Below are positions 1 to 64,000 of a DNA stretch of 64,000 nucleotides, piece after piece (within the stretch, counting starts at the first letter, position 1; every line of letters starts with the position of its first letter). The translations under genes were made by a program, and so were the position numbers. The DNA comes from Rhodoferax potami (GTDB lineage Bacteria; Pseudomonadota; Gammaproteobacteria; Burkholderiales; Burkholderiaceae_C). Below the pieces are notes generated by a model. The model worked only from the letters and a program-made list of their open reading frames with translations. It searched no databases and was not told the origin of the DNA. Where the stretch lies: assembly GCF_032193805.1 (NCBI RefSeq), contig NZ_JAVBIK010000001.1, forward strand, positions 1,571,001 to 1,635,000, in the 5' to 3' direction.

Positions 1-115
1 TGGGTTGGGACGCGTAGTCCGGCAGCGCCATTTGCGCTCGCAACTGCGCCAACACCAGCGCGGCAGCCATGGGCCACTGCGGATGGGTGGCGTGGGCATA
101 GGGGAACAAACGCAT
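1..115 (-). CDS. FIST domain protein, N-terminal part (runs off window)
   Basis: The reverse strand reads MRLFPYAHATHPQW followed by an Ala/Leu-rich helix (AAALVLAQLRAQ) and stays open to the window edge. This opening resembles the start of FIST-domain sensory proteins in Comamonadaceae, which are about 370-400 residues long; only the first 38 codons are here. An alternative ATG at 139 would add eight residues and place the start 11 bp after the phaM stop, so the two genes are probably cotranscribed. FIST domains are thought to sense small ligands. Assignment rests on the N-terminal motif alone. Confidence 0.5.
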   Translation of the reverse strand, partial: MRLFPYAHATHPQWPMAAALVLAQLRAQMALPDYASQP

Positions 116-150
116 GACTGGTGTACCAACTCCGTTCATGAGCCGCAGGC

Positions 151-831
151 CTAACGGCCGCTGGCTTTGCGGGCCGGCGCTTTGCGCGGAGCCGCCTTTT
201 TGGCGACCGCTTTTTTGGTGGCGGCCTTGGCTGTTTTAAGGGCGTCTTTGGCCAAACCGGCGGCCATGTTTTTGGTGATGTCTACCGCTGTTTTGCTCGT
301 GGCTTCCTTGAGCGCGTTGGCAGCAATATGTTGAAACTGCTGGGTCAGCGCGCCCCACAGTTGCAGGGGGTCGCCCAGCGGGTTGGCGGCCGGCGCATCG
401 GCTGATTTGCTCTCGGATTTGCTGTCGGATTTGCCGGTAGCAGCCTCGGCAATCGATTTTGCGGTTTCGGTGGCTTTCTCGGTCGCTTTCTGGACACCGC
501 TGTAGACCGAATCAGCCGCCTTGAGCTTGAGTGCATTGGCCATATCGCCAATGTTGAAATTCATGCCCTTGAGGGTGGCCAGCGTCATCTTCTGGACCTC
601 CAGTGCCTGGATCGTGGCTGCCAGGGCCCGCGAGTTTTGCTCCAGCCAGAAGTGCACGTTCTTCAGCTCATCGATGCGCTTGTCCAGCTCCTCCACATTC
701 AAGGTCGGGGCCACCCAGTTGCCCAGGTTGGGCATCTGGGGGATATTGCTGCCGGCACCTTTGGCCAGGTTTTGCAGAAAGTCAAAACCGGGCACGAATT
801 TGCCGAAACCAGTGCTGTCTGAATCGCTCAT
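151..831 (-). CDS. phaM: PhaM-type polyhydroxyalkanoate granule regulatory protein
   Basis: The protein has 226 residues. PhaM binds PHB granules, activates PHA synthase and tethers granules to DNA. The N-terminal part has the family signature (GFDFLQNLAKG, then WVAPTLNVEELDKRI and NVHFWLEQN, about residues 15-75). A helical middle follows, then an Ala/Lys-rich tail with AAKKA and RKAPARKA repeats like histone H1 tails, which fits DNA binding. The ATG at 831 is chosen over upstream in-frame starts because GAGGAG lies 5 bp before it and homology starts there. The stop is 11 bp before the ATG at 139 of the FIST gene. Predicted cytoplasmic and granule-associated. Confidence 0.88.
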   Translation of the reverse strand: MSDSDSTGFGKFVPGFDFLQNLAKGAGSNIPQMPNLGNWVAPTLNVEELDKRIDELKNVHFWLEQNSRALAATIQALEVQKMTLATLKGMNFNIGDMANALKLKAADSVYSGVQKATEKATETAKSIAEAATGKSDSKSESKSADAPAANPLGDPLQLWGALTQQFQHIAANALKEATSKTAVDITKNMAAGLAKDALKTAKAATKKAVAKKAAPRKAPARKASGR

Positions 832-973
832 TGCTGCTCCTCGGGCTCGATATAGGCCACATCGACAGCTTACTCCAAGCCACAGGAATTGAAGAGCAGA
901 AAGCCCCTGCTTCAGGCCTGCAAACTCCCGCCCCACAGCGACGCCCTCAGCGAACCGGGGCGTCACCCGCATG

Positions 974-2380
974 TCAAGACAAGGCCGCCTTGAGCCCGGG
1001 CCACCGCGAAATCAGCACATAGTCCAACACGATGGCAGCCAGCATCACGCCACCGGCCAAAGGAAACGCGAGACCGGTGAGCACCATGACGATGGCGCCA
1101 CCCTTCCACAAGGGCGTCTGCGCGGGCACCGAGGGTGCAACCAAGCGACCACTCCCCGCAGGCCTGCGAATCCACCACATCACCACACCGCTGACGCAAA
1201 GCAACACAATGGCCAGGCAGGCCACGATGTTGGCCCAGGCGCTCCACAGGCCGATATCGCCCTGGTGCAGCGCAATGCCGATGGCCATGCCTTTGGCAAC
1301 CACCGAGTAGTCGGCAAACGCCACATCGGCCAGCACCCGACCGGTATAGCGGTCTATGTGCACGGTGCGGTCTTTGAAAGGATTGGTCAGGTCGCCACTC
1401 ATGGTGTCGGCGGAGACGGTGTACACCCCCTTCTCGTCCCGCGGCAGGTTGATATGGAACTGCCCGGCAAAGCCCAAGCGATTCGCCAAAGCCGCCACGC
1501 TGTCGAGGTTGACCGGCTCACCGGATGTCACCCCCGGTACGCCAGCGCCCGAGCCGGACTGCGGCAGTGGCGTTTGCTCCAGGCCCCAAGGCACATCGCG
1601 GATGCCGGCTGAGTTCAGGCTGGCGTGGGTCAGGTCGGAGGTGGGCACCGCGTCCCACTTGGCTGCGGGGAAGGTGCCCCAAGGCTGCACAAACTTGCCG
1701 CCCCAGACTTCCGTCCACGACATGCCGGTCAGCAAAAAAGAGAACAGCACCACGCTGATCCAGAAGCCGATGCTCGTGTGCAAAGACTTCCACCACCGGC
1801 GGCCTGTGGCCCGTCACTCAGGCACCAGCACCTGCGCCCAGCCGCTGCCATTGCGCGGCCAAAACAGGTACAGGCCAGTCACGATCATTACGATCCCCAG
1901 ACCGGAAGCTACCTCCATGACGCGCTTGCCGGTGTCCCCCAGCAGCAGGCTGGCGTGAATCTTCCGGGCCCAGGCGAAGCCGGTGCTCTCTTTGTCTGTG
2001 GACTGGATGACAGTAGCGGTGTAGGGGTTGACCGCGACCGCCTCGGTCGCGTGACCCTGCGCCACGATGAACCAGGCCGCCAAGTCCGGCGATTTGGGTG
2101 CGATGTATTCCTTCAGCGTGACATCCGGAAAGTGGGCAAACACGGCCTTGGCTTGGGCGGTAACCGCTTGGGTTGTGGCTTGCGGCTGAACGTACACCAG
2201 GTTGCCAAGGCGGCTCTGGAAACCGGTGAAATACACCATCACCAAACCGGTGATCGCCAACACCAACAAAAAGGGAACCACAAACAGACCGGTATAAAAA
2301 TGCCAGCGCCAGGCAGTTGCATATAGACGGGAAGACGAGGCTGCGCGCGACGGCGCCGCCTTGGGGGCAAGAGAAGACAT
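974..2380 (-). pseudogene. PepSY-associated TM protein interrupted by an in-frame TGA
   Basis: Two open stretches lie in the same frame: 2380-1817 encodes 188 residues and 1813-974 encodes the rest. They are separated only by a TGA at 1814-1816. The reading continues ...LVPE-stop-RATGRRWWKSLHTSIG, and RWWKSLHTSIGFW is a conserved segment of this family, so about ten codons after the stop are already homologous. The total is about 468 residues, normal for PepSY_TM proteins with four or more membrane helices (WRWHFYTGLFVVPF near residue 25, later helices around 205, 370 and 430) and periplasmic PepSY domains. Such proteins are often iron- or copper-related membrane proteins. It is last in a copper-type cluster. 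A nonsense mutation, sequencing error or readthrough could explain it; no frameshift is needed. Confidence 0.8.
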
Positions 2381-2476
2381 AGTTCAAACATCCACGAAAC
2401 ATGAAGCACCGCAACCGGCGAAGAAACATCGCCGGGCCGCGGAAAGAGCCTGCACACAGCCGGTGCAGGAAGGTGC

Positions 2477-2869
2477 TTATGTCAAGTCCGGCGGGCCCCG
2501 CGCTGGCGGCGGGCGCGAGAGTATTTGAAGCAGGTGCGCGGCTGGCAGCACCGCAATCGGGACGCTACGGGCAGGCTGCGCCGCAAAGGGCAACGCTGCG
2601 GGCGGTGGCGCCGCACGGTCTGAGGGTTGCAGGCAAAACGGGCAGTGGTCCAGCGAGAGGGCCACAGGCGCGTCGACAGGTGTTTCTACCTGCGCATCTG
2701 CAGCTCCGCGCACCCACTGGGCTGCACCATTGGCGGAACAAATTTCGACCCACGCCCCGGCGCTGGCCCATGCCGCTGCGCGAGATACGGTGGGCAATGC
2801 CGCACCCAGCCCCATGACGCACAGCATGAGCCACACCGCCCATCGGCGATGGAGTGGCATGCGGTTCAT
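2477..2869 (-). CDS. DUF2946 family protein
   Basis: About 130 residues. An N-terminal hydrophobic helix (WAVWLMLCVMGLGAALP) suggests a signal or anchor, and DHCPFCLQPSD is the hallmark His/Cys segment of DUF2946 proteins. These occur next to copper and TonB-related genes; the biochemical role is unknown, and metal binding by the CxxC is an inference. Starts are ambiguous: ATG at 2869, ATG at 2860, or a GTG at 2887; none has a strong ribosome site. It lies between the PCuAC gene and the interrupted PepSY gene, all on the minus strand. Confidence 0.72.
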   Translation of the reverse strand: MNRMPLHRRWAVWLMLCVMGLGAALPTVSRAAAWASAGAWVEICSANGAAQWVRGAADAQVETPVDAPVALSLDHCPFCLQPSDRAAPPPAALPFAAQPARSVPIAVLPAAHLLQILSRPPPARGPPDLT

Positions 2870-2913
2870 GGAGTGGGGCAAGGCCACGCTAGAGGCTCTG
2901 AGGCGTTAGCCGC

Positions 2914-3405
2914 TTAGTGCTTGTGGGCACCGTGCGCAGGCGCTGCAGCCGCTCCGGCGGGGGCAGTTTGCGAGACCGGCAGCTTGATCTCTTTTTTGGT
3001 TTCCACGCCCTTGGCGTCTTTGAAAACCAGGGTGACCGGGATGGTGGTGTCTTTTTGCAAAGGCAATTTCAAGTCCATCAACATGACGTGATAGCCGCCC
3101 GGCTTGAGCTCGACTGGCTTGCCCGCAGGCAGCTCCAATCCGTTAGCGAGCGCACGCATTTTCATGACATCGCCCTCCATCTTCATTTCGTGGACCTCGG
3201 CCACTCCGGCGACCGGGGAGCTGACGGACACCAAGCGACCGGGCGTTTGCGCGGTCAATGTCATGAAGGCGCCGCTGGCCTTCTGGCCTTGCACCGTGGC
3301 GCGGGCCCATGCGTTTTGCACCTCCACGTTCTGGGCCTGAGCCCACGACGTGAAGGCAAGACCGGTGACGCACACCGCGGTGGCAATAGAACGGATCAAT
3401 GTCAT
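2914..3405 (-). CDS. Periplasmic copper chaperone, PCuAC family
   Basis: The protein has 163 residues with a signal peptide (cleavage near WAQAQ, residue 24). The mature part has the PCuAC fold with His72, Met83 and the HVM pair His106/Met108, matching the H...M...HxM Cu(I) site of the family. The tail (HGAHKH) is His-rich and may add a second copper site. PCuAC proteins carry Cu(I) in the periplasm, classically to the CuA site of cytochrome oxidase. A ribosome site (GGAGT) precedes the ATG. YcnI upstream and DUF2946 downstream support a copper-acquisition operon. Confidence 0.9.
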   Translation of the reverse strand: MTLIRSIATAVCVTGLAFTSWAQAQNVEVQNAWARATVQGQKASGAFMTLTAQTPGRLVSVSSPVAGVAEVHEMKMEGDVMKMRALANGLELPAGKPVELKPGGYHVMLMDLKLPLQKDTTIPVTLVFKDAKGVETKKEIKLPVSQTAPAGAAAAPAHGAHKH

Positions 3406-3423
3406 AGCTACTCCTGTAAAAGT

Positions 3424-3972
3424 TCAGTGGGCATGGCCGCCGGCGGCCTGGACATCCAGGACATCCAGACGGGCCGCGGGGAATTCCAAACGGTGGGCGT
3501 TTTGCCCGTGCGCGGGGATCTCGACCCAAGCGTTCCGGCCGGACTCGCAAGCCTGCACCACTTTGAACCACAAAGTGCCCGGCTTCTTGGGGGTGGTGCC
3601 GCGGAACACAAATTCGTCGGCAAACGCATCAGGGAGCGCATTCTCAGCGCCTTTGGCGGTCCAGGTGATTTCCTGCACGCCCTCGGTATAGGTTTTGCCA
3701 TGGGCTTCATAAGGCTGCTCGAGCTTACCGATTTTGGTGCTCACCGCCCAACCCGGCTTGACAAGGGGCTGCGCGCTGGTGAACCCGGAAGGAATCGCTA
3801 CGGTGATCGCCGTGGTGGCCGCACCGGCACAGCCGTGCCCAACCCGCAGAACCGCACGGTAGCCCGCGCCGGCCGCTGCAGCCTGGTCGGCCAACGTTAC
3901 ATGAGAAAAAACAGCACTAGCTCCCGTCATCATTGCGCAAGCAGCTACTAATTTTATAGCAAAACGAACCAT
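3424..3972 (-). CDS. ycnI: YcnI/DUF1775 copper-binding protein
   Basis: The protein has 182 residues from the ATG at 3972, preceded by GGGGTG. The signal peptide ends near FS-HVTLAD, giving a mature N-terminal His typical of YcnI, which binds Cu(II) through that His. The DUF1775 body contains PLVKPGW, ITWTAKGAENALPD and a conserved VQACESG. Unusually, the signal peptide codons (FAIKLVAACAMM) are made from a copy of the family repeat described at 3906-3964. The Cox17-like C-terminal extension of some family members is absent. Predicted periplasmic partner of the PCuAC chaperone 18 bp downstream. Confidence 0.87.
   Translation of the reverse strand: MVRFAIKLVAACAMMTGASAVFSHVTLADQAAAAGAGYRAVLRVGHGCAGAATTAITVAIPSGFTSAQPLVKPGWAVSTKIGKLEQPYEAHGKTYTEGVQEITWTAKGAENALPDAFADEFVFRGTTPKKPGTLWFKVVQACESGRNAWVEIPAHGQNAHRLEFPAARLDVLDVQAAGGHAH
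3906..3964. repeat. Family repeat copy in the ycnI signal-peptide region
   Basis: ACTAGCTCCCGTCATCATTG then CGCAAGCAGCTACTAATTTT and ATAGCAAAA (plus strand). Core order fits the other copies. It encodes most of the YcnI signal peptide. Confidence 0.85.
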
Positions 3973-4094
3973 ACAACACCCCAATAAGATCGGCGTAGCC
4001 CGGTGCTAACACGCACGGCAAGGCACACCTGACTCACAAAAAACGAATGGAAAGCGAGAACCGCCAGCCGGGCAGCCACAAGCTGCCGACGGGC

Positions 4095-4457
4095 TTAGGC
4101 CACAGCGGGGGGGCCGCGGGCCGACGCGGGGTCGGCATCTTGGGGGGTGAAGTGCCGGAAGGCGGCCATCGGCCGGACGGCAGGAGGGGTTTCGGGCGAT
4201 ACAACCTCGGGGAAGACAGACGGCGGCGCACCTGCAGACAAGCACAGCACGCAGTCCAGCGCATGGACCATCGGCTGGGTGCCGGTGTCATCGCTGCCGG
4301 ACACCAGCTTGACGACACCTGCCGTGGTGCACACCAGGGTGAGCGCCTGCGGGTTCACCACGGGTGCCGCGACCGCCACGCCAATCGACAGCGCAAACCA
4401 CACCAACATCCAACGGATGACGGAGCGTGCCTGGCGCAAGGATTGGAGGGAGGACAT
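4095..4457 (-). CDS. DUF2946 family protein, first gene of the copper cluster
   Basis: The protein has 120 residues with an N-terminal membrane helix or signal (WMLVWFALSIGVAVAA, residues 16-31). A C-terminal cytosine-type motif, HALDCVLCLSAGAPP, is the CxxC signature of DUF2946. It resembles the second DUF2946 gene at 2477 but is divergent in sequence. The downstream ycnI starts about 120 bp away, so it may be cotranscribed. Function is unknown; a role in periplasmic copper handling is inferred only from neighbours. Confidence 0.68.
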   Translation of the reverse strand: MSSLQSLRQARSVIRWMLVWFALSIGVAVAAPVVNPQALTLVCTTAGVVKLVSGSDDTGTQPMVHALDCVLCLSAGAPPSVFPEVVSPETPPAVRPMAAFRHFTPQDADPASARGPPAVA

Positions 4458-4578
4458 GGGTCGGGATTATGTACGAGCCGGCGGCAAGGGGCCTGGTCAT
4501 CGCCCCAAGCTTGACACGCATCAAAGCTTTTTTCGGCGGGCAGGTAGAGCATGGCAAATCCACAACGCAGGAAACACC

Positions 4579-4938
4579 ATGACACACCCCGACCTCCACA
4601 GCTACCAGAAACAATTGCTCCAGCAGCGCGACGACTTGCGCGCCCGCCTGAACCAGCTGCGCGGTGGCGAACCCAGCCGGGCATTGGCCTCGGCCGCACA
4701 TTTCAGCGGACACGAAGACCCCCAAGCCCAAGCCAACACCGAGCGCGACCTGGAGCTGGCACTGGATGAGCACGAAACGGCCGAACTACGCCGCATCGAC
4801 GCGGCCCTGCAACGGGCAGCTCTCGGCACTTACGGCCGGTGCATCGCCTGTGGCACCACCATCCCCGAAGCCCGGCTGCGCGCCACCCCGGATGCGGAGC
4901 GCTGCATCGACTGCCAAAGCGCCCTTGAAGACGCCTGA
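4579..4938 (+). CDS. DksA/TraR family C4 zinc-finger protein
   Basis: The protein has 119 residues: a coiled-coil N-terminal half (residues 5-80, QKQLLQQRDDLRARLNQL then ELRRIDAALQRA) and a C4 zinc finger (Cys88, Cys91, Cys109, Cys112, in CIACG and RCIDC). This architecture binds RNA polymerase in the secondary channel, as DksA and TraR do. The tip acidic residues of true DksA (DxxDxA) are not seen, so it is a paralogue rather than DksA itself. The start is the ATG with AGGAAA 5 bp upstream; longer in-frame starts are not supported. Confidence 0.87.
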   Translation: MTHPDLHSYQKQLLQQRDDLRARLNQLRGGEPSRALASAAHFSGHEDPQAQANTERDLELALDEHETAELRRIDAALQRAALGTYGRCIACGTTIPEARLRATPDAERCIDCQSALEDA

Positions 4939-5016
4939 TCGGCACCGCGGCAGCGCCGCGGGCTGGTATTCTCGGGCGCTCTTTCGACCACGCTGGCCCG
5001 CCCGGTGTTACGCGCC

Positions 5017-5625
5017 ATGATGAATTACACCTTCGCCTCTGCGACCATTCTGCTGATCCTGATCACGGATCCGATCGGCAACATTCCTATTTTTGCCAAC
5101 GCGCTCAAACACGTGGCGCCCGAGCGGCGGCACAAGGTGATCCTGCGGGAGATCCTGATCGCTTTCACCCTGCTGCTGACCTTCATGTTTGTGGGCGAGA
5201 GCTTTTTGCGGGTGATGAATTTGAGCGAGCTGTCCCTGCAGATCGGCGGCGGCGTGATTCTGTTCCTGATTGCGCTGCGCATGGTGTTTCCTCCACCGAG
5301 CACCGCAGAGAGCGAGATCAAGACCGAGCCCCTGATCGTGCCGCTGGCTATTCCCGCGGTAGCCGGCCCCTCGGCCCTGGCCACGGTGCTGCTGCTCGTG
5401 TCCCAACAGCCCGACCGCCGCATGGAGTGGATCGGCGCACTCTGCGTGACCATGCTGGTCAGCGCGGTGGTGCTGGTATCGGCAGAGCGGATTCAGCGCA
5501 TCATCGGCGACCGACTGGTCGTGGCGGCAGAGCGCCTGATGGGTCTGGTGCTGGTGTCGGTGGCGATTGAAATGATGCTGCGCGGCATCAAGACCTTTGT
5601 GCAGCAAGTCGCCGCAGCCAGCTGA
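5017..5625 (+). CDS. MarC family integral membrane protein
   Basis: About 202 residues and six predicted membrane helices. The opening LLILITDPIGNIPIF and central PLAIPAVAGPSALATVLLL are the two conserved DP(I/L)GN and P-A-GP segments of the MarC/YhgN family. The family is widespread, but substrates are not established despite the NAAT transporter label. Two adjacent ATGs (5017, 5020) are possible. A strong bidirectional hairpin follows at 5642. Confidence 0.85.
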   Translation: MMNYTFASATILLILITDPIGNIPIFANALKHVAPERRHKVILREILIAFTLLLTFMFVGESFLRVMNLSELSLQIGGGVILFLIALRMVFPPPSTAESEIKTEPLIVPLAIPAVAGPSALATVLLLVSQQPDRRMEWIGALCVTMLVSAVVLVSAERIQRIIGDRLVVAAERLMGLVLVSVAIEMMLRGIKTFVQQVAAAS

Positions 5626-5641
5626 GCTGCCGTAGCTCCAT

Positions 5642-5672
5642 AAAAAAAGCGCTCCACAGGGAGCGCTTTTTT
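5642..5672. terminator. Bidirectional terminator between marC and fghA
   Basis: Perfect arms AAAAAAGCGCTCC / GGAGCGCTTTTTT with a 4-nt loop and T-tracts on both strands. It lies between convergent genes, so it can terminate both transcripts. Confidence 0.9.
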
Positions 5673-5685
5673 GTGGGTCAGGCGC

Positions 5686-6546
5686 TTAGCCCGCCAGCCC
5701 CGCGGCGTGGTGCCGCACATGGTCTTCGATAAAGGTGCTGATGAAGTAGTACCCGTGGTCGTAGCCCGCATGACGGCGCAGGGTGAGCGGCTGCCCGGCT
5801 TGGGCACACGCGGCCTCGAGGGCCTGCGGGTACAGCTGCTCGTCCAAAAACTTGTCTGCCAGCCCCTGGTCCACCAGAATGCCGCCGGGGTACGGCGCAG
5901 CGCTTTGAGCCGCCATCAGGGCGCTGGCGTCGTGCGCAGCCCACAGGCTCTCGTCCGGCCCCAAATACCCGGTAAACGCCTTTTTGCCCCAGGGGCACTG
6001 GGTGGGGGCGCAAATCGGCGCCAACGCCGACAAGGTTTTGAACATGCCGGGGTGGCGTTGCGCCAGGGTCAGGGCGCCGTGGCCACCCATGGAGTGCCCG
6101 CTTATGCCCATGCGTGCGGCATCGACCGGTAACTCCCGGGTGATCTGCGGCAACAGCTCGTCGATCAAATAACTTTCCATGCGCCAGTGGCCACTCCAGG
6201 GGGCCTGGGTGGCATCAAGGTAGAAGCCTGCGCCCACGCCAAAGTCCCAATGCTCAGCCTCGCCCGCCAGCCCCGCACCACGCGGGCTGGTGTCAGGGGT
6301 GATCAGTGCCAGGCCCAACTCGGCAGCCACCCGCTGGGCACCGGCCTTGAAGGCAAAGGTTTCTTCGGTGCAGGTCAGCCCCGCCAGAAACACCAGCGCA
6401 GGCACCGGCCCCGCCGATGCTTGGGGTGGCAGGTACACGCCGAAACGCATCGGCAGCCCGATTTCTGTCGAGGCGTGCTTGTAAAAGCGCTGCACGCCGC
6501 CGAAGCACGCGTGCTCGCTCAGCAGTTCAAAGTGGGGGTTTTGCAT
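5686..6546 (-). CDS. fghA: S-formylglutathione hydrolase
   Basis: The protein has 286 residues, the usual family length. It hydrolyses S-formylglutathione to formate and glutathione, the second step of glutathione-dependent formaldehyde oxidation. It is an esterase-D type alpha/beta hydrolase: nucleophile Ser152 in GHSMGG, a conserved GLTCTEE oxyanion segment near residue 57, and a C-terminal HAGYDHGYYF carrying the catalytic His. It follows adhC on the same strand, with a copy of the family repeat filling the 60-bp gap. Cytoplasmic. Confidence 0.95.
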   Translation of the reverse strand: MQNPHFELLSEHACFGGVQRFYKHASTEIGLPMRFGVYLPPQASAGPVPALVFLAGLTCTEETFAFKAGAQRVAAELGLALITPDTSPRGAGLAGEAEHWDFGVGAGFYLDATQAPWSGHWRMESYLIDELLPQITRELPVDAARMGISGHSMGGHGALTLAQRHPGMFKTLSALAPICAPTQCPWGKKAFTGYLGPDESLWAAHDASALMAAQSAAPYPGGILVDQGLADKFLDEQLYPQALEAACAQAGQPLTLRRHAGYDHGYYFISTFIEDHVRHHAAGLAG

Positions 6547-6549
6547 TGT

Positions 6550-6606
6550 TTGCTATCAAAAGAGGAGCTGCCTGCGCAATCATTACCTGCGCCAGCAGCA
6601 CTTTTC
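6550..6606. repeat. Family repeat copy, intergenic between adhC and fghA
   Basis: Contains TGCTATCAAAAGAGGAGCTG, then CCTGCGCA, and an end of GCGCCAGCAGCACTTTT. It matches the other copies in core order (GCTATCAAAA, GAGCTGC, TGCGCA, GC-rich end, T-run). Confidence 0.75.
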
Positions 6607-6607
6607 A

Positions 6608-7722
<1,115 letters not shown>

Positions 7723-7726
<4 letters not shown>

Positions 7727-8835
7727 TCGGAGCTCCCTAGGGTGGTTTCTGGAGATGCATCAGGGGACGCATCGGTAATGGTGGATTCTGGAGTGACAGC
7801 GCTGGCTTGAGCAGCAGCCCGCGGCCGGCCTTCCGCCGGCACGAGCTCTTGCAGGATGGCGCCGAACACACTGGCGCCATCGCGGCCTTTCACCTCGATG
7901 CGGATGGTGTCGCCGAACTTCATGTACTCCGTGGTGGGCCTGCCGTCTTGCAGGGTTTCCATGGCGCGCTTTTCGGCGATACAGCTGTAGCCGTTGGGCC
8001 AGTCTGTGCGGTTCTTGCGCGCCACCCCTTTGTTGCTGACGGTGCCCGAACCGATGATGCTGCCGGCCCGCAGACGCCGGGTTTTGGCCGCGTGCGCAAT
8101 GAGCTGGCCGAAGTGGAAATGCATGTCGGACCCGGCCTCGCAGAGCCCGACTTTGCGGCCGTTCCATATGCACTGCACCGGCAGGTGCACGCGGCCGCGG
8201 GCCCAGGCGTCGCCCAACTCGTCGGGGGTGACCATGACGGGCGCAAATGCGGTCGCGGGTTTGCTCTGCACAAATCCGAAGCCTTTGGCTAGCTCATCGG
8301 GCACCAGGTTGCGCAGGGTCACATCGTTGACCAGCGCGATCAGGCGGACTGCATCCAAGGCACGGTCTGAGGCGCAGCCCATGGGCACATCGCCGGTCAC
8401 CACGGCGAGCTCGGCCTCGAAGTCCGCGCCCCAGGCCTCGCTGGCGCACACGATATCGGCATGCGGGCCCGCCAAGTCGTCGCTACCGCCTTGGTACATC
8501 AAGGGGTCGGTCTGTGCGCTCTCGGGCATCTCCGCGCCCCGGGCTTTGCGCACCAACTCCACATGGTTCAGATAAGCAGATCCATCAAGCCATTGGTAGG
8601 CCCGTGGCAAAGGCGCCATGCACTGGGCCGGGTCAAAGGCGAACGCGTGACGCGCCCGCCCTTGGTTGAGCTGGGTGTAGACCTCCTCCAAAGCCGGGGC
8701 AAGGTAATTCCAGTCATCCAGCACCTGCTGCAATCGATTGGCAATGTGGGTGGCGTAATGGGCCTGACTCAGGTCCCGCGAGACCACGACCAATTGGCCG
8801 TCACGGGTACCGTCCTGGTAGGTGGCGAGTTTCAT
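7723..8835 (-). CDS. Fumarylacetoacetate hydrolase family protein
   Basis: About 370 residues. The FAH fold is recognisable: [14 protein letters not shown] (metal-binding acidic residues), [18 protein letters not shown], and GSGTVSNKG. The family cleaves or isomerises acylpyruvates and related beta-keto acids using Mg2+. The specific substrate cannot be read from sequence; homologues in Burkholderiales accompany aromatic degradation or formaldehyde genes. The ATG at 8835 ([10 protein letters not shown]) is preferred to the upstream in-frame start. A 35-residue Ala/Thr/Ser-rich tail follows the conserved part. It is translationally coupled to adhC. Confidence 0.85.
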
Positions 8836-8913
8836 GCGCGCATTTTCGCTGGGTTTGCAAAGCCCGCGCACACTTGTGTCTACCGTACACTGCCGCGCAA
8901 CGTTCTACACACC

Positions 8914-10068
8914 ATGATGGCCACCGATTACGCCACCTCAGCGCCTTTGCGCCGACGCCCTTGGCACCTCGTAGCCCTGGGGGTCTTGGTGCTGGCGTTG
9001 CACTGGAGTTTGCTGGGCGGCTTTGCGTACACCATGCCGTGGCTGGCTGAAAGCAGCGCCGTGGATTCGCCCCCTATGCTCCTGCCGTCACTGTCGACCC
9101 GGGTGATTGCAAGCCAGGCCGAACCGGACACGCCGCCACCCACTGCAGCTCCCGCCCTAGCACGCCCGCGGCCTGCATCCGCAGCCCCCCGTCACACCGA
9201 CATTGGCGTGGCCGTCAACAGTGATACCGCCAGCAGTGCCAGCGCAACGCCTGCAAGCGACAACCCGGCCACTACGCCGCCCGAAGACTCGCCAAGTGAA
9301 CAGGTCGACACCGCGGCACCATCCAGCGAGCCGGCAAGTCTGGACAAAGCCGCAGACAGCGCCGCTGAAAGCCCTGCTGCCCTCCCCACCGCGCCCGCCA
9401 AGAGCACCGAGCGGCCTTTGCGCTTTGCATTTCCACCGCCAATGCAACTCAACTACGACGTGAGCGGACTGACCGACGGCCAACAAAACGTGGTGAGCGC
9501 AACGATTGCATGGCGACACGACGGCGCCGCCTACCAGGCCAGCCTGAATGTCACCAAATTCATGCTGAGCTTGCGGCAATGGAACAGCAAAGGCGCGTTA
9601 ACCGTCGCCGGCCTGGCACCTGCGCGGTTTGGCGAAAAAGGCTTGCGTCGCGCAGAAGTCGCGTCGCATTTTGTGCGCGAAGAAGGCCGTGTGATTTTTA
9701 GCGCCAACTCTGCGCCCGCCCCCCTGCTACCGGGGGCACAAGACCACATGAGTGTGTTCATGCAACTGGCGAGCATGTGGGCCGGTGAGCCCAACCGGTT
9801 CGGCGCTGGCGATTCGCTGTCGTTCCAGTCCATAGGCCCGAGGCAAGCGGAAACCTGGACTTTTGTGGTGTCTGCGGAAGATCGCATCAGCGTCCCGGGC
9901 GGCAATATGCAAGCCATCAAGCTCACGCGCGAGCCCACGGGGGAGTACAGCACCAAAGCAGAAATCTGGCTGGCACCCCAACTGGCTTATATGCCTGCCC
10001 ACATCAGACTGTCCGAACCCAACGGCAACGTGCTCGACATGGTCTGGACCGGCAGCCAACCCCTTTAA
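8914..10068 (+). CDS. DUF3108 domain protein with long linker
   Basis: 384 residues: an N-terminal membrane anchor (residues 19-40), a low-complexity Ala/Pro/Ser/Thr linker to about residue 165, then a DUF3108 domain (LNYDVSGL...VSATIAWRHDG...FMLSLRQWNSKG). The fold is predicted to be a periplasmic beta-structure; function is unknown. The next gene encodes a second, shorter DUF3108 protein whose domain aligns with this one (both contain GAQD..SVFMQLAS and YxVSGL/YDVDGL), so the pair arose by duplication. Starts at 8914 or 8917. It diverges from the FAH gene with 78 bp between. Confidence 0.75.
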   Translation: MMATDYATSAPLRRRPWHLVALGVLVLALHWSLLGGFAYTMPWLAESSAVDSPPMLLPSLSTRVIASQAEPDTPPPTAAPALARPRPASAAPRHTDIGVAVNSDTASSASATPASDNPATTPPEDSPSEQVDTAAPSSEPASLDKAADSAAESPAALPTAPAKSTERPLRFAFPPPMQLNYDVSGLTDGQQNVVSATIAWRHDGAAYQASLNVTKFMLSLRQWNSKGALTVAGLAPARFGEKGLRRAEVASHFVREEGRVIFSANSAPAPLLPGAQDHMSVFMQLASMWAGEPNRFGAGDSLSFQSIGPRQAETWTFVVSAEDRISVPGGNMQAIKLTREPTGEYSTKAEIWLAPQLAYMPAHIRLSEPNGNVLDMVWTGSQPL

Positions 10069-10083
10069 ATAAACACACTACCT

Positions 10084-10851
10084 GTGCCTCCTGATTCATT
10101 CGCTACCACAACAAGACGCGCCCTACTGGCGCTCGCAGCCGCATGGGCCAGCCCCTCCTGGGCCCAAACCAGCCTTGTAGAGGTAGCACCGGCTTCTGCC
10201 GCGCTGTACCAGCCGCCACCATCGGCTCGCATCGCCTATGACGTGGATGGGCTCATAGGCGGATCGTCTTACAGCGGCAACGCGGAGTTGGTGTGGACGC
10301 GGGATAGCAAAAACTATCAAACGCAGTTGCTGATCCGCAAATTCGGACTCACGCTCCAGGCGTGGACCAGTGCGGGCAGGCTCACCGCACGCGGGTTGGA
10401 GCCCGAGACTTTCAGCAGCCAAAAAATAGGCCAAGCCGAGATATTTGCCTACTTCGAGCGGGATGCAAACCGGATCCGCTTTAGCGCCGGTACTCCGAAT
10501 GCCCCTTTGCAGCGCGGTGCCCAAGACCAACTCAGTGTGTTCATGCAACTGGCCAGCCTGTTGGGCGGAGCCGGTACATCTGCGACCTCGGGAAAAGCCG
10601 TCAGCATGCAAGCGATCGGCGACCGGTACGCCGAGCAATGGAGCTTTCACCCGTCCGCGCCTGAGACGGTAAAGCTGCCAAGCGGGACGCTTCAGGCCGT
10701 CAAGTTCACCCATGAACCCACGGCAGAGCGCAAGCAGCGCCTGGAGCTCTGGTACGCGCCCACCCCACACTATGTGCCGGTGCGGATACGCATTACCGAA
10801 GCCAACGGGGATTACCTTGATTTAGTGGGGGCAAATACCCAATTCCGCTGA
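10084..10851 (+). CDS. DUF3108 domain protein, exported paralogue
   Basis: The protein has 255 residues with a twin-Arg-like N terminus (TTRRALLALAAAWASPSWAQ) that looks like a cleaved signal peptide. The DUF3108 domain spans most of the mature protein and shares AQDQLSVFMQLASL, GDRYAEQWSF and AVKFTHEPT with the upstream gene. A GTG start lies 15 bp after the upstream stop, so cotranslation is likely. Predicted periplasmic; function unknown. Confidence 0.75.
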   Translation: MPPDSFATTTRRALLALAAAWASPSWAQTSLVEVAPASAALYQPPPSARIAYDVDGLIGGSSYSGNAELVWTRDSKNYQTQLLIRKFGLTLQAWTSAGRLTARGLEPETFSSQKIGQAEIFAYFERDANRIRFSAGTPNAPLQRGAQDQLSVFMQLASLLGGAGTSATSGKAVSMQAIGDRYAEQWSFHPSAPETVKLPSGTLQAVKFTHEPTAERKQRLELWYAPTPHYVPVRIRITEANGDYLDLVGANTQFR

Positions 10852-10936
10852 GGTTCGCACGCGGGCGCGTTTTTGCTGCTACTCTTGAATCGGTGCAGAT
10901 GGCATCCATTTACGGTTCATCTCTCAGGTAACACCT

Positions 10937-11239
10937 ATGCAAACGCTCTACGACTCCGATTCTTTCTCCGTCACCCACATGCTCGCCAATGGCGAGGCCG
11001 AGGGTCAGGCACCGGAAAAAACCGAGCGCTACCCCTTGGGCGTACCGAGCCTGGCGCGCCATGGCTTCGAAATTGTGGACAAACGCTCCAACAAGGAGGT
11101 GTACCTGGACGGCTCTTGGGCCGAACTCTTCCAGCAGCACATCATGGCCTGGCAAGTCAACACGCCCACCCAAGAGGAAGTGGAAGACACCCTGGAGCAA
11201 TACGCCGAGCTAGCGCAAACGCCCGTGCAGATTCACTGA
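10937..11239 (+). CDS. DUF3567 family protein
   Basis: The protein has 100 residues. The sequence MQTLYDSDSFSVTHM and GFEIVDKRSNKEVYLDGSWAELFQ matches the DUF3567 family, which I know mainly from Burkholderiales. It is soluble, acidic and of unknown function. Start ATG, preceded by a GGTAAC-type weak ribosome site. Confidence 0.8.
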   Translation: MQTLYDSDSFSVTHMLANGEAEGQAPEKTERYPLGVPSLARHGFEIVDKRSNKEVYLDGSWAELFQQHIMAWQVNTPTQEEVEDTLEQYAELAQTPVQIH

Positions 11240-11295
11240 CTCGGGACATTGCCGGCGGCTCTGCCCCGGTTGCGCGGAACTGCGACAATCGGGGG

Positions 11296-12144
11296 ATGAG
11301 CCAGACCTATATTCTTACGTTTTCCTGCCCCGACCGCTTGGGGCTTGTCCATGCTGTTTCGGGTTTTTTGCTGGAACGCGGTGGCAACATTGAAGAAGCA
11401 GCCCAGTACAACGACCACGACACCGGCCTGTTTTTCATGCGGGTGCAGTTCAGTTGCGACTCGCTCAGCGCTGAAGAGTTAAAAGCCCAGATCGGCACCT
11501 TGGGACAAACCTTGCAGCTGCAATGGAGCCTGCACACCCAAGCACAGCCGGTGCGCACCGTCATCATGGTCAGCAAGGAAGGGCATTGCCTGAACGACTT
11601 GCTGTTCCGCAGGAAGAGCGGCCTGCTGCCACTAGACATCCGGGCCATCGTGTCTAACCACCGCGAGTTTTATCAACTCGCTGCCAGCTACAACGTGCCC
11701 TTCCACCACATCCCGGTGACTGCTGCGACCAAAGAGCAGGCCGAGGCAAAGCAGCTCGAGATCATCGAGGCAGAAGGCGCTGAACTGGTGGTGTTGGCCC
11801 GTTACATGCAGATCCTGAGCGACAACATGTGCCAACAACTCAATGGCCGTGCCATCAATATCCACCACAGCTTTTTGCCCAGCTTCAAGGGTGCCAAGCC
11901 GTATTACCAAGCCCATGACCGAGGTGTGAAACTGATCGGTGCAACCGCCCACTACGTGACGGCAGACCTGGACGAAGGCCCGATCATTGAGCAAGATGTG
12001 GCCCGCGTGGACCACAGCCGCACCGTCGAAGACCTGACCACGCTAGGCCGCGACACCGAGAGCCAAGTGTTGGCACGCGCGGTCAAGTGGCACAGCGAAC
12101 ACCGCGTGCTGCTCAACGGCCACAAGACAGTGATCTTCCGCTAA
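11296..12144 (+). CDS. purU: Formyltetrahydrofolate deformylase
   Basis: 282 residues. PurU hydrolyses 10-formyl-THF to THF and formate, balancing one-carbon pools and supplying formate to PurT, whose gene is also in this window (33055). An N-terminal ACT domain (residues 4-80, YILTFSCPDRLGLVHAVSGF) is followed by a formyltransferase domain with INIHHSFLPSF (residues 188-198) and the catalytic Asp in ADLDEGPIIEQD (about 225). ATG 11296 is chosen because the ACT domain starts immediately. A terminator follows. Confidence 0.95.
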   Translation: MSQTYILTFSCPDRLGLVHAVSGFLLERGGNIEEAAQYNDHDTGLFFMRVQFSCDSLSAEELKAQIGTLGQTLQLQWSLHTQAQPVRTVIMVSKEGHCLNDLLFRRKSGLLPLDIRAIVSNHREFYQLAASYNVPFHHIPVTAATKEQAEAKQLEIIEAEGAELVVLARYMQILSDNMCQQLNGRAINIHHSFLPSFKGAKPYYQAHDRGVKLIGATAHYVTADLDEGPIIEQDVARVDHSRTVEDLTTLGRDTESQVLARAVKWHSEHRVLLNGHKTVIFR

Positions 12145-12157
12145 CGACACCAGGAAT

Positions 12158-12187
12158 AAAAAACGGCGGCCATGGGCCGCCGTTTTT
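12158..12187. terminator. Bidirectional terminator between purU and chemoreceptor gene
   Basis: Arms AAAAACGGCGGCC and GGCCGCCGTTTTT pair perfectly across a 3-nt loop, with A and T runs outside. It separates two convergent genes. Confidence 0.92.
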
Positions 12188-12206
12188 GTTGGTGCCAACC
12201 AAAGGC

Positions 12207-13871
12207 TTAACTGCGCAAGTGGAAGCGTCCTACTAGCTGATCCAACGACTGCGCTTGCTCATCCAGCGACTGCGCTGCAGCGGCGGCCTCTTCCACCAGC
12301 GCGGCGTTTTGCTGGGTGCTGTCATCCAACTGCGCAACCGCCCGGTTGATCTCTTCAATACCGTGGTTCTGCTGCGCCGAAGCGCCTGAGATCTCGTCCA
12401 TCACGGCACTGGTTTGCTGCACAGTTTCTGCCATTTCGCTGATGGTCTGGCCCGCCTTGCTGGCGAGTTCTGCGCCTTCGGTGACCTGGCGGGTGGACTC
12501 CTCGATCAGCGCATTGATTTCACGAGCTGCTTTGGCACTGCGTTCGGCCAGTGAGCGCACTTCCTGCGCAACCACCGCAAAGCCACGCCCCTGCTCGCCG
12601 GCGTGCGCCGCCTCGACCGCCGCATTGAGCGCCAGGATGTTGGTCTGAAAGGCGATTCCTTCAATCACACTGATGTTGCCGTGAATAGCCTGGGTGCTCT
12701 TGCTGATCTTCTCCATGGTGCGGATCACATCGGCCACCACTTCTCCCCCCAAGCGGGCGGAGCGGCTGGCATTGCCCGAGAGCTGTGCAGCTTCCGCAGC
12801 GCTCTCGGCATAGCGCCGGGTCAGCGATGCCATCTGCTCCACGTTGGTGCTGGTTTTTTCCAGGGAGGCGCTTTGCTGCTCGGTGCGCTGGGACAAATCG
12901 AGGTTGCCCATGGAAATCTCGCGCGAGGCATTGGCCACCTGCTTGGAGCTGTCGGCGATGTCGCGCATGGTGTCCGAGAGCTTCATCTGCATGTCGCGCA
13001 GCGAATACAGCAGACTGTCGTTGTCTTTGGGGGCCAGCCGGATTTGCATGGTCAGGTCACCATCCGCGATACGACTGGCAATGGACTTGGCATACGCCGG
13101 TTCCCCACCCAGCTGGCGGGACAAGCGTCCGGTAACCCAAGCGCTGATCACGAGCGACAACACCAGTAGCAACAGCATGATGCCGATGACCCACATTTGC
13201 GAAGACTGGTAGATCTGGCCTGCCATTTCAATCGTGGCCTTGGCCGACTGTGCGCGTTGCTCCACCAAAGTGTCGACCAGCTTTTCCAACTTGCGGGTGT
13301 CGTTGAGCAGGCGGGCGTCCTCGGTGGGTACATCGGTGCTCATCTGCACCAGATCAAGGGGCTGCTCTTTCACCAATGCAATGTAGGCACGTTGGCGTTT
13401 GGTCCAGCTGCCCATGGCATCGATCAGCTGTTGGCTGGTGGCCGTGGTTTCCTCAGAGTCAGACAGGCCTTTGATGATGTCCAAGCGCTTGGCAATATCC
13501 GCCAAACTGGTTTCGATCGCAGCGCCCAAGGTGTCCCGCTCGGCTGCCGTGGTGGCCGTGAGCAGTTGTGTCTGGGCGCGGCTGGCGCGAAGAATCAGGC
13601 TACGAGCCTCTTCCGCAGCCTGACCCGCGGCGTATTCCTGCTCGTAAATCACCTTGGTGGAGGCGTTCAAGCGTCCCATCTGGAACAGAGAGAACACCCC
13701 AATCACCACCGCGCCCAACAGCATGCTGGCAAACGCCATCCACAAAGTCGAGCGGACGGTCAAACGGTCCAGCGCAGCGATGCGCGTGCGGCGGTAAGGA
13801 ACCGACTCAGGGGGCTCACTGCTTCCAACGACAGAAGCAGAAGATTCGGGTACGACGTCAGCGTTACTCAT
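12207..13871 (-). CDS. Methyl-accepting chemotaxis protein (4HB-type)
   Basis: The protein has 554 residues. Two membrane helices (about residues 47-68 and 220-243) flank a roughly 150-residue helical periplasmic sensor of the 4HB_MCP type. A HAMP segment follows ([22 protein letters not shown]), then the signalling domain with the hairpin tip [21 protein letters not shown]. No CheR-binding pentapeptide is visible at the C terminus. ATG 13871 has a GAGGG ribosome site; an upstream in-frame start at 13895 is less likely. The ligand is unknown. Confidence 0.92.
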
Positions 13872-13933
13872 GGCAAGCCCTCTGTGGGGTTTCAAAAAAC
13901 TCAGGATACTGAATTTCAGCCCCGTCCGCTCGA

Positions 13934-14773
13934 TTAAATACCCATGCTTTCACCCAGCTGTACGGGTTTGGCGGGTGACCATTCGGGGTTGAAGTTCAGC
14001 GCATCTTTGCGAAACAGCAAAACGACGGTAGAGCCAAGCAAGAAACGGCCCATCTCATCGCCCTGCTTGAGAACCACGTTGCCCGGCTCGTAATGCCACT
14101 CCGTCACCTGCGGCAAGCGCGGGGGATTCACCACGCCATGCCAGGTGGTCGCCATGCTGCCGACCACGGTGGCACCCACCAAAGTCAATACAAACTCACC
14201 ATGGGGCGAATCGAACACGCAGACCACCCGCTCGTTGCGTGCAAACAGGCCCGGCACGCCGCGGGCTGTCGTGGGGTTTACTGAAAACAGATCGCCCGGC
14301 ACATAGATCATGCGGCGCAATTCACCGTCACAGGGCATGTGGATGCGGTGGTAGTCGCGCGGGCTGAGGTAGATGGTGGCGAAGGTGCCGTGGTCGAACT
14401 GAGCGGCCAACCCGGCATCACCGCCCACCAGGGCCGTGCTGCTGTAGTGGTGACCCTTGGCCTGGAATATCTGGTCCTTGTCGATCGCACCGAACTGGCT
14501 GATCGCGCCATCCACAGGGCACACAAAGGGTGCGTGTGCCAGGGGGCGGACACCGGGCTTCAACGCCCGGGTAAAAAACTCGTTGAAGGTCGGGTACGCC
14601 GCGGGGTCCGGATTGGCGGCTTCCGCCATGTTGACTTTGTATTTGCCAATGAACCAGCGAATCAGCGCCGTTGTAGCCTTACCCCCGCGCGCGCCAGCCA
14701 CCAGACCGGCAAACGCCGTAAGGGCTTTTTTGGGGAGTAGGTACTGCGGGAGTACGGCGAGGGCATCAGACAC
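13934..14773 (-). CDS. psd: Phosphatidylserine decarboxylase
   Basis: 279 residues, normal for the membrane-associated proenzyme. It converts phosphatidylserine to phosphatidylethanolamine. The self-cleavage motif LGST lies at about residues 246-249, giving the pyruvoyl group on Ser248. [10 protein letters not shown] carries the conserved catalytic His near residue 145 and PVDGAI the Asp near 90. It is a single gene; its stop is about 60 bp from the chemoreceptor start. Confidence 0.95.
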
Positions 14774-14857
14774 AGGGCAACTCCCGAAAGAAAAAGAGGG
14801 CCATTCTACTGACGCCTCTTCTTCTCGATAGAGCGTTTCCCCCTACTTTCCCGGATC

Positions 14858-15844
14858 TCAGGAATCGGCGGTGAATCCGATTTTCTTGATCAAGGGCCCC
14901 CAGGTGTCGAACTCTGATTTTTGCCAGCGGGCTTGCTCTTCAGGCGTGGAGCCGCGGGGAATCAAGCCGACCAGCGCCAGGCTGTCGATGACCGATTTTT
15001 CTTTCAAGGCTGCGTTGATCGCTGTATTGGCAGCCATCACCACTGACTTCGGAGTATTTACAGGCGCGTAGAAACCGAACCACTCTTCGGTCGTCAGCTC
15101 CGGGAAGCCCTGCTCAGCGAAGGTGGGGACCTCGGGCGCGTAGGGCGAGCGGTTGGGGCCGGAGGTCGCGAGAATGCGCAATTTGCCAGCCTTGTAATTG
15201 GCTAGGTAGTCGCCGTGCGGCGTCACCATGGCTGCCACTTGACCACCCACCAGATCGGTCACGCCGGGCACCGAGCCGCGATAGGGCACATGCCGGAGGT
15301 CCACCCCGCTATTGATGCCCAGCAAAGCGCCAATGAAATGCGGTGTGGAGCCCGCACCGGGCGAACCGTAGCTCGCGTCTTTGGGGTTGGCCTTGGCCCA
15401 CGCCAAGAAATCCTTCACTGTCCGGACATTGGCAGGCACCATGGGGCCCACCGCCAGGCCGTGGTGCATGATGGCCGCAATGGAGACAGGGGCAAAGTCC
15501 TTGTCGGTATAGGGCATCTTGTTGAAGATGTGCGGATAGTTCGCAAGCGCTGACACCTGCGAGAGCGCCAGCACCGAGCCATCGGCCGGCGCGCTTTTGA
15601 GGGCCTCGAGGGCAATACGACCGCCTGCGCCGGGCTTGTTTTCCACAATGCCTGCGTTTTTACTGAAGGGCGTACCCGCCCACTTTTCCGCGACCCGGCG
15701 CGCCACGGTGTCGCCGGAACTGCCCGGCGGAAAGCCGAAGTACACCTTGACTTGGTCTACCTGCGCTTGCGCAGTGAGTGGATACAGCGCGCCCAAAGCA
15801 GCGCTGCTGCCCAAGGCGTGAATGAGTTGCCTGCGAGTGAACAT
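14858..15844 (-). CDS. Bug/TctC-type solute-binding protein
   Basis: 328 residues with a signal peptide (residues 1-27, ending AQAQ). It is a tripartite tricarboxylate transporter receptor of the Bug family: VKVYFGFPPGSSGDTVARRVAEK near the mature N terminus forms the P-loop-like ligand site. These periplasmic proteins are greatly expanded in Burkholderiales and often lack linked TctAB genes, as here. It follows the SDR gene of the hydroxycinnamate cluster by about 50 bp, so its ligand may be a hydroxycinnamate or related aromatic acid; that is inference. AGGAGA ribosome site. Confidence 0.87.
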   Translation of the reverse strand: MFTRRQLIHALGSSAALGALYPLTAQAQVDQVKVYFGFPPGSSGDTVARRVAEKWAGTPFSKNAGIVENKPGAGGRIALEALKSAPADGSVLALSQVSALANYPHIFNKMPYTDKDFAPVSIAAIMHHGLAVGPMVPANVRTVKDFLAWAKANPKDASYGSPGAGSTPHFIGALLGINSGVDLRHVPYRGSVPGVTDLVGGQVAAMVTPHGDYLANYKAGKLRILATSGPNRSPYAPEVPTFAEQGFPELTTEEWFGFYAPVNTPKSVVMAANTAINAALKEKSVIDSLALVGLIPRGSTPEEQARWQKSEFDTWGPLIKKIGFTADS

Positions 15845-15898
15845 GGTTGTCTCCTATTTTTAATTGGCAGGTTGCACAGGGAAAGAAATGCTGCTGAG

Positions 15899-16684
15899 TT
15901 AGCGCGGCGCCATGCGCAGCGCGCCATCGAGCCGGATCACCTCGCCATTGAGGTGCCCATTGGTCACGATGTGGCAAGCCAGTTCAGCGAACTCTTGCGG
16001 CTTACCCAAACGGGACGGGAAAGGGATGCTGGCCGCCAGAGATTGCTGCACGGCTTCCGGCAACTCCTTCATCAAGGGGGTGGCAAACAAGCCGGGGGCT
16101 ACGGTGCACACCCGAATCGCGTGCTGCGCAAGGTCTCGGGCCATGGGCAGCGTCATGCCGACCAGGCCACCCTTGGAGGCGCTGTAGGCCTGCTGGCCCA
16201 CTTGCCCGTCAAACGCGGCGACCGAGGCCGTGAACATCATCACCCCGCGCTCGCCATTCTCCAGGGGGTGCAGCTTGCTACACGCCGCCGCGAACAAGCG
16301 GCTAATGTTGTAGGTGCCAATCAGGTTGATGGAGACCACGCGGGCAAAGTCTTCCAGCGGTGCTGCACTCCCGTCGCGTTGGACCACGCGCTTGGCGCTT
16401 CCGATGCCGGCCACGTTCATCAGGATGCGCGCGGCACCCAAGGCGCGCTCAGAAGCGTCTAAAGCAGCTTGCACGCTGTCAGTCTGCGTGATGTCGCAAC
16501 GCAGCCCGATGGCACGGCCCTCACCGAACTCTGCCCGGATCGCGGACGCCACGGTTTCTGCTTGGGCTTCATTGATGTCCAGCACGGCGACTTTCGCGCC
16601 CAGTCTCGCCAGATCACGGGCAGTCGCTTCACCCAAACCTGATGCTGCACCGGTCACCAGTGCGGTTTGTCCTTGAATATGCAT
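15899..16684 (-). CDS. SDR, probable 3-hydroxyacyl-CoA dehydrogenase (CouN-like)
   Basis: 261 residues, classical SDR. TGAASGLG (residues 11-18) binds NAD(P); LMNVAGIG is the NNAG equivalent; the catalytic Tyr-Lys lies in AYSASKGG. Overall it resembles type II 3-hydroxyacyl-CoA dehydrogenases (HSD17B10-like). In this cluster it would oxidise the beta-hydroxy-phenylpropanoyl-CoA made by the crotonase to a beta-keto thioester, the role of CouN. The ATG at 16684 is used; the upstream extension has no homology. It is 25 bp downstream of the ligase gene. Confidence 0.85.
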   Translation of the reverse strand: MHIQGQTALVTGAASGLGEATARDLARLGAKVAVLDINEAQAETVASAIRAEFGEGRAIGLRCDITQTDSVQAALDASERALGAARILMNVAGIGSAKRVVQRDGSAAPLEDFARVVSINLIGTYNISRLFAAACSKLHPLENGERGVMMFTASVAAFDGQVGQQAYSASKGGLVGMTLPMARDLAQHAIRVCTVAPGLFATPLMKELPEAVQQSLAASIPFPSRLGKPQEFAELACHIVTNGHLNGEVIRLDGALRMAPR

Positions 16685-16709
16685 GTCTTTTTCCTGGGCT
16701 GAGGCGCAC

Positions 16710-18581
16710 TCAGGCCGTGGGTTTGATGATGAAAGGCAGGGCGTCGTCGTGCAGCCCCCCAACCAAGGTGTGGCGATGTTTCAAGACGGCCCGTTGGTTC
16801 AGCGAGCCTTTGTCGGTGATCTCGCCCTTTTCGGCGGACGGTGGTTCCACCATCAGCAGTGCGCGGGCGATGCGGCTGGCACTGCCTGTCGCTTCGCGGG
16901 CCAGCTGGTCTACAACGGCTTCTATGCGCTGCCGCACTGGCGCACTCTGGACCACATCCGCCCAAGGCGCATCCGCTGGAAGATTCGCTACATCGCGGCA
17001 AGCGGCAGACAGGAACAGCAGCGCTCCGACTTCTTTGCGATTCAGTCCGGTAATCACCGCGTCCTGGATGTAGGGCGCGCCCGACACCACAATCTTGGCG
17101 CGCATGGGGCCCACGCTGACGAAGGTACCCGTGGAGAGCTTGAAGTCCTCCGCGATCCGGCCATCAAAGCGCAGGCCACGGTGAATATCAGACTCGGAAA
17201 TCCACTTCACCGCATCGCCAGTGCAGAGGTAACCTTCCTCATCAAACGCATCCCGCGTAGCCGCATCTGAGCGCCAATAGCCCGGGGTCACGTTGGGTCC
17301 GCGGTAGCGCACCTCAGTTTTGCCATCCACATCTACCAGTTTGAGCGTCATGCCCGGCACCGGAACGCCGATGTCCCCGGACGCCACATCCGGGCTGTTG
17401 ACGAACATGGCAGAGGGCGAAGACTCGGTCATGCCCAGCCCGGTGGCCATTACGATCCGCTCGCCGATGGCGGACTCCTGGATCGCGTGGAGCTTGTCCC
17501 ACACAGGCTGAGACAACCCTGCACCAGAATAGAAGAAAACCTTCAAACGCGACAGCAAGGTGGTGCGCAACTGCGCATCAGACTCCATGGCCGATGCGAT
17601 CATCTCGAAGCCGGTGGGCACATTGAAGTACACCGTCGGCGCGATCTCCCGCAGGTTGCGCAGCGTTTCGCCAATGAGCGCCGCAGTGGGTTTGCCGTCA
17701 TCGATGTACAGCGTGCCGCCGTGTTGCAGGGTGAGCCCGAAATTGTGGTTGCCACCAAACGTGTGATTCCAGGGCAGCCAGTCCACCAACACTGGCGGCG
17801 CTTCGGCAAACACGGGCAGCGACAGGGATATCTGCTGCAGGTTGGCGCACCACATGCGCTGTGTGTTGATGACCGGCTTGGGCAGCTTGGTCGAGCCGCT
17901 GGTGAACAAGAACTTCACGATGGTGCCCGGGCCGGTGGCATGCATGGCAGCGTCCACGGCAGGCGTAGCCGTTGTGGCCAACAAGGACGCATAGGAAGTT
18001 GCTACCCGACCTTGCATCTGCCCGGCTGCAGCCACCACTTCCACATCCAGCCCGACCGTGGCGGCAACGCCCGCGCCATAGCGGCTTGCGTCCGCCACAA
18101 AGACCAGCCCCGGCGTCAGGGTGTCCATCACATGGCGCAGCTTTTCGAAGTCCTGGCTCACGGTCGCATAGGCTGAAGACACCGGGCAATAGGGCACGCC
18201 GGCATACAGGCAACCCAGCGCCATCATGGCGTGCTCGAGGCTGTTCTCGCTCAGGATGACGACTGGCCGTTCCGGGCTCAAGCCCCGGTCTAAAAGCGCC
18301 TGCCCGATGCTGCGGGCGCTTTCCAGCGCCTGGGCATAGCTGATGTGCTGCCATTCGCCGGTCGTGCCGTCCGGCAACTGCTGGCGTCGGGCCAGAAAGG
18401 TCTGGTCCGGCGTGATCTCCGCCCAATGCACCAGGTAGTCAGCGATCCGGCGGGCATAGGCACCCAATGCCAAATCAGCCTGCAGATAGCGAACGCCGGG
18501 CGCGCCGTCAGTGACGGTAATGCGGGTGACGCCGAATTTGGTCTCGCGGTAACGCGGGGTGGGGAGTTGCATGTCGCTCAT
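16710..18581 (-). CDS. fcs: Feruloyl-/hydroxycinnamoyl-CoA synthase
   Basis: 623 residues, the size of proteobacterial Fcs (about 620-630), larger than ordinary 4CL. It activates ferulate or p-coumarate to the CoA thioester with ATP. The AMP-binding motif FLFTSGSTKLPKPV (about residue 225), PWNHTFGGNHNFG, FYSGAGLSQPVWD and TGLGMTESSP are typical of feruloyl-CoA synthases, as is the GLRFDGRIAEDFKLSTGTFV hinge. The ATG at 18581 (MSDMQLPTPRY) is 4 bp after the crotonase stop, indicating cotranscription. Confidence 0.9.
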   Translation of the reverse strand: MSDMQLPTPRYRETKFGVTRITVTDGAPGVRYLQADLALGAYARRIADYLVHWAEITPDQTFLARRQQLPDGTTGEWQHISYAQALESARSIGQALLDRGLSPERPVVILSENSLEHAMMALGCLYAGVPYCPVSSAYATVSQDFEKLRHVMDTLTPGLVFVADASRYGAGVAATVGLDVEVVAAAGQMQGRVATSYASLLATTATPAVDAAMHATGPGTIVKFLFTSGSTKLPKPVINTQRMWCANLQQISLSLPVFAEAPPVLVDWLPWNHTFGGNHNFGLTLQHGGTLYIDDGKPTAALIGETLRNLREIAPTVYFNVPTGFEMIASAMESDAQLRTTLLSRLKVFFYSGAGLSQPVWDKLHAIQESAIGERIVMATGLGMTESSPSAMFVNSPDVASGDIGVPVPGMTLKLVDVDGKTEVRYRGPNVTPGYWRSDAATRDAFDEEGYLCTGDAVKWISESDIHRGLRFDGRIAEDFKLSTGTFVSVGPMRAKIVVSGAPYIQDAVITGLNRKEVGALLFLSAACRDVANLPADAPWADVVQSAPVRQRIEAVVDQLAREATGSASRIARALLMVEPPSAEKGEITDKGSLNQRAVLKHRHTLVGGLHDDALPFIIKPTA

Positions 18582-18585
18582 GGCC

Positions 18586-19383
18586 TCAGTCCTGCTTGCG
18601 TACCTTGGCAGCACGGCCTTCCAAAAAGTCGTTCAGACGGGTCTTGGCCTCCGGTGCGCTTTGGGCAATAGCCGCCATCATGGCTTCGGTGAACAGCCCC
18701 TGGTCGGCCGGTTGCTCTGCAATGCGCGGCAAGGCGTGCATCAGGGCGTAGTTCGTCAGCGGTGCGTTCTGCGCCACGCGCACCGCCAGCTCCAGCGCCT
18801 TGTCAAAGGCAGCGCCCTCCGGCACCAGGTATTGCGCAAGACCAATGCGCTCACCATCCTGCGCGTTGTACACACGGCCGGTGAGCATCATGTCGGTCAT
18901 GCGGGCTGCACCGATCAATTTGGGAATGCGCACCGCACCGCCGCCGCCCACAAAAATGCCGCGGGAACCCTCCGGCAAGGCATAGAACGCAGAAGCATCG
19001 GCCACACGAATGTGGCAAGCGCTTGCCAACTCCAAGCCGCCACCCACCACTGCGCCTTGCAGGGCTGCGATCACAGGAACGGGGCCGTATTGCACACGCT
19101 CCAGCGCGGCGTGCCACATGCGGGAATGGTGCAAGCCCTGGCCGGCATCACGCTCTTTGAGCTCACTCAGGTCCAGGCCTGCACAGAAGTGCGGTCCCTC
19201 GCCGGCGATCACAGCAGACCGCACGCCTTCGGGCATGTTTTCGAACAGTTCCCGCAGCGCGAGGATGAGTCCGTCGTTCAGGGCGTTGCGCTTGGCGCCG
19301 CGGGTCAGGCGGATCACCGCCACTTCTTGTTCCTCACCGAGGCGTTCGAAATGGATATCGGGGTGTTGCGTAAAAGTTTTCAT
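18586..19383 (-). CDS. Crotonase-family enoyl-CoA hydratase of the hydroxycinnamate cluster
   Basis: 265 residues. Crotonase fold: AGEGPHFCAGLDLSEL forms the oxyanion hole region, and ALQGAVVGGGLELASACHIRVA follows; LPEGSRGIFVGGGGAVRIPKLIG contains the acidic catalytic residue. It would hydrate the hydroxycinnamoyl-CoA double bond. Whether it stops there (CouM-type) or also cleaves to an aldehyde (Ech/HCHL-type) is not readable from motifs alone, but the SDR and amidohydrolase genes and the absence of a vanillin dehydrogenase gene favour the former. First gene of the minus-strand operon, with a palindromic operator 13 bp upstream. Confidence 0.85.
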   Translation of the reverse strand: MKTFTQHPDIHFERLGEEQEVAVIRLTRGAKRNALNDGLILALRELFENMPEGVRSAVIAGEGPHFCAGLDLSELKERDAGQGLHHSRMWHAALERVQYGPVPVIAALQGAVVGGGLELASACHIRVADASAFYALPEGSRGIFVGGGGAVRIPKLIGAARMTDMMLTGRVYNAQDGERIGLAQYLVPEGAAFDKALELAVRVAQNAPLTNYALMHALPRIAEQPADQGLFTEAMMAAIAQSAPEAKTRLNDFLEGRAAKVRKQD

Positions 19384-19395
19384 AATGGCGCAATT

Positions 19396-19416
19396 TTGGT
19401 TATAGTTAATAACCAA
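19396..19416. promoter_or_regulatory. Palindromic operator, probable MarR site
   Basis: TTGGTTA, 7-nt centre, TAACCAA: a perfect 7-bp inverted repeat over 21 bp. It sits just upstream of the crotonase start in the divergent promoter region (19384-19531) shared with the amidohydrolase gene. Size and symmetry suit a MarR dimer, and a MarR gene lies in the cluster. Confidence 0.7.
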
Positions 19417-19463
19417 ATCAAGTCACTTGAACGCTCTTTTTCTAGGTAGTTTCCCTTGCTATC

Positions 19464-19475
19464 CTTCCCGGGAAG
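19464..19475. promoter_or_regulatory. 12-bp perfect palindrome in the divergent promoter
   Basis: CTTCCCGGGAAG is self-complementary and lies between the two divergent starts. It could be a second regulator site or chance; nothing else in the window repeats it that I noticed. Confidence 0.3.
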
Positions 19476-19531
19476 TACGCAATCAGGGAGGCTGCCCCCG
19501 TGCGTCCACAGATAACTAACAGGAGACAACC

Positions 19532-20416
19532 ATGGACTACAAAAATCTGCGCGCCATCGATATCCACACCCACGCGGAAGTGAGTTGCTGGAACCCGTTT
19601 GACAACTACGGCGAGGAATACGACCGGGCCGCCGACAAGTACTTCAAGAACGGGCGACGCCCCACGATTGCAGAAACCGTGGCCTATTACCGCGAACAGA
19701 AAGTCGGCTTGGTGATGTTCACCGTGGACGCCGAATCGAAAATGGGCCGCCGCCGTATTCCCAACGAAGAAATTGCCGAAGCCGCCAAAGCCAACAGCGA
19801 CATGATGACGGCGTTTGCCAGCATCGACCCGCACAAAGGCAAGATGGGTGCGCGCGAGGCGCGCAAGCTGATCGAGGAGCACGGCATCAAGGGCTTCAAG
19901 TTTCACCCCACGGTGCAGGCCTACCACCCCTACGACAAGATGGCCTGGCCCATTTACGAGGTGATTGCCGAATACGGCATGCCCGCCATTTTTCACACGG
20001 GCCACAGTGGCATCGGCAGCGGCATGCGCTGCGGCGGCGGACTGAGGCTGGAATACAGCAACCCGATGCACCTGGACGATGTGGCCATTGATTTCCCGGA
20101 CATGCAAATCGTCATGGCCCACCCCAGCTTTCCCTGGCAAGACGAGGCCTTGAGCGTGGCCACCCACAAGCCCAATGTCTGGATTGACCTCTCCGGTTGG
20201 AGCCCCAAATACTTTCCCAAGCAACTGGTGCAATACGCCAACACCTTGCTCAAAGACCGTGTCTTGTTTGGCTCGGATTACCCGCTCATCACCCCTGAGC
20301 GCTGGATGAAAGACTTCCAGGAAGCAGGCTTCAAACCCGAGGTGATGCCCGGCATCCTGAAAGACAACGCGGTGCGTTTGCTGCGCCTGGACCCCGCGGC
20401 GGTAGCCGGCGAGTAA
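19532..20416 (+). CDS. CouO-like amidohydrolase (aryl beta-ketoacyl-CoA hydrolase candidate)
   Basis: 294 residues. Amidohydrolase-2 family TIM barrel: metal ligands HTH (His12, His14) near the N terminus, KFHPTVQAY, FHTGHSG, MAHPSFPW, and the conserved Asp in LFGSDYPLITPERW. Family members CouO (Rhodococcus) and its R. palustris relative hydrolyse 4-hydroxyphenyl-beta-ketoacyl-CoA to 4-hydroxybenzoate plus acetyl-CoA. The neighbours (ligase, crotonase, SDR, MarR) are the same set as in cou clusters, which supports that role. AGGAGA ribosome site 7 bp before the ATG. The general family also includes decarboxylases, so substrate is inferred. Confidence 0.82.
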   Translation: MDYKNLRAIDIHTHAEVSCWNPFDNYGEEYDRAADKYFKNGRRPTIAETVAYYREQKVGLVMFTVDAESKMGRRRIPNEEIAEAAKANSDMMTAFASIDPHKGKMGAREARKLIEEHGIKGFKFHPTVQAYHPYDKMAWPIYEVIAEYGMPAIFHTGHSGIGSGMRCGGGLRLEYSNPMHLDDVAIDFPDMQIVMAHPSFPWQDEALSVATHKPNVWIDLSGWSPKYFPKQLVQYANTLLKDRVLFGSDYPLITPERWMKDFQEAGFKPEVMPGILKDNAVRLLRLDPAAVAGE

Positions 20417-20424
20417 AGCGCCGC

Positions 20425-21012
20425 TCAGTCGGCCGGGGTGTAGACCTTTTGCAGCAGGCGGATCAGGGTTTTGCGCTCTGCGTCCGTCAAGCGGGAGGTG
20501 GCATCCATCTCCAGGTCGAATGCCGTTTTCTCCGCCTGCAACATCAGCTCTGTACCTTGGGGCGTGAGGTGCACGCCCATGGCCCGGCCATCACTGGGGT
20601 GGGGCAGCCGCTCAATCAGGCCCCGGCGTTCTAGTGTGGCAATCAAACCCACCAAGTTGGGCGGTAGCACGCTGAGCGCCGCGCACAGTTGGCGGGACGT
20701 GATGCCCGGGTTGTGCGCGACCAGCGAGAGCACCGAGAAGTCCACTACCTTGAGGTCATAGGGCGCCATGCGCACCATGAAGGTCTCGATGATCGCGAGT
20801 GACGCGCGCCGGGCGTTGTAGCCCACCAGCGTGCGCAAGTAGCTGGTGTCTACAGGTTCTACCGGAAGCGCATCAGGGGCTGCCGCGCGCTGACGCCCGC
20901 TTTTGGCCGTTGCCAGACTGGCCGACGCCGCAGGTTTGCGCACACGCGCCGCCGGCTTGGACTTGACCGCGGGCGACTGGGCAGAGGTAGAAATTTTTTT
21001 CAATGGGTTCAA
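20425..21012 (-). CDS. MarR family regulator, CouR-like candidate
   Basis: 195 residues in the longest plausible reading. A basic, Ala/Lys-rich N-terminal tail of about 55 residues (KPAARVRKPAAS) precedes a normal MarR domain: VDFSVLSLVAHNPGITSRQLCAALSVLPPNLVGLIATLERRGLIERLPHPSDGRA covers helices and wing. It probably represses the cluster and is released by a hydroxycinnamoyl-CoA, as CouR is. The start is uncertain: the TTG at 21012 has no good ribosome site and a family repeat copy occupies the region just upstream. It converges with the amidohydrolase gene, 8 bp apart. Confidence 0.8.
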   Translation of the reverse strand: MNPLKKISTSAQSPAVKSKPAARVRKPAASASLATAKSGRQRAAAPDALPVEPVDTSYLRTLVGYNARRASLAIIETFMVRMAPYDLKVVDFSVLSLVAHNPGITSRQLCAALSVLPPNLVGLIATLERRGLIERLPHPSDGRAMGVHLTPQGTELMLQAEKTAFDLEMDATSRLTDAERKTLIRLLQKVYTPAD

Positions 21013-21019
21013 AACAAAA

Positions 21020-21071
21020 TCAACGCCTAGCCCACGCAGAATGTGCGCAAGCAGCTATCAAAAAAGGAGCA
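21020..21071. repeat. Family repeat copy upstream of marR
   Basis: TCAACGCCTAGCCCACGCAG then AATGTGCGCAAGCAGCTATC and AAAAAAGGAGC. A well preserved intergenic copy that occupies the marR leader. Confidence 0.85.
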
Positions 21072-21168
21072 ATCAACACGTTGAATTCAACCCAACTGTT
21101 GACCGCCTAGGGTGAATGCTAACGGTTGAACCTTGCCGCAAACTGGCTGCACATGCACATGCACCGGC

Positions 21169-21345
21169 TCAGACCAGCCCGTGCTTTCTGGCCCGGTAGG
21201 CAAGCTTGGCGCGGCTGGTGTTCAGCAGCCGTGCGGCTGCCGACAGGTTGCCCCCCGAAGCTGCAATCGCCTTTTGGAGCAGCGATTGCTCGGTTTGCTC
21301 CAAGGTCATCGCCTGCGCCGCCGAGTATTGATCGACGCACTGCGG
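21169..21345 (-). pseudogene. Fis-type HTH fragment of a sigma-54 type regulator
   Basis: An open frame ending at 21169 encodes TLEQTEQSLLQKAIAASGG and then NLSAAARLLNTSRAKLAYRARKHGL, a typical C-terminal Fis-type helix-turn-helix of an NtrC-like activator. The AAA+ and sensory parts are missing; upstream codons are unrelated and no good start exists (an ATG at 21309 would give about 46 residues). It adjoins the truncated end of the integron array, so a larger gene was probably lost or cut there. Confidence 0.65.
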
Positions 21346-21530
21346 CACAAACCTTCTTGGCGTCAAGGACTGTGGCCGCGCGAATTTCAAGTGACATTGA
21401 TAATTTACCAACTCAGTGAAACTAACCAATTCAACGCTAGTTATTTAGAAGCCATGACTCCACGCGGACCTTCAATCCGAAGCCGGGGCATATAGAGACA
21501 AATAGCCTGCTTTCGTATTGAGCTAAAGCA

Positions 21531-21563
21531 GTCGTTACGTCCCTCTCGATGGAAGGGTTAGGC
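21531..21563 (-). other. Truncated attC site (R''-L'' half)
   Basis: GCCTAAC (reverse strand, 21557-21563) overlaps the TAA stop of cassette 1 and is followed by CCTTCCATCGAGAGGGAC. The same L'' style (CCTTCGCTGGAGCGGGAC) follows the R'' of the 24049 site. The expected closing GTTRRRY core is absent, so the site is truncated at the array end. Confidence 0.6.
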
Positions 21564-22010
21564 GTCACTGCCCGCACCCTTTAGAACTTTCTTTGGATCT
21601 CGGATAAATGCTGCGACACGCGAGCGCTCAAGCGCGATGGCAATAGCGGCAGACTTTGCTTCGATCGGCTGCCAGAACTCGACTGCGAATAGGCTGCAGT
21701 CGAGCAACTCACTCAGTTCGCAAAGCGACTCTATAAACTCAGTTGCCTCGCCTCTGGCATCTATCCGGGCGCCTATTTCCGCCGTGCCATCTTGATCAAG
21801 GACGAGATCTACACGACTTCCATCTGTCGGTCCGTAGATTAGCCAACCATCAAGCATTTCCCATGGCTCACCGAAGCGCGCAGACAACCAAGCTTTGGCT
21901 TCGACAACTCTCTCAGCTCCGACTGAGGGGCTTTCGTGACCGTCCGAAGTTCGTGATGGCATTGGACCGCCGCAGGGAACGAGTGAGAGGTCGAATTGCC
22001 AGATTGCCAT
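21558..22010 (-). CDS. Integron cassette 1: hypothetical protein
   Basis: 150 residues, soluble, acidic. It opens MAIWQFDLSLVPCGGPMP and later has FGEPWEMLDGWLIYGPTDGSRVDLVLDQDG. I do not recognise the family; the opening resembles small immunity-type proteins common in cassettes, but this is a weak impression. The ATG at 22010 is 18 bp after a GTTAGGC core at 22029-22035, and the TAA forms part of the following R'' core. Predicted cytoplasmic. Confidence 0.7.
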   Translation of the reverse strand: MAIWQFDLSLVPCGGPMPSRTSDGHESPSVGAERVVEAKAWLSARFGEPWEMLDGWLIYGPTDGSRVDLVLDQDGTAEIGARIDARGEATEFIESLCELSELLDCSLFAVEFWQPIEAKSAAIAIALERSRVAAFIRDPKKVLKGAGSDA

Positions 22011-22028
22011 GGTCGACGCGTTCGTGAC

Positions 22029-22076
22029 GCCTAACGTTTGAGATGAGAGGAGTCGCGGTGCCAGTGAGCCGCTGAT
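22029..22076 (-). other. attC site, degenerate
   Basis: Reverse strand ends CTCAAAC-GTTAGGC (core 22029-22035), the classical L'-R' end. The R'' partner next to the cassette 2 stop is not recognisable, so only half is well preserved. Confidence 0.6.
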
Positions 22077-22496
22077 TCATGGCTTTTCGCGAACCGCTTG
22101 CCCGGCGGATAGCGTGGCGACCACCAAGCATGCCAATACCGACATAAAGCCAACAGTCGCGACTGCAAACAGGCCGGACTGAAATGCTTGTGTCGCCTCC
22201 GTAGCGGTTAATGGCGCAAACTCTTTAAACAAACCGTTGATCCACACCGGCAATACATGGATAACTCCAAGACTGCTGATGAGTAGCAGTGGAATGCCGA
22301 GCCAGTGCAAACGCCAGGATCTGTGGATTGAGGCATATGCCAGCGTGAGAGCCAGCAAAGTTGCGGCCGGAACGCCTCGCTCCGCTTGGATGTGTGGGTA
22401 CTCGAATTTTGAGATTGACCAAACGAGCTCGATGAACCACAGCGTGGCGACCACTGCAAGGAGCAGTGTTGTTGCTTTCGCAAGCTTCGATCGCAT
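22077..22496 (-). CDS. Integron cassette 2: four-helix membrane protein
   Basis: 139 residues from MRSKLAKATTLLL. Hydrophobic segments at about residues 8-27, 43-60, 65-82 and 108-132 predict a small integral membrane protein. No family is recognised. The ATG is 11 bp after the GTTAGGC core at 22508-22514. Local GC is clearly below that of the host genes. An upstream in-frame start at 22556 would begin inside the attC site and is rejected. Confidence 0.7.
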   Translation of the reverse strand: MRSKLAKATTLLLAVVATLWFIELVWSISKFEYPHIQAERGVPAATLLALTLAYASIHRSWRLHWLGIPLLLISSLGVIHVLPVWINGLFKEFAPLTATEATQAFQSGLFAVATVGFMSVLACLVVATLSAGQAVREKP

Positions 22497-22507
22497 GCTT
22501 TGACGAC

Positions 22508-22594
22508 GCCTAACGTTGGAGGCCACCAGCAGGCAACATGCGCCGCGAAGCGGCAACCTGATGTTGCTTGTCCGTGTGGGCCGAAGTGTTAAGC
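22508..22594 (-). other. attC site, 87 bp
   Basis: R'' GCTTAAC (22588-22594, overlapping the cassette 3 stop) to R' GTTAGGC (22508-22514). The interior folds: GGCCCACACGGACAAGCAAC pairs in part with GTTGCCTGCTGGTGGCC around CCGCTTCGCGG, the central VTS loop. Confidence 0.85.
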
Positions 22595-22894
22595 GTCATT
22601 TTCAGCATAGTGAATAATTCTTTCGACTAATGAATGAAGGTCCGGCAGCTGTATTGGCTGGTTAGCCCTCCATTCAGTCAGCATCTCTAGAACGATTGAC
22701 GCCTCCAAAAAGTACTCCATGCCAGGAGCGCGTTCGGCTGCGACTTCGCGCCACGGGAGTGAAAGCTCATTCTCTGAAAGTACAAGCGCAACCGCAGCCG
22801 ACCGTGAGAGAAACTGGCCGTTTACGCGCTCGGCAAAAATCAAGGTTTCGTCCGGACACTCACTTAGCCCAGCGATGACTTCGTGCAGTTGCAT
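22589..22894 (-). CDS. Integron cassette 3: hypothetical protein
   Basis: 101 residues, acidic, mostly helical: MQLHEVIAGLSECPDETLIFAERVNG then AAVALVLSENELSLPWREV and LHSLVERIIHYAEND. Not recognised. Its ATG is 3 bp after the R' core (GTTAAAC, 22898-22904), and its TAA is inside the next R'' core, so the gene fills its cassette completely. Confidence 0.7.
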   Translation of the reverse strand: MQLHEVIAGLSECPDETLIFAERVNGQFLSRSAAVALVLSENELSLPWREVAAERAPGMEYFLEASIVLEMLTEWRANQPIQLPDLHSLVERIIHYAENDA

Positions 22895-22897
22895 GAT

Positions 22898-22964
22898 GTT
22901 TAACGCCCAAGTTCACCGGCGGCCATGCGAAGCATGGACGTCCGTGTGCAACGACCAGTTAGGC
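22898..22964 (-). other. attC site, 67 bp
   Basis: R'' GCCTAAC (22958-22964) to R' GTTAAAC (22898-22904) on the reverse strand. The centre CCATGCTTCGCATGG is a perfect hairpin, and ACGGACG / CGCCGGT arms flank it. Confidence 0.87.
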
Positions 22965-22999
22965 TGGTGGCGGATGCTCGGGTGTTGATACGCATGACA

Positions 23000-23371
23000 C
23001 TATTCACGGGTTCTTCGGGCCTCTTCAAACGGACAGATGCTGTCGGGCGGTGGAAGACGCGCAGGGTTCTCGGAGTAGTTGTAGAGCTCGAGGTTAACAA
23101 TGCGAGTGCCAGACGCCCACAAGATCATGCCAATTTCTTCGCCGTCCTCGGTGTATCCAAGTCCATCCGCGAGACGAAACTGATTTTTTGCTTCGGTGAC
23201 GCCGCTGAAGAACAGGCTTTCGCAGCCGCAGGGGCATTTGCCAACGATCGTCAGTGAACCAATTTCGCAAGATGAGGCTTCACAGGATGGACCAATTGGC
23301 GCACGTGTGAGCAGCGCGCTAACTACAGCTGCTTCAATAGGCGCTATTGGTCGCGGAGTGACGGGCAGCAT
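23000..23371 (-). CDS. Integron cassette 4: small Cys-rich hypothetical protein
   Basis: 123 residues. A cysteine group near residues 29-50 (CEASSCEIG then KCPCGCESLFF) suggests a metal-binding knuckle; a Glu/Asp-rich part follows and the end is basic. No family is recognised. The ATG is 5 bp after the R' core at 23377-23383. Confidence 0.7.
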   Translation of the reverse strand: MLPVTPRPIAPIEAAVVSALLTRAPIGPSCEASSCEIGSLTIVGKCPCGCESLFFSGVTEAKNQFRLADGLGYTEDGEEIGMILWASGTRIVNLELYNYSENPARLPPPDSICPFEEARRTRE

Positions 23372-23376
23372 GAGAG

Positions 23377-23445
23377 GCCTAACGTTTGCGGTAAGCGGAC
23401 CAGCCAGAGTAGCTGGCGCAGGTCCGCTTGACCAAAAGGTTATGC
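23377..23445 (-). other. attC site, 69 bp
   Basis: R'' GCATAAC (23439-23445) to R' GTTAGGC (23377-23383) on the reverse strand. Interior AAGCGGACC...GGTCCGCTT and CCAGC...GCTGG pair into the expected stem. Confidence 0.87.
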
Positions 23446-23446
23446 C

Positions 23447-23926
23447 TCACCTGCGCCTGCCTTCGAACTTTTCAGCCAACTCGTAGAGCAGGCGAAGCTC
23501 TTGCTCTTGCCCCGGCTCGCCCTCCAGCATGTCGATTTGATGGCGAACAAGGTGGAACTCGCCCTCTCCACGAATGGATCCGCGCATCTTGATCTTTGCG
23601 AGGCGGTCGGCTTCCTTGACTAGGAAGTCCGGATAGTGGGCTGAGGTTGCTGCCGCTAGCGCTTGGACAGCGTGCTTTCTAGCCTCGGGTTGCATGGATT
23701 GCATCAGCATCGGTGTTTCGCGGAGACCCTGCTCCATTCCGGAGGCAAGCGCTGATCGAGGAGCAATCGTCGGCTGGTCGTATTGATGCCGAATCCCGGC
23801 CCAGTTCACCACAAGGCGCTGCGCCATCGGATCGTCTAGCTTCGCGATGGCGAAGTGGAACTGGTCAAAGACGGCGACCAACTTACCAAGCTTGTCACTT
23901 CGTGTCACGGTGCGGTCCTGAGGCAT
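23447..23926 (-). CDS. Integron cassette 5: hypothetical protein
   Basis: 159 residues from MPQDRTVTRSDKLGKLV. Soluble, mostly helical with charged tail (EQELRLLYELAEKFEGRRR). A central region reads RLVVNWAGIRHQYDQPT. No domain recognised. The start codon overlaps the R' core GTTATGC (23923-23929), so there is no room for a normal ribosome site within the cassette. Confidence 0.7.
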   Translation of the reverse strand: MPQDRTVTRSDKLGKLVAVFDQFHFAIAKLDDPMAQRLVVNWAGIRHQYDQPTIAPRSALASGMEQGLRETPMLMQSMQPEARKHAVQALAAATSAHYPDFLVKEADRLAKIKMRGSIRGEGEFHLVRHQIDMLEGEPGQEQELRLLYELAEKFEGRRR

Positions 23927-24049
23927 AACGTTTGAGCTGAGGGGCCGGAACCGGGATGGCGCTTGGCCCGCGAAGCGGATGATGACAGCGAGCGCTTCGC
24001 GGGCCAAGAGCCATGCCGGTGGAGGTCCCGCTCCAGCGAAGGGTTAGGC
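23923..24049 (-). other. attC site, 127 bp, long central stem
   Basis: R'' GCCTAAC (24043-24049) to R' GTTATGC (23923-23929) on the reverse strand. CTTGGCCCGCGAAGC and GCTTCGCGGGCCAAG pair perfectly, making a long stem typical of larger attC sites. Confidence 0.87.
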
Positions 24050-24176
24050 CTCGCTCGCTGGGTGAGGAACTGGCTCGCAGAGATTTCGGCTCACCGCTTG
24101 TAGCGAGTGACTGCCGGCGCCTCCGCTCTTTGCACCCAGTTGCGGTGCGCCCATGGCTGCCACCCAAGTTGCACGC

Positions 24177-24473
24177 TCAATGAGTACCGGTGATTCTGAG
24201 TAGCAGGCCTATGCATGCGCCTGCGACAGCTGCTGCGCTACAGAAAAATGCGCTACGAACCTTGGTGCGACGGGCTTTGACTAACGGATTGAACTTGCCT
24301 AGCAGTACACCGGGTCCTTTCGAGAATGCACGATTCTCTGCGACCACGAACCACGATAGAGCGATACAAACTGCGAAGAGTCCGAGGATGACGTGCGGCA
24401 CGTACTCTGCTGTGACGACACCCGCAAGCAATGCGCCAGCGATCGCGCTAAGCAAAGGTAGAAGAACGTACAT
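24177..24473 (-). CDS. Integron cassette 6: small membrane protein
   Basis: 98 residues with three hydrophobic segments (about 3-24, 27-44, 74-94), the middle flanked by AENRAFSKG and a basic loop VKARRTKVR. Probably an inner-membrane protein; not recognised. The ATG is 16 bp after the outer R' core GTTAGGC at 24490-24496. Between its stop and the next R'' core (24050-24176) is 127 bp with no gene. Confidence 0.68.
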   Translation of the reverse strand: MYVLLPLLSAIAGALLAGVVTAEYVPHVILGLFAVCIALSWFVVAENRAFSKGPGVLLGKFNPLVKARRTKVRSAFFCSAAAVAGACIGLLLRITGTH

Positions 24474-24496
24474 GGGTCGGAGTCGCGAGGCCTAAC

Positions 24497-24874
24497 GTGT
24501 TATGGGCGTCAAACACGTCTTATGAACAAAGCTACATGGACCCATGTTTTCCTCCCGTGGATTTTTTAAGTGCTTGATTTATATACGATGAGCCCGACCT
24601 GAGGCCGCATGGCCAACTATAAAAATGAAGCTAAACCCTGCAAACCTGCTTATGAACAAGGTGGCTTGCTGATGAACAAGGTGGCTTGCTGATGAACATT
24701 GCGAACGAAAGATCAGTAAGTCTTTGAATCGATTGGGCATTTTGACTTTGGCTGGAATTTTTATGTGAATAACAGAATAGTCAAACCCTGCAACAAGCTA
24801 GAACTAGGTGTCTTGTTCGTAGGTCCGCTTATGCCCCTCATTGCACCCGCCCCACTAATGGCATCATCCCCGCC
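24497..24874. other. Gene-free boundary between cassette array and LysR gene
   Basis: No gene is seen. The segment is AT-richer than the host and holds a short tandem repeat (24651-24690). TATGAAC appears several times (for example near 24521 and 24651). No integrase open frame or remnant was found; a promoter for the cassettes, if present, should lie here on the minus strand. Confidence 0.5.
24651..24690. repeat. Two tandem 20-bp units
   Basis: TATGAACAAGGTGGCTTGCT is followed directly by GATGAACAAGGTGGCTTGCT, and then a partial third unit GATGAACA. One base differs between the full units. Confidence 0.85.
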
Positions 24875-25747
24875 ATGAGCGCCTCCCGCATCCCCCCGAT
24901 TCAGTGCCTGTTGACCTTTGAAGCCCTGGCGCGCCTGCGTTCGGTCACCCTGGCGGCAGAAGAACTCTTTGTCACCCCCAGCGCCGTAAGCCACCGGGTG
25001 CGGCAGCTGGAGCAGATCATCGGCACCAAGCTGTTCGGCCGGGCGGACTTTTCGCTGACCACTGAGGGCAGCGAGTACCTGGCCCATGTGCGTGAAGGCC
25101 TCGCCATCCTGCAGAAATTTCCCAGCGCCGCTGCGGCACCTGGCAAGCGCAAGCTGCGCCTGGCGGTTACGCCCACGTTTTCGCGCTCCATTTTGATCCC
25201 GCGCCTGCGCCAGTTCACCGACGCCTACCCCGAGATCGACCTGACCCTGCAGGTGTCCATTCCCCTGCTCGACGTGGTGGCCGAAGATGCCGACCTGATG
25301 GTGCGCTTTGGCGCAGGCCGCTATGCCGACATGGAGCATGTGTGCCTGATGAAGGACGAGGTGACACCCCTCGCCTCACCCGCTTTTGTGCGGGAACATG
25401 GCCCATTCGAAACTCCGCAAGATCTCGCCAACCTGCCCCTCTTGCGCAGCCCGCTGGAGCCCTGGCGCACCTGGTTTGCCGCCAACGGGCTGGACTGGCC
25501 GGAGCCGGTAGAGGGTTCCCAGTTCAACGACATCGGCCTCATGTGCGATGGCGCCGCCGCCGGCATGGGCGTGGGCCTGATCCGCCTGAAGCTGGGTGCC
25601 CCCTGGCTGGACAACGGCTCGCTGGTGCGGCTGTATGCCCACAACGCGCCCAGCCCCCACGCGCACTACCTGTGCTGGCGCACAGGCGCCATGGACCGCT
25701 GGGAAGTGGCGGCCTTTGCCGACTGGCTCAAAAAGGCGGTGGGTTAG
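24875..25747 (+). CDS. LysR family regulator, GcvA-like
   Basis: 290 residues. N-terminal winged HTH (residues 8-66: FEALARLRSVTLAAEELFVTPSAVSHRVRQLE) and a C-terminal periplasmic-binding-like domain from residue 92. FGRADFSLTTEG resembles GcvA/AmpR-type regulators. The target is not evident; the next gene (GlcD-like, same strand, 126 bp away) is a candidate but LysR genes are usually divergent from targets. Confidence 0.88.
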   Translation: MSASRIPPIQCLLTFEALARLRSVTLAAEELFVTPSAVSHRVRQLEQIIGTKLFGRADFSLTTEGSEYLAHVREGLAILQKFPSAAAAPGKRKLRLAVTPTFSRSILIPRLRQFTDAYPEIDLTLQVSIPLLDVVAEDADLMVRFGAGRYADMEHVCLMKDEVTPLASPAFVREHGPFETPQDLANLPLLRSPLEPWRTWFAANGLDWPEPVEGSQFNDIGLMCDGAAAGMGVGLIRLKLGAPWLDNGSLVRLYAHNAPSPHAHYLCWRTGAMDRWEVAAFADWLKKAVG

Positions 25748-25873
25748 CCGCCCCCGAGACCCGTCACCGGGCCCTTTTTCACACAGGGCTGCAAGTTTCT
25801 TCACGCCACGGGGGGCCGCTTTCTTTTAGAGTGAGGTTCCACGCAACCGCCCTTTCAGCACCCGATAGCCCCC

Positions 25874-27376
25874 ATGAACGCCCCACTTGATACAACCGCC
25901 CGGGAAATGCTACAAAAAAGAGAGCTACTCGCGCAGGTATTGCCTGCGCTAGAGGCCTATTTGCCTAAGCATGCGCTGCTCTACCAGACGGAAGACACCA
26001 CACCCTATGAATGCGACGGCCTGACCGCCTACCGCCAGCGCCCGCTGCTGGTGGCCCTGCCGGAAACCGAAGACCAAGTGGCTGCGGTGTTGCGGGTGTG
26101 TCATGGCTTGAATGTGCCGGTGGTGGCTCGCGGCGCGGGCACCGGCCTGTCCGGTGGTGCCATGCCCCATGCCATGGGGGTCACGCTCTCTTTGGCCAAG
26201 TTCAACAAGATTCTGAAAGTGGACAAACGCAGCCGCACGGCGGTGGTGCAGTGCGGCGTGCGCAACCTGGCCATTAGCGAGGCGGCAGCGCCCTATGGGC
26301 TGTATTACGCGCCGGACCCCAGCAGCCAGATTGCCTGCACGATTGGCGGCAACGTGGCCGAGAACTCAGGCGGCGTGCACTGCCTGAAATACGGCCTGAC
26401 GCTGCACAACGTGCTCAAGGTACGCGGCTTCACCATGGAAGGCGAGCCCATCGAATTCGGTGGTGACGCGCTCGACGCCCCCGGCTACGACCTGATGAGC
26501 GTGGTAGTCGGCAGCGAGGGCATGCTGGCCGTCACCACCGAGGTCACTGTCAAGCTGGTGCCCAAGCCACAACTGGCCCGCTGCATCATGGCCAGCTTTG
26601 ACGACCTGCGCAAAGCGGGCGATGCGGTGGCTGCGGTGATCGCCGCCGGCATCATCCCCGCCGGGCTGGAGATGATGGACAAGCCCATGACCGCCGCAGT
26701 GGAAGACTTTGTGCACGCGGGCTACGACCTGAGCGCCGAAGCCATTCTGCTGTGCGAGAGCGACGGCACACCCGAAGAGGTGGAAGAAGAAATCGGCCGC
26801 ATGAGCGAAGTGCTGCGCGCAGCCGGCGCCACCGGCATTGCGGTGAGCAACAGCGAAGCCGAACGCCTGCGCTTCTGGAGCGGGCGCAAGAACGCCTTCC
26901 CCGCTAGCGGCCGCATCAGCCCCGACTACATGTGCATGGACAGCACCATTCCCCGCGCCCGGCTGGCCGACATCCTGCTGGCTATTGCCGAGATGGAAAA
27001 GAAGTACCAGCTGCGCTGCGCCAACGTGTTCCATGCCGGCGACGGCAACCTGCACCCGCTGATTTTGTTTGATGCGAACGACCCCGACCAGCTGCGCCGC
27101 TGCGAGCTGTTCGGCGCCGAAATTCTGGAGGCCAGCGTCGCCATGGGCGGCACGGTGACCGGCGAACACGGCGTGGGAATCGAGAAGCTCAACAGCATGT
27201 GCGTGCAGTTCAGCGCCGAAGAAAATGCCCAGATGTTTGCGCTGAAGGCGGCCTTCGACCCGCAGGGGCTACTCAACCCGGGCAAGGTCATTCCTACGTT
27301 GCAGCGCTGCGCCGAATACGGCAAAGAGCTGGTGCGCGGCGGCAAGCTCAAGCACCCCGACCTGCCGCGCTTTTAG
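25874..27376 (+). CDS. glcD: FAD-linked oxidase, GlcD-like (glycolate/D-lactate type)
   Basis: 500 residues. FAD-binding PCMH domain (VVARGAGTGLSGGAMP near residue 95, ACTIGGNVAENSGG near 157) and FAD-oxidase C domain (FHAGDGNLHPLI, GTVTGEHGVGIEKL). It oxidises 2-hydroxyacids. GlcD normally works with GlcE and GlcF, but neither gene is adjacent, so it may act as a D-lactate dehydrogenase or use distant partners. Codons 12-30 (EMLQKRELLAQVLPALEAYL) are encoded by a copy of the family repeat that lies before the conserved core. Confidence 0.88.
   Translation: MNAPLDTTAREMLQKRELLAQVLPALEAYLPKHALLYQTEDTTPYECDGLTAYRQRPLLVALPETEDQVAAVLRVCHGLNVPVVARGAGTGLSGGAMPHAMGVTLSLAKFNKILKVDKRSRTAVVQCGVRNLAISEAAAPYGLYYAPDPSSQIACTIGGNVAENSGGVHCLKYGLTLHNVLKVRGFTMEGEPIEFGGDALDAPGYDLMSVVVGSEGMLAVTTEVTVKLVPKPQLARCIMASFDDLRKAGDAVAAVIAAGIIPAGLEMMDKPMTAAVEDFVHAGYDLSAEAILLCESDGTPEEVEEEIGRMSEVLRAAGATGIAVSNSEAERLRFWSGRKNAFPASGRISPDYMCMDSTIPRARLADILLAIAEMEKKYQLRCANVFHAGDGNLHPLILFDANDPDQLRRCELFGAEILEASVAMGGTVTGEHGVGIEKLNSMCVQFSAEENAQMFALKAAFDPQGLLNPGKVIPTLQRCAEYGKELVRGGKLKHPDLPRF
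25908..25962. repeat. Family repeat copy inside the glcD coding sequence
   Basis: TGCTACAAAAAAGAGAGCTA, then CTCGCGCAGG, a short gap and TGCGCTAGAGGCCTATTT, in the same order as other copies. It supplies about 18 codons of the oxidase N terminus. Confidence 0.8.
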
Positions 27377-27384
27377 TGCGGGGA

Positions 27385-27795
27385 TCAGAACTTCGAACTG
27401 AGGACGAAGTTGATCGCCCCGGACTCGCCGACAAACGCTTGGTACTGAAAAGACTGACCGGCCGCCGTGGTGTGGACCGAGCGCCATTGGGCGATCAGGC
27501 TTTTGCCGGTGGGGTCGTAGGCGAGCTCTAAGGGGCTGTTGCTGAACGAGGTCAGGGACACCCCTATTTTTTTGCGGGCACCGTCATACCGGGTATCGAA
27601 GGCCACCACGGTGTTGTGCAGTAGCAGGCCGATCGACTTGCGCTCCGCCACCGCCTTGTCGAGCAAACTGCGGTCCGATTGGTTGAGCGACGGCGCCGCA
27701 CCCGAAGGCAGGCGGGTCAGAGAGATGGCCTCCTGGCCAAAGGCCTGGCTCGTCAAGCTGGCGCACAAGGCAACTGCAAAGACTGGGTGGTTCAT
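27385..27795 (-). CDS. Secreted protein of unknown function
   Basis: 136 residues from MNHPVFAVALCASLTS. A signal peptide ends near QAFGQ (residue 20). The mature part is about 115 residues, with a beta-rich C terminus (SLIAQWRSVHTTAAGQSFQYQAF). AGGAGGG lies 6 bp before the ATG. I do not recognise the family. It converges with glcD, with 8 bp between stops. Confidence 0.65.
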   Translation of the reverse strand: MNHPVFAVALCASLTSQAFGQEAISLTRLPSGAAPSLNQSDRSLLDKAVAERKSIGLLLHNTVVAFDTRYDGARKKIGVSLTSFSNSPLELAYDPTGKSLIAQWRSVHTTAAGQSFQYQAFVGESGAINFVLSSKF

Positions 27796-27940
27796 CGGGC
27801 CCTCCTGACACACGCAGGAGCCCAATGTCGCACAGCCGCCGCGGCTTGAAAAGCGCTAATTGGCGGTGTTTTGCAACATGGTGTTGCGCTTACCGCCCCG
27901 CCCGCAGCGCGCAGGCGGCTCAAAAAAACAAGCCAAATCG

Positions 27941-27990
27941 GCAGCTATCCCTTATAAATATTGCGCTACTAGCTATGAATTAAATAGCAA
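27941..27990. repeat. Family repeat copy, intergenic
   Basis: GCAGCTATCCCTTATAAATA then TTGCGCTACTAGCTATGAAT and TAAATAGC. It carries the AATTcATAGCTnnTnGCGCA variant also seen inside putA. Confidence 0.6.
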
Positions 27991-28845
27991 TCAAACCAGA
28001 AAACCCCGCACCGGGTCCGCTGCGCTGCGCTGCAGCCAGTTACTCGCGGCATAGGTAGTGCTCGCGTCGGTCACATGCAGGGTGTAGGCATGGCGGGACA
28101 CGGCGGAGCGGTTCGGGGCACTGTAGTGCGGCAGCAAGCCATGGAACACCACCAAAGCGCCGGCCTGAACCTCCAGGGGCACTGCGTTGACATTGCTGGC
28201 AGGCCATGGGGTACTGTCGAGCTTGCGCATGGTGATGGAGTCACCCTCTCGCTCAAAGCGCTCACGCAACACGCCCCGGGGGCCCCGGTGGCCGCCCGGC
28301 TCGGTCCACAAGCAGCCGTTACTCAAGGTGGCGTCTTCGAGGGCAAACCAGAAGGTGGTCACGCTGATCGGGGTGGTGTCAAAAAAGGTGGCATCCTGGT
28401 GCCAACCGACTTCGCCCCCGATGCCGGGTTGCTTGAAGATATACATCGACTGCCAGACTTGCGGCTGGGTCAGCCCGAGATCGGCCGCCAACTCTGCCAA
28501 CGCAGGCCCATGCGAGAAGGCCTCGAACACCGGGTCCTTGTCGTGCATGGCATGGCCGATTTTGTTGATCGAGAGCGCCTTGGCCTGCCGCAAGGCGCCG
28601 TTTGCATCGAACGCCTCTTCTTCAAAAAAGCAGCTGATGCGATCGGCCGAGTTCAAAAAGTAGTGGTCCACCTTGCGCGCCTGCTCATTGGTGGTGAAGA
28701 TGGTGCGGCTCTCTGCCGGATCGAAGGCGTCCACGATAGCTTCTGCCCGCGCGCGCAGGGCTGCAATCTCGGCCTTGGATTTGAAGTCGGGAAGGATCAG
28801 GTAGCCGTCTTCCGCGTAGCGGATTTTCTGTTCAGAGGTAAGCAT
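27991..28845 (-). CDS. Phytanoyl-CoA dioxygenase family protein
   Basis: 284 residues, Fe(II)/2-oxoglutarate-dependent oxygenase fold. The iron ligands are seen in GWHQDATFF (His and Asp of HxD, about residue 153) and the distal His in FHGLLPHYSAPNRS (about 247). The 2-oxoglutarate Arg follows in SRHAYTLHV. These enzymes hydroxylate varied small molecules; the substrate is not identifiable. The gene stands alone; the neighbours suggest nothing specific. Confidence 0.87.
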   Translation of the reverse strand: MLTSEQKIRYAEDGYLILPDFKSKAEIAALRARAEAIVDAFDPAESRTIFTTNEQARKVDHYFLNSADRISCFFEEEAFDANGALRQAKALSINKIGHAMHDKDPVFEAFSHGPALAELAADLGLTQPQVWQSMYIFKQPGIGGEVGWHQDATFFDTTPISVTTFWFALEDATLSNGCLWTEPGGHRGPRGVLRERFEREGDSITMRKLDSTPWPASNVNAVPLEVQAGALVVFHGLLPHYSAPNRSAVSRHAYTLHVTDASTTYAASNWLQRSAADPVRGFLV

Positions 28846-28948
28846 GGGCTATGCAGAGGTTGGCAGTGTAGATAGCGTTTCAGTATAGACAGCCTGGGCA
28901 AGGGAATGCGCAAATTCGGCTACTCTCTGGCACAGGAGAGACACGCAC

Positions 28949-29956
28949 TTGAACCTCACACCCCTGATCCAACTCACCCGCGGCGGCACCCCCGAGTGCC
29001 TGCATTTCGGCGCGGTCGCTGTGACCAACCGCCTCGGACAACTCACGGCCTTTGCCGGTGACCCGCACTTGGTGACCTTTACCCGGTCCACCCTGAAGGC
29101 GCTGCAAGCACTGCCTTTTGTCGAAGCGGGTGGCCCCGCGACTTTTGGCTTCACCCAGGCCGAAAACGCCCTGCTCTGCGCCAGCCACAACGGCGAGGCC
29201 ATGCACGCGGATGCCGCCGTCAGCATGTTGGGCAAATCGGGCAACACCTACCAGACCCTGCGCTGCGGCTGCCATGTACCACTGCTGTTCAGCTACTTTG
29301 ACAAAGGAGCACCTGAGGGCGCCACCTACACCGAAGCCCACAACAACTGCAGCGGCAAACACGCCGGCTTTGTGGCCTATTGCGTGCAGCACAACTTGCC
29401 CCTGGACGACTACACCGCCCCCGACCATCCGCTGCAGCAAGCGATAGCACGGGATGTTGCCCGCGCCGTCGGCATGGACGTGCAAGACATGCCGCGCGGC
29501 ATTGACGGCTGCTCTGCACCCAACTTTGCCATGCCCTTGTCCAAGCTGGCGACCGGCTATGCGCGCCTGGCCAGTGGCGCGCAGGATGCCGAGTTCGGCG
29601 CTAGCTTTGCACTCTTGAGCGAAGCTATGACCGCCTACCCCGAAATGGTGAGCGGCACAGGGCGTAACGACCTGGACTTCATGCGCGTGGGCAGAGGCGA
29701 CTGGGTGAGCAAGGTCGGTGCAGATGGTGTGCAGGTGGTGGGCAGCAAAAGCCGGGGCGAGGCCTTTGCCCTCAAGATCATCGATGGCAATAAGCCCGCC
29801 CTGTTTGCAGCCAGCGTGGAGGTCCTCGACCAACTCGGCTGGCTTGACGACGCGCAGCGCGCCGCTTTGAAGCCGTGGCGTGCCGCCGAAATTCGCAATG
29901 CCCGCGGCCTGCTGGTCGGCGAGCGGCTCCCTGTTTTCCAATTGCAAACACCATGA
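28949..29956 (+). CDS. ansA: L-asparaginase, Rhizobium etli type (class 3)
   Basis: 335 residues. The signature residues of ReAV-type enzymes are all present with an offset of one: Ser47 and Lys50 (SxxK), Cys134 and Lys137 (NNCSGKHAG), Asp186 and Cys188 (GIDGCSAPN). It hydrolyses asparagine to aspartate and ammonia and is unrelated to E. coli-type asparaginases. It starts with TTG, preceded by AGGAGA; its stop overlaps the arginase ATG (ATGA), so the two are cotranslated in an amino-acid degradation operon. Confidence 0.88.
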   Translation: MNLTPLIQLTRGGTPECLHFGAVAVTNRLGQLTAFAGDPHLVTFTRSTLKALQALPFVEAGGPATFGFTQAENALLCASHNGEAMHADAAVSMLGKSGNTYQTLRCGCHVPLLFSYFDKGAPEGATYTEAHNNCSGKHAGFVAYCVQHNLPLDDYTAPDHPLQQAIARDVARAVGMDVQDMPRGIDGCSAPNFAMPLSKLATGYARLASGAQDAEFGASFALLSEAMTAYPEMVSGTGRNDLDFMRVGRGDWVSKVGADGVQVVGSKSRGEAFALKIIDGNKPALFAASVEVLDQLGWLDDAQRAALKPWRAAEIRNARGLLVGERLPVFQLQTP

Positions 29957-30867
29957 ACCGACACATCAGCCTGATTGGCGCTCCGACCGACATCGGCGCG
30001 GGCAGCCGCGGCGCCAGCATGGGGCCGGAGGCCTTGCGCGTGGCGGGCATCCACCATGTTTTGCAGAGCCACGGACTCGAGGTCCGCGACACCGGCAACC
30101 TCAGCGGGCCCAACAACCCGTGGCAACCCCCTGTCAACGGGTACCGCCATTTGCCTGAAGTGACCGCATGGAACCGCAGCCTGCATGACGCGGTCTACGC
30201 CGAATTACAAGACGGGCGCATGCCCATCGTGCTGGGCGGGGACCATTGCCTGGGTATCGGCTCGATCAGCGCCGTGGCCCGCCACTGCCGCGACACCGGC
30301 AAAAAGCTGCGGGTGCTGTGGCTGGACGCCCATGCCGACTTCAATACCAACACGCTCACCCCGAGCGGCAACATCCATGGCATGCCCGTGGCCTGCCTTT
30401 GCGGCTTCGGCCCGCAGGAGTTGATCGAGATTGGTGGTCATGTGCCGGCGATCTCACCCAAGTGGGTACGGCAGATCGGTATCCGCAGCGTGGACGAAGG
30501 TGAAAAGCGCTTCGTGCATGAGCAGAACATTGAAGTGTTCGACATGCGCTACATCGACGAAATGGGCATGCGCTCCGCCATGGAGCTGGCCCTCGCGCTG
30601 ATGGACAGCAACACCCACCTGCATGTGAGTTTTGATGTCGACTTTCTGGATCCGGATATCGCACCCGGCGTAGGCACCACCGTGCGAGGTGGCCCCACCT
30701 ACCGAGAAGCGCAGCTCTGCATGGAAATGATTGCAGACACCGGGCGCATGGGCAGCCTGGACGTGTTCGAACTGAACCCCGCGCTCGATGAACGCAATCG
30801 CACCGCCGAAGTGGCGGTGGATTTGATCGAATCCCTGTTCGGGAAAAGTACCTTAATGCGAAAGTAG
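29953..30867 (+). CDS. rocF: Arginase
   Basis: 304 residues, usual length. Mn2+ ligands appear in GGDHCLGIGS, WLDAHADFNT and SFDVDFLDPDIAPG. It converts arginine to ornithine and urea. Translationally coupled to the asparaginase gene. Its 3' end overlaps the convergent chemoreceptor gene by 15 bp. Confidence 0.94.
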   Translation: MNRHISLIGAPTDIGAGSRGASMGPEALRVAGIHHVLQSHGLEVRDTGNLSGPNNPWQPPVNGYRHLPEVTAWNRSLHDAVYAELQDGRMPIVLGGDHCLGIGSISAVARHCRDTGKKLRVLWLDAHADFNTNTLTPSGNIHGMPVACLCGFGPQELIEIGGHVPAISPKWVRQIGIRSVDEGEKRFVHEQNIEVFDMRYIDEMGMRSAMELALALMDSNTHLHVSFDVDFLDPDIAPGVGTTVRGGPTYREAQLCMEMIADTGRMGSLDVFELNPALDERNRTAEVAVDLIESLFGKSTLMRK

Positions 30868-32859
30868 GCGGGTGGACGAGTGACCGGCATCGTTGCCGGT
30901 CCGGAACACCGCCACGGTATTGACCAGCTCGCCAGCCTGATTGCGCAAGCTGCTCGCTGCGGCAGCCATTTGCTCGACCAGTGCGGCGTTCTGTTGGGTG
31001 GTCTGGTCCATCTGGTTCACCGCGTCGCTCACTTGGTGCACACCGGCGCTCTGCTCAGAGCTCGCCGCCGTGATCTCGCCCATGATGTCATTCACCCGCC
31101 GGATCGACGCAACCACCTCGGTCATGGTCTCACCCGCTTGGTTCACCAGCTTGGTGCCCTGCTCTACACGGCCGACGCTGTCATCAATCAGGCCCTTGAT
31201 CTCTTTGGCCGCCTCGGCACTCCGGCCTGCCAAGGAGCGAACCTCGCTGGCGACCACCGCAAAGCCACGGCCCTGCTCACCCGCACGCGCTGCCTCAACG
31301 GCAGCATTCAAGGCCAGGATATTGGTTTGGAAGGCGATGCCATCGATCACACCGATGATGTCGGCAATCCGTGCCGAGGACTGGTTGATGCCCTTCATGG
31401 TTTCCACCACCTGGTCCATCACCTGGCCACCGCGCAGGGCCACGTCTGACGCGTTCACGGCCATCTGGTTGGCTTGGCGGGCGTTGTCCACGTTGTGATT
31501 CACAGTGCTGCTCAGGGTGGCCATGCTGCTGGCCGTCTGCTGCAGCGCGCTGGCTTGCTGCTCGGTGCGCATCGACAGGTCGTGGTTGCCTTGGGCAATT
31601 TCGGAGCTGGCATTGGCCACACTCTCAGAGCCTTCGCGCACCGCGGACACCACACCAGCCAGGCCTGAGCCGATCTGGTTGATCGCTTCGACCAGGCGCC
31701 CGATTTCATCCTGGCTCTGGGCCTTGATCTGCACTGTCAAGTCGCCGCTGGCGATTTGGCTGGCGGCAAGCTGCACCTGCTGCAATGGCATAGACACGAG
31801 TCGCTTCACCATCACAAACAACACAATGGCCGTCAAAAGCACGACGCCCACGCCCACTGCACCAAAAATGTTACGGATCTGACGCACCTCGGAAGTGAAC
31901 TCATCCACATAGGCGCCGCCAGCGATCACCCAGTTGAGGGGCTTCAGGTGGCTGAAGGCCACCACCTTCTCACGCGCGGCAGAGTCTCCGAGTTCGGCAT
32001 TCTTCCAGGGGTAGCGGATGCTTCCGTTCTTTTGCTCGAGAATCTCTTTGATGAATTCACGACCGCTGGAGTCTTTGGAATCCAGAATGTTTTTACCCTC
32101 TTGGGCCGGGTGCACGATCAGGTTGCCCAAATTGGGGCCCGTGCGGGCATCCAGCACATAGAAGTAGCCGGTCTCGCCGATCTTCATGGCGCGGATCGTG
32201 TCTTTGAGTTGCTTCAAGTAGTTGCTGAAGTCCATGCCCACGAATGCCAATCCAACCACTTTGCCTGCAGCATTTTTGATCGGCTCATAGTGCGTCATGT
32301 ACTGGCGCCCAAACAAGGTCGCCGGACCGGCGTAGGTCCCGCCTTCAATCACGGCTTTGTAGCCGGGGTGGGCGCGGTCAAGCAGTGTGCCGACCACACG
32401 TTCGCCCTTGTCGTTTTTGAGGGAAGTGCTCACCCGCACAAAGTCTTGGCCGGATGCCGCAAAGATGGTCGCTACCGCGCCGGTGGCCTCGGTGAACTGA
32501 TCCACCACACTGAAATCCATATTGATGGGTTTGCCACCTAGAGCCAACGCCGGCGTGGGTTTGCCGGCAATGTCGATGCTCTCTCCGGTCAAATCAAATC
32601 CGGCGCCGAGCCGTGCGTCAAACGTTTTGGCCAGAGTGACCGTACGGCTGCGCAAATCACTGTCGGTGGCCTCGACCAAAGACACGATGAGTTTGGTTTT
32701 CTCGGCGACCTCATCGCTGGCACGGGACTCCACCACGCGGACCAAGGTCACACCGATGCTTATCACGAGCAGGGCGACAAACACGCTCACCATTGCCATC
32801 AAGCTCAAGGAGAGCTTGCTACCCACGCCTAAGCGGGAAAACCAGGAAACTTGCTGCAT
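30853..32859 (-). CDS. Methyl-accepting chemotaxis protein with Cache3-Cache2 sensor
   Basis: 668 residues. Membrane helix near residues 17-40, a large periplasmic double Cache region (residues 45-330, ending GGAYVDEFTSEVRQ), second helix near 335-355, HAMP-like segment (QVQLAASQIASGDLTVQI), and a signalling domain with [21 protein letters not shown]. Cch3_Cch2 sensors bind small organic acids or amines. The signalling domain is nearly identical to that of the 36806 receptor. It ends inside the arginase 3' end, on the other strand. Confidence 0.92.
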   Translation of the reverse strand: MQQVSWFSRLGVGSKLSLSLMAMVSVFVALLVISIGVTLVRVVESRASDEVAEKTKLIVSLVEATDSDLRSRTVTLAKTFDARLGAGFDLTGESIDIAGKPTPALALGGKPINMDFSVVDQFTEATGAVATIFAASGQDFVRVSTSLKNDKGERVVGTLLDRAHPGYKAVIEGGTYAGPATLFGRQYMTHYEPIKNAAGKVVGLAFVGMDFSNYLKQLKDTIRAMKIGETGYFYVLDARTGPNLGNLIVHPAQEGKNILDSKDSSGREFIKEILEQKNGSIRYPWKNAELGDSAAREKVVAFSHLKPLNWVIAGGAYVDEFTSEVRQIRNIFGAVGVGVVLLTAIVLFVMVKRLVSMPLQQVQLAASQIASGDLTVQIKAQSQDEIGRLVEAINQIGSGLAGVVSAVREGSESVANASSEIAQGNHDLSMRTEQQASALQQTASSMATLSSTVNHNVDNARQANQMAVNASDVALRGGQVMDQVVETMKGINQSSARIADIIGVIDGIAFQTNILALNAAVEAARAGEQGRGFAVVASEVRSLAGRSAEAAKEIKGLIDDSVGRVEQGTKLVNQAGETMTEVVASIRRVNDIMGEITAASSEQSAGVHQVSDAVNQMDQTTQQNAALVEQMAAAASSLRNQAGELVNTVAVFRTGNDAGHSSTRLLSH

Positions 32860-33054
32860 AGGGACTCCAATTCAACGACCGACATCAAACGCAACTTACA
32901 GATATTTAAATTTAACGGATTTAATGAAAAAAGCATAAAACCGCACATTACCATAAGTTGATAAGGGTTTTTGGTTTGAAAACCCGGTCCTCCACTGAAC
33001 CTGCCCTGTTCACACCGACAATCGCATCCTAACCATCTTTACCCCCTCTTGACC

Positions 33055-34269
33055 ATGACCACACTCGGAACGCCTCTCTCCCCCCATGCGACCAAAGTAA
33101 TGCTGCTCGGCAGCGGTGAATTGGGCAAAGAAGTGTTGATTGCATTGCAACGCCTGGGGGTCGAGACCATTGCGGTAGATCGCTATGACAACGCACCCGG
33201 TCAACAAGTGGCCCACCACGCGCGCACGATCACCATGAGCGATCCAGCGCAGCTCCAAGCACTGATTGAAGCGGAGCGCCCCATGCTGGTGGTGCCGGAA
33301 ATTGAAGCCATTGCAACGCCCATGCTCGAGGAGCTGGAGGCCGCAGGCACGGTGCGCGTGATTCCAACCGCCCGGGCCGCCCGCTTGACGATGGACCGGG
33401 AAGGCATCCGCCGCTTGGCAGCAGAAACTTTGGGCCTGCCCACCAGCCCCTACCAGTTTTGTGACTCACTCGCCGAATTGCAGGCGGCGATCGATGGCGA
33501 AAACGGGCAAGGTATCGGCTACCCCTGTATCGTCAAACCGGTGATGAGCAGCTCCGGCAAAGGCCAAAGCAAAATTGACGGCCCCGAAGATGTCCAGAAA
33601 GCATGGGACTACGCCATGGCCGGCGGTCGCGTCAGCCACGGCCGGGTCATTGTGGAAGGGTTTATCGATTTCGATTACGAAATCACCCAGCTCACCGTGC
33701 GCTCGGTCGGCGCAGATGGCCAGATCGTGACCAGCTTTTGCGACCCCATCGGCCACGTGCAGGTCAGTGGCGACTATGTCGAGAGCTGGCAGCCGATGCA
33801 GATGCACGCTGCCGCCCTGGAGCGCGCCCGCGAAGTCTCCAAGGCGGTGACCGACAACCTGGGCGGGCAAGGCCTGTTTGGGGTGGAGTTGTTTGTCAAA
33901 GGCGAACAGGTGTGGTTCAGCGAGGTCAGCCCCCGCCCCCACGACACAGGCTTGGTGACCCTGTGCACCCAGCACCAAAGCGAATTTGAGCTGCATGCCC
34001 GCGCGATTCTGGGCTTGCCGGTCGACACTTCTTTGCGTAATCCGGGCGCCAGTGCCGTGATTTACGGCGGCGCCGATGCGCAAGGCATGGTGTTTGACGG
34101 CGTGGACCAGGCCTTGGCAATCCCCGGTACCGATCTGCGCTTGTTCGGCAAACCCGAGAGCTTTACCAAGCGTCGCATGGGGGTTGCGCTGGCACGGGCC
34201 GAGGACACCGACACTGCTCGCAGCAACGCCAAGCTGGCTGCATCGAAAGTGAAGCCGCGCGTGGTTTAA
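33055..34269 (+). CDS. purT: Formate-dependent phosphoribosylglycinamide formyltransferase 2
   Basis: 404 residues. ATP-grasp enzyme that uses formate and ATP to formylate GAR in purine synthesis. [17 protein letters not shown] (residues 15-31) is the preATP-grasp nucleotide fold; [13 protein letters not shown] and [11 protein letters not shown] with [10 protein letters not shown] are the ATP-grasp signatures. ATG 33055 is preferred. Formate could come from PurU. The upstream 195 bp hold a hairpin at 32965-32985 (GGGTTTT / AAAACCC) of unclear role. The stop overlaps that of the MBL gene by 4 bp. Confidence 0.94.
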
Positions 34270-35297
34270 GCCGCGATCCGGTCGGCTGCTGGCAGCGGTA
34301 TGGAGCGGGTCTCTCCATGCCGCATCAACCACACGTGCCCGGGTGCGAGATTGCGCTCGGCCAGCGCGATCGCAAGGTCGCGTGGGGGTTGATCAAATGC
34401 CTCTTGGGTCAGCATGAAGGTGCCCCAATGCACGCCCATAGCGAGGGGCGCGTCCAGGTCCAGCAGCATCTGCACCGCATCGGCCGGGTTCACGTGCATC
34501 GGCTTCATAAAGTCGCGCGGCAGGTAAGCCCCGATGGGGAGGGCCACAAAATCCATACGCCCGATCCGCTGGCGGATAGCTTGAAAGTCACGGCTGTAGC
34601 CGGTGTCGCCGGGGAACAAAAACCGCCAAGGCGCGGCGGGCGCTGCATGCCACTCGAGGCAATAGCCTCCCCACAATGATGCATTGGTGTCCCACGGGGT
34701 GCGCCGGCTCCAGTGCTGAGCCGGCGTGAAGTGCACCCGGATACCATCCGCCACAGCGAGCGACTCCCACCAATCCAGCTCTTGCACCCGGGGAATGCCG
34801 CGCTGGTCAAACCAGGCTTTCAGTCCCTTAGGCACGATGAAGCGCGGTGTTTGACCGGCGGCCAACAGGCCACGGATCGTGGCATCGCACAAATGGTCGT
34901 AATGGTTATGAGAGATCAACACCAGATCAATGCGCGGCAGCTGCGTGGGCGTCAGCGGCGCCTTCACGCGGCGGCGGGCACCGACCCTGCCCCCAGGGCC
35001 GGCAAACTCTGCCAGCGTGGGGTCCATCAAGATATTCAGCCCCGCGACTTGCAGCAACACCGTCACATGCCCCAGCCAGGTCACCTGTGGTGTCTCCGGC
35101 GCTTGCCGCAAAGCATCGTGGTTGACGGGTACGGTCCATGCGGCTTCAAAAGCCGCATAGCCTTGGTCGGGCGCGCGAAGCGGCTTGAAATCACCGCGCA
35201 ATGTGCGCCACAACATCTCGTACCACGGAAAGTTACCGAGCTGGACCTGAGGGTCCGAGTTGGAGAAGCGGTTCGGTACAGAGCGGTTGCCGGGCAT
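34266..35297 (-). CDS. MBL-fold hydrolase, NAPE-PLD/lactonase-like
   Basis: 343 residues. The metal motif HNHYDHL lies near residue 131, [10 protein letters not shown] near 193, and [11 protein letters not shown] near 232. The fold is that of the NAPE-PLD/UlaG-like family of metallo-beta-lactamase hydrolases, which act on phosphodiesters or lactones. The substrate is unknown. N-terminal 30 residues ([14 protein letters not shown]) are typical of the subfamily. Confidence 0.87.
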
Positions 35298-35390
35298 CAG
35301 TCAAACGGAGGAGGTTGAAAGACTGCCATCATGCCCCAAGGTGCCAACCCCGCCAGCCCCGCAGGGCGGCAGGCACTACGCCCGCTGGGG

Positions 35391-36806
35391 CTATGGGTGA
35401 AACACCGCCACAGTGCGCACCAAATCTTGGGCCTGTTGGCGCAAACTGCCGGCGGCAGCGGCCATTTCCTCGACCAGAGATGCATTTTGCTGGGTGGCCT
35501 GATCCATCTGGGCAACAGCTTCGCCGACCTCGTTCACACCTTCGGACTGCGCAGCGCTGGCGGCGCTGATCTCGCCCATGATGTCTGTCACCCGGCGGAT
35601 GCTGCTCACGACTTCGGTCATGGTTTCGCCAGCTTTATCGACCAAGGTAGTGCCTTGCTCCACACGGTCCACGCTGGTGCTGATCAGCGTTTTGATTTCT
35701 TTGGCAGCCTCGGCGGAGCGGCCGGCCAGGCTTCGGACCTCGCTGGCCACCACCGCGAAGCCACGCCCTTGTTCACCGGCGCGGGCCGCCTCGACTGCGG
35801 CGTTCAACGCCAGAATATTGGTCTGGAAGGCAATGCCATCAATGACTCCGATGATGTCGCTGATCTTGCGGCTCGCTTCATTGATGCCCTGCATGGTGAG
35901 CACCACTTCGCTCACCACCTCGCCACCGCGGGCCGCCGTGGTACTGGCGGTCATGGCGAGTGCGTTGGCCTGACGGGCACTTTCGGCCGACTGGGCCATT
36001 GCCCCTGTGAGCTGCGACATGGTGCTGGCCGTGCGTTGCAGATTGGCGGCGGTTTGCTCGGTCCGGTTGCTGAGGTCTTCGTTACCCGTCGCAATCTCGT
36101 CACAGGCTACATCGATGCTGCCGGTACTGCGACGCACCGCCGCAACTGCGGCATCCATGCGCGCCAGCGTTTCACGGAGCATGGTGCCACCGCGGGTGGT
36201 GGTCGGAATGTCGTGCACATTGAGGTCGATCGTGTTTTCCCGGTTGACCTGAGCCACGAGCACCCGCAACTCGTCGCCTTCCCGGCCTGCGCGAGCCATG
36301 TTGATCGCCATGATGGACTGCACGCCGGACTGGATGACCACGTACACCGAATGGATCACGACGCGGCCAAAGTTGGGCTCGGCGATGCAGTACAAACCAA
36401 AACCCGCCGCCTGCAAACGATCAAACACCACGTGGTGGATCGCATAGAGCACGGCACCGAAAACAATGACCCGCCAATCGCGGTAGGTCAAAAAGAGCGC
36501 CAAGGAAACAAACACCCCGAAGTGCATTTCTTCCATGCCCCTGGCGAGTTGGATGTGCAGTGCCACGAAAGAGACCAACACAAACGCCAGTACAAACCGG
36601 CTGAGCACGGTGTAACGGGCCACCGCAAACACCCCAAAGGCAAGCCCCAACAGCAACACCGTGGCGGTAATGGCCAGCCCGCTGTCTACAAAAGACAAGC
36701 CCAGTGCGACCGACACCACCGCAGACAACACAATGGCTGACAGCAGCACCTTGTCGCCCAACTGGGCAAGGGCTTCCGTACTGGTCCGGCTTTGAGCGAT
36801 GGTCAT
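35391..36806 (-). CDS. Methyl-accepting chemotaxis protein with membrane-embedded sensor
   Basis: 471 residues. The N-terminal region has about six membrane helices (residues 20-205) and no periplasmic domain. A conserved acid/His segment reads [23 protein letters not shown] and a later HHVVFD, a pattern I recall from other membrane-sensing receptors and kinases. The signalling domain follows, with [24 protein letters not shown] 36806 has CAGGAG upstream. The sensing role of the membrane His is inferred. Confidence 0.88.
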
Positions 36807-36996
36807 GGGAACTCCTGTGTAACGGATTCCCACCATATCAAATTGTGAGCTTTTGCCAATGGCGAAAAGCACTAGGAATCCGGCACACATCCCCGCCTGA
36901 GACGGTCTGTTCACTCGGCACGCGATACACATTTTGTAACCGCTTGGCTTTTGCGCGGGAACAATCAGGCCAAAAACAAGAGACTACACTCTGTGG

Positions 36997-37401
36997 ATGC
37001 AATTGCTCGTCATAGATGATCATCCGATCGTGCGCCAAGGCTTGGTCGCAGCTTTGCGGCAACTCCAACCCGGGGTTGAGGTGCTCGAAGCGACTGACGG
37101 GGCCCACGGACTGGAGCTCTTGGAGCGGTATCCGCGCATCAAAGCGGTGCTGATCGATCTGGAAATGCAGCCATTGGGCGGCCTACCGACCATCCGCCAG
37201 ATTCGCCAGATGCAAACGGACTTGCCCGTGCTGGTAGTCGCTGGTTCTGAAAACCCGGCCGACTACCATGCAGCCATTCAAGCGGGTGCCAACGGCTATT
37301 GCCCCAAATCCAGCGGACTGCGCGCCATTCGCGAGGCGGTGCGCCAGGTACTGGACGGCAAACCCCATGTGCCAGACTTCATAGGTTCAGACCCCGCGTG
37401 A
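36997..37401 (+). CDS. Stand-alone receiver domain protein
   Basis: 134 residues, receiver domain only. Acidic pocket (DDHP at 7-10), phosphoacceptor Asp in VLIDLEMQ (about 50) and conserved Lys in GYCPKSS (about 105). The NarL-type HTH is missing. It is translationally coupled to the hybrid kinase that follows (GTGA), so it is probably a phosphotransfer output or regulator for it. Confidence 0.87.
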   Translation: MQLLVIDDHPIVRQGLVAALRQLQPGVEVLEATDGAHGLELLERYPRIKAVLIDLEMQPLGGLPTIRQIRQMQTDLPVLVVAGSENPADYHAAIQAGANGYCPKSSGLRAIREAVRQVLDGKPHVPDFIGSDPA

Positions 37402-39143
37402 GCCAAACGCAAACCCCGATGCTAGACCCGGAGCGGGTCCAGTTGCTGAGCTATTTCGGCTCCGCAGTGGCACTGGCCTGTTGCCTGTATGCCGGGTTCA
37501 ACTGGCTGATGGGCTTTTTCACGGGCGTGTGGATCATGCTGGGCAACGGCTTATTGCTGATGCTCAACCAGCTGCGGCTCGGCAGCATCGACAGCCACAG
37601 CGCCTACAACCGCTTGGCCACCACCCAAACCACCATTTGTTTTCTGGCCGTCTGTGCCGTGATCCAACAAACGGGCGGGGTGCAATCTCCGGTGATCGTG
37701 TGGGTAGCACTCGCCCCGATCGCGGCCACCCTGCTGTTTGGATTCACCAGCAGGACGGTGTTTTGGCTCCTGATGACGCTCGGGGCGGTGTCGGTGTTCG
37801 GCTTGCTGCCGCTGATCGGCATCCCGGTGCCCCGCAACTACAACACCGAGCTCACCCATGTCTTTTTCAGCTGCAGCCTATTTGGCTTTGTGTTGCTGCT
37901 GTTTTTGTTGACCCAGATTTTTGAGAGCACCAAAAACCGGGCGCTGCAACAGTCGGAAACCCACAACCGGGAACTGCGTCTGGCCAACGACCGGGTGGAA
38001 GCGGCCTATGTGGCCAAGTCCCGCTTTTTGGCAGCGGCAAGCCACGACTTGCGACAACCGGCGCATGCGCTGGGGATGTTTGTGGCCCGCTTGAGCCAAA
38101 TGCACAAGCGCCGGGTGGATGACACACAAACCGCAGAGAGCTACCCCGATCTGGTGCAGGGCGTCGAAGCCTCCGCACAGGCCTTGCAAGAGTTGCTGGA
38201 TGTGCTGTTTGACTACTCACGCCTGGAGGCCAACTCCACCGACAGCCCCTTGTGCCCGGTCAATGTGAATGCACTGTTCAACCAAATGCGCGTGCTGTTC
38301 TCGGAAACCGCCAACAGCAAAGGCCTGCGCCTGCGGATACGCCCCACATCGACCTGGATCATCAGCGACCCAGTGCTTTTGCAGCGAGTGCTGCTGAATT
38401 TGATCGCCAATGCGATCGAATACACCCCCTGCGGAACCGTGCTGGTCAGCTGCCGGCCCGCGGGCGGCGGTCAGCAAGCTTGTATCCAAGTATGGGACAG
38501 CGGCATCGGCATCGACCGGAGCTTGCACACCACGGTGTTTGAAGAGTTTTTCCAGGTCGAGAACCCTGAGCGGGATCGCGCCAAAGGCCTCGGTCTGGGG
38601 CTGAGCATGGTAGATCGCGCGTGCCGGCTGCTGGGCCACACGCTGAACTTGCGCTCCAACTTGGGTTGCGGCAGCCGTTTTTCTGTCACCGCGAATAGCA
38701 CGACCTTGCGTCCGGCTGTGGCCGAGCAGCCCCCAGTCGCTCAGCAAACTGTGGCCCATGATGTTCACGGCACGGCCATTTGGCTGATTGAAGACAACCA
38801 AATGGGTGGGGAGGCGCTGCAAGGCCTGCTGCAATCGTGGGGCTGCGACGTTACTTGGTTTGAAAGCGGCCAAGAAGCGCTTGAAGCCGCTGCAAACGGC
38901 AACTGGCCTGACTTCATCATCAGCGACTACCGTTTGCGCGACAACCTGACCGGCATCGAAGCGATTCTGGAATTGCGGGACGCAGCGCAATCCGACATCC
39001 CGGCCTGCCTGATCACCGGCGACCTGGAAGAAGACGTGAAATACCAGGCCCACCGCGCAGGCCTGACGCTCTTGAAGAAACCCATCCAGCCCGCCAAGCT
39101 GCGGAGCTTGCTGCGCCGGAGCGTGACAGTCGCGCTCGATTGA
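37398..39143 (+). CDS. Membrane hybrid sensor histidine kinase
   Basis: 581 residues from the GTG at 37398 (ATG at 37419 also possible). Six membrane helices (about residues 15-170), a coiled coil, HisKA (His in AAASHDLRQPAHAL), HATPase (NLIANAIEYTP, GIGIDRS, GLGLGLS) and a C-terminal receiver with Asp in FIISDYRLRD. The input is unknown. The upstream response regulator overlaps the start by 4 bp. Confidence 0.9.
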   Translation: MSQTQTPMLDPERVQLLSYFGSAVALACCLYAGFNWLMGFFTGVWIMLGNGLLLMLNQLRLGSIDSHSAYNRLATTQTTICFLAVCAVIQQTGGVQSPVIVWVALAPIAATLLFGFTSRTVFWLLMTLGAVSVFGLLPLIGIPVPRNYNTELTHVFFSCSLFGFVLLLFLLTQIFESTKNRALQQSETHNRELRLANDRVEAAYVAKSRFLAAASHDLRQPAHALGMFVARLSQMHKRRVDDTQTAESYPDLVQGVEASAQALQELLDVLFDYSRLEANSTDSPLCPVNVNALFNQMRVLFSETANSKGLRLRIRPTSTWIISDPVLLQRVLLNLIANAIEYTPCGTVLVSCRPAGGGQQACIQVWDSGIGIDRSLHTTVFEEFFQVENPERDRAKGLGLGLSMVDRACRLLGHTLNLRSNLGCGSRFSVTANSTTLRPAVAEQPPVAQQTVAHDVHGTAIWLIEDNQMGGEALQGLLQSWGCDVTWFESGQEALEAAANGNWPDFIISDYRLRDNLTGIEAILELRDAAQSDIPACLITGDLEEDVKYQAHRAGLTLLKKPIQPAKLRSLLRRSVTVALD

Positions 39144-39171
39144 AACAGGGCTGACCTTGCCTGCTGGCAAG

Positions 39172-39189
39172 GGGTCATGCACTTGTCAT
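39172..39189 (+). promoter_or_regulatory. Probable Pho box upstream of phoX
   Basis: GGGTCAT, 4 nt, TTGTCAT: two 7-bp half-sites spaced 11 bp apart, as PhoB requires. It lies 53 bp before the phoX ATG. Confidence 0.6.
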
Positions 39190-39241
39190 ACCGCCTACGT
39201 AGAGTGCGCCGGCAATCGTGCACAACCTACGTAATTTCAAC

Positions 39242-41482
39242 ATGCAATCCAACAGCCGTACCGACGTGCTCGCCACCGCGAGCCATGACGACGACAACCT
39301 CAACAACAGCAGCAACCCTTCACTCAACGACATCATCGATGCGCGCATGAGCCGCCGTGGTGTGTTCCGCGCTGCATTCAGCACTGCAGGCGGAGCCGTG
39401 CTTGGCTCTATGGGCCTGTCTGCCTGCGGCGGAGGCGGTAGCGCAGCATCGACCCCGGCCGCAACCGTGGCGAAGGCAGCCACTTTGGGCTTCACCGCTG
39501 TCGCAAAAAACAAGTTAGACACCGTCACTATCGCCACGGGTTACACCGCCCGTACCATCTACGCATTGGGTGACCCACTCACGGCCGCTACTAGCGCATA
39601 TTTGAACGACGGCACCGACACCGACTTTGACAACCGCGCAGGCGATCACCATGATGGCATGGAGTATTTCGGCCTGAGTACCTCAGGCACCGCAGACGCG
39701 AGCAGCAGCGACCGCGGCCTGCTCGTGATGAACCATGAAGCCATCACTGACCAATTCCTGCACGCCGCTGGCGTCAGCGCCCGACCACGCCCCGCTTCGG
39801 AGACCGACAAGGAAGTGCCCGCCCATGGCGTATCGATCGTGGAAGTACGCAAAACTGCAGGAGTTTTCAGCTACCAGCAGTCTTCCACCTTCAACCGCCG
39901 CATCACGCCGCTGACTCCGATGGAAATCAAAGGCGTAGCCCGGGGTAACGCCCTGATGCAAACCAAGTTCTCAAACACCGGCAACGACTGCCGCGGCACC
40001 ATCAACAATTGCGGCACAGGCTATACCCCCTGGGGCACCTACCTGTCCGGCGAAGAGAACTGGTCGGGTTACTTCACCCGCAGCGCAACTGACAACACCA
40101 CCCGCGGTGGCGCCACCGCCAAAAGTGTGATCTCGCTCAACCGCTACGGCCGCTCCCAAGGTGCCAGCAGTCGGCATGGCTGGGAAACATCCGGCACTGA
40201 CGACAAGTACGCCCGTTGGATCATCACGCAAGGTACCGGTGCTGCTACCGACGACTACCGCAATGAGATGAACACCTTCGGCTACATGGTGGAGATCGAC
40301 CCCTATGACAAAACGGCAGCTATCCGCAAGCGCACGACCCTGGGTCGATTCGCCCACGAGAGCGGCGTGTTCGGCAAAGTTACAGCGGGCAAACCACTCG
40401 CTGTATACATGGGCGACGACTCACGCGGCGAGTACATTTACAAATACGTCTCCAACACCACCTGGAGTGCAGCTGACGCCACTCCTGCCAACCGCATGAA
40501 CACCGGAGACAAGTACCTCGACAATGGCAAGCTGTATGTGGCCAAGTTCAACGCCGACGGCTCAGGCCAGTGGATTGAGCTGAGCATGTCCAACTCCACT
40601 TTGGCAAGCGCAACCAACTACAGCTTTGCCGACAATGGCGACGTAGCCATGAACAGCCGCCTGGCTGCTGACGCGGTGGGCGCTACCCGCATGGACCGCC
40701 CCGAATGGTGCGCAGTGAACCCGATCAATGGCGAGATTTACTACACACTCACCAACAACGCCAACCGTAAGCTGGAGCCCACCTCCAGCCAGCAGGGATT
40801 GGATGCTGCCAACCCTCGCAGCTACCAAGACTCTTTCAACAGCGGCGCCCTGGGCTCTGCCCAAAACGTAAACGGGCACATCTTGCGTATGCGCGAGGAC
40901 AGCGACGAACCCTCAGCAGTAAGCTTCCGCTGGGATGTCTACCTGTTCGGCGCGCAAGCCGATGCGGACACTGCGCTGGTGAACCTGTCGGGTCTGTCGA
41001 CCGACCAAGACTTCTCCAGCCCTGACGGCCTGTGGTTCAGCCCCAAATCCGGCCTGTGCTTTATCCAGACCGATGACGGCGCCTACACCGATGTCACCAA
41101 CTGCATGATGTTGATCGGCCGCCCGGGGCAAGTGGGCGACGGCACCACCCCGACCCTGAGCTACACCAAGGCCGACAACACCAAGGTCGATGTGCAAACC
41201 CGCATGGGCGTCAAGCCCACAGTGGATACGCTGCGCCGCTTCCTGGTCGGCCCCGTGGACTGCGAAATCACCGGCTGCTGCGAAACACCCGATGGCAAGG
41301 CACTGTTTGTGAATATCCAGCACCCGGGCGAAACCATCACCAAAGCCAATGTGTCAGACGCGAGCCAGTACTTGAGCCACTGGCCGGGCAATGCCGGCTA
41401 TGGCGCTGGAGGCGCCAATGCGCGCCCCCGCTCTGCCACCATCGTCATCACCAAAAATGACGGCGGTTTGATCGGTACCTGA
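39242..41482 (+). CDS. phoX: PhoX-type alkaline phosphatase
   Basis: 746 residues. Tat signal SRRGVFRAAF near residue 36, then a hydrophobic stretch and a Cys/Gly-rich LSACGGGG that resembles a lipobox. The mature part belongs to the DUF839/PhoX family, Ca2+/Fe-dependent phosphomonoesterases (GVSIVEVRKT, WGTYLSGEENW, FAHESGVFG). Periplasmic or surface-lipid anchored. An upstream Pho box supports phosphate regulation. An alternative GTG start lies at 39218. Confidence 0.88.
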   Translation: MQSNSRTDVLATASHDDDNLNNSSNPSLNDIIDARMSRRGVFRAAFSTAGGAVLGSMGLSACGGGGSAASTPAATVAKAATLGFTAVAKNKLDTVTIATGYTARTIYALGDPLTAATSAYLNDGTDTDFDNRAGDHHDGMEYFGLSTSGTADASSSDRGLLVMNHEAITDQFLHAAGVSARPRPASETDKEVPAHGVSIVEVRKTAGVFSYQQSSTFNRRITPLTPMEIKGVARGNALMQTKFSNTGNDCRGTINNCGTGYTPWGTYLSGEENWSGYFTRSATDNTTRGGATAKSVISLNRYGRSQGASSRHGWETSGTDDKYARWIITQGTGAATDDYRNEMNTFGYMVEIDPYDKTAAIRKRTTLGRFAHESGVFGKVTAGKPLAVYMGDDSRGEYIYKYVSNTTWSAADATPANRMNTGDKYLDNGKLYVAKFNADGSGQWIELSMSNSTLASATNYSFADNGDVAMNSRLAADAVGATRMDRPEWCAVNPINGEIYYTLTNNANRKLEPTSSQQGLDAANPRSYQDSFNSGALGSAQNVNGHILRMREDSDEPSAVSFRWDVYLFGAQADADTALVNLSGLSTDQDFSSPDGLWFSPKSGLCFIQTDDGAYTDVTNCMMLIGRPGQVGDGTTPTLSYTKADNTKVDVQTRMGVKPTVDTLRRFLVGPVDCEITGCCETPDGKALFVNIQHPGETITKANVSDASQYLSHWPGNAGYGAGGANARPRSATIVITKNDGGLIGT

Positions 41483-41490
41483 GTGCAAAC

Positions 41491-41507
41491 CGGGCGCTGA
41501 GCGCCCG
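41491..41507. terminator. Possible hairpin between phoX and putA
   Basis: CGGGCGC TGA GCGCCCG forms a perfect 7-bp stem 9 bp after the phoX stop. There is no T-tract, so its termination activity is uncertain. Confidence 0.4.
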
Positions 41508-41527
41508 TGCACAAGCACCGCAGCGGT

Positions 41528-44500
41528 TCAGTGCATGCCTGCCAACAAAGCGGCATTGCCTCCCGCGGCGGTGGTGTTCACCGTCACGGTTTGCTCCGCG
41601 CAGAAGCGGTACAAGTAGTGCGGGCCACCGGCTTTGGGGCCGGTGCCACTCAACCCTTCGCCGCCAAAAGGCTGCACACCCACCACCGCGCCGATCATGT
41701 TGCGGTTGATGTAGATGTTGCCCACATGGGCCTGCGCGGCCAGCGCTTGGGCGCGGCTGTCGATGCGGGTCTGGATGCCCAGCGTCAGGCCGTAACCCAG
41801 CGCGTTGATCTGGGCGATCACGTCTTCCGGGTTACCGTCCCAGCGCACCACTTGCAGCACCGGGCCGAAGATTTCGGCCTTCACTTGCGCAATGCTTTCC
41901 ACTTCAAAAGCGTGGGGCGCGATCAGGTTGGCTATGAGCGGACGCGACAACGCGTTTTGCTCCGTGTCCCCCGCCCGCGTTGCGGGCTCCTCCTTGACCT
42001 GCGCAAAACGCGTTGCCGCGCCCGCTCCGACCAGCACCTTTGACTCATTTTTCAGGCGAGTGATGTGGCGCTGGATGTTGTCGAACGCTTCGCGGTCAAT
42101 CACCGGGCCGAGGTCGGTGGTCAGGTCGGCCGGGTTACCCACCTGCAACTCTTGGGCTGCGCCTTGCAGCATCTCGATCACGCCATCGGCAATCGCGCTG
42201 TGCACCACCAGCAGGCGCAGCGCGGAGCAGCGCTGGCCGGCGGAGCGGAAGGCGCTCATCACCACCGCGTCCACCACCTGCTCGGGCAGCGCGCTGCTGT
42301 CGACCAGCATGGCGTTGATGCCACCGGTTTCGGCAATCAGCGGGACGATGGGCCCGTCTTTCGCAGCCAGCGCGCGCTGGATGATTTTGGCCACCTGGGT
42401 GGAGCCGGTGAACACCACTCCGGCCACGCCGGGCTGGGCTACAAGCGCCGCACCCACGGTTTCACCGGCGCCGTGCAAGAGCTGCAACGCGTCAGCTGGC
42501 ACACCAGCTGCCACCATCAAATCCACCGCAGCTTTGGCCACGCCGGGCGTTTGCTCGGCGGGCTTGGCCATGACGGTGTTGCCGGTAGCCAGTGCGGCAG
42601 CGACCTGACCCATGAAGATGGCCAGCGGGAAGTTCCAGGGGCTGATGCACACCCACACGCCGCGCGCAGTCAGGCGCAGGGTGTTGGTCTCGCCAGTCAC
42701 GCCGTATTGGTAGCCGGCCTGTGCATTGGCAACGACGGGACAAGCAATGGGCTGCATGATGCGCTGCGCCTCGTCGGCGTAATAGCGCAAGAAGTCCACC
42801 GCCTCGCGCACTTCGCTGACCGCGTCGCCCCAGGTCTTGAAGGCTTCTTTCACTAACAGTGCGCAAAACTGCGGCATAGCGGTTTGCAGTGCATCGGCAG
42901 CGCGGCGTAAGGTAGCAGCGCGCTCTTCCACCGGCACTTTGCTCCACTTTTGATAGCTGCTCGCGCATGCTGCATAAGCGCCAGGGATGTTTTTGACATC
43001 AAACTCCGGCACCACCGGCACAGGGGCGGTCTGCAACGCGGCCAACAGTGGGTCGCGCATGGCGGCCACGGTCAGGTCCAGGCCGGTGCTGTTGGCGCGG
43101 CTGCCCGGGTGCTTGCCGAACAGGTCGGCCGGCAGCGGCAGGCTGGGGTGCGGCTCTAGGCGCAAAGGCGAAATCAGCAGCTCGCCCATGCCCACCGATT
43201 CGTCGGCGAGCTGGTGCACAAAGCTGGAGTTGGCGCCATTCTCCAGCAGGCGGCGCACCAGATAAGCCAGCAAATCTTTGTGCGCACCCACCGGGGCGTA
43301 GACGCGGCAGGCCACCAGCGGGTTTTTGAGCACCTCGCGGAAGATGCCCTCGCCCATACCGTGCAGGCGCTGCAGCTCAAAGGGTGCGCCCGTTTTGGCG
43401 CCCATTTGAAGTATGGCGGCGATGGTGCCGGCGTTGTGGCCGGCAAACTGGGGGTAAATGGCATCGGGCACCGCCAGCAACGCGCGGGCGCAGGCCAGGT
43501 AGGACACATCGGTGTGGTGCTTGTGGGTGAACACGGGGTAGTGCGGCAGCCCCAACTCCTGGGCGCGCTTGACCTCCGCATCCCAGTACGCGCCCTTGAC
43601 CAGGCGGCACATCAGCTTGATTTGGTATTTGCGAGCCAGCGCGGTGACGTGCTCGATCAGCTCCAGCGCACGGGTCTGGTAGGCCTGCATGGCCAGCCCC
43701 AGTCCGGCCCACTGCGGGCAGTGCGCAGCCATTTGCACCAGCAGGGCTTCAAACACTTCGAGCGACAGCTCCAGGCGATCCACCTCTTCGGCGTCGATGG
43801 TGAGGTTGATGTTGGCGGCAGCGGCGGCTTCGCACAGCGTCCAGACGCGGGGCACCAACTCGTCCAGCACCGCCTGGCGATGTGCGTCTTCATAGCGCGG
43901 GTACAGGGCGCTGAGCTTGATAGAAATACCATCGTTTTCGGCCAGGGCGCTCGTCTTGTTTGTGCGAGCAGCTATGAATTCAATAGCATTCGCATAACTC
44001 TTGAGGTAGCGCAGCGCATCCTTGTCGGTGCGGGCACCTTCGCCGAGCATGTCGTAGCTGAAGCGCACATTGGCTTTTTTGCGAGACACATCGGCCTCTT
44101 TCATCGCCTCCGGCATGGTTTGGCCGAGCACAAATTGGCGACCCAAGAGCTGAACCGCGCGCAGCATGGCGGCCACCACGGTGCGGGCGCCGAGCTTGGC
44201 CATCATGCCGGGCTCGTTCTGCGCGTCCGGCAAAAAGTGCTTGGACAGGGCAATGGCGGTGCTGGACAGGCGGGAGAGGACCTTGTCGCCGCTGGCCTCA
44301 AAGTCGGCACGGCCCAGTTGGTCGGTGGTGAGCGCAATCGCGGTTTCGGCATCCGGGACGCGCAGCAAAGCCTCCGCCAAGCGCATCAGGGCCAGGCCCT
44401 CGGCGCTGGAGATGGGGTATTCCTTGAGCAGACTCTCCATCGCCCAAAAAGGCGGCGGGTTCTCGCGCACCGCTTGCACCCAAGACTCGGCGGAGCGGGC

Positions 44501-44632
44501 GGCATGGGCCCAGTCGAGCGCGCCTTCCAACACCTGCAAACGGTGGGAGACGATGTGGTCTTCCGCGCGATAGGGCGTGGGCAAACGGGGCGGGACGGGG
44601 GTGAACGCGGTAGAACGGGCAGACTGGGACAT
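41528..44632 (-). CDS. putA: Bifunctional proline dehydrogenase / glutamate semialdehyde dehydrogenase
   Basis: 1034 residues, a short PutA. PRODH domain (about residues 160-440, with RLVKGAYWDAEVKRAQ) and P5C dehydrogenase domain (about 540-1030) with nucleophile Cys in SAGQRCSALR and Glu in IAETGGINAM. It lacks the N-terminal RHH domain of E. coli PutA, so it cannot self-regulate. ATG 44632 follows GGAGTCGCT. Two family repeat copies are embedded (42941-42993 and 43950-43992); the second gives the insert NAIEFIAARTNKTSALAEND near residue 218. Confidence 0.94.
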   Translation of the reverse strand: MSQSARSTAFTPVPPRLPTPYRAEDHIVSHRLQVLEGALDWAHAARSAESWVQAVRENPPPFWAMESLLKEYPISSAEGLALMRLAEALLRVPDAETAIALTTDQLGRADFEASGDKVLSRLSSTAIALSKHFLPDAQNEPGMMAKLGARTVVAAMLRAVQLLGRQFVLGQTMPEAMKEADVSRKKANVRFSYDMLGEGARTDKDALRYLKSYANAIEFIAARTNKTSALAENDGISIKLSALYPRYEDAHRQAVLDELVPRVWTLCEAAAAANINLTIDAEEVDRLELSLEVFEALLVQMAAHCPQWAGLGLAMQAYQTRALELIEHVTALARKYQIKLMCRLVKGAYWDAEVKRAQELGLPHYPVFTHKHHTDVSYLACARALLAVPDAIYPQFAGHNAGTIAAILQMGAKTGAPFELQRLHGMGEGIFREVLKNPLVACRVYAPVGAHKDLLAYLVRRLLENGANSSFVHQLADESVGMGELLISPLRLEPHPSLPLPADLFGKHPGSRANSTGLDLTVAAMRDPLLAALQTAPVPVVPEFDVKNIPGAYAACASSYQKWSKVPVEERAATLRRAADALQTAMPQFCALLVKEAFKTWGDAVSEVREAVDFLRYYADEAQRIMQPIACPVVANAQAGYQYGVTGETNTLRLTARGVWVCISPWNFPLAIFMGQVAAALATGNTVMAKPAEQTPGVAKAAVDLMVAAGVPADALQLLHGAGETVGAALVAQPGVAGVVFTGSTQVAKIIQRALAAKDGPIVPLIAETGGINAMLVDSSALPEQVVDAVVMSAFRSAGQRCSALRLLVVHSAIADGVIEMLQGAAQELQVGNPADLTTDLGPVIDREAFDNIQRHITRLKNESKVLVGAGAATRFAQVKEEPATRAGDTEQNALSRPLIANLIAPHAFEVESIAQVKAEIFGPVLQVVRWDGNPEDVIAQINALGYGLTLGIQTRIDSRAQALAAQAHVGNIYINRNMIGAVVGVQPFGGEGLSGTGPKAGGPHYLYRFCAEQTVTVNTTAAGGNAALLAGMH
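42941..42993. repeat. Family repeat copy inside putA
   Basis: CTCCACTTTTGATAGCTGCT then CGCGCATGCTGCATAAGCGC and a T-run. It is among the best conserved copies and encodes AYAACASSYQKWS in putA, between the PRODH and P5CDH domains. Confidence 0.85.
43950..43992. repeat. Family repeat copy inside putA
   Basis: CTCGTCTTGTTTGTGCGAGC then AGCTATGAATTCAATAGCAT. It encodes an insert not expected in other PutA sequences, just before ISIKLSALYPRY. Confidence 0.8.
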
Positions 44633-44703
44633 AGCGACTCCTGCACAAGGCAACGAAATGATTTGTCGCTATTTTTCAGAAGATTAGCCTGAGTTTTTCT
44701 CTT

Positions 44704-44721
44704 TATTTATTTGAATAAATA
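44704..44721. promoter_or_regulatory. AT-rich palindrome upstream of putA
   Basis: TATTTATT TG AATAAATA: perfect 8-bp arms, 72 bp upstream of the putA start. AT-rich palindromes like this are typical Lrp/AsnC sites, and an Lrp gene lies at 46173. Confidence 0.5.
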
Positions 44722-44789
44722 GTGAATTTCTCTACCAACCATGCAAAAAGCCGGCCCACAGACTGGATTTTCACTACAGGGCAGAAGAA

Positions 44790-45917
44790 TCAGAGTCCGA
44801 ACAGGTTCTTGAGCTTGCCGGCTGCTTCCATCGCCTTGTTGGCGTCGTCCATCAGGTTGCGGGTTTTAGGTGCTTCCTGCGCGGGGGCCGGTGCGGGTTG
44901 TTGCGCAGTCGTGTTGGCAGTTTGCGCTGGTGCGGCAGGCGCCGGGCGGGTAGCTGGGGCCACCACGGGGGTTGCAGGCAACTGCGCAATGATCTCGACC
45001 CGGCGGTTCTGGGCGCGGCCGGCCTCAGTGGTATTGGCGGCCAGCGGCACTGTTTGGCCCATGCCACGGGTTTTGAGGCGCGGCGCGGCAATGCCGTAAC
45101 TGCGGTTAAGCGCCTCGGCCACCGCCGCAGCGCGCGCCTCTGATAGGCGCTGGTTCCCGTCAGCACCGCCCACATCGTCGGTGTGGCCCACCACTTCTAC
45201 ATTCAGGCCCGGGTTGTCTTGCAGCACCCTGCCCAGCTCTTGCAAGGTCGGTTTGGAGCCATCGCGCAGCACCGCTTTGCCGGTGTCGAACTGAAAGCCA
45301 TACAAATCCACCTTGCCGTCTGTGCCCAGCGCTTTGGCGATCGGGCCCTCGCCGGTCACGGCCATCAGGCCGTCATCCAGCTTCTCCTTTTCCACCACAA
45401 ACAAAAAGGCGCCACCCTCGTTCACCCAGAGCGACACATAGGTGTTATTGCGCTGGGCAGCCAGGTACTGGTTGTCGGTGCTGTAGTTCAGGTAGAGCTG
45501 GCGCGCCTTCATCAAGCTTTGGAAATTGCTCAAATTCTCAGTGGTGCAAGGGCGATCACAGGTGAACAGGTCGCTAAAGCCACTGCGGCGCAGGGACGAC
45601 TGGTAGTTGCGAAACACCTGCAGCGGCGAGACCGACTTGGGCATTTCATAGTGGATATAGGTAACTTTGCCTTCCAAAGGCATCAACTTGGCTGCAGTAA
45701 ACGCGCCACCCGGGGCGCGCTGGGGTTTGGCGAGGATGAGCTGGAATTCTTCGTATTCCTTGTAGTCGTAGTTGTTGATGCGGGCGCCGGGAAAGCGGGC
45801 AACTTCGGGGTGGTCGGCCCCTTGTTCCGCACTTGCCACAACCGGCAAGGCTGCCAGCCCCATGGCCATCGCCACTGCAAAAGCGCCACGGCGCCATGAC
45901 TCTTTAGTGAAAAGCAC
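44790..45917 (-). CDS. DUF4892 and OmpA-domain outer membrane protein
   Basis: 375 residues. Signal peptide (residues 1-30), a DUF4892-like N-terminal domain (about 35-190), then an OmpA C-terminal peptidoglycan-binding domain (about 205-310; VVGHTDDVGGADGNQRLSEARAA and GRAQNRRVEII). An Ala/Pro/Thr-rich linker and short helix (LMDDANKAMEAAGKLKNLF) end the protein. GTG start with GGGAGGA 7 bp upstream, a strong site. It probably anchors the outer membrane to peptidoglycan; further role unknown. Confidence 0.84.
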   Translation of the reverse strand: MLFTKESWRRGAFAVAMAMGLAALPVVASAEQGADHPEVARFPGARINNYDYKEYEEFQLILAKPQRAPGGAFTAAKLMPLEGKVTYIHYEMPKSVSPLQVFRNYQSSLRRSGFSDLFTCDRPCTTENLSNFQSLMKARQLYLNYSTDNQYLAAQRNNTYVSLWVNEGGAFLFVVEKEKLDDGLMAVTGEGPIAKALGTDGKVDLYGFQFDTGKAVLRDGSKPTLQELGRVLQDNPGLNVEVVGHTDDVGGADGNQRLSEARAAAVAEALNRSYGIAAPRLKTRGMGQTVPLAANTTEAGRAQNRRVEIIAQLPATPVVAPATRPAPAAPAQTANTTAQQPAPAPAQEAPKTRNLMDDANKAMEAAGKLKNLFGL

Positions 45918-46172
45918 TGCTTATTCCTCCCATTTGTTTTTTGATGGGTACCGAGTGTAGGCAGGCTGCATGAATGAGGCCACAACACCCGCATCAAAAT
46001 AGTTTCCATTCGTAGCACAGACCTCTGATCGGCATCGGCGAACCCACTTGAAGAGGGAGAAAGCAAAGAGCAAGGAGCAAACCGCAGCCACCATGGCCCA
46101 AACCTTTGGAGCCGTGAGCTGCCCGCTTGGCAGAAGAAGCCCCACCTATGCAAGCTGAAGTAAGCTCACGGT

Positions 46173-46643
46173 GTGAACGAACACATCGAACTCGACCGCA
46201 TCGACCTGCGCATCCTGAGCTGCCTGCAAGCCGACGGGCGCATTGCGAACCTGAAGCTGGCAGAGACGGTGGGGCTCTCCCCCACCGCCGTGCTGGCCCG
46301 CGTCCAAAAACTCAGCAAAGAGGGTTACATACTCGGCTACGAGGCACGCCTGAACCCACTCAAACTGGGTGCCGGCATGATGGTGTTTGTGGAGGTGCTA
46401 CTCGACCGCACCACACCCAATGTGTTTGAGGCCTTCAAGGCCGCGGTGCAAGTGCATGGCGAGATCATGGAGTGCCACATGGTGGCCGGTGGGTTCGACT
46501 ACCTGCTCAAAACCCGCATGGCCGATATGGCCGCCTACCGCCACTTTGCAGGCACCGTCCTGTGGCAATTGCCCGGCGTGCGCGAGACCCGGACCTACGC
46601 GGTCATGGAAGAGGTCAAAAACACAAATCAGCTCAAGCTGTAA
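46173..46643 (+). CDS. Lrp/AsnC family regulator
   Basis: 156 residues. N-terminal HTH (LDRIDLRILSCLQADGRIANLKLAETVGLSPTAVLARVQKL) and C-terminal RAM ligand domain (VFVEVLLDRT and VMEEVKNTNQLKL). It is of the leucine/proline-responsive type common next to putA in proteobacteria; here the OmpA gene separates them by 2 kb. It begins at a GTG. It may regulate putA through the palindrome at 44704. Confidence 0.87.
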   Translation: MNEHIELDRIDLRILSCLQADGRIANLKLAETVGLSPTAVLARVQKLSKEGYILGYEARLNPLKLGAGMMVFVEVLLDRTTPNVFEAFKAAVQVHGEIMECHMVAGGFDYLLKTRMADMAAYRHFAGTVLWQLPGVRETRTYAVMEEVKNTNQLKL

Positions 46644-46685
46644 TAAGCGACACCCAAAACGGCTGCTTTCAAGGAAAATGGGGCG

Positions 46686-47813
46686 ATGATCAATCGTCGC
46701 CAATTCTCTCTAGCGGCCGGGGCCAGCGCCCTGGCAGGTTTTCCGGCTGTCCACGCACAGTCCGAGAAAATCATCATCGGGCAGTCCGCCGCCTTCAGCG
46801 GCCCGGCCGCGCAGTTGGGTATCCAGCTACACGCCGGCGCCAAACTCTTTTTCGACCAGCTCAATGCCCAAGGTGGCATAGGCGGGCGCTCGGTGGAAAT
46901 CCGCAAACTCGATGACGCCTACGAGCCCGCCCGTTGCGAAGAAAACACCCGCAAACTGCTCGAAGAGGATGTCAGCGCCTTGTTCGCCTACGTGGGCACC
47001 CCAACCAGCGTAGTCGCACTGCCGCTAGCCACCAAAGCCAAGGTCCCATTTATCGCACCGTTCACCGGCGCCATGGCGTTGCGCACGCCCTTCAACCGCT
47101 ACGCCTTTCACGTGCGCGCGTCGTACAACGACGAAACCGCGCTCATCGTGAACCAACTGCGCAATGTGGGCCTCACCAAAGTCGCGGTCATGTACCAGAA
47201 CGACGCCTACGGCAAAGCGGGCCTCGATGGGGTGCAATTGGCCTTGGCCAAACACAACCTCAAGCCGGTCGCCATTGCAACAGTAGAGCGCAACTCGGTC
47301 GACGTGGCCAAGGCGGTTGAAACCATCAACGCAGCCAGCCCCGAGGCTGTGGTCCAGATCAGCGCTTACACCTCGTGCGCGGCCTATATCCGTGCCGCCC
47401 GCAAGGCGGGGTACGGCGGCGGGTTTTACAACGTGTCCTTCGTGGGCACCCAAGCGCTGGCCGACGAGCTGGGCAAATTCGGAGCCGGCGTGGTGGTGTC
47501 CCAGGTGGTGCCGTCGCCTTACAGCCCCGGCAAAGCCATCTCCCGGGAGTTTGCGGACGCGGTGCGCCGATCCAATGGCGCGGTGCAAAGCAACTACTCC
47601 AGCATGGAAGGCTATATCGCCGCCAAAGTGCTGGCGGAGGGGCTACGCCGCAGTGGCGGCAAAGGCGGCGCCGATGGCCTGATGGCTGCGCTGGAGAGCA
47701 TCAACAACATGTCGATGGGTGGGTTCAATGTGAACTTCTCCAAAACAGATCACGTGGCCTCGACCTTCGTCGAAATGTCCATGCTCACCGGCGACGGCAA
47801 GGTCCGGGTTTAA
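46686..47813 (+). CDS. Branched-chain-type amino acid ABC substrate-binding protein
   Basis: 375 residues with a twin-Arg-like signal (NRRQFSLAAGASALAGFPAVHA). Periplasmic binding-protein type I fold: IIIGQSAAFSGPAAQLG and VGTPTSVVALPLATKAKVPFI. Family members bind branched-chain amino acids, amides or aromatic acids. No permease or ATPase genes adjoin, so it works with a system elsewhere. Its stop overlaps that of yggS. Confidence 0.87.
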   Translation: MINRRQFSLAAGASALAGFPAVHAQSEKIIIGQSAAFSGPAAQLGIQLHAGAKLFFDQLNAQGGIGGRSVEIRKLDDAYEPARCEENTRKLLEEDVSALFAYVGTPTSVVALPLATKAKVPFIAPFTGAMALRTPFNRYAFHVRASYNDETALIVNQLRNVGLTKVAVMYQNDAYGKAGLDGVQLALAKHNLKPVAIATVERNSVDVAKAVETINAASPEAVVQISAYTSCAAYIRAARKAGYGGGFYNVSFVGTQALADELGKFGAGVVVSQVVPSPYSPGKAISREFADAVRRSNGAVQSNYSSMEGYIAAKVLAEGLRRSGGKGGADGLMAALESINNMSMGGFNVNFSKTDHVASTFVEMSMLTGDGKVRV

Positions 47814-48508
47814 GCAACACCCGGGTAGTGGCGGGCGCCGAAGATGGCGCTGCCCACCCGCACCATGGTGCTGCCGCCGGCAATGGCGGCATCGAGATCA
47901 CCACTCATGCCCATGGAGAGCGTGTCCAGCGGCACGCCCTGCTCCACTATGGCATTAAATACGGCCTTAGCGCTCATAAATACTGCGCGCGCAGCTACAA
48001 AATCAGGAGCAGGCTCCGGGATGCACATGATGCCCCGCAGCTGCAGCCGTGGCAGCGCCCGGACCGCCAGCGCCAGCGCCGCGGCCTCCGCCGGGAGCAC
48101 GCCGGACTTGGTCGGCCCGCCGTCCACATTCACCTGAATACAGACCTGCAAGGGCGGCAAATGGGCGGGGCGCTGATCGCTCAGGCGCTGGGCGATTTTG
48201 AGCCGGTCCACGGTGTGCACCCACTGAAAGTGCTCCGCCACCAACCGGGTCTTGTTGCTCTGGATGGGGCCGATACAGTGCCACTCGATCGGCAGGGCGC
48301 TGAGCGCCGTGATTTTGTCGACCGCTTCCTGGATGTAGTTTTCGCCGAAAGCGCGCTGCCCGGCGTCAAAAGCCTGCTGCACCGCGTCAGGCCCGAAGGT
48401 CTTGGAAACGGCCAGTAATTGCACGCTGCTCGTGGCCCGTCCGGTAGTTGCGCAAGCCTGCGCGATACGCTCTGTAACAGCGTGGAGATTGTCGGCAATC
48501 ATCGTCAT
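47810..48508 (-). CDS. yggS: YggS family PLP-binding protein
   Basis: 232 residues. PLP homeostasis protein (PLPBP): the cofactor Lys lies in LLAVSKTFGPDAV (about residue 35), with FGENYIQEA, WHCIGPIQSNK and SMGMSGDLDAAI. Starts at 48508 or 48502. The stretch FVAARAVFMSAKAVFNAI is encoded by a family repeat copy (47956-48010). It diverges from pilT, a common arrangement in proteobacteria. Confidence 0.93.
   Translation of the reverse strand: MTMIADNLHAVTERIAQACATTGRATSSVQLLAVSKTFGPDAVQQAFDAGQRAFGENYIQEAVDKITALSALPIEWHCIGPIQSNKTRLVAEHFQWVHTVDRLKIAQRLSDQRPAHLPPLQVCIQVNVDGGPTKSGVLPAEAAALALAVRALPRLQLRGIMCIPEPAPDFVAARAVFMSAKAVFNAIVEQGVPLDTLSMGMSGDLDAAIAGGSTMVRVGSAIFGARHYPGVA
47956..48010. repeat. 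Family repeat copy inside yggS
   Basis: AAATACGGCCTTAGCGCTCA then TAAATACTGCGCGCGCAGCT and ACAAAATCAGGAGC, in the reverse order of the putA copy. Encodes about 17 residues of YggS. Confidence 0.8.
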
Positions 48509-48554
48509 AATCTCTCGAGCGTAACAAACCTGCCATTCGCCGAAAGAGGACTCC

Positions 48555-49598
48555 GTGGACATTACCCAGCTGCTCGCATTTAGCGTCAAAAACAAAGCGT
48601 CTGACTTGCACCTCTCGGCAGGCCTGCCGCCCATGATCCGGGTGCACGGCGATGTGCGCCGCATCAACGTCGAACCCCTGGACCACAAACAGGTGCACGC
48701 CATGGTGTACGACATCATGAACGACACCCAGCGCAAGATGTATGAGGAGTTTCTGGAGATCGACTTCTCCTTCGAGATCGATGGCCTGGCCCGCTTTCGC
48801 GTCAACGCCTTCAACCACAACCGCGGCGCGGGCGCCGTGTTCCGGACGATTCCGAGCAAGATTTTGTCGCTGGAGCAGCTCAACGCCCCCCGCATTTTTG
48901 CCGACCTGGCCCTGAAGCCCCGCGGCTTGGTGTTGGTGACCGGCCCCACCGGCTCCGGCAAATCCACCACCTTGGCAGCGATGGTGAACTTCTTGAACGA
49001 AACCGAGTTCGGCCACATCCTGACGGTGGAAGACCCGATCGAATTCGTGCACGAATCCAAGAAGTGCCTAGTGAACCAGCGCGAAGTCGGCCCCCACACC
49101 CTGAGTTTTGCCGCCGCCCTGAAGTCTGCACTGCGGGAAGACCCGGACGCGATTCTGGTGGGCGAAATGCGCGACCTGGAAACCATCCGCCTGGCCATGA
49201 CAGCCGCAGAAACCGGCCACTTGGTGTTCGGCACCCTGCACACCTCGAGCGCTGCCAAAACCATTGACCGGATCATTGACGTGTTCCCGGCGGAAGAAAA
49301 AGAAATGGTGCGCGCCATGTTGTCTGAGTCGCTGCAGGCGGTGATTTCGCAAACGCTGTGCAAAACCAAAGACGGCCAGGGCCGCGTGGCAGCCCACGAA
49401 ATCATGCTGGGCACCAGCGCGATTCGCAACCTGATCCGCGAGGCCAAGGTGGCGCAGATGTATTCCGCCATCCAGACCGGCAACAGCGTCGGTATGCAGA
49501 CCCTGGACCAGAACCTCACCGAGCTGGTCAAGCGCAATGTGATCAGCGCGGCGGAAGCGCGCTCCAAAGCCAAGATTCCTGAGAACTTCCCAGGCTAG
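48555..49598 (+). CDS. pilT: Type IV pilus retraction ATPase PilT
   Basis: 347 residues. Hexameric ATPase that depolymerises pili. Walker A GPTGSGKST (about 131-139), Walker B DAILVGEMRD, Asp box EDPIEFVHE and the PilT-specific AIRNLIREAK near the C terminus, required for retraction. GTG start. Followed 20 bp later by pilU. Confidence 0.96.
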   Translation: MDITQLLAFSVKNKASDLHLSAGLPPMIRVHGDVRRINVEPLDHKQVHAMVYDIMNDTQRKMYEEFLEIDFSFEIDGLARFRVNAFNHNRGAGAVFRTIPSKILSLEQLNAPRIFADLALKPRGLVLVTGPTGSGKSTTLAAMVNFLNETEFGHILTVEDPIEFVHESKKCLVNQREVGPHTLSFAAALKSALREDPDAILVGEMRDLETIRLAMTAAETGHLVFGTLHTSSAAKTIDRIIDVFPAEEKEMVRAMLSESLQAVISQTLCKTKDGQGRVAAHEIMLGTSAIRNLIREAKVAQMYSAIQTGNSVGMQTLDQNLTELVKRNVISAAEARSKAKIPENFPG

Positions 49599-49618
49599 AC
49601 AGAAAGGTAGGTGTTCTG

Positions 49619-50755
49619 ATGGAACGCGATCAAGCCACGAAATTTATCAACGACCTGCTCAAGCTGATGGTCAGCCGCAATGGCAGCGACTTGTTCATCA
49701 CCGCCGAGTTTCCGCCCGCCATCAAGGTAGACGGCAAGGTCACCAAGGTGTCGCCGCAGCCACTGAACGCAGCGCACACCATGGCGCTGGCGCGCTCCAT
49801 CATGAACGACAAGCAGATCGCCGAGTTCGAGCGCACCAAGGAGAGCAATTTTGCGATTGCGCCGGCTGCCATCGGCCGTTTTCGGGTGAATGCGTTTATC
49901 CAGCAAGGCAAAGTGGGCATGGTGCTTCGGGTGATTCCGCAGGTGCTGCCCACGATTGACGGACTGGGTGTTCCGCAGGTGCTCAAAGACATCGTGCAGG
50001 CCAAGCGCGGCTTGTGCATTCTGGTGGGAGCCACGGGCTCCGGCAAGTCGACAACGCTGGCGGCCATGGTCGATTGGCGCAATGAAAATTCCCACGGCCA
50101 CATCATCACCATCGAAGACCCGGTGGAGTTTGTGCACGCCCACAAAAACTGTGTGGTGACCCAGCGCGAAGTCGGGCTGGACACCGACAGCTGGGAAGCC
50201 GCCTTGAAAAACACCCTGCGCCAGGCGCCGGATGTGATCCTGATGGGCGAAATCCGCGACCGCGAAACCATGGAGCACGCGATTGCATTTTCTGAAACCG
50301 GTCACCTCTGTTTGGCTACTTTGCACGCCAACAGTGCCAACCAGGCGCTGGACCGCGTGATCAACTTCTTCCCTGAAGAGCGGCGCAGCCAGCTGCTGAT
50401 GGATCTGTCGCTGAACCTGCGCTCGCTGGTATCGCAACGCCTGATCCCCAAACAGGATGGCAAAGGCCGTATTGCCGCGGTCGAGGTGCTGATCAATTCA
50501 CCGCTGATCTCGGACCTGATTTTCAAGGGCGATATCTCCGAGATCAAAGAGATCATGAAGAAGAGCCGCCAAGCCGGCATGCAAACCTTCGACCAGGCGC
50601 TGTTCGACCTGTACGAGGGCAACGTCATCACTTACGAGGATGCGCTGCGCAATGCCGACTCGCTCAACGACCTACGCCTGCAGATCAAGCTCAACAGCCA
50701 ACGCGGCAAGTCGACCGACCTCTCCGCAGGCACTGAAAACTTCGCCATCCTGTGA
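49619..50755 (+). CDS. pilU: PilT paralogue PilU
   Basis: 378 residues. Accessory retraction ATPase. Walker A GATGSGKST (about 139), IEDPVEFVHAHKN, and DVILMGEIRDRET. It lacks the PilT AIRNLIRE motif and has a longer tail, as PilU does. Cotranscribed with pilT. Confidence 0.95.
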   Translation: MERDQATKFINDLLKLMVSRNGSDLFITAEFPPAIKVDGKVTKVSPQPLNAAHTMALARSIMNDKQIAEFERTKESNFAIAPAAIGRFRVNAFIQQGKVGMVLRVIPQVLPTIDGLGVPQVLKDIVQAKRGLCILVGATGSGKSTTLAAMVDWRNENSHGHIITIEDPVEFVHAHKNCVVTQREVGLDTDSWEAALKNTLRQAPDVILMGEIRDRETMEHAIAFSETGHLCLATLHANSANQALDRVINFFPEERRSQLLMDLSLNLRSLVSQRLIPKQDGKGRIAAVEVLINSPLISDLIFKGDISEIKEIMKKSRQAGMQTFDQALFDLYEGNVITYEDALRNADSLNDLRLQIKLNSQRGKSTDLSAGTENFAIL

Positions 50756-50805
50756 ATGTGACCCGGCGCAAAATGGCCCATTCGATCCACTGAATCCTCA
50801 CATCC

Positions 50806-51732
50806 ATGCCCAATATCAACGACAAAACCTACGAACCCTCGCCCGCTTACTCTGTCGCCTTTCTGGGCCTGGGCGTCATGGGCTACCCCATGGCAGGCCA
50901 CCTGGCGCGCGCTGGCCACCAGGTCACGGTCTACAACCGCACTGCTAGCAAATCAGTAGCATGGTGCGAAGAATTCAAGAGCGCTAGCAGCCAATTGGGC
51001 ACACATTCCCACGCACCGACGCCCCGTGAGGCAGTGCTGGCAGCGGACATCGTGTTTTGCTGCGTGGGTAACGATGCGGATTTGCGCAGCGTAACGCTGG
51101 GGGCCGACGGCGCCTTTGCCGGCATGAAGCCCGGGGCGATTTTTGTGGACCACACCACCGCCTCGGCGGACATTGCCCGGGAGCTGAGCGCTGCGGCGGT
51201 GGCGCGGGGACTGCAATTCATCGATGCGCCCGTGTCCGGCGGCCAAGCCGGCGCACAGAATGGCATGTTGACCGTGATGTGCGGGGGCGATGCCACCGCG
51301 TTTGAGGCGGTCAAGCCGGCGGCCATGGCGTTTTCCCGCGCATTCACCTTGCTGGGCGAGAGCGGCTCCGGCCAGCTGGCCAAAATGGTGAACCAGATTT
51401 GCATTGCCGGCTTGGTGCAGGGCCTGTCCGAAGCTGTGGCCTTTGGCCAGCGCGCCGGGCTGGACATGAACCAGGTGCTGGACGTCATCGGCAAAGGGGC
51501 CGCCCAGAGCTGGCAACTCGACAACCGGGGCAAAACCATGGTCGCGGACCAATTTGAGTTTGGTTTCGCCGTGGACTGGATGCGCAAAGACCTGGGCCTG
51601 GTACTGGACGAAGCCAAGCGCAATGGCGCACGCTTGCCGGTGACCGCGCTGGTGGACCAGTTTTATGCCGACGTGCAAGTCATGGGTGGCAATCGCTGGG
51701 ATACCAGTAGCCTGATCAAGCGCCTCAAATAA
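50806..51732 (+). CDS. Beta-hydroxyacid dehydrogenase (GarR/HIBADH family)
   Basis: 308 residues. N-terminal NAD(P) motif FLGLGVMGYPMAGHLARAG (residues 14-32), DAPVSGGQAGAQNG, and catalytic Lys in GQLAKMVNQ. Family members reduce tartronate semialdehyde or oxidise 3-hydroxyisobutyrate; the substrate here is not certain. Residues 47-62 (SKSVAWCEEFKSASSQ) are encoded by a family repeat. Confidence 0.9.
   Translation: MPNINDKTYEPSPAYSVAFLGLGVMGYPMAGHLARAGHQVTVYNRTASKSVAWCEEFKSASSQLGTHSHAPTPREAVLAADIVFCCVGNDADLRSVTLGADGAFAGMKPGAIFVDHTTASADIARELSAAAVARGLQFIDAPVSGGQAGAQNGMLTVMCGGDATAFEAVKPAAMAFSRAFTLLGESGSGQLAKMVNQICIAGLVQGLSEAVAFGQRAGLDMNQVLDVIGKGAAQSWQLDNRGKTMVADQFEFGFAVDWMRKDLGLVLDEAKRNGARLPVTALVDQFYADVQVMGGNRWDTSSLIKRLK
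50943..50997. repeat. Family repeat copy inside the dehydrogenase gene
   Basis: TGCTAGCAAATCAGTAGCAT then GGTGCGAAGAATTCAAGAGC and GCTAGCAGCC. A diverged copy: TGCTAnnAAA, GTAGC, TGCG and AGCGCTAG are kept in order. Confidence 0.6.
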
Positions 51733-51745
51733 GGCGCCGCCCCCA

Positions 51746-51775
51746 TAAAAAAAGGCCTGCAATTGCAGGCCTTTT
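51746..51775. terminator. Terminator between dehydrogenase and dolP
   Basis: AAAAGGCCTGCAATTGCAGGCCTTTT is self-complementary with A and T runs on each side. It serves both convergent genes. Confidence 0.92.
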
Positions 51776-51795
51776 GACTGGGCAGAGCGAACCGC

Positions 51796-52422
51796 TTACT
51801 TCTTGGCGGGCTCCGCCGGCTGCGGCAGGGTGCGCGCCAGCTCTTCTTCGGAAATGATTTCCAGAATCCGCACTACACGCGCGACGCCGCTCACGCCACT
51901 GATGATGTCGGTTGCGCGCTTGGCTTCACGCGCCGTCACACGGCCCATCACATAGACGGTGCCGCGCTCAGTGGTCAACTTGAAGGCGCTGGCAAACAAA
52001 TCTTTGGCGTCCACCAACGCGGCCTTGGCACGGCCGGTCACTAGGGTGTCCGAGGAGCGCTGAGTCAGGGTGGTATTGCCCATCACCTCAAGCTCGTTGA
52101 CGATGTTGCGGACGTTGTCCACGCCGGCCACGATCTTTTCGATCAGCTGTTTGTCCTGCAAGTTCGGCACTTCACCGGTCAGCAGCACCTGGCGGTTGTA
52201 GCTGGTCACATTCACGTGCACCCGCTCGCCCAAGTTTTCGCGAATGCGGCTGGCAGCGCGGAGCTCAATGCCCTCGTCTTCCACCAAGCTGCCGGAGGTG
52301 CGGCGATCGGTCGCCACCAAACCGGTACCGACAAAGGCGCCGCCCACCACGAGAGGGAAGCAGCCGCTCAGGCTGACAGCCACCAAGGTGCCGAGGGCTA
52401 GGCGTTGAAGAAGTTGTTTCAT
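51796..52422 (-). CDS. dolP: BON-domain outer membrane lipoprotein (DolP)
   Basis: 208 residues. Lipobox LSGC (Cys21), then two BON domains (about 50-115 and 128-195). This matches DolP (YraP), an outer membrane lipoprotein that helps envelope integrity and BAM. Adjacent to diaA as in E. coli. Ends with a short Pro/Lys tail. Confidence 0.9.
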   Translation of the reverse strand: MKQLLQRLALGTLVAVSLSGCFPLVVGGAFVGTGLVATDRRTSGSLVEDEGIELRAASRIRENLGERVHVNVTSYNRQVLLTGEVPNLQDKQLIEKIVAGVDNVRNIVNELEVMGNTTLTQRSSDTLVTGRAKAALVDAKDLFASAFKLTTERGTVYVMGRVTAREAKRATDIISGVSGVARVVRILEIISEEELARTLPQPAEPAKK

Positions 52423-52424
52423 GT

Positions 52425-53066
<642 letters not shown>

Positions 53067-53075
53067 TCAGGGCGA

Positions 53076-53489
53076 TCAGGATGCATCGAAGGCGGCGCGC
53101 AACCACTCGACCGCGTCGCCGTCCATCACCACCACATCAAACCGACACGAAGGAACGGTGCGCAACTGCAGCAAGTAATGCCTTGCGGCAAAGATGATGC
53201 GGCGCTGTTTGACATGCCCCACGCTGGCAGCGGCCCCTCCATGGTCGGTGCGGCTGCGTTTGCGCACCTCGACAAACACCAGGGTGCCGTCGCGGTCACG
53301 CATGATCAGGTCGATCTCGCCACCGCCCCGCCCGGGGGTCCGATAATTGCGGGCAACGAATTGCAGCCCCTTGGCTTGCAAAAAACCCGACGCCCGCTCC
53401 TCCGCCGCATCGCCCACTTGTTTGGTCGTGCGGGAAGCGGGTCGTGATGGAAGTAAGCCCAGTACGAGTGCGTCTTTTTCTTCAGCCAT
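53076..53489 (-). CDS. YraN/UPF0102 family nuclease-like protein
   Basis: 137 residues. Restriction-endonuclease-like fold: GDAAEERASGFLQAKGLQFVARN, GEIDLIMRDRDGTLVFVEV(R/K) contains the E-D-ExK active site, and RRIIFAARHYL follows. Biochemical role unknown. Its 5' end overlaps the rsmI 5' end on the other strand. Confidence 0.87.
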   Translation of the reverse strand: MAEEKDALVLGLLPSRPASRTTKQVGDAAEERASGFLQAKGLQFVARNYRTPGRGGGEIDLIMRDRDGTLVFVEVRKRSRTDHGGAAASVGHVKQRRIIFAARHYLLQLRTVPSCRFDVVVMDGDAVEWLRAAFDAS

Positions 53490-54387
53490 CCAAGCCGCCA
53501 AAGATGCGGCCGGTGCGCAGCATTATCCGCAAGGCTGCTTGTATGTCGTCGCCACGCCCATCGGCAACCTGGCCGACATCACCCTGCGTGCCCTGCATGT
53601 ACTAGGACTTGCCGATTGCATTGCCTGTGAAGACACACGCCACACCCAGCAGATGCTGCGCGCCTACGGCATCGACAAAGCGGGCTCGGCCCTGCTGGCC
53701 GTGCACCAGCACAACGAGACCGAGGCTGCACAGACCGTGATCGCCCGCCTGCGGGAAGGCCAACGTGTCGCCTATGTGAGCGACGCCGGCACACCCGGTG
53801 TGAGCGACCCCGGGGCAAGGCTGGTGGCGCAAGTGCGGGCGCAAGGTTTACGCGCTGTTCCGCTGCCGGGGGCAAGCAGCGTGGTGACCGCTATTTCTGT
53901 GGCCGGACTGGTCGCCGCGGGCGAGGGCCATGGCGGTTTTGTGTTCCGGGGTTTTTTGTCCTCCAAAGCCACAGAGCGCGCCAACGAGGTCGCGGCGATA
54001 GCTGCGCAGCCCGACGCGGTGGTGCTGCTGGAGGCGCCGCACCGGCTGGAGGCACTGGCCAAGGCGCTTGCGCCCTTGGGCTCGCGCAAAGTCACGGTAG
54101 GCCGGGAACTGACCAAGCAGTTTGAAGAGGTGGCCATCGTGGATGCGAGCGAGTTCAGCGCTTGGTTGGCCGCAGATGCCAACCGCTTGCGAGGCGAGTT
54201 CGCGCTGGTCATTCACCCTGCGGCTGCAGCCGCCAGCACGGCGGATGACCGCGTCTTGAGTTTGCTGCTGGAGCAACTGCCACTCAAATCGGCGGTGAAG
54301 CTGGCAGCAGATATCACCGGCGAACCGCGCAACGCACTGTACGAGCGCGCCCTGCTGCTCAAGCAGGGCTCTGGCAGCGAAGACTAG
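53428..54387 (+). CDS. rsmI: 16S rRNA (cytidine1402-2'-O)-methyltransferase
   Basis: About 319 residues from a GTG; no ATG lies near the homologous start, which is close to QGCLYVVATPIGNLADITLRALHVLG. SAM-dependent tetrapyrrole-methylase fold: EDTRHTQQML, VSDAGTPGVSDPGARLV and RGFLSSKATERAN. It 2'-O-methylates C1402 with RsmH. The TTG at 53422 is an alternative. The beginning lies within the yraN coding region. Confidence 0.9.
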   Translation: MREAGRDGSKPSTSASFSSAIQAAKDAAGAQHYPQGCLYVVATPIGNLADITLRALHVLGLADCIACEDTRHTQQMLRAYGIDKAGSALLAVHQHNETEAAQTVIARLREGQRVAYVSDAGTPGVSDPGARLVAQVRAQGLRAVPLPGASSVVTAISVAGLVAAGEGHGGFVFRGFLSSKATERANEVAAIAAQPDAVVLLEAPHRLEALAKALAPLGSRKVTVGRELTKQFEEVAIVDASEFSAWLAADANRLRGEFALVIHPAAAAASTADDRVLSLLLEQLPLKSAVKLAADITGEPRNALYERALLLKQGSGSED

Positions 54388-55022
54388 GCCGTAGCAGCCT
54401 GCCAGGCCTGCACATAGGCACTGGCACGCTCGTGGACTTGCGCCGCTGTGACGCCCGGCGCAAACAACTGGCTGCCGATGCCGAAGCCGGTGGCGCCGGC
54501 TTTAACCCATGGTCCGATGCTCTCGGGGGTGATGCCGCCCACCGGCCAAAGATCGGTCCCAGCGGGAACCACGGATTTGAGCGCCTTCAAGCCGCCGTGC
54601 CCGAGCGACTCCGCGGGGAACAACTTGAGGGCATGCGCGCCAGCGGCCAAGGCGGCAAAAGCTTCGGTCGGTGTTGCCACACCGGGGGACGCCAGCATGC
54701 CCAACTCCACCGCACGGCGGATCACCGCCGGATCGCAGTTGGGAGAGACCATCAAGCGGCCGCCGGCCGCATGCACCGCGTCCACATGCGCAACCGTGAG
54801 CATGGTTCCACCGCCAATAAGGGCATCAGCCGGCAATCCAGCTGCGAGAGCTGCTATACATTCGATAGCGCCGGGGCGATTCAAGGGCACTTCGAGGCTC
54901 CGGAAGCCTGCTTGGTACAAGGCCTGGCCGATATCCAAAGCCTCTTCGGGCGTGAGCCCACGCAAAATGGCAATCAAAGGCATGTGGCGGGCTTGCGCCA
55001 ACAATGGGAAAACAGAACTCAT
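54384..55022 (-). CDS. dgoA: 2-dehydro-3-deoxy-6-phosphogalactonate aldolase
   Basis: 212 residues. KDPGal aldolase of the KDPG/KHG family: ILRGLTPEEA, VPLNRPGAIECI, ALIGGGTML, Schiff-base Lys in ALKLFPAES and PVGGITPES. It splits KDPGal to pyruvate and glyceraldehyde-3-P. Its ATG shares a base with the dgoK stop (TGATG). A diverged family repeat copy overlaps residues 52-63. Confidence 0.9.
   Translation of the reverse strand: MSSVFPLLAQARHMPLIAILRGLTPEEALDIGQALYQAGFRSLEVPLNRPGAIECIAALAAGLPADALIGGGTMLTVAHVDAVHAAGGRLMVSPNCDPAVIRRAVELGMLASPGVATPTEAFAALAAGAHALKLFPAESLGHGGLKALKSVVPAGTDLWPVGGITPESIGPWVKAGATGFGIGSQLFAPGVTAAQVHERASAYVQAWQAATA
54836..54872. repeat. Diverged family repeat remnant inside dgoA
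   Basis: GCTGCGAGAGCTGCTATACA then TTCGATAGCGCC. It shares the GCTATnGAATnTATAGC-like core of the second putA copy. Confidence 0.45.
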
Positions 55023-55936
55023 CAAGCGCTCCAATGGGAATGAATGTGTTGCACGGCAGCCAGAAAGGCTTGGCGGGCATCCAGAATGTCAAAACGGCAG
55101 TCCAGGCGCTGTGCCGCCTTTTGGTAGAGCTCTGCGAGCTGCGGCGAGCCGATCAACTGAAAAGTGGGGACCTCGCCGGCTTCCGCCCCGAGTACATCTT
55201 TGAGTTCCGCACCGATCAGGAGGCCGCTTAAATAGGAGGCGCTGGCTTGCGGCGCCATGTCTTTGCTGACCACACGGGCCCGGGTGCCAAACAGCACATG
55301 GCTCAGCGCATGGTGTCCGGCCGCATCCACCCCGGCTGCAAAAGCAGCATCGTCCCATGTAGCCTGGCCGCCCGCAGCTGCGGCCAGTGTGCCGTGCTTA
55401 CGCAACAGGTCATAGAGTTCGCCGGTCATGTAGGTGCGCAGTTTGCGCACCACGCCATCTTGCAGTAACACCCATTTACTGTGCGTGCCAGGTAGCACGA
55501 ACCAACCAGACACATGGCCCAAAGCCCAGGCGCCCAAGAGTTGGGTTTCCTCGCCGCGCATGACATCCGGCACACCTGCGGAGTTGCGAATGCAATAGCC
55601 GGGGACCAGCACCACGGGCGCGTCTCCCGGAGCATCTGGGACCCTGAACACATGGCGCCCCAAGTCCTGCAAGGGCACAGACGCATCGATATACGGCACT
55701 TCATGCCACCCGAGCGCACTCCCCACCATTCCGGAGGCGATCACCAAAGACGGGGTCGCCTGCACGCTGGTCAGCGCGCCGGTGAGCGCCTCCGGGAAGC
55801 GCCCTTTGCAGGCCAGCGCGCCATCGCCATCGCTGGACTCCCGGATGCACTCCCCCGTCGGTCGGATCACATAGGTGCGGCGGTGGGTGGTTCCCCAGTC
55901 CACACCGACAATGGCGGATGTTGGGCTCATAGTCAT
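55022..55936 (-). CDS. dgoK: 2-dehydro-3-deoxygalactonokinase
   Basis: 304 residues. ASKHA kinase fold: VGVDWGTTHRRTYVI, VIASGMVGSALGW and WFVLPGTHSKWVLLQDG. It phosphorylates KDGal for the aldolase downstream. GTG 55948, ATG 55936 or ATG 55930 are possible starts. It diverges from the GntR gene. Confidence 0.92.
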   Translation of the reverse strand: MTMSPTSAIVGVDWGTTHRRTYVIRPTGECIRESSDGDGALACKGRFPEALTGALTSVQATPSLVIASGMVGSALGWHEVPYIDASVPLQDLGRHVFRVPDAPGDAPVVLVPGYCIRNSAGVPDVMRGEETQLLGAWALGHVSGWFVLPGTHSKWVLLQDGVVRKLRTYMTGELYDLLRKHGTLAAAAGGQATWDDAAFAAGVDAAGHHALSHVLFGTRARVVSKDMAPQASASYLSGLLIGAELKDVLGAEAGEVPTFQLIGSPQLAELYQKAAQRLDCRFDILDARQAFLAAVQHIHSHWSA

Positions 55937-55977
55937 AGTTAAGTTCACGAAGATGGGTTTCCCCCCGATTTAAACAT

Positions 55978-55985
55978 ATGATCAT
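55978..55985. promoter_or_regulatory. Probable GntR/FCD operator core
   Basis: ATGATCAT palindrome in ACATATGATCATTA, 10 bp before the GntR start and between divergent dgo genes. GTATGATGAT at 56771-56780, upstream of the SDR start, looks like a second half-conserved site. Confidence 0.5.
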
Positions 55986-55988
55986 TAA

Positions 55989-56747
55989 ATGCCAATTCGC
56001 ATGATGCCTGTCGATCCCAAAACGCCGCCCGTTCCGACCTCCCACGCGCGCTACAGCGGCCGCAAACTGCATGGGCAGGTGGTGGATGAGCTGGGCCGCC
56101 GGGTCGCAGGGGGGATCTACCCCGCCGGGCAGGTGCTCCCGAATGAGGAGTTGTTGTGCCAGGAGCTGGCCGTGAGCCGCACTGCCCTGCGTGAAGCCGT
56201 CAAGGTTCTGGCGGGCAAAGGTCTGCTGGAAGCCCGGCCCCGCATCGGCACCCGGGTGCGCAGCAAAGACCAGTGGAACCTGCTGGACCCGGACATCCTG
56301 GCGTGGCGCTGCGCCACCGGCGTAGATGCGGAGTTTTTGCGGCACCTCACCGAGCTGCGCGAAATCATTGAGCCTTCCGCGGCCGCACTGGCCGCGACCA
56401 GCCGCAGTGAGGAGCAACTCCAATCGATCGCGCAGGCGCTGCGCTCTATGGAGTCGGCAGCCTCGATCACCGACTGGGTGCAAGCTGATCTGGCCTTTCA
56501 CACCGCCGTGCTCCAAGCCACCAACAACCCGCTGCTGATGCCACTGGCCGCCATCATCGGCAGCGCCCTGGAATCTTTGCTGGGCGTTACTGCGCGCACC
56601 TCGGACAACTTCAAACAAGCGTTACCGGACCACCAGAAAGTGTTTGAGGCCATCCGCCTGCAAGAGCCGCAGAACGCTTTGCACCGCATGGCCAGCATGC
56701 TTTCTGACACCCGCAGCCTGATCCGCACCACGATCCAGACAAGCTAA
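55989..56747 (+). CDS. GntR-family (FadR/FCD) regulator, DgoR-like
   Basis: 252 residues. Winged HTH (VVDELGRRVAGGIYPAGQVLPNEELLCQELAVSRTALREAVKVLAGKGLLEARPRIGT) and an FCD ligand domain (ELREIIEPSAAALAA, DLAFHTAVLQATNN). Position between dgoK and the sugar dehydrogenase suggests galactonate-responsive repression, as DgoR. Confidence 0.88.
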   Translation: MPIRMMPVDPKTPPVPTSHARYSGRKLHGQVVDELGRRVAGGIYPAGQVLPNEELLCQELAVSRTALREAVKVLAGKGLLEARPRIGTRVRSKDQWNLLDPDILAWRCATGVDAEFLRHLTELREIIEPSAAALAATSRSEEQLQSIAQALRSMESAASITDWVQADLAFHTAVLQATNNPLLMPLAAIIGSALESLLGVTARTSDNFKQALPDHQKVFEAIRLQEPQNALHRMASMLSDTRSLIRTTIQTS

Positions 56748-56770
56748 GCGGCTTCGTTTAGGCTTTATTT

Positions 56771-56780
56771 GTATGATGAT
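56771..56780. promoter_or_regulatory. Second possible GntR site
   Basis: GTATGATGAT resembles the first site's TATGATCAT and sits about 40 bp upstream of the SDR ATG. Confidence 0.35.
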
Positions 56781-56819
56781 TGCTTTTACAATCGTCGTCT
56801 ATTTACCTCTTGGAGACCT

Positions 56820-57599
56820 ATGAAGCCGGACACCCTCTCCCACTTCGCGCAGTACCCGAGCTTGCAAGGGCGCAGTGTTTTTGTCACCGGAGGCAGCTCT
56901 GGCATCGGTGGCGACATCGTGATTGCCTTTGCGCGCCAAGGCGCCAAAGTGGCGTTCACCGGCCGCAATGCTGTGGCCGCTCAGCAAGTCATTGAGGCGG
57001 CGCGGCAGCTGGGCCCTGAACCGCTGTTTCTGCAAAGCGACGCATCAGATGTGAAAGCCTTGCAAGCGGCCATCGGCACGGCGGCCGAGCGCTTTGGCGA
57101 CATCACGGTGCTGATCAACAACGTGGCCAATGACCAGCGGCACGAGCTAGCCGATGTCACGGCGGAAGACTTCGACTGGCGGGTATCGGTCAACTTGCGA
57201 CCCCACTTTTTTGCCGCCCAGGCGGTTGCCGAGGGCATGAAGCGTTCCGGCGGTGGCGCCATCGTGAACCTAGGCTCGACCAGCTGGAAGATCAAGGGCA
57301 AGGGCTACCCGGTCTATGCGACCTGCAAGTCAGCGACCGTGGGCCTGACCCGCAGCCTGGCGCGAGAACTGGGTGAGTTCAATATCAGGGTCAACACCTT
57401 GACTCCGGGCTGGATCATGACCGACAAGCAGTTGGCTTTGTGGGTCGACGAGGCGGGCGAAAAAGCCATGAAGGACAACCATTGCCTGCCCGGCCGGATT
57501 CTCGGCGCCGATGTGGCGAATATGGCTTTGTTTTTATCGGCCGCTGACAGTGGCATGGTGACAGCCCAAGACTTTGTAGTGGACGCCGGATGGACCTGA
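56820..57599 (+). CDS. SDR sugar 1-dehydrogenase (galactose/arabinose type)
   Basis: 259 residues. Cofactor motif TGGSSGIG (residues 25-32), NNVAND, SxxxYxxxK (TSWKIKGKGYPVYATCK), and PGWIMTDKQL. Related SDRs oxidise D-galactose or L-arabinose to the lactone. Coupled to the lactonase gene by a 10-bp overlap. Confidence 0.86.
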   Translation: MKPDTLSHFAQYPSLQGRSVFVTGGSSGIGGDIVIAFARQGAKVAFTGRNAVAAQQVIEAARQLGPEPLFLQSDASDVKALQAAIGTAAERFGDITVLINNVANDQRHELADVTAEDFDWRVSVNLRPHFFAAQAVAEGMKRSGGGAIVNLGSTSWKIKGKGYPVYATCKSATVGLTRSLARELGEFNIRVNTLTPGWIMTDKQLALWVDEAGEKAMKDNHCLPGRILGADVANMALFLSAADSGMVTAQDFVVDAGWT

Positions 57600-58477
57600 A
57601 TCACACACTCCCCCAAGCCATCTGGCCTGCAGAACTGCTGCTGGGTGAGGGCCCCGTCTGGGAAGCCCGGACCGGGCGCTTTTTCTTTGTCGATATCCAT
57701 GGTTGTGCTTTGCACGCCTGGACCCCCGCGACGGATGCGCGCCAAAGCTGGAAGATGCCCGAGCGCATCGGCTGGTTGATTCCCCGCAAAAACGGGGACG
57801 GCTACATGGCGGGCTTCCAAAGCGGCATAGTGCATCTGACGCTGGAGCCAGAACTGCGCTGGGAACCGATGGCTCAGCCGCATCCCGGCGAACCGTCCGT
57901 CCGGCTGAACGATGCCAAGGCAGATGCCTTCGGCCGTATCTGGGCCGGCTCGATGGACAACGACGACCCGGCCCGCTGCAAAGGACGACTCGCCCGCCTC
58001 GACCCGGATCTGCAATGCACCGTGGTGGAAACCGGCATCTATATTGCCAACGGCCCCGCGATCGCACCGGACGCCCGGTGGATGCTGCACACCGACAGCT
58101 TTCTGAACACGGTCTACCGATACAAATTGGATGCCTCGGGCAACATCACTGACAAATCGGTGTGGCGGGTTTTCTCGGAAGACGAAGGCACGCCCGACGG
58201 AATGACGCTGGACAGCGAAGGCCGCGTCTGGATTGCGTTCTGGGGCGGTGCTTGCATTCGGTGCTTCACGCCGGACGCGGAGTGCCTGCAGACCATCGCG
58301 ATACCCGCGAGTCAGGTGACGAGCATCAGCTTTGGTGGCACCGACCTCCAAACCATGCTGGTGACGACAGCGCGGGTAGGGCTGGGTGATGCGGAATTGG
58401 CGCAGTACCCCTTGTCGGGTAGTGTGTTCACCCTGCGCACCGGCGCGACAGGGGTGCTGCCCCTGGCGTTTGGCTGA
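57590..58477 (+). CDS. SMP-30/gluconolactonase family lactonase
   Basis: 295 residues, six-bladed propeller: LLGEGPVWEARTGRFFFVDI (metal Glu), NDAKADAFGRIWAGSM, IYIANGPAIAPD and DEGTPDGMTLDSEGRVWIAFWGG carry the metal ligands. It opens the aldonolactone produced by the SDR upstream to the free aldonate. Confidence 0.9.
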   Translation: MDLNHTLPQAIWPAELLLGEGPVWEARTGRFFFVDIHGCALHAWTPATDARQSWKMPERIGWLIPRKNGDGYMAGFQSGIVHLTLEPELRWEPMAQPHPGEPSVRLNDAKADAFGRIWAGSMDNDDPARCKGRLARLDPDLQCTVVETGIYIANGPAIAPDARWMLHTDSFLNTVYRYKLDASGNITDKSVWRVFSEDEGTPDGMTLDSEGRVWIAFWGGACIRCFTPDAECLQTIAIPASQVTSISFGGTDLQTMLVTTARVGLGDAELAQYPLSGSVFTLRTGATGVLPLAFG

Positions 58478-58486
58478 AACGGGACG

Positions 58487-59842
58487 CTAGTTTTTCTCTG
58501 CGCGCAAGCGACGGCGGCTGTTCCGTGCATTGGGCAGCCAGCCGCGCCAGAGCCAACGGCTGAGCAACAGCAAGCCGCGGATCCACTCGTCCAGCGCATA
58601 GGCCAACCAGATACCGGGCAGGCCGAACAAGCGGCCCAACCAAAAAGAGCCGACGCCCAGCACCAACACAAGGGACGCGACGCTGGACACTGCCGGGTAA
58701 ATGGCGTCGCCCGTCGCACGGAGGGCTCCATTCAAAATCAGATTGAACACGCGGCCGGTCTCGAGCAGCAGCGATAGCCACAGCAAGGTTTGTGCGGCCT
58801 CAATGACGGCCGCGTCTTTGGTAAAAGCGCGCATCAACCACGGGGCGCCCAACGCGGCAAACAGTGCCAGCGAGCCGGAGGCCAGTAGCCCATTGCGCAC
58901 TGCCTTACGGACCAGTCCATTGGCGGCCCTCAAATCGCCAGCTCCGACGAGGCGGCCCACCATGATTTCACAGGCCCAGCCAATGGCCATGCTGGTCAAC
59001 AGCACATATTTGAGCAGCTGCAAGGTGTAGGAGTGGGTGGCGAGTGCGGTGACCCCCAAGCGGGCGGTCGCCGCCAGCGACACCATAAAGGCAGCGCGGT
59101 AAGTCACCTCGACCCCGGCGCCCGGAAGCCCCACCCGCAATACGGGCGCAAAGTCCACCCACGCAAATCGCCACCAATCTTGCCTATAGGGAGTCAATTG
59201 CATGCGGACCCGCCAGAACCACAGGTGCAATACCAGCCCCAATGCACGGCTGACCAGCATGGCTATGGCGTAGCCCTCAAGACCCATGCCATCCCAGCTA
59301 CCCCAACCCCGCATGATCACGAATGCCAGCGCGAGATGTGTGCCGTGCATGGCGATCATGATCCGCAAAGAGTCTTTGGCAAACAGGTGGGCGCGCAGCA
59401 CCGCCGCCATGCTGAGGTTGTAGGCGTCCAGCAGCAAGGCCGGTGCAAACCATTGCAGATACGGGGCGGCTAAGGACGCCACCATGGCCGGGGCGTTTAA
59501 CCAGTCGAGCATGACGTCGTTGCCTGCGACCACCACCAGCATGATCGCAGCACCCACCCAGCTGCTGGCACCCAAGGCCAACAGGGCAACACGTCGGGCG
59601 GCGGCGTGCTGCCCTCCCCCGACATATTGCGTCACCATCACGCCCAAGCCGATGGCAAGCACCCGGAAAGCGACGCTCAGGGTTTCCAGGATCTGGTTCA
59701 CCAGCCCGAAAGCACCTGCTGCGGCATCTGACTCATGCGAAGCCAGCCACAGCCCGCCCATCGCGACCGTCATACCCAACAAAAACTCGCCGAGCAAAGG
59801 CCCGGCGATCGTATTCAGGCGCAAACGCTCGGGTGTACTCAT
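58487..59842 (-). CDS. MATE family efflux transporter
   Basis: 451 residues, 12 predicted helices. N-terminal MATE repeat (RVLAIGLGVMVTQYVGGGQHAAARRVA) and C-terminal repeat (SMAIGWACEIMVGRLVGAGDLRAANGLVRKA). Drug or metabolite antiport. It converges with the lactonase; no regulator is linked. Confidence 0.88.
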   Translation of the reverse strand: MSTPERLRLNTIAGPLLGEFLLGMTVAMGGLWLASHESDAAAGAFGLVNQILETLSVAFRVLAIGLGVMVTQYVGGGQHAAARRVALLALGASSWVGAAIMLVVVAGNDVMLDWLNAPAMVASLAAPYLQWFAPALLLDAYNLSMAAVLRAHLFAKDSLRIMIAMHGTHLALAFVIMRGWGSWDGMGLEGYAIAMLVSRALGLVLHLWFWRVRMQLTPYRQDWWRFAWVDFAPVLRVGLPGAGVEVTYRAAFMVSLAATARLGVTALATHSYTLQLLKYVLLTSMAIGWACEIMVGRLVGAGDLRAANGLVRKAVRNGLLASGSLALFAALGAPWLMRAFTKDAAVIEAAQTLLWLSLLLETGRVFNLILNGALRATGDAIYPAVSSVASLVLVLGVGSFWLGRLFGLPGIWLAYALDEWIRGLLLLSRWLWRGWLPNARNSRRRLRAEKN

Positions 59843-59878
59843 TCGAAGAATGTACCCGAGCCCTTTACCTGCAGGAGG

Positions 59879-61531
59879 TCAGGCATGGCCCAGAAAAGCG
59901 CCGCCCCATGCGGGCAACTGCAGCACCGCGCCCTGGCGAACTGCATCCCCCAGACCACTGCCCGTCACCGTGTGCATCGCAGCGAAGGCTACCGGGACTA
60001 CCCACTGGGCCGGCTCAGGGCTGAAGTTGAATACGCAAACCATGCTGTGGCCTTCATGACGACGCACATAGGCGAACACCTGGGGATGCGCATCCAGCAC
60101 CTCCAAGGTACCACTCACCAGGCAGGGCTGGGTTTTGCGCCAGCGCAGCAGGTTGCGATAGAAATGCAACAGCGATGCAGGGTCTTGGATCTGCGCCTCG
60201 GCGGTTAACTCCCGGTGGGTCGTGGCCACGGGCAGCCATGGTTTTTCCGGTGCCGGCGATGAGGAGAAGCCCAAATCTGCAGCATCCGCAAGCCACGGCA
60301 TCGGGGTGCGACAACCATCGCGCCCTTTGAACTCGGGCCACATCGTGATGCCGTAGGGGTCCTGCAGGTCTTCAAATGCAATGTCTGCCTCTGGCAAGCC
60401 CAGCTCGTCACCTTGATAGATGCAAGGGGAACCGCGCAAGGACATTTGCAAGGCCGCGCCCAGGCGCAACAACTCAGGCGCCGCAACCGCAGCAGTACTG
60501 GCCCAGCGGGTAGCAACCCGCACCACGTCGTGATTAGACAGGGCCCAGCATGGCCATCCACCGGGAGCCACCTCTTCAAACCGTTTCACAAAGCCGCGGA
60601 AGTGCGCGGCACTGTGCGCGGTACCCAGCAGGTCAAAGCAATACGCCATATGCAACTTGTCACCGCCACTGGTGTATTCCGCCACGCGGGCCAGACCGTC
60701 GTCGTCACCGATTTCTCCCACCATGGTGGTGTCGGGATACGCGTCCAACAAGGCACGCAGCTCACGCAAGAAGGCCAGGTTTTCGGGCTGGCTCTTGTCA
60801 TGTTGGTGCCACTGCCAGCCATAGGGGTTCACTGCGTTGACCGCAGGATCCTCACCATCGGGGCGACCGCGCGCGGGGTTGTCGCGCAGTTGGGCGTCAT
60901 GGAAGTAGAAGTTGGCGGTGTCCAGGCGGTAGCCATCCACCCCGAGATCCAACCAGAATTTGACGGTCGACAGCAGCGCTTTTTGCACTTCGGGATTGTG
61001 AAAATTCAAATCCGGCTGGCTAGTCAGGAAGTTGTGCATGTAGTACTGGCAACGGCGGGTATCCCACTGCCATGCACTACCGCCAAAAATGGACAGCCAA
61101 TTATTGGGCGGGTTCCCGTCGGGTTTGGCATCGGCCCAGATGTACCAATCGGCCTTGGGGTTGTTCAGGCTGGAGCGGCTTTCTACAAACCAAGGGTGTT
61201 GGTCGGAGCTGTGGGAGAGCACTTGGTCGATCATGACCTTCAAGCCCAGTGCATGTGCGCGTTCGACCAGCTGCTTGAAATCATCGAGCGTTCCGAACAT
61301 CGGGTCCACGTCGCAGTAGTCGCTGACGTCGTAGCCGAAATCCTTCATCGGGCTTTTGAAGAAGGGCGACAGCCAAATGCCGTCTGCGCCCAGGTCGGCC
61401 ACATAGTCCAGCTTGGCGGTAATACCGGCCAAATCGCCCACACCGTCGCCGTTGCTGTCCGCATAACTACGCGGGTAGATCTGATAAATGACGCCACCGC
61501 GCCACCAGTTGTTGTTCGTTGCTTTAGCCAT
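59879..61531 (-). CDS. aglA: Alpha-glucosidase, GH13 (AglA-like)
   Basis: 550 residues. GH13 barrel: GVIYQIYPRSYADSNGDGVGDL, GADGIWLSPFFKSP, nucleophile Asp in DGYRLDTAN, acid Glu in TMVGEIGDDDG, and SNHDVVR. Likely cleaves sucrose, maltose, trehalose or similar alpha-glucosides in the cytoplasm. Gene order aglE-aglF-aglG-aglA matches the Sinorhizobium agl operon. ATG 61531; the upstream extension lacks homology. Confidence 0.92.
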   Translation of the reverse strand: MAKATNNNWWRGGVIYQIYPRSYADSNGDGVGDLAGITAKLDYVADLGADGIWLSPFFKSPMKDFGYDVSDYCDVDPMFGTLDDFKQLVERAHALGLKVMIDQVLSHSSDQHPWFVESRSSLNNPKADWYIWADAKPDGNPPNNWLSIFGGSAWQWDTRRCQYYMHNFLTSQPDLNFHNPEVQKALLSTVKFWLDLGVDGYRLDTANFYFHDAQLRDNPARGRPDGEDPAVNAVNPYGWQWHQHDKSQPENLAFLRELRALLDAYPDTTMVGEIGDDDGLARVAEYTSGGDKLHMAYCFDLLGTAHSAAHFRGFVKRFEEVAPGGWPCWALSNHDVVRVATRWASTAAVAAPELLRLGAALQMSLRGSPCIYQGDELGLPEADIAFEDLQDPYGITMWPEFKGRDGCRTPMPWLADAADLGFSSSPAPEKPWLPVATTHRELTAEAQIQDPASLLHFYRNLLRWRKTQPCLVSGTLEVLDAHPQVFAYVRRHEGHSMVCVFNFSPEPAQWVVPVAFAAMHTVTGSGLGDAVRQGAVLQLPAWGGAFLGHA

Positions 61532-61603
61532 GATGGAAAGGTCCCTTGAATGAAAACGGCGAATCTGCTTGCGCAAATTCGCCAAGGAAGGTTGGTCCTA
61601 AAT

Positions 61604-62776
61604 TTACTTGACGGAGCCGCTCAGCAGCCCGCGCACAAAAAAGCGTTGCAGCGAGAAGAACACAGCAACCGGCACTGCAATAGAGACAAATGCGCTGGCG
61701 GTCAAGATCTCCCAGCTCTCACCGCGAGAGCCCAGCAAGTCGTTGAGCTTGATGGTGAGCACCACCTGGTCCGGCGCTTTGCCAAGGAAGACGAGTGCAA
61801 TCAAAAAGTCGTTCCAGACCCACAGGAACTGGAAGATGGCAAAACTCGCCAACGCAGGGATCGACAAGGGCAGCACGATGCTGGTAAAGATCTGGAAATG
61901 CGAGGCACCGTCCATCCGCGCGCTCTCGATGATGTCGCGTGGCAGGGACGCAATGTAGTTGCGCAGCAGGTAAATCGCCAGGGGCAGACCAAACGCGGAG
62001 TGGGCAAGCCACACCCCGAGGTAAGACTTGGACTCTGTGCCAAAAACCTCGCCCATCTGGTTGTAGAGCCGCAGCAGCGGAATCAGTGACATCTGCAAGG
62101 GCACCACCAGCAGCCCCACCACCACAATAAACAAGAATTTGCGGCCGGGGAACTCCATCCAGCTGAAGGCATACGCAGCAAAAGCCGCAATTAAAATCGG
62201 AATAAAGGTAGCCGGAATCGTGACCTTGAAGGTGTTCAAGAATGCCTGGCCTACCCCTTCACCCGCAATCACCTTTTCGTAGTTCTGGGTCATGAAAACG
62301 GGTGGAGACTCGGCCACATAAAACACCCGGACACCACGATCCTTGTCATAGGGCTGGTCCAGATCAAGGCGATAGCTTCCGTCGGCTTTCACCGTCAGCG
62401 TGCCGTCGGGTTTGCCGTCTTCCTCGTCAAAGATTTGCCCGTCCGACACTTCCACTGTCGTACCAACGGCGAACTCTTTGGGGTTGGCCGACTTGAGCGA
62501 AAACTGCTTGATTTGTATGCCGCCCCCCTCGGGGAACAAGCGGCCGCTGATGACGTAGCGCTCACCTTCTTTCACCAGACTTTGGACCCCTGCCGTGCGA
62601 CGCATGTCTGCACGGGTTTGGGTGGAGAGCGCGGTCCACCAGCCACTGCTGACCAGTTGCTGCTTTTCCCGGAAGCTGGAAACCAAGAGGCCGAAGGTAG
62701 GGAGCACCCACATTAACACGATGACCAGCAACAAGGCTTGCGCCATCAAAGATGGGAGAGAGAAATACTTTTTCAT
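61604..62776 (-). CDS. aglG: Alpha-glucoside ABC transporter permease AglG
   Basis: 390 residues, six helices, with about 120 residues of periplasmic insert after TM1 (residues 40-150), as in AglG. The EAA loop [22 protein letters not shown] contacts the ATPase. ATG overlaps the aglF stop (ATGA). The ATPase gene (aglK) is not in the window; it may lie elsewhere. Confidence 0.9.
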
Positions 62777-63777
62777 CGCTGAGCCTCCTCAGTGCGGAAG
62801 CGGCGGATATTGAATGCCATCACCGGTACCACTGCAAACATCAAAACCATGGCCAAGGTGGAACTGCGGCCGTAATCGCCACCGCCACGGAACATCCAGT
62901 CATACATCAGATTGCCCAGCACACTGGTATCCCACTGGCCACCGGTCATGGCCATCACGATGTCAAACACCTTGAGCACCGTGATGGTGATGGTGGTCCA
63001 GACCACCAGAATGGTGGACATCACTTGGGGCACCATGATTTCGAAAAAGATTTGCAGCTCGCTGGCGCCATCGATGCGTGCAGCCTCGATGGTTTCGTGC
63101 GGCACACCCCGCAGGGCGGCAGAGAGAATCACCATGGCGAAGCCTGTCTGGATCCAGATCAAAATCGCCATCAGGAAAAAGTTGTTCCAGAACGGAATCG
63201 TGACCCAGGCCTGGGGCTCAAAACCCATGCCCATCACCATGGCGTTCAAGATGCCGATTTGCTCTGCATCAGGCCCGCGGAAGTCGTACACAAACTTCCA
63301 GATCACACTGGCGCCCACAAAGCTGATAGCCATGGGCATGAACACCATGGACTTGGCAAAGCCACCCCACCAAACGCGGTCTGCGAGCACCGCGACCACG
63401 AGGCCGAAAGCAGTGGCCGCGGCAGGAACGACCAGCAACCAGAGAAAGTTGTTGCGGATCGTCAGCAAAAAATTCTGGTCTGCGAACACCCAGCGAAAGT
63501 TGGCGAGTCCGACGAATTGCTCTCCCGTTGCGTCATAAAAACTCAAGCGGAAGGTTTCAAACAAGGGGTACACCAGATAGGTACCCAGCAACAACAGGGC
63601 GGGCGCAATAAAGAGCAAGGGTCGCACGTTGGAGCGGAAGATTTCGCGTCCATTTTTACTGCCCACTGGCAGCTGGACGATTTTGTCCAACACAAAGTTG
63701 GAGCCGGCGAAGTACAGCAAGCAGAACGCAATACTGACCAGTACAGCGGTGATGGTCTGGATAACTTGATCAGTCAT
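62773..63777 (-). CDS. aglF: Alpha-glucoside ABC transporter permease AglF
   Basis: 334 residues, MalF-like. EAA loop [25 protein letters not shown]-terminal helix ([21 protein letters not shown]) is separate from the other six. Pairs with AglG to form the channel. Confidence 0.9.
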
Positions 63778-63880
63778 GGGATCAATGCTTTTGCGTGTCG
63801 TAGGGAATGGGATTCAAAAGGGCCGGCAGCCGAAGCCGCCGGCCTGAAGACGTGCCGCAAGGCGACGTCAGAGGAGATAC

Positions 63881-64000
63881 TTACTTGATCGCGTCCCAGC
63901 TCTTCTGGATCTCGTCAGCTACTTCCTTGGCAGAGGCGCCGCCGGAATAATTGACCATGCCCCTCCAGAAGCTGCCTGCACCCACTGCGCCGGGCATCAG
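63881..64000 (-). CDS. aglE: Alpha-glucoside-binding protein AglE, C-terminal part (runs off window)
   Basis: Reverse-strand reading ends ...AGSFWRGMVNYSGGASAKEVADEIQKSWDAIK at the TAA 63881-63883. This is the typical C-terminal end of AglE-type periplasmic binding proteins. The rest lies beyond the window. Confidence 0.8.
   Translation of the reverse strand: MMPGAVGAGSFWRGMVNYSGGASAKEVADEIQKSWDAIK

Follow-up and report, generated by a model that had tools for sequence, protein, structure and literature searches.

We identified, in a 64,000-nucleotide stretch of Rhodoferax potami DNA (the window, whose positions are used throughout), an integron cassette array that has no integrase gene beside it and is headed by an attI of its own. 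We consider it likely that this array is a conserved secondary attI platform filled in trans, and not a dead relic. According to the mechanism that we propose, the platform consists of an attI and its own leader (a promoter region, a ribosome-binding site and a short ORF ending in the crossover core), carries no integrase gene, and is fixed between a Fis/MarR-type and a LysR-type regulator gene. An IntI acting in trans would insert cassettes at the attI, and cassettes would be lost again in the same manner; the enzyme would most likely come from the single SOS-type intI of the genome, 778 kb away.

The array occupies exactly positions 21538-24495 of the minus strand and carries six minus-strand ORFs, A to F, each behind a GTTAGGC, GTTAAAC or GTTATGC core, as the first-pass annotation had described. 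The start codon lies 16 nt behind the core end in F, 5 in D, 3 in C, 11 in B and 18 in A, and the ATG of E sits within its own GTTATGC core; the starts used for B and E are inner ATGs of longer listed ORFs. Using the covariance model R3, we found four complete attC sites with rough E-values over the 64 kb, all on the minus strand: after F (23923-24049, 127 bp, 44.8 bits, E 4.7e-9), after E (23377-23445, 69 bp, 50 bits, E 2.2e-10), after D (22898-22964, 67 bp, 40 bits, E 7.8e-8) and after C (22508-22594, 87 bp, 85.9 bits, E 1.3e-19). The next best match in the 64 kb had an E-value of 0.89, so the attC cassette array that had been proposed is confirmed. The training set of R3 consisted of 57 attC, all from genomes other than the present one. 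These had been collected with an earlier model, R2, whose 13 training sequences included the four attC of the window, so the sequences behind R3 are independent of the window, whereas the way they were selected is not entirely so. The single-stranded hairpins of the attC after F, E, D and C had z values of -6.2, -3.4, -1.9 and -0.6, respectively (the attC after D was folded at a 1-nt register shift, 22899-22965), and the weak values of the last two mean that folding energy alone is no proof of those sites. The layout of attC cassettes noted earlier thus has four complete sites, and two further ones are truncated. At the B/A junction there is a 3' half only (22029-22076, minus strand), read from the sequence and without an R3 match; with the 5' half of this attC lost, the two genes resemble a fused pair. 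The terminal attC (21538-21563, minus strand) is truncated and forms the distal border, where it adjoins a conserved flank (GTAACGACTGC); this border is equal in all four genomes compared. Thus, the array has four working-looking attC, not six.

The six cassette genes all lie on the minus strand. Genes F (24177-24473, 98 aa) and B (22077-22496, 139 aa) are likely to encode membrane proteins, as judged by eye. Gene E (23447-23926, 159 aa) gave a predicted seven-helix model with a pLDDT of 90, and none of its 98 homologues has a Pfam domain. Gene D (23000-23371, 123 aa) carries a conserved CxCGC motif and has 13 homologues and a predicted model with a pLDDT of 88.6. Gene C (22589-22894) encodes 101 aa and gene A (21558-22010) 150 aa; among the 30 proteins listed for A, one of which is the window's own, none has a Pfam domain. 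Searches of the six proteins against Pfam, NCBIfam and PADLOC gave nothing above the curated cut-offs or better than an E-value of 0.028, which was the top PADLOC match and belonged to gene B. The six proteins are thus as unrecognisable as first stated, and the functions suggested for them, in defence, immunity or metal handling, received no support from these searches.

Upstream of the first cassette we found an attI leader block without intI (24489-24820, minus strand, outer end approximate), comprising the promoter region, the leader ORF and the attI. With an alignment of 17 leaders, the attI proper was placed at 24496-24536 (minus strand), a 41-nt site ending with the crossover G (24496) of the core GTTAGGC (24490-24496). 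It is identical at 35 of 41 positions to the attI beside intI and at all 41 to that of OS-4. The leader shares 74-75% identity over about 200 bp (24489-24680) with the leader beside intI, and the leader block matches those of L123 (77% over 341 bp) and OS-4 (92% over 268 bp). Between the window and L009 the attI proper is 85% identical and the remaining leader 59-69%, indicating that the attI proper is the better conserved part. A leader ORF of 17 codons (MGPCSFVHKTCLTPITR; 24492-24545, minus strand) starts with an ATG at 24545, behind a Shine-Dalgarno sequence GGGAGG (24551-24556), and ends in a TAG stop formed by the core. Among 33 fetched leaders, the ATG is at the same place in 29, the frame is open in 31, an SD-like sequence is present in 32 and the stop falls at the core in 23. 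Two weak promoter-like sites were found in 500 bp, against 0.5 expected in shuffles; one of them, TTTGCA-17-TATAGT (24616-24644, minus strand), is a candidate Pc whose second hexamer is not conserved at the intI locus. We infer that the leader would express the first cassette. Of the parts of a complete integron, the locus has the attC array and, by homology, the attI at its head; it lacks an adjacent intI, and for a Pc reading into the array there are the weak promoter-like sites. With at least two attC and no neighbouring integrase, it is a CALIN by the usual definition, as had been recognised.

A genome-wide search with TIGR02249 gave one match over the cut-off (458 bits, full length), which is the intact intI at 10405-11430 of locus L009, 778 kb away, adjoining its own attC array. 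The statement that the array lacks an integrase is thus correct for the locus and incorrect for the genome. The cassette in first position of the window array, cassette F (23929-24495, minus strand, 567 bp), lies inside a stretch identical to L009 8403-8975 at 573 of 573 positions and is an exact copy of the one in fourth position in the intI array. The identity between the two loci stops at the core sites, which are the IntI crossover points, and apart from cassette F the two array regions share only diverged leader and attC stretches. The comparison suggests that the distant IntI would recombine cassettes at the orphan attI; the direction in which cassette F moved, like SOS control of the process, we infer. 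However, an identical cassette in two arrays occurred in one of 11 genome groups (27 locus pairs) and in none of the 10 others, which counts against a platform; where an orphan array was compared with the intI array of the same genome, the next best match was 85.5% over 228 bp (L134-L135).

Three other loci (L020 of OS-4, L021 and L138) have the orphan attI and the distal border at the same place, with shared flanks about 91-96% identical. Using BLAST (E<=1e-10, matches over 90 bp), we found that no cassette is shared in any of the six pairs of these four genomes, a 92-bp attC similarity apart. The same holds for two more orphan attI loci, which are syntenic across four genomes each: no cassette is common, apart from a 91-bp attC similarity. 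Across 61 genus genomes we identified 33 leaders in 16 genomes, with several such platforms to a genome; four of the leaders are adjoined by intI. At least 20 of the 29 intI-less leaders have attC downstream (17 within 5 kb, plus 3 more). Several results speak against platforms: at the thresholds used, 9 of the 29 have no attC; in 8 of the 16 genomes with an attI, no intI exceeds the cut-off, so that many such arrays are currently without a helper; and the sequence at the distal border is G^TAACGAC, not GTTRRRY. Separately, we considered whether the leader itself is mobile as a cassette, given that in L126 a cassette-like ORF and an attC of degenerate form lie upstream of the attI, but rejected this as the borders of homology vary by locus.

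The first-pass annotation had proposed either an acquired array or part of a chromosomal integron that lost its integrase. A relic of the latter kind, frozen and decaying since the loss of intI at this place, is in our view unlikely, and it is not the best account of the present state of a locus with its own attI and leader and a cassette common to the intI array. Plain integrase loss does yield orphan attI arrays, as the intI locus of OS-4 and G056 has lost intI alone and kept attI and cassettes; L133 retains a 20-aa intI tail upstream of its attI, and in the window array both the terminal attC and the one behind B are truncated. Against this, no intI remnant was found at E<=1 in the 2.5 kb upstream of the window attI, the four genomes with closely similar flanks have no cassette in common, and cassette F is identical to its intI-locus copy although the leaders differ by about 25%, which already weakens the relic. 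Even less probable are two separate captures of F from outside, with the orphan array served by a foreign IntI (e.g. plasmid-borne) that has since been lost. Cassettes do circulate across species and loci, with 570 bp at 89% common to G072 and G056, but the two copies of F stand in one genome with no difference in 573 bp, whole F is absent at the DNA level from all others of 103 genus genomes (two match it solely in and beside its attC), and no second intI over the cut-off was found in the genome. An attG-type chromosomal target with no attI upstream, for which the non-canonical distal border and the described attG insertion (Loot 2024, as cited in the available parts of PMC12444791 and PMC12901181) could be adduced, is very improbable, given that 200-330 bp of homology relate the upstream sequence to the attI leader and that the leader ORF and core recur at many loci, of which four adjoin intI.

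A secondary platform filled in trans would bear on how integrase-free arrays are understood. CALINs (2961) are more numerous than complete integrons (2760) in PMC9024848, whose available text proposes that they are degraded integrons. If intI-less arrays own an attI and are refilled from afar, part of the CALINs would be working platforms, the conserved positions of such arrays would be explained, and searches for attI would be needed beyond those for intI and attC alone. More tentatively, and as a possibility that we do not yet favour, the genus might have a distributed integron, in which one SOS-controlled IntI serves several fixed chromosomal attI platforms, each with a leader, so that several cassettes occupy an expressed first position simultaneously; many 'dead' CALINs would then be live outposts. 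The window offers a ready test pair, in that a single genome combines one IntI with two types of attI and has one cassette in both arrays.

Like CALINs in general, the array has at least two attC, no intI nearby and cassettes of unknown function. It differs in its own attI and leader, its conserved position with cassette turnover, and the exact cassette in common with an intI array. According to the accessible text on IntegronFinder 2.0, this program detects no attI outside class 1, so sites like that of the window would escape its notice. A literature search, with most subscription journals and bioRxiv outside its range, returned one precedent for an intI-less array with its own attI, as far as the available texts go: the Shewanella cryptic prophage M16-3 (PMC9892861), where, in the part of the paper at hand, a complete integron and a CALIN are each headed by the same attI type. 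That is a single case in one prophage with a 28-nt site, whereas here we found several chromosomal loci with a long leader in many genomes, together with evidence of turnover and exchange. The delta-attI-type gene cassettes of mobile integrons (PMC12901181, available part) also have attI sequence away from intI, but there a piece of attI ends a cassette in place of attC, whereas here attI and leader stand at the head of an array whose place is fixed. ORF-11 of the class 1 attI1, as described in the accessible portion of PMC8876359, similarly combines a Shine-Dalgarno sequence with a short ORF across attI and a stop from positions 3-5 of the inserted core. The window ORF has the same three elements, Shine-Dalgarno sequence, start codon and core-supplied stop, but 17 codons instead of 11 and an unrelated peptide, and it is present also at intI-less attI sites. 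In Xanthomonas (PMC12444791), intI stands at one locus and CALINs at other conserved chromosomal places, and mobilisation in trans is stated as possible; unlike for the window array, an attI is not mentioned in the part of that paper available to us. Why the Xanthomonas CALINs keep to conserved positions could be explained by an attI.

We analyzed the array genes A to F (minus strand, 21538-24495) of the window (C1:1571001-1635000, in a genome of 4.0 Mb on three contigs), which the first-pass annotation had interpreted as an integron cassette array. The six ORFs and their cores were borne out, but complete attC sites number four, the B/A junction keeping a 3′ half and the terminal site being truncated. 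The covariance model R2, with 4 of its 13 training attC taken from the window itself, was not regarded as proof; its genome scan at E<=0.05 gave 10 attC matches, and those listed include four in the window array and five in the array next to the integrase gene intI. The main attC test was R3, a model built from 57 attC of 26 loci with both the window and the genome's own intI locus excluded. Its independence has two limits: R2 served to select the 57, and the training attC at L141 7914-8043 occupies the position of a 94% identical match to the attC of F. The encoded proteins were, as first described, not recognizable. Homologue searches covered A, D and E, while B, C and F were compared with profile libraries only. 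The listed homologues of A (30, the window's own counted in), D (13) and E (98) carry no Pfam domain, and a fold search with the predicted models of D (mixed fold, CxCGC motif, pLDDT 88.6) and E (seven helices, pLDDT 90.1) returned nothing significant.

BLAST of the window against L009, the 58 kb around intI, revealed that window 23926-24498 and L009 8403-8975 are identical at 573 of 573 bases. The match contains the 567-bp unit of cassette F (23929-24495), the bases beyond it being common core letters and a chance match. Cassette F stands first after attI in the window array and fourth in the intI array; apart from it, the two array regions have only diverged leader and attC stretches in common. 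A segmental duplication does not fit an identity limited to a single cassette, which is consistent instead with site-specific recombination. In a DNA search of 103 genus genomes (E<=1e-15), the whole cassette was found in this genome only, in two copies, and two other genomes matched 125-155 bp in and beside its attC.

The window array is headed by its own attI and leader. Window 24489-24680 matches at 74-75% the leader at L009 10154-10346, which sits between the intI array and intI. A third leader of the genome (C1:2933722-2933815) is accompanied by a single gene that by eye looks SRPBCC-like, and no attC was matched there. After the nearest named relative, OS-4, the closest genomes were a Comamonadaceae MAG and members of Rhodoferax and 'Curvibacter', which probably places the genome within the Comamonadaceae near Rhodoferax. 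We identified the same leader at the same place as in the window in the nearest named relative found, 'Comamonadaceae bacterium OS-4' (AP026970.1; L020), in MAG D1_MAG_00060 (L021) and in G032 (L138). In flank BLAST (E<=1e-30, matches >300 bp), the longest segments common to the window and these loci were 93-96% identical; on the far side of L021 just 213 bp (90.6%) are in common with the window, and the neighbour differs beyond. The four sequences match up to the attI crossover G and resume at GTAACGACTGC at the far end. Between these borders no cassette was common in any of the six genome pairs (BLAST, matches >90 bp), the sole similarity being 92 bp of attC sequence common to the window and L138.

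Several further features of the site were observed. A Fis-type HTH ORF (21169-21429, 86 aa, PF02954) adjoins the array, and its OS-4 counterpart is broken by ~214 bp (L020 4731-4944). By eye, the leader at 24640-24700 carries a 20-bp tandem duplication (GTTCATCAGCAAGCCACCTT) not present in OS-4, and the block TTGCAGGGTTT..AATCAA..TTGTTCATAAG repeats ~135 bp apart within a number of leaders, as though the leader had arisen long ago by tandem duplication.

The annotated lack of an integrase held for the window but not for the genome: the integron integrase profile TIGR02249 gave a single match above its curated cut-off (458 bits, 315 of 315 positions, C1:813471-814415), the remaining nine all falling below it (<=80.9 bits). 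The intI ORF (L009 10405-11430, 341 aa) overlaps at its start a LexA-type box (consensus CTGT-N8-ACAG; L009 10397-10412). The intI array is divergent from intI, its five attC matches all lying on the strand opposite to that gene (R2 scan). This locus is syntenic in five genomes, of which three keep intI and two (OS-4 and G056) do not. In these two the box is also gone, G056 retaining just its last few bases, and one break point of the gap is alike while the other differs by ~12 bp; at this ancestral intI locus, the integrase gene by itself was cleanly lost (or gained). Against L009 10380-11435, the attI, leader and flanks remain in L121 (OS-4) and L143 (G056). Separately, 20 aa left over from the C-terminus of intI (75% identity, E 8.5e-5) lie upstream of an attI at L133 ~1289-1348; the genome concerned, G008, has an intact intI as well.

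Two further orphan loci are each syntenic in four genomes (L100/L125/L127/L130 and L122/L128/L141/L148), and no cassette was common within either set, with the exception of 91 bp of attC sequence common to L128 and L141. Between non-equivalent loci in separate genomes, common stretches were 570 bp at 88.9% (G072-G056), 376 bp at 80.6% (G000-G006), 288 bp at 87.8% (G056-G021) and 199 bp at 80.9% (L147-L124). In the second of these sets, the leaders of G056 and G019 (L141 and L148) have a middle block of the type found at the intI locus, whereas L122 and L128 do not, a pattern resembling gene conversion among the attI copies of one genome. At L126 10028-10131, an orphan attI is preceded by a degenerate attC with a cassette-like ORF, oriented like the attI.

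A survey with the sequence-only leader model R1, whose filters drop some weak matches, identified 33 leaders in 16 of 61 genus genomes (21 new, 12 being R1 training sites). TIGR02249 exceeded its cut-off in 12 of the 61 genomes and in 8 of the 16 with leaders, and intI adjoins the leader at 4 of 33 sites (G000, G032, G045 and G072; positions compared by eye). The remaining 29 include one whose contig stops toward intI and so allows no judgement (G032:C40), one with an intI fragment 2.9 kb upstream (G021:C81), and four (three G064, one G021) counted from survey positions, which may lie at contig ends. At least 17 of the 29 are followed within 5 kb, on their own strand, by an attC among the R2 matches listed; a separate scan added three (L126, L127 and L139), and the other nine gave none at the thresholds used, one being weak (E 0.0055). 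Since several genomes are fragmented MAGs, absences are soft; orphan attI without intI occur in the 99-100% complete genomes OS-4 (2 contigs), G060 (1), G062 (10) and G056 (30). At family level, the leader was found in 6 of 299 genomes (E<=1e-8) from three genera, and one of the four such genomes outside the genus has intI.

Among 33 fetched leaders, a set that coincides in part with the 33 survey sites, 29 have an ATG 49 bases ahead of the crossover G, 31 keep 17 codons open, 32 carry a Shine-Dalgarno-like stretch before this ORF and in 23 the core supplies its stop codon. As these bases double as attI, their conservation does not speak for the peptide itself. The layout is the same as that of ORF-11 of attI1, whose stop comes from positions 3-5 of the core that is inserted (PMC8876359).

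In the literature searched, we found no group of chromosomal attI platforms that lack intI, are syntenic, carry a leader and occur several to a genome, with turnover of their cassettes and one cassette exactly the same as in the intI-linked array. Related reports cover elements of this arrangement: mobilization of CALINs (attC clusters without an integrase nearby) in trans has already been put forward as possible (PMC12444791, PMC9668308), Shewanella frequently has CALINs located away from intI (PMC9229058), and a cryptic Shewanella prophage provides one described case of a CALIN that has an attI of its own (PMC9892861).
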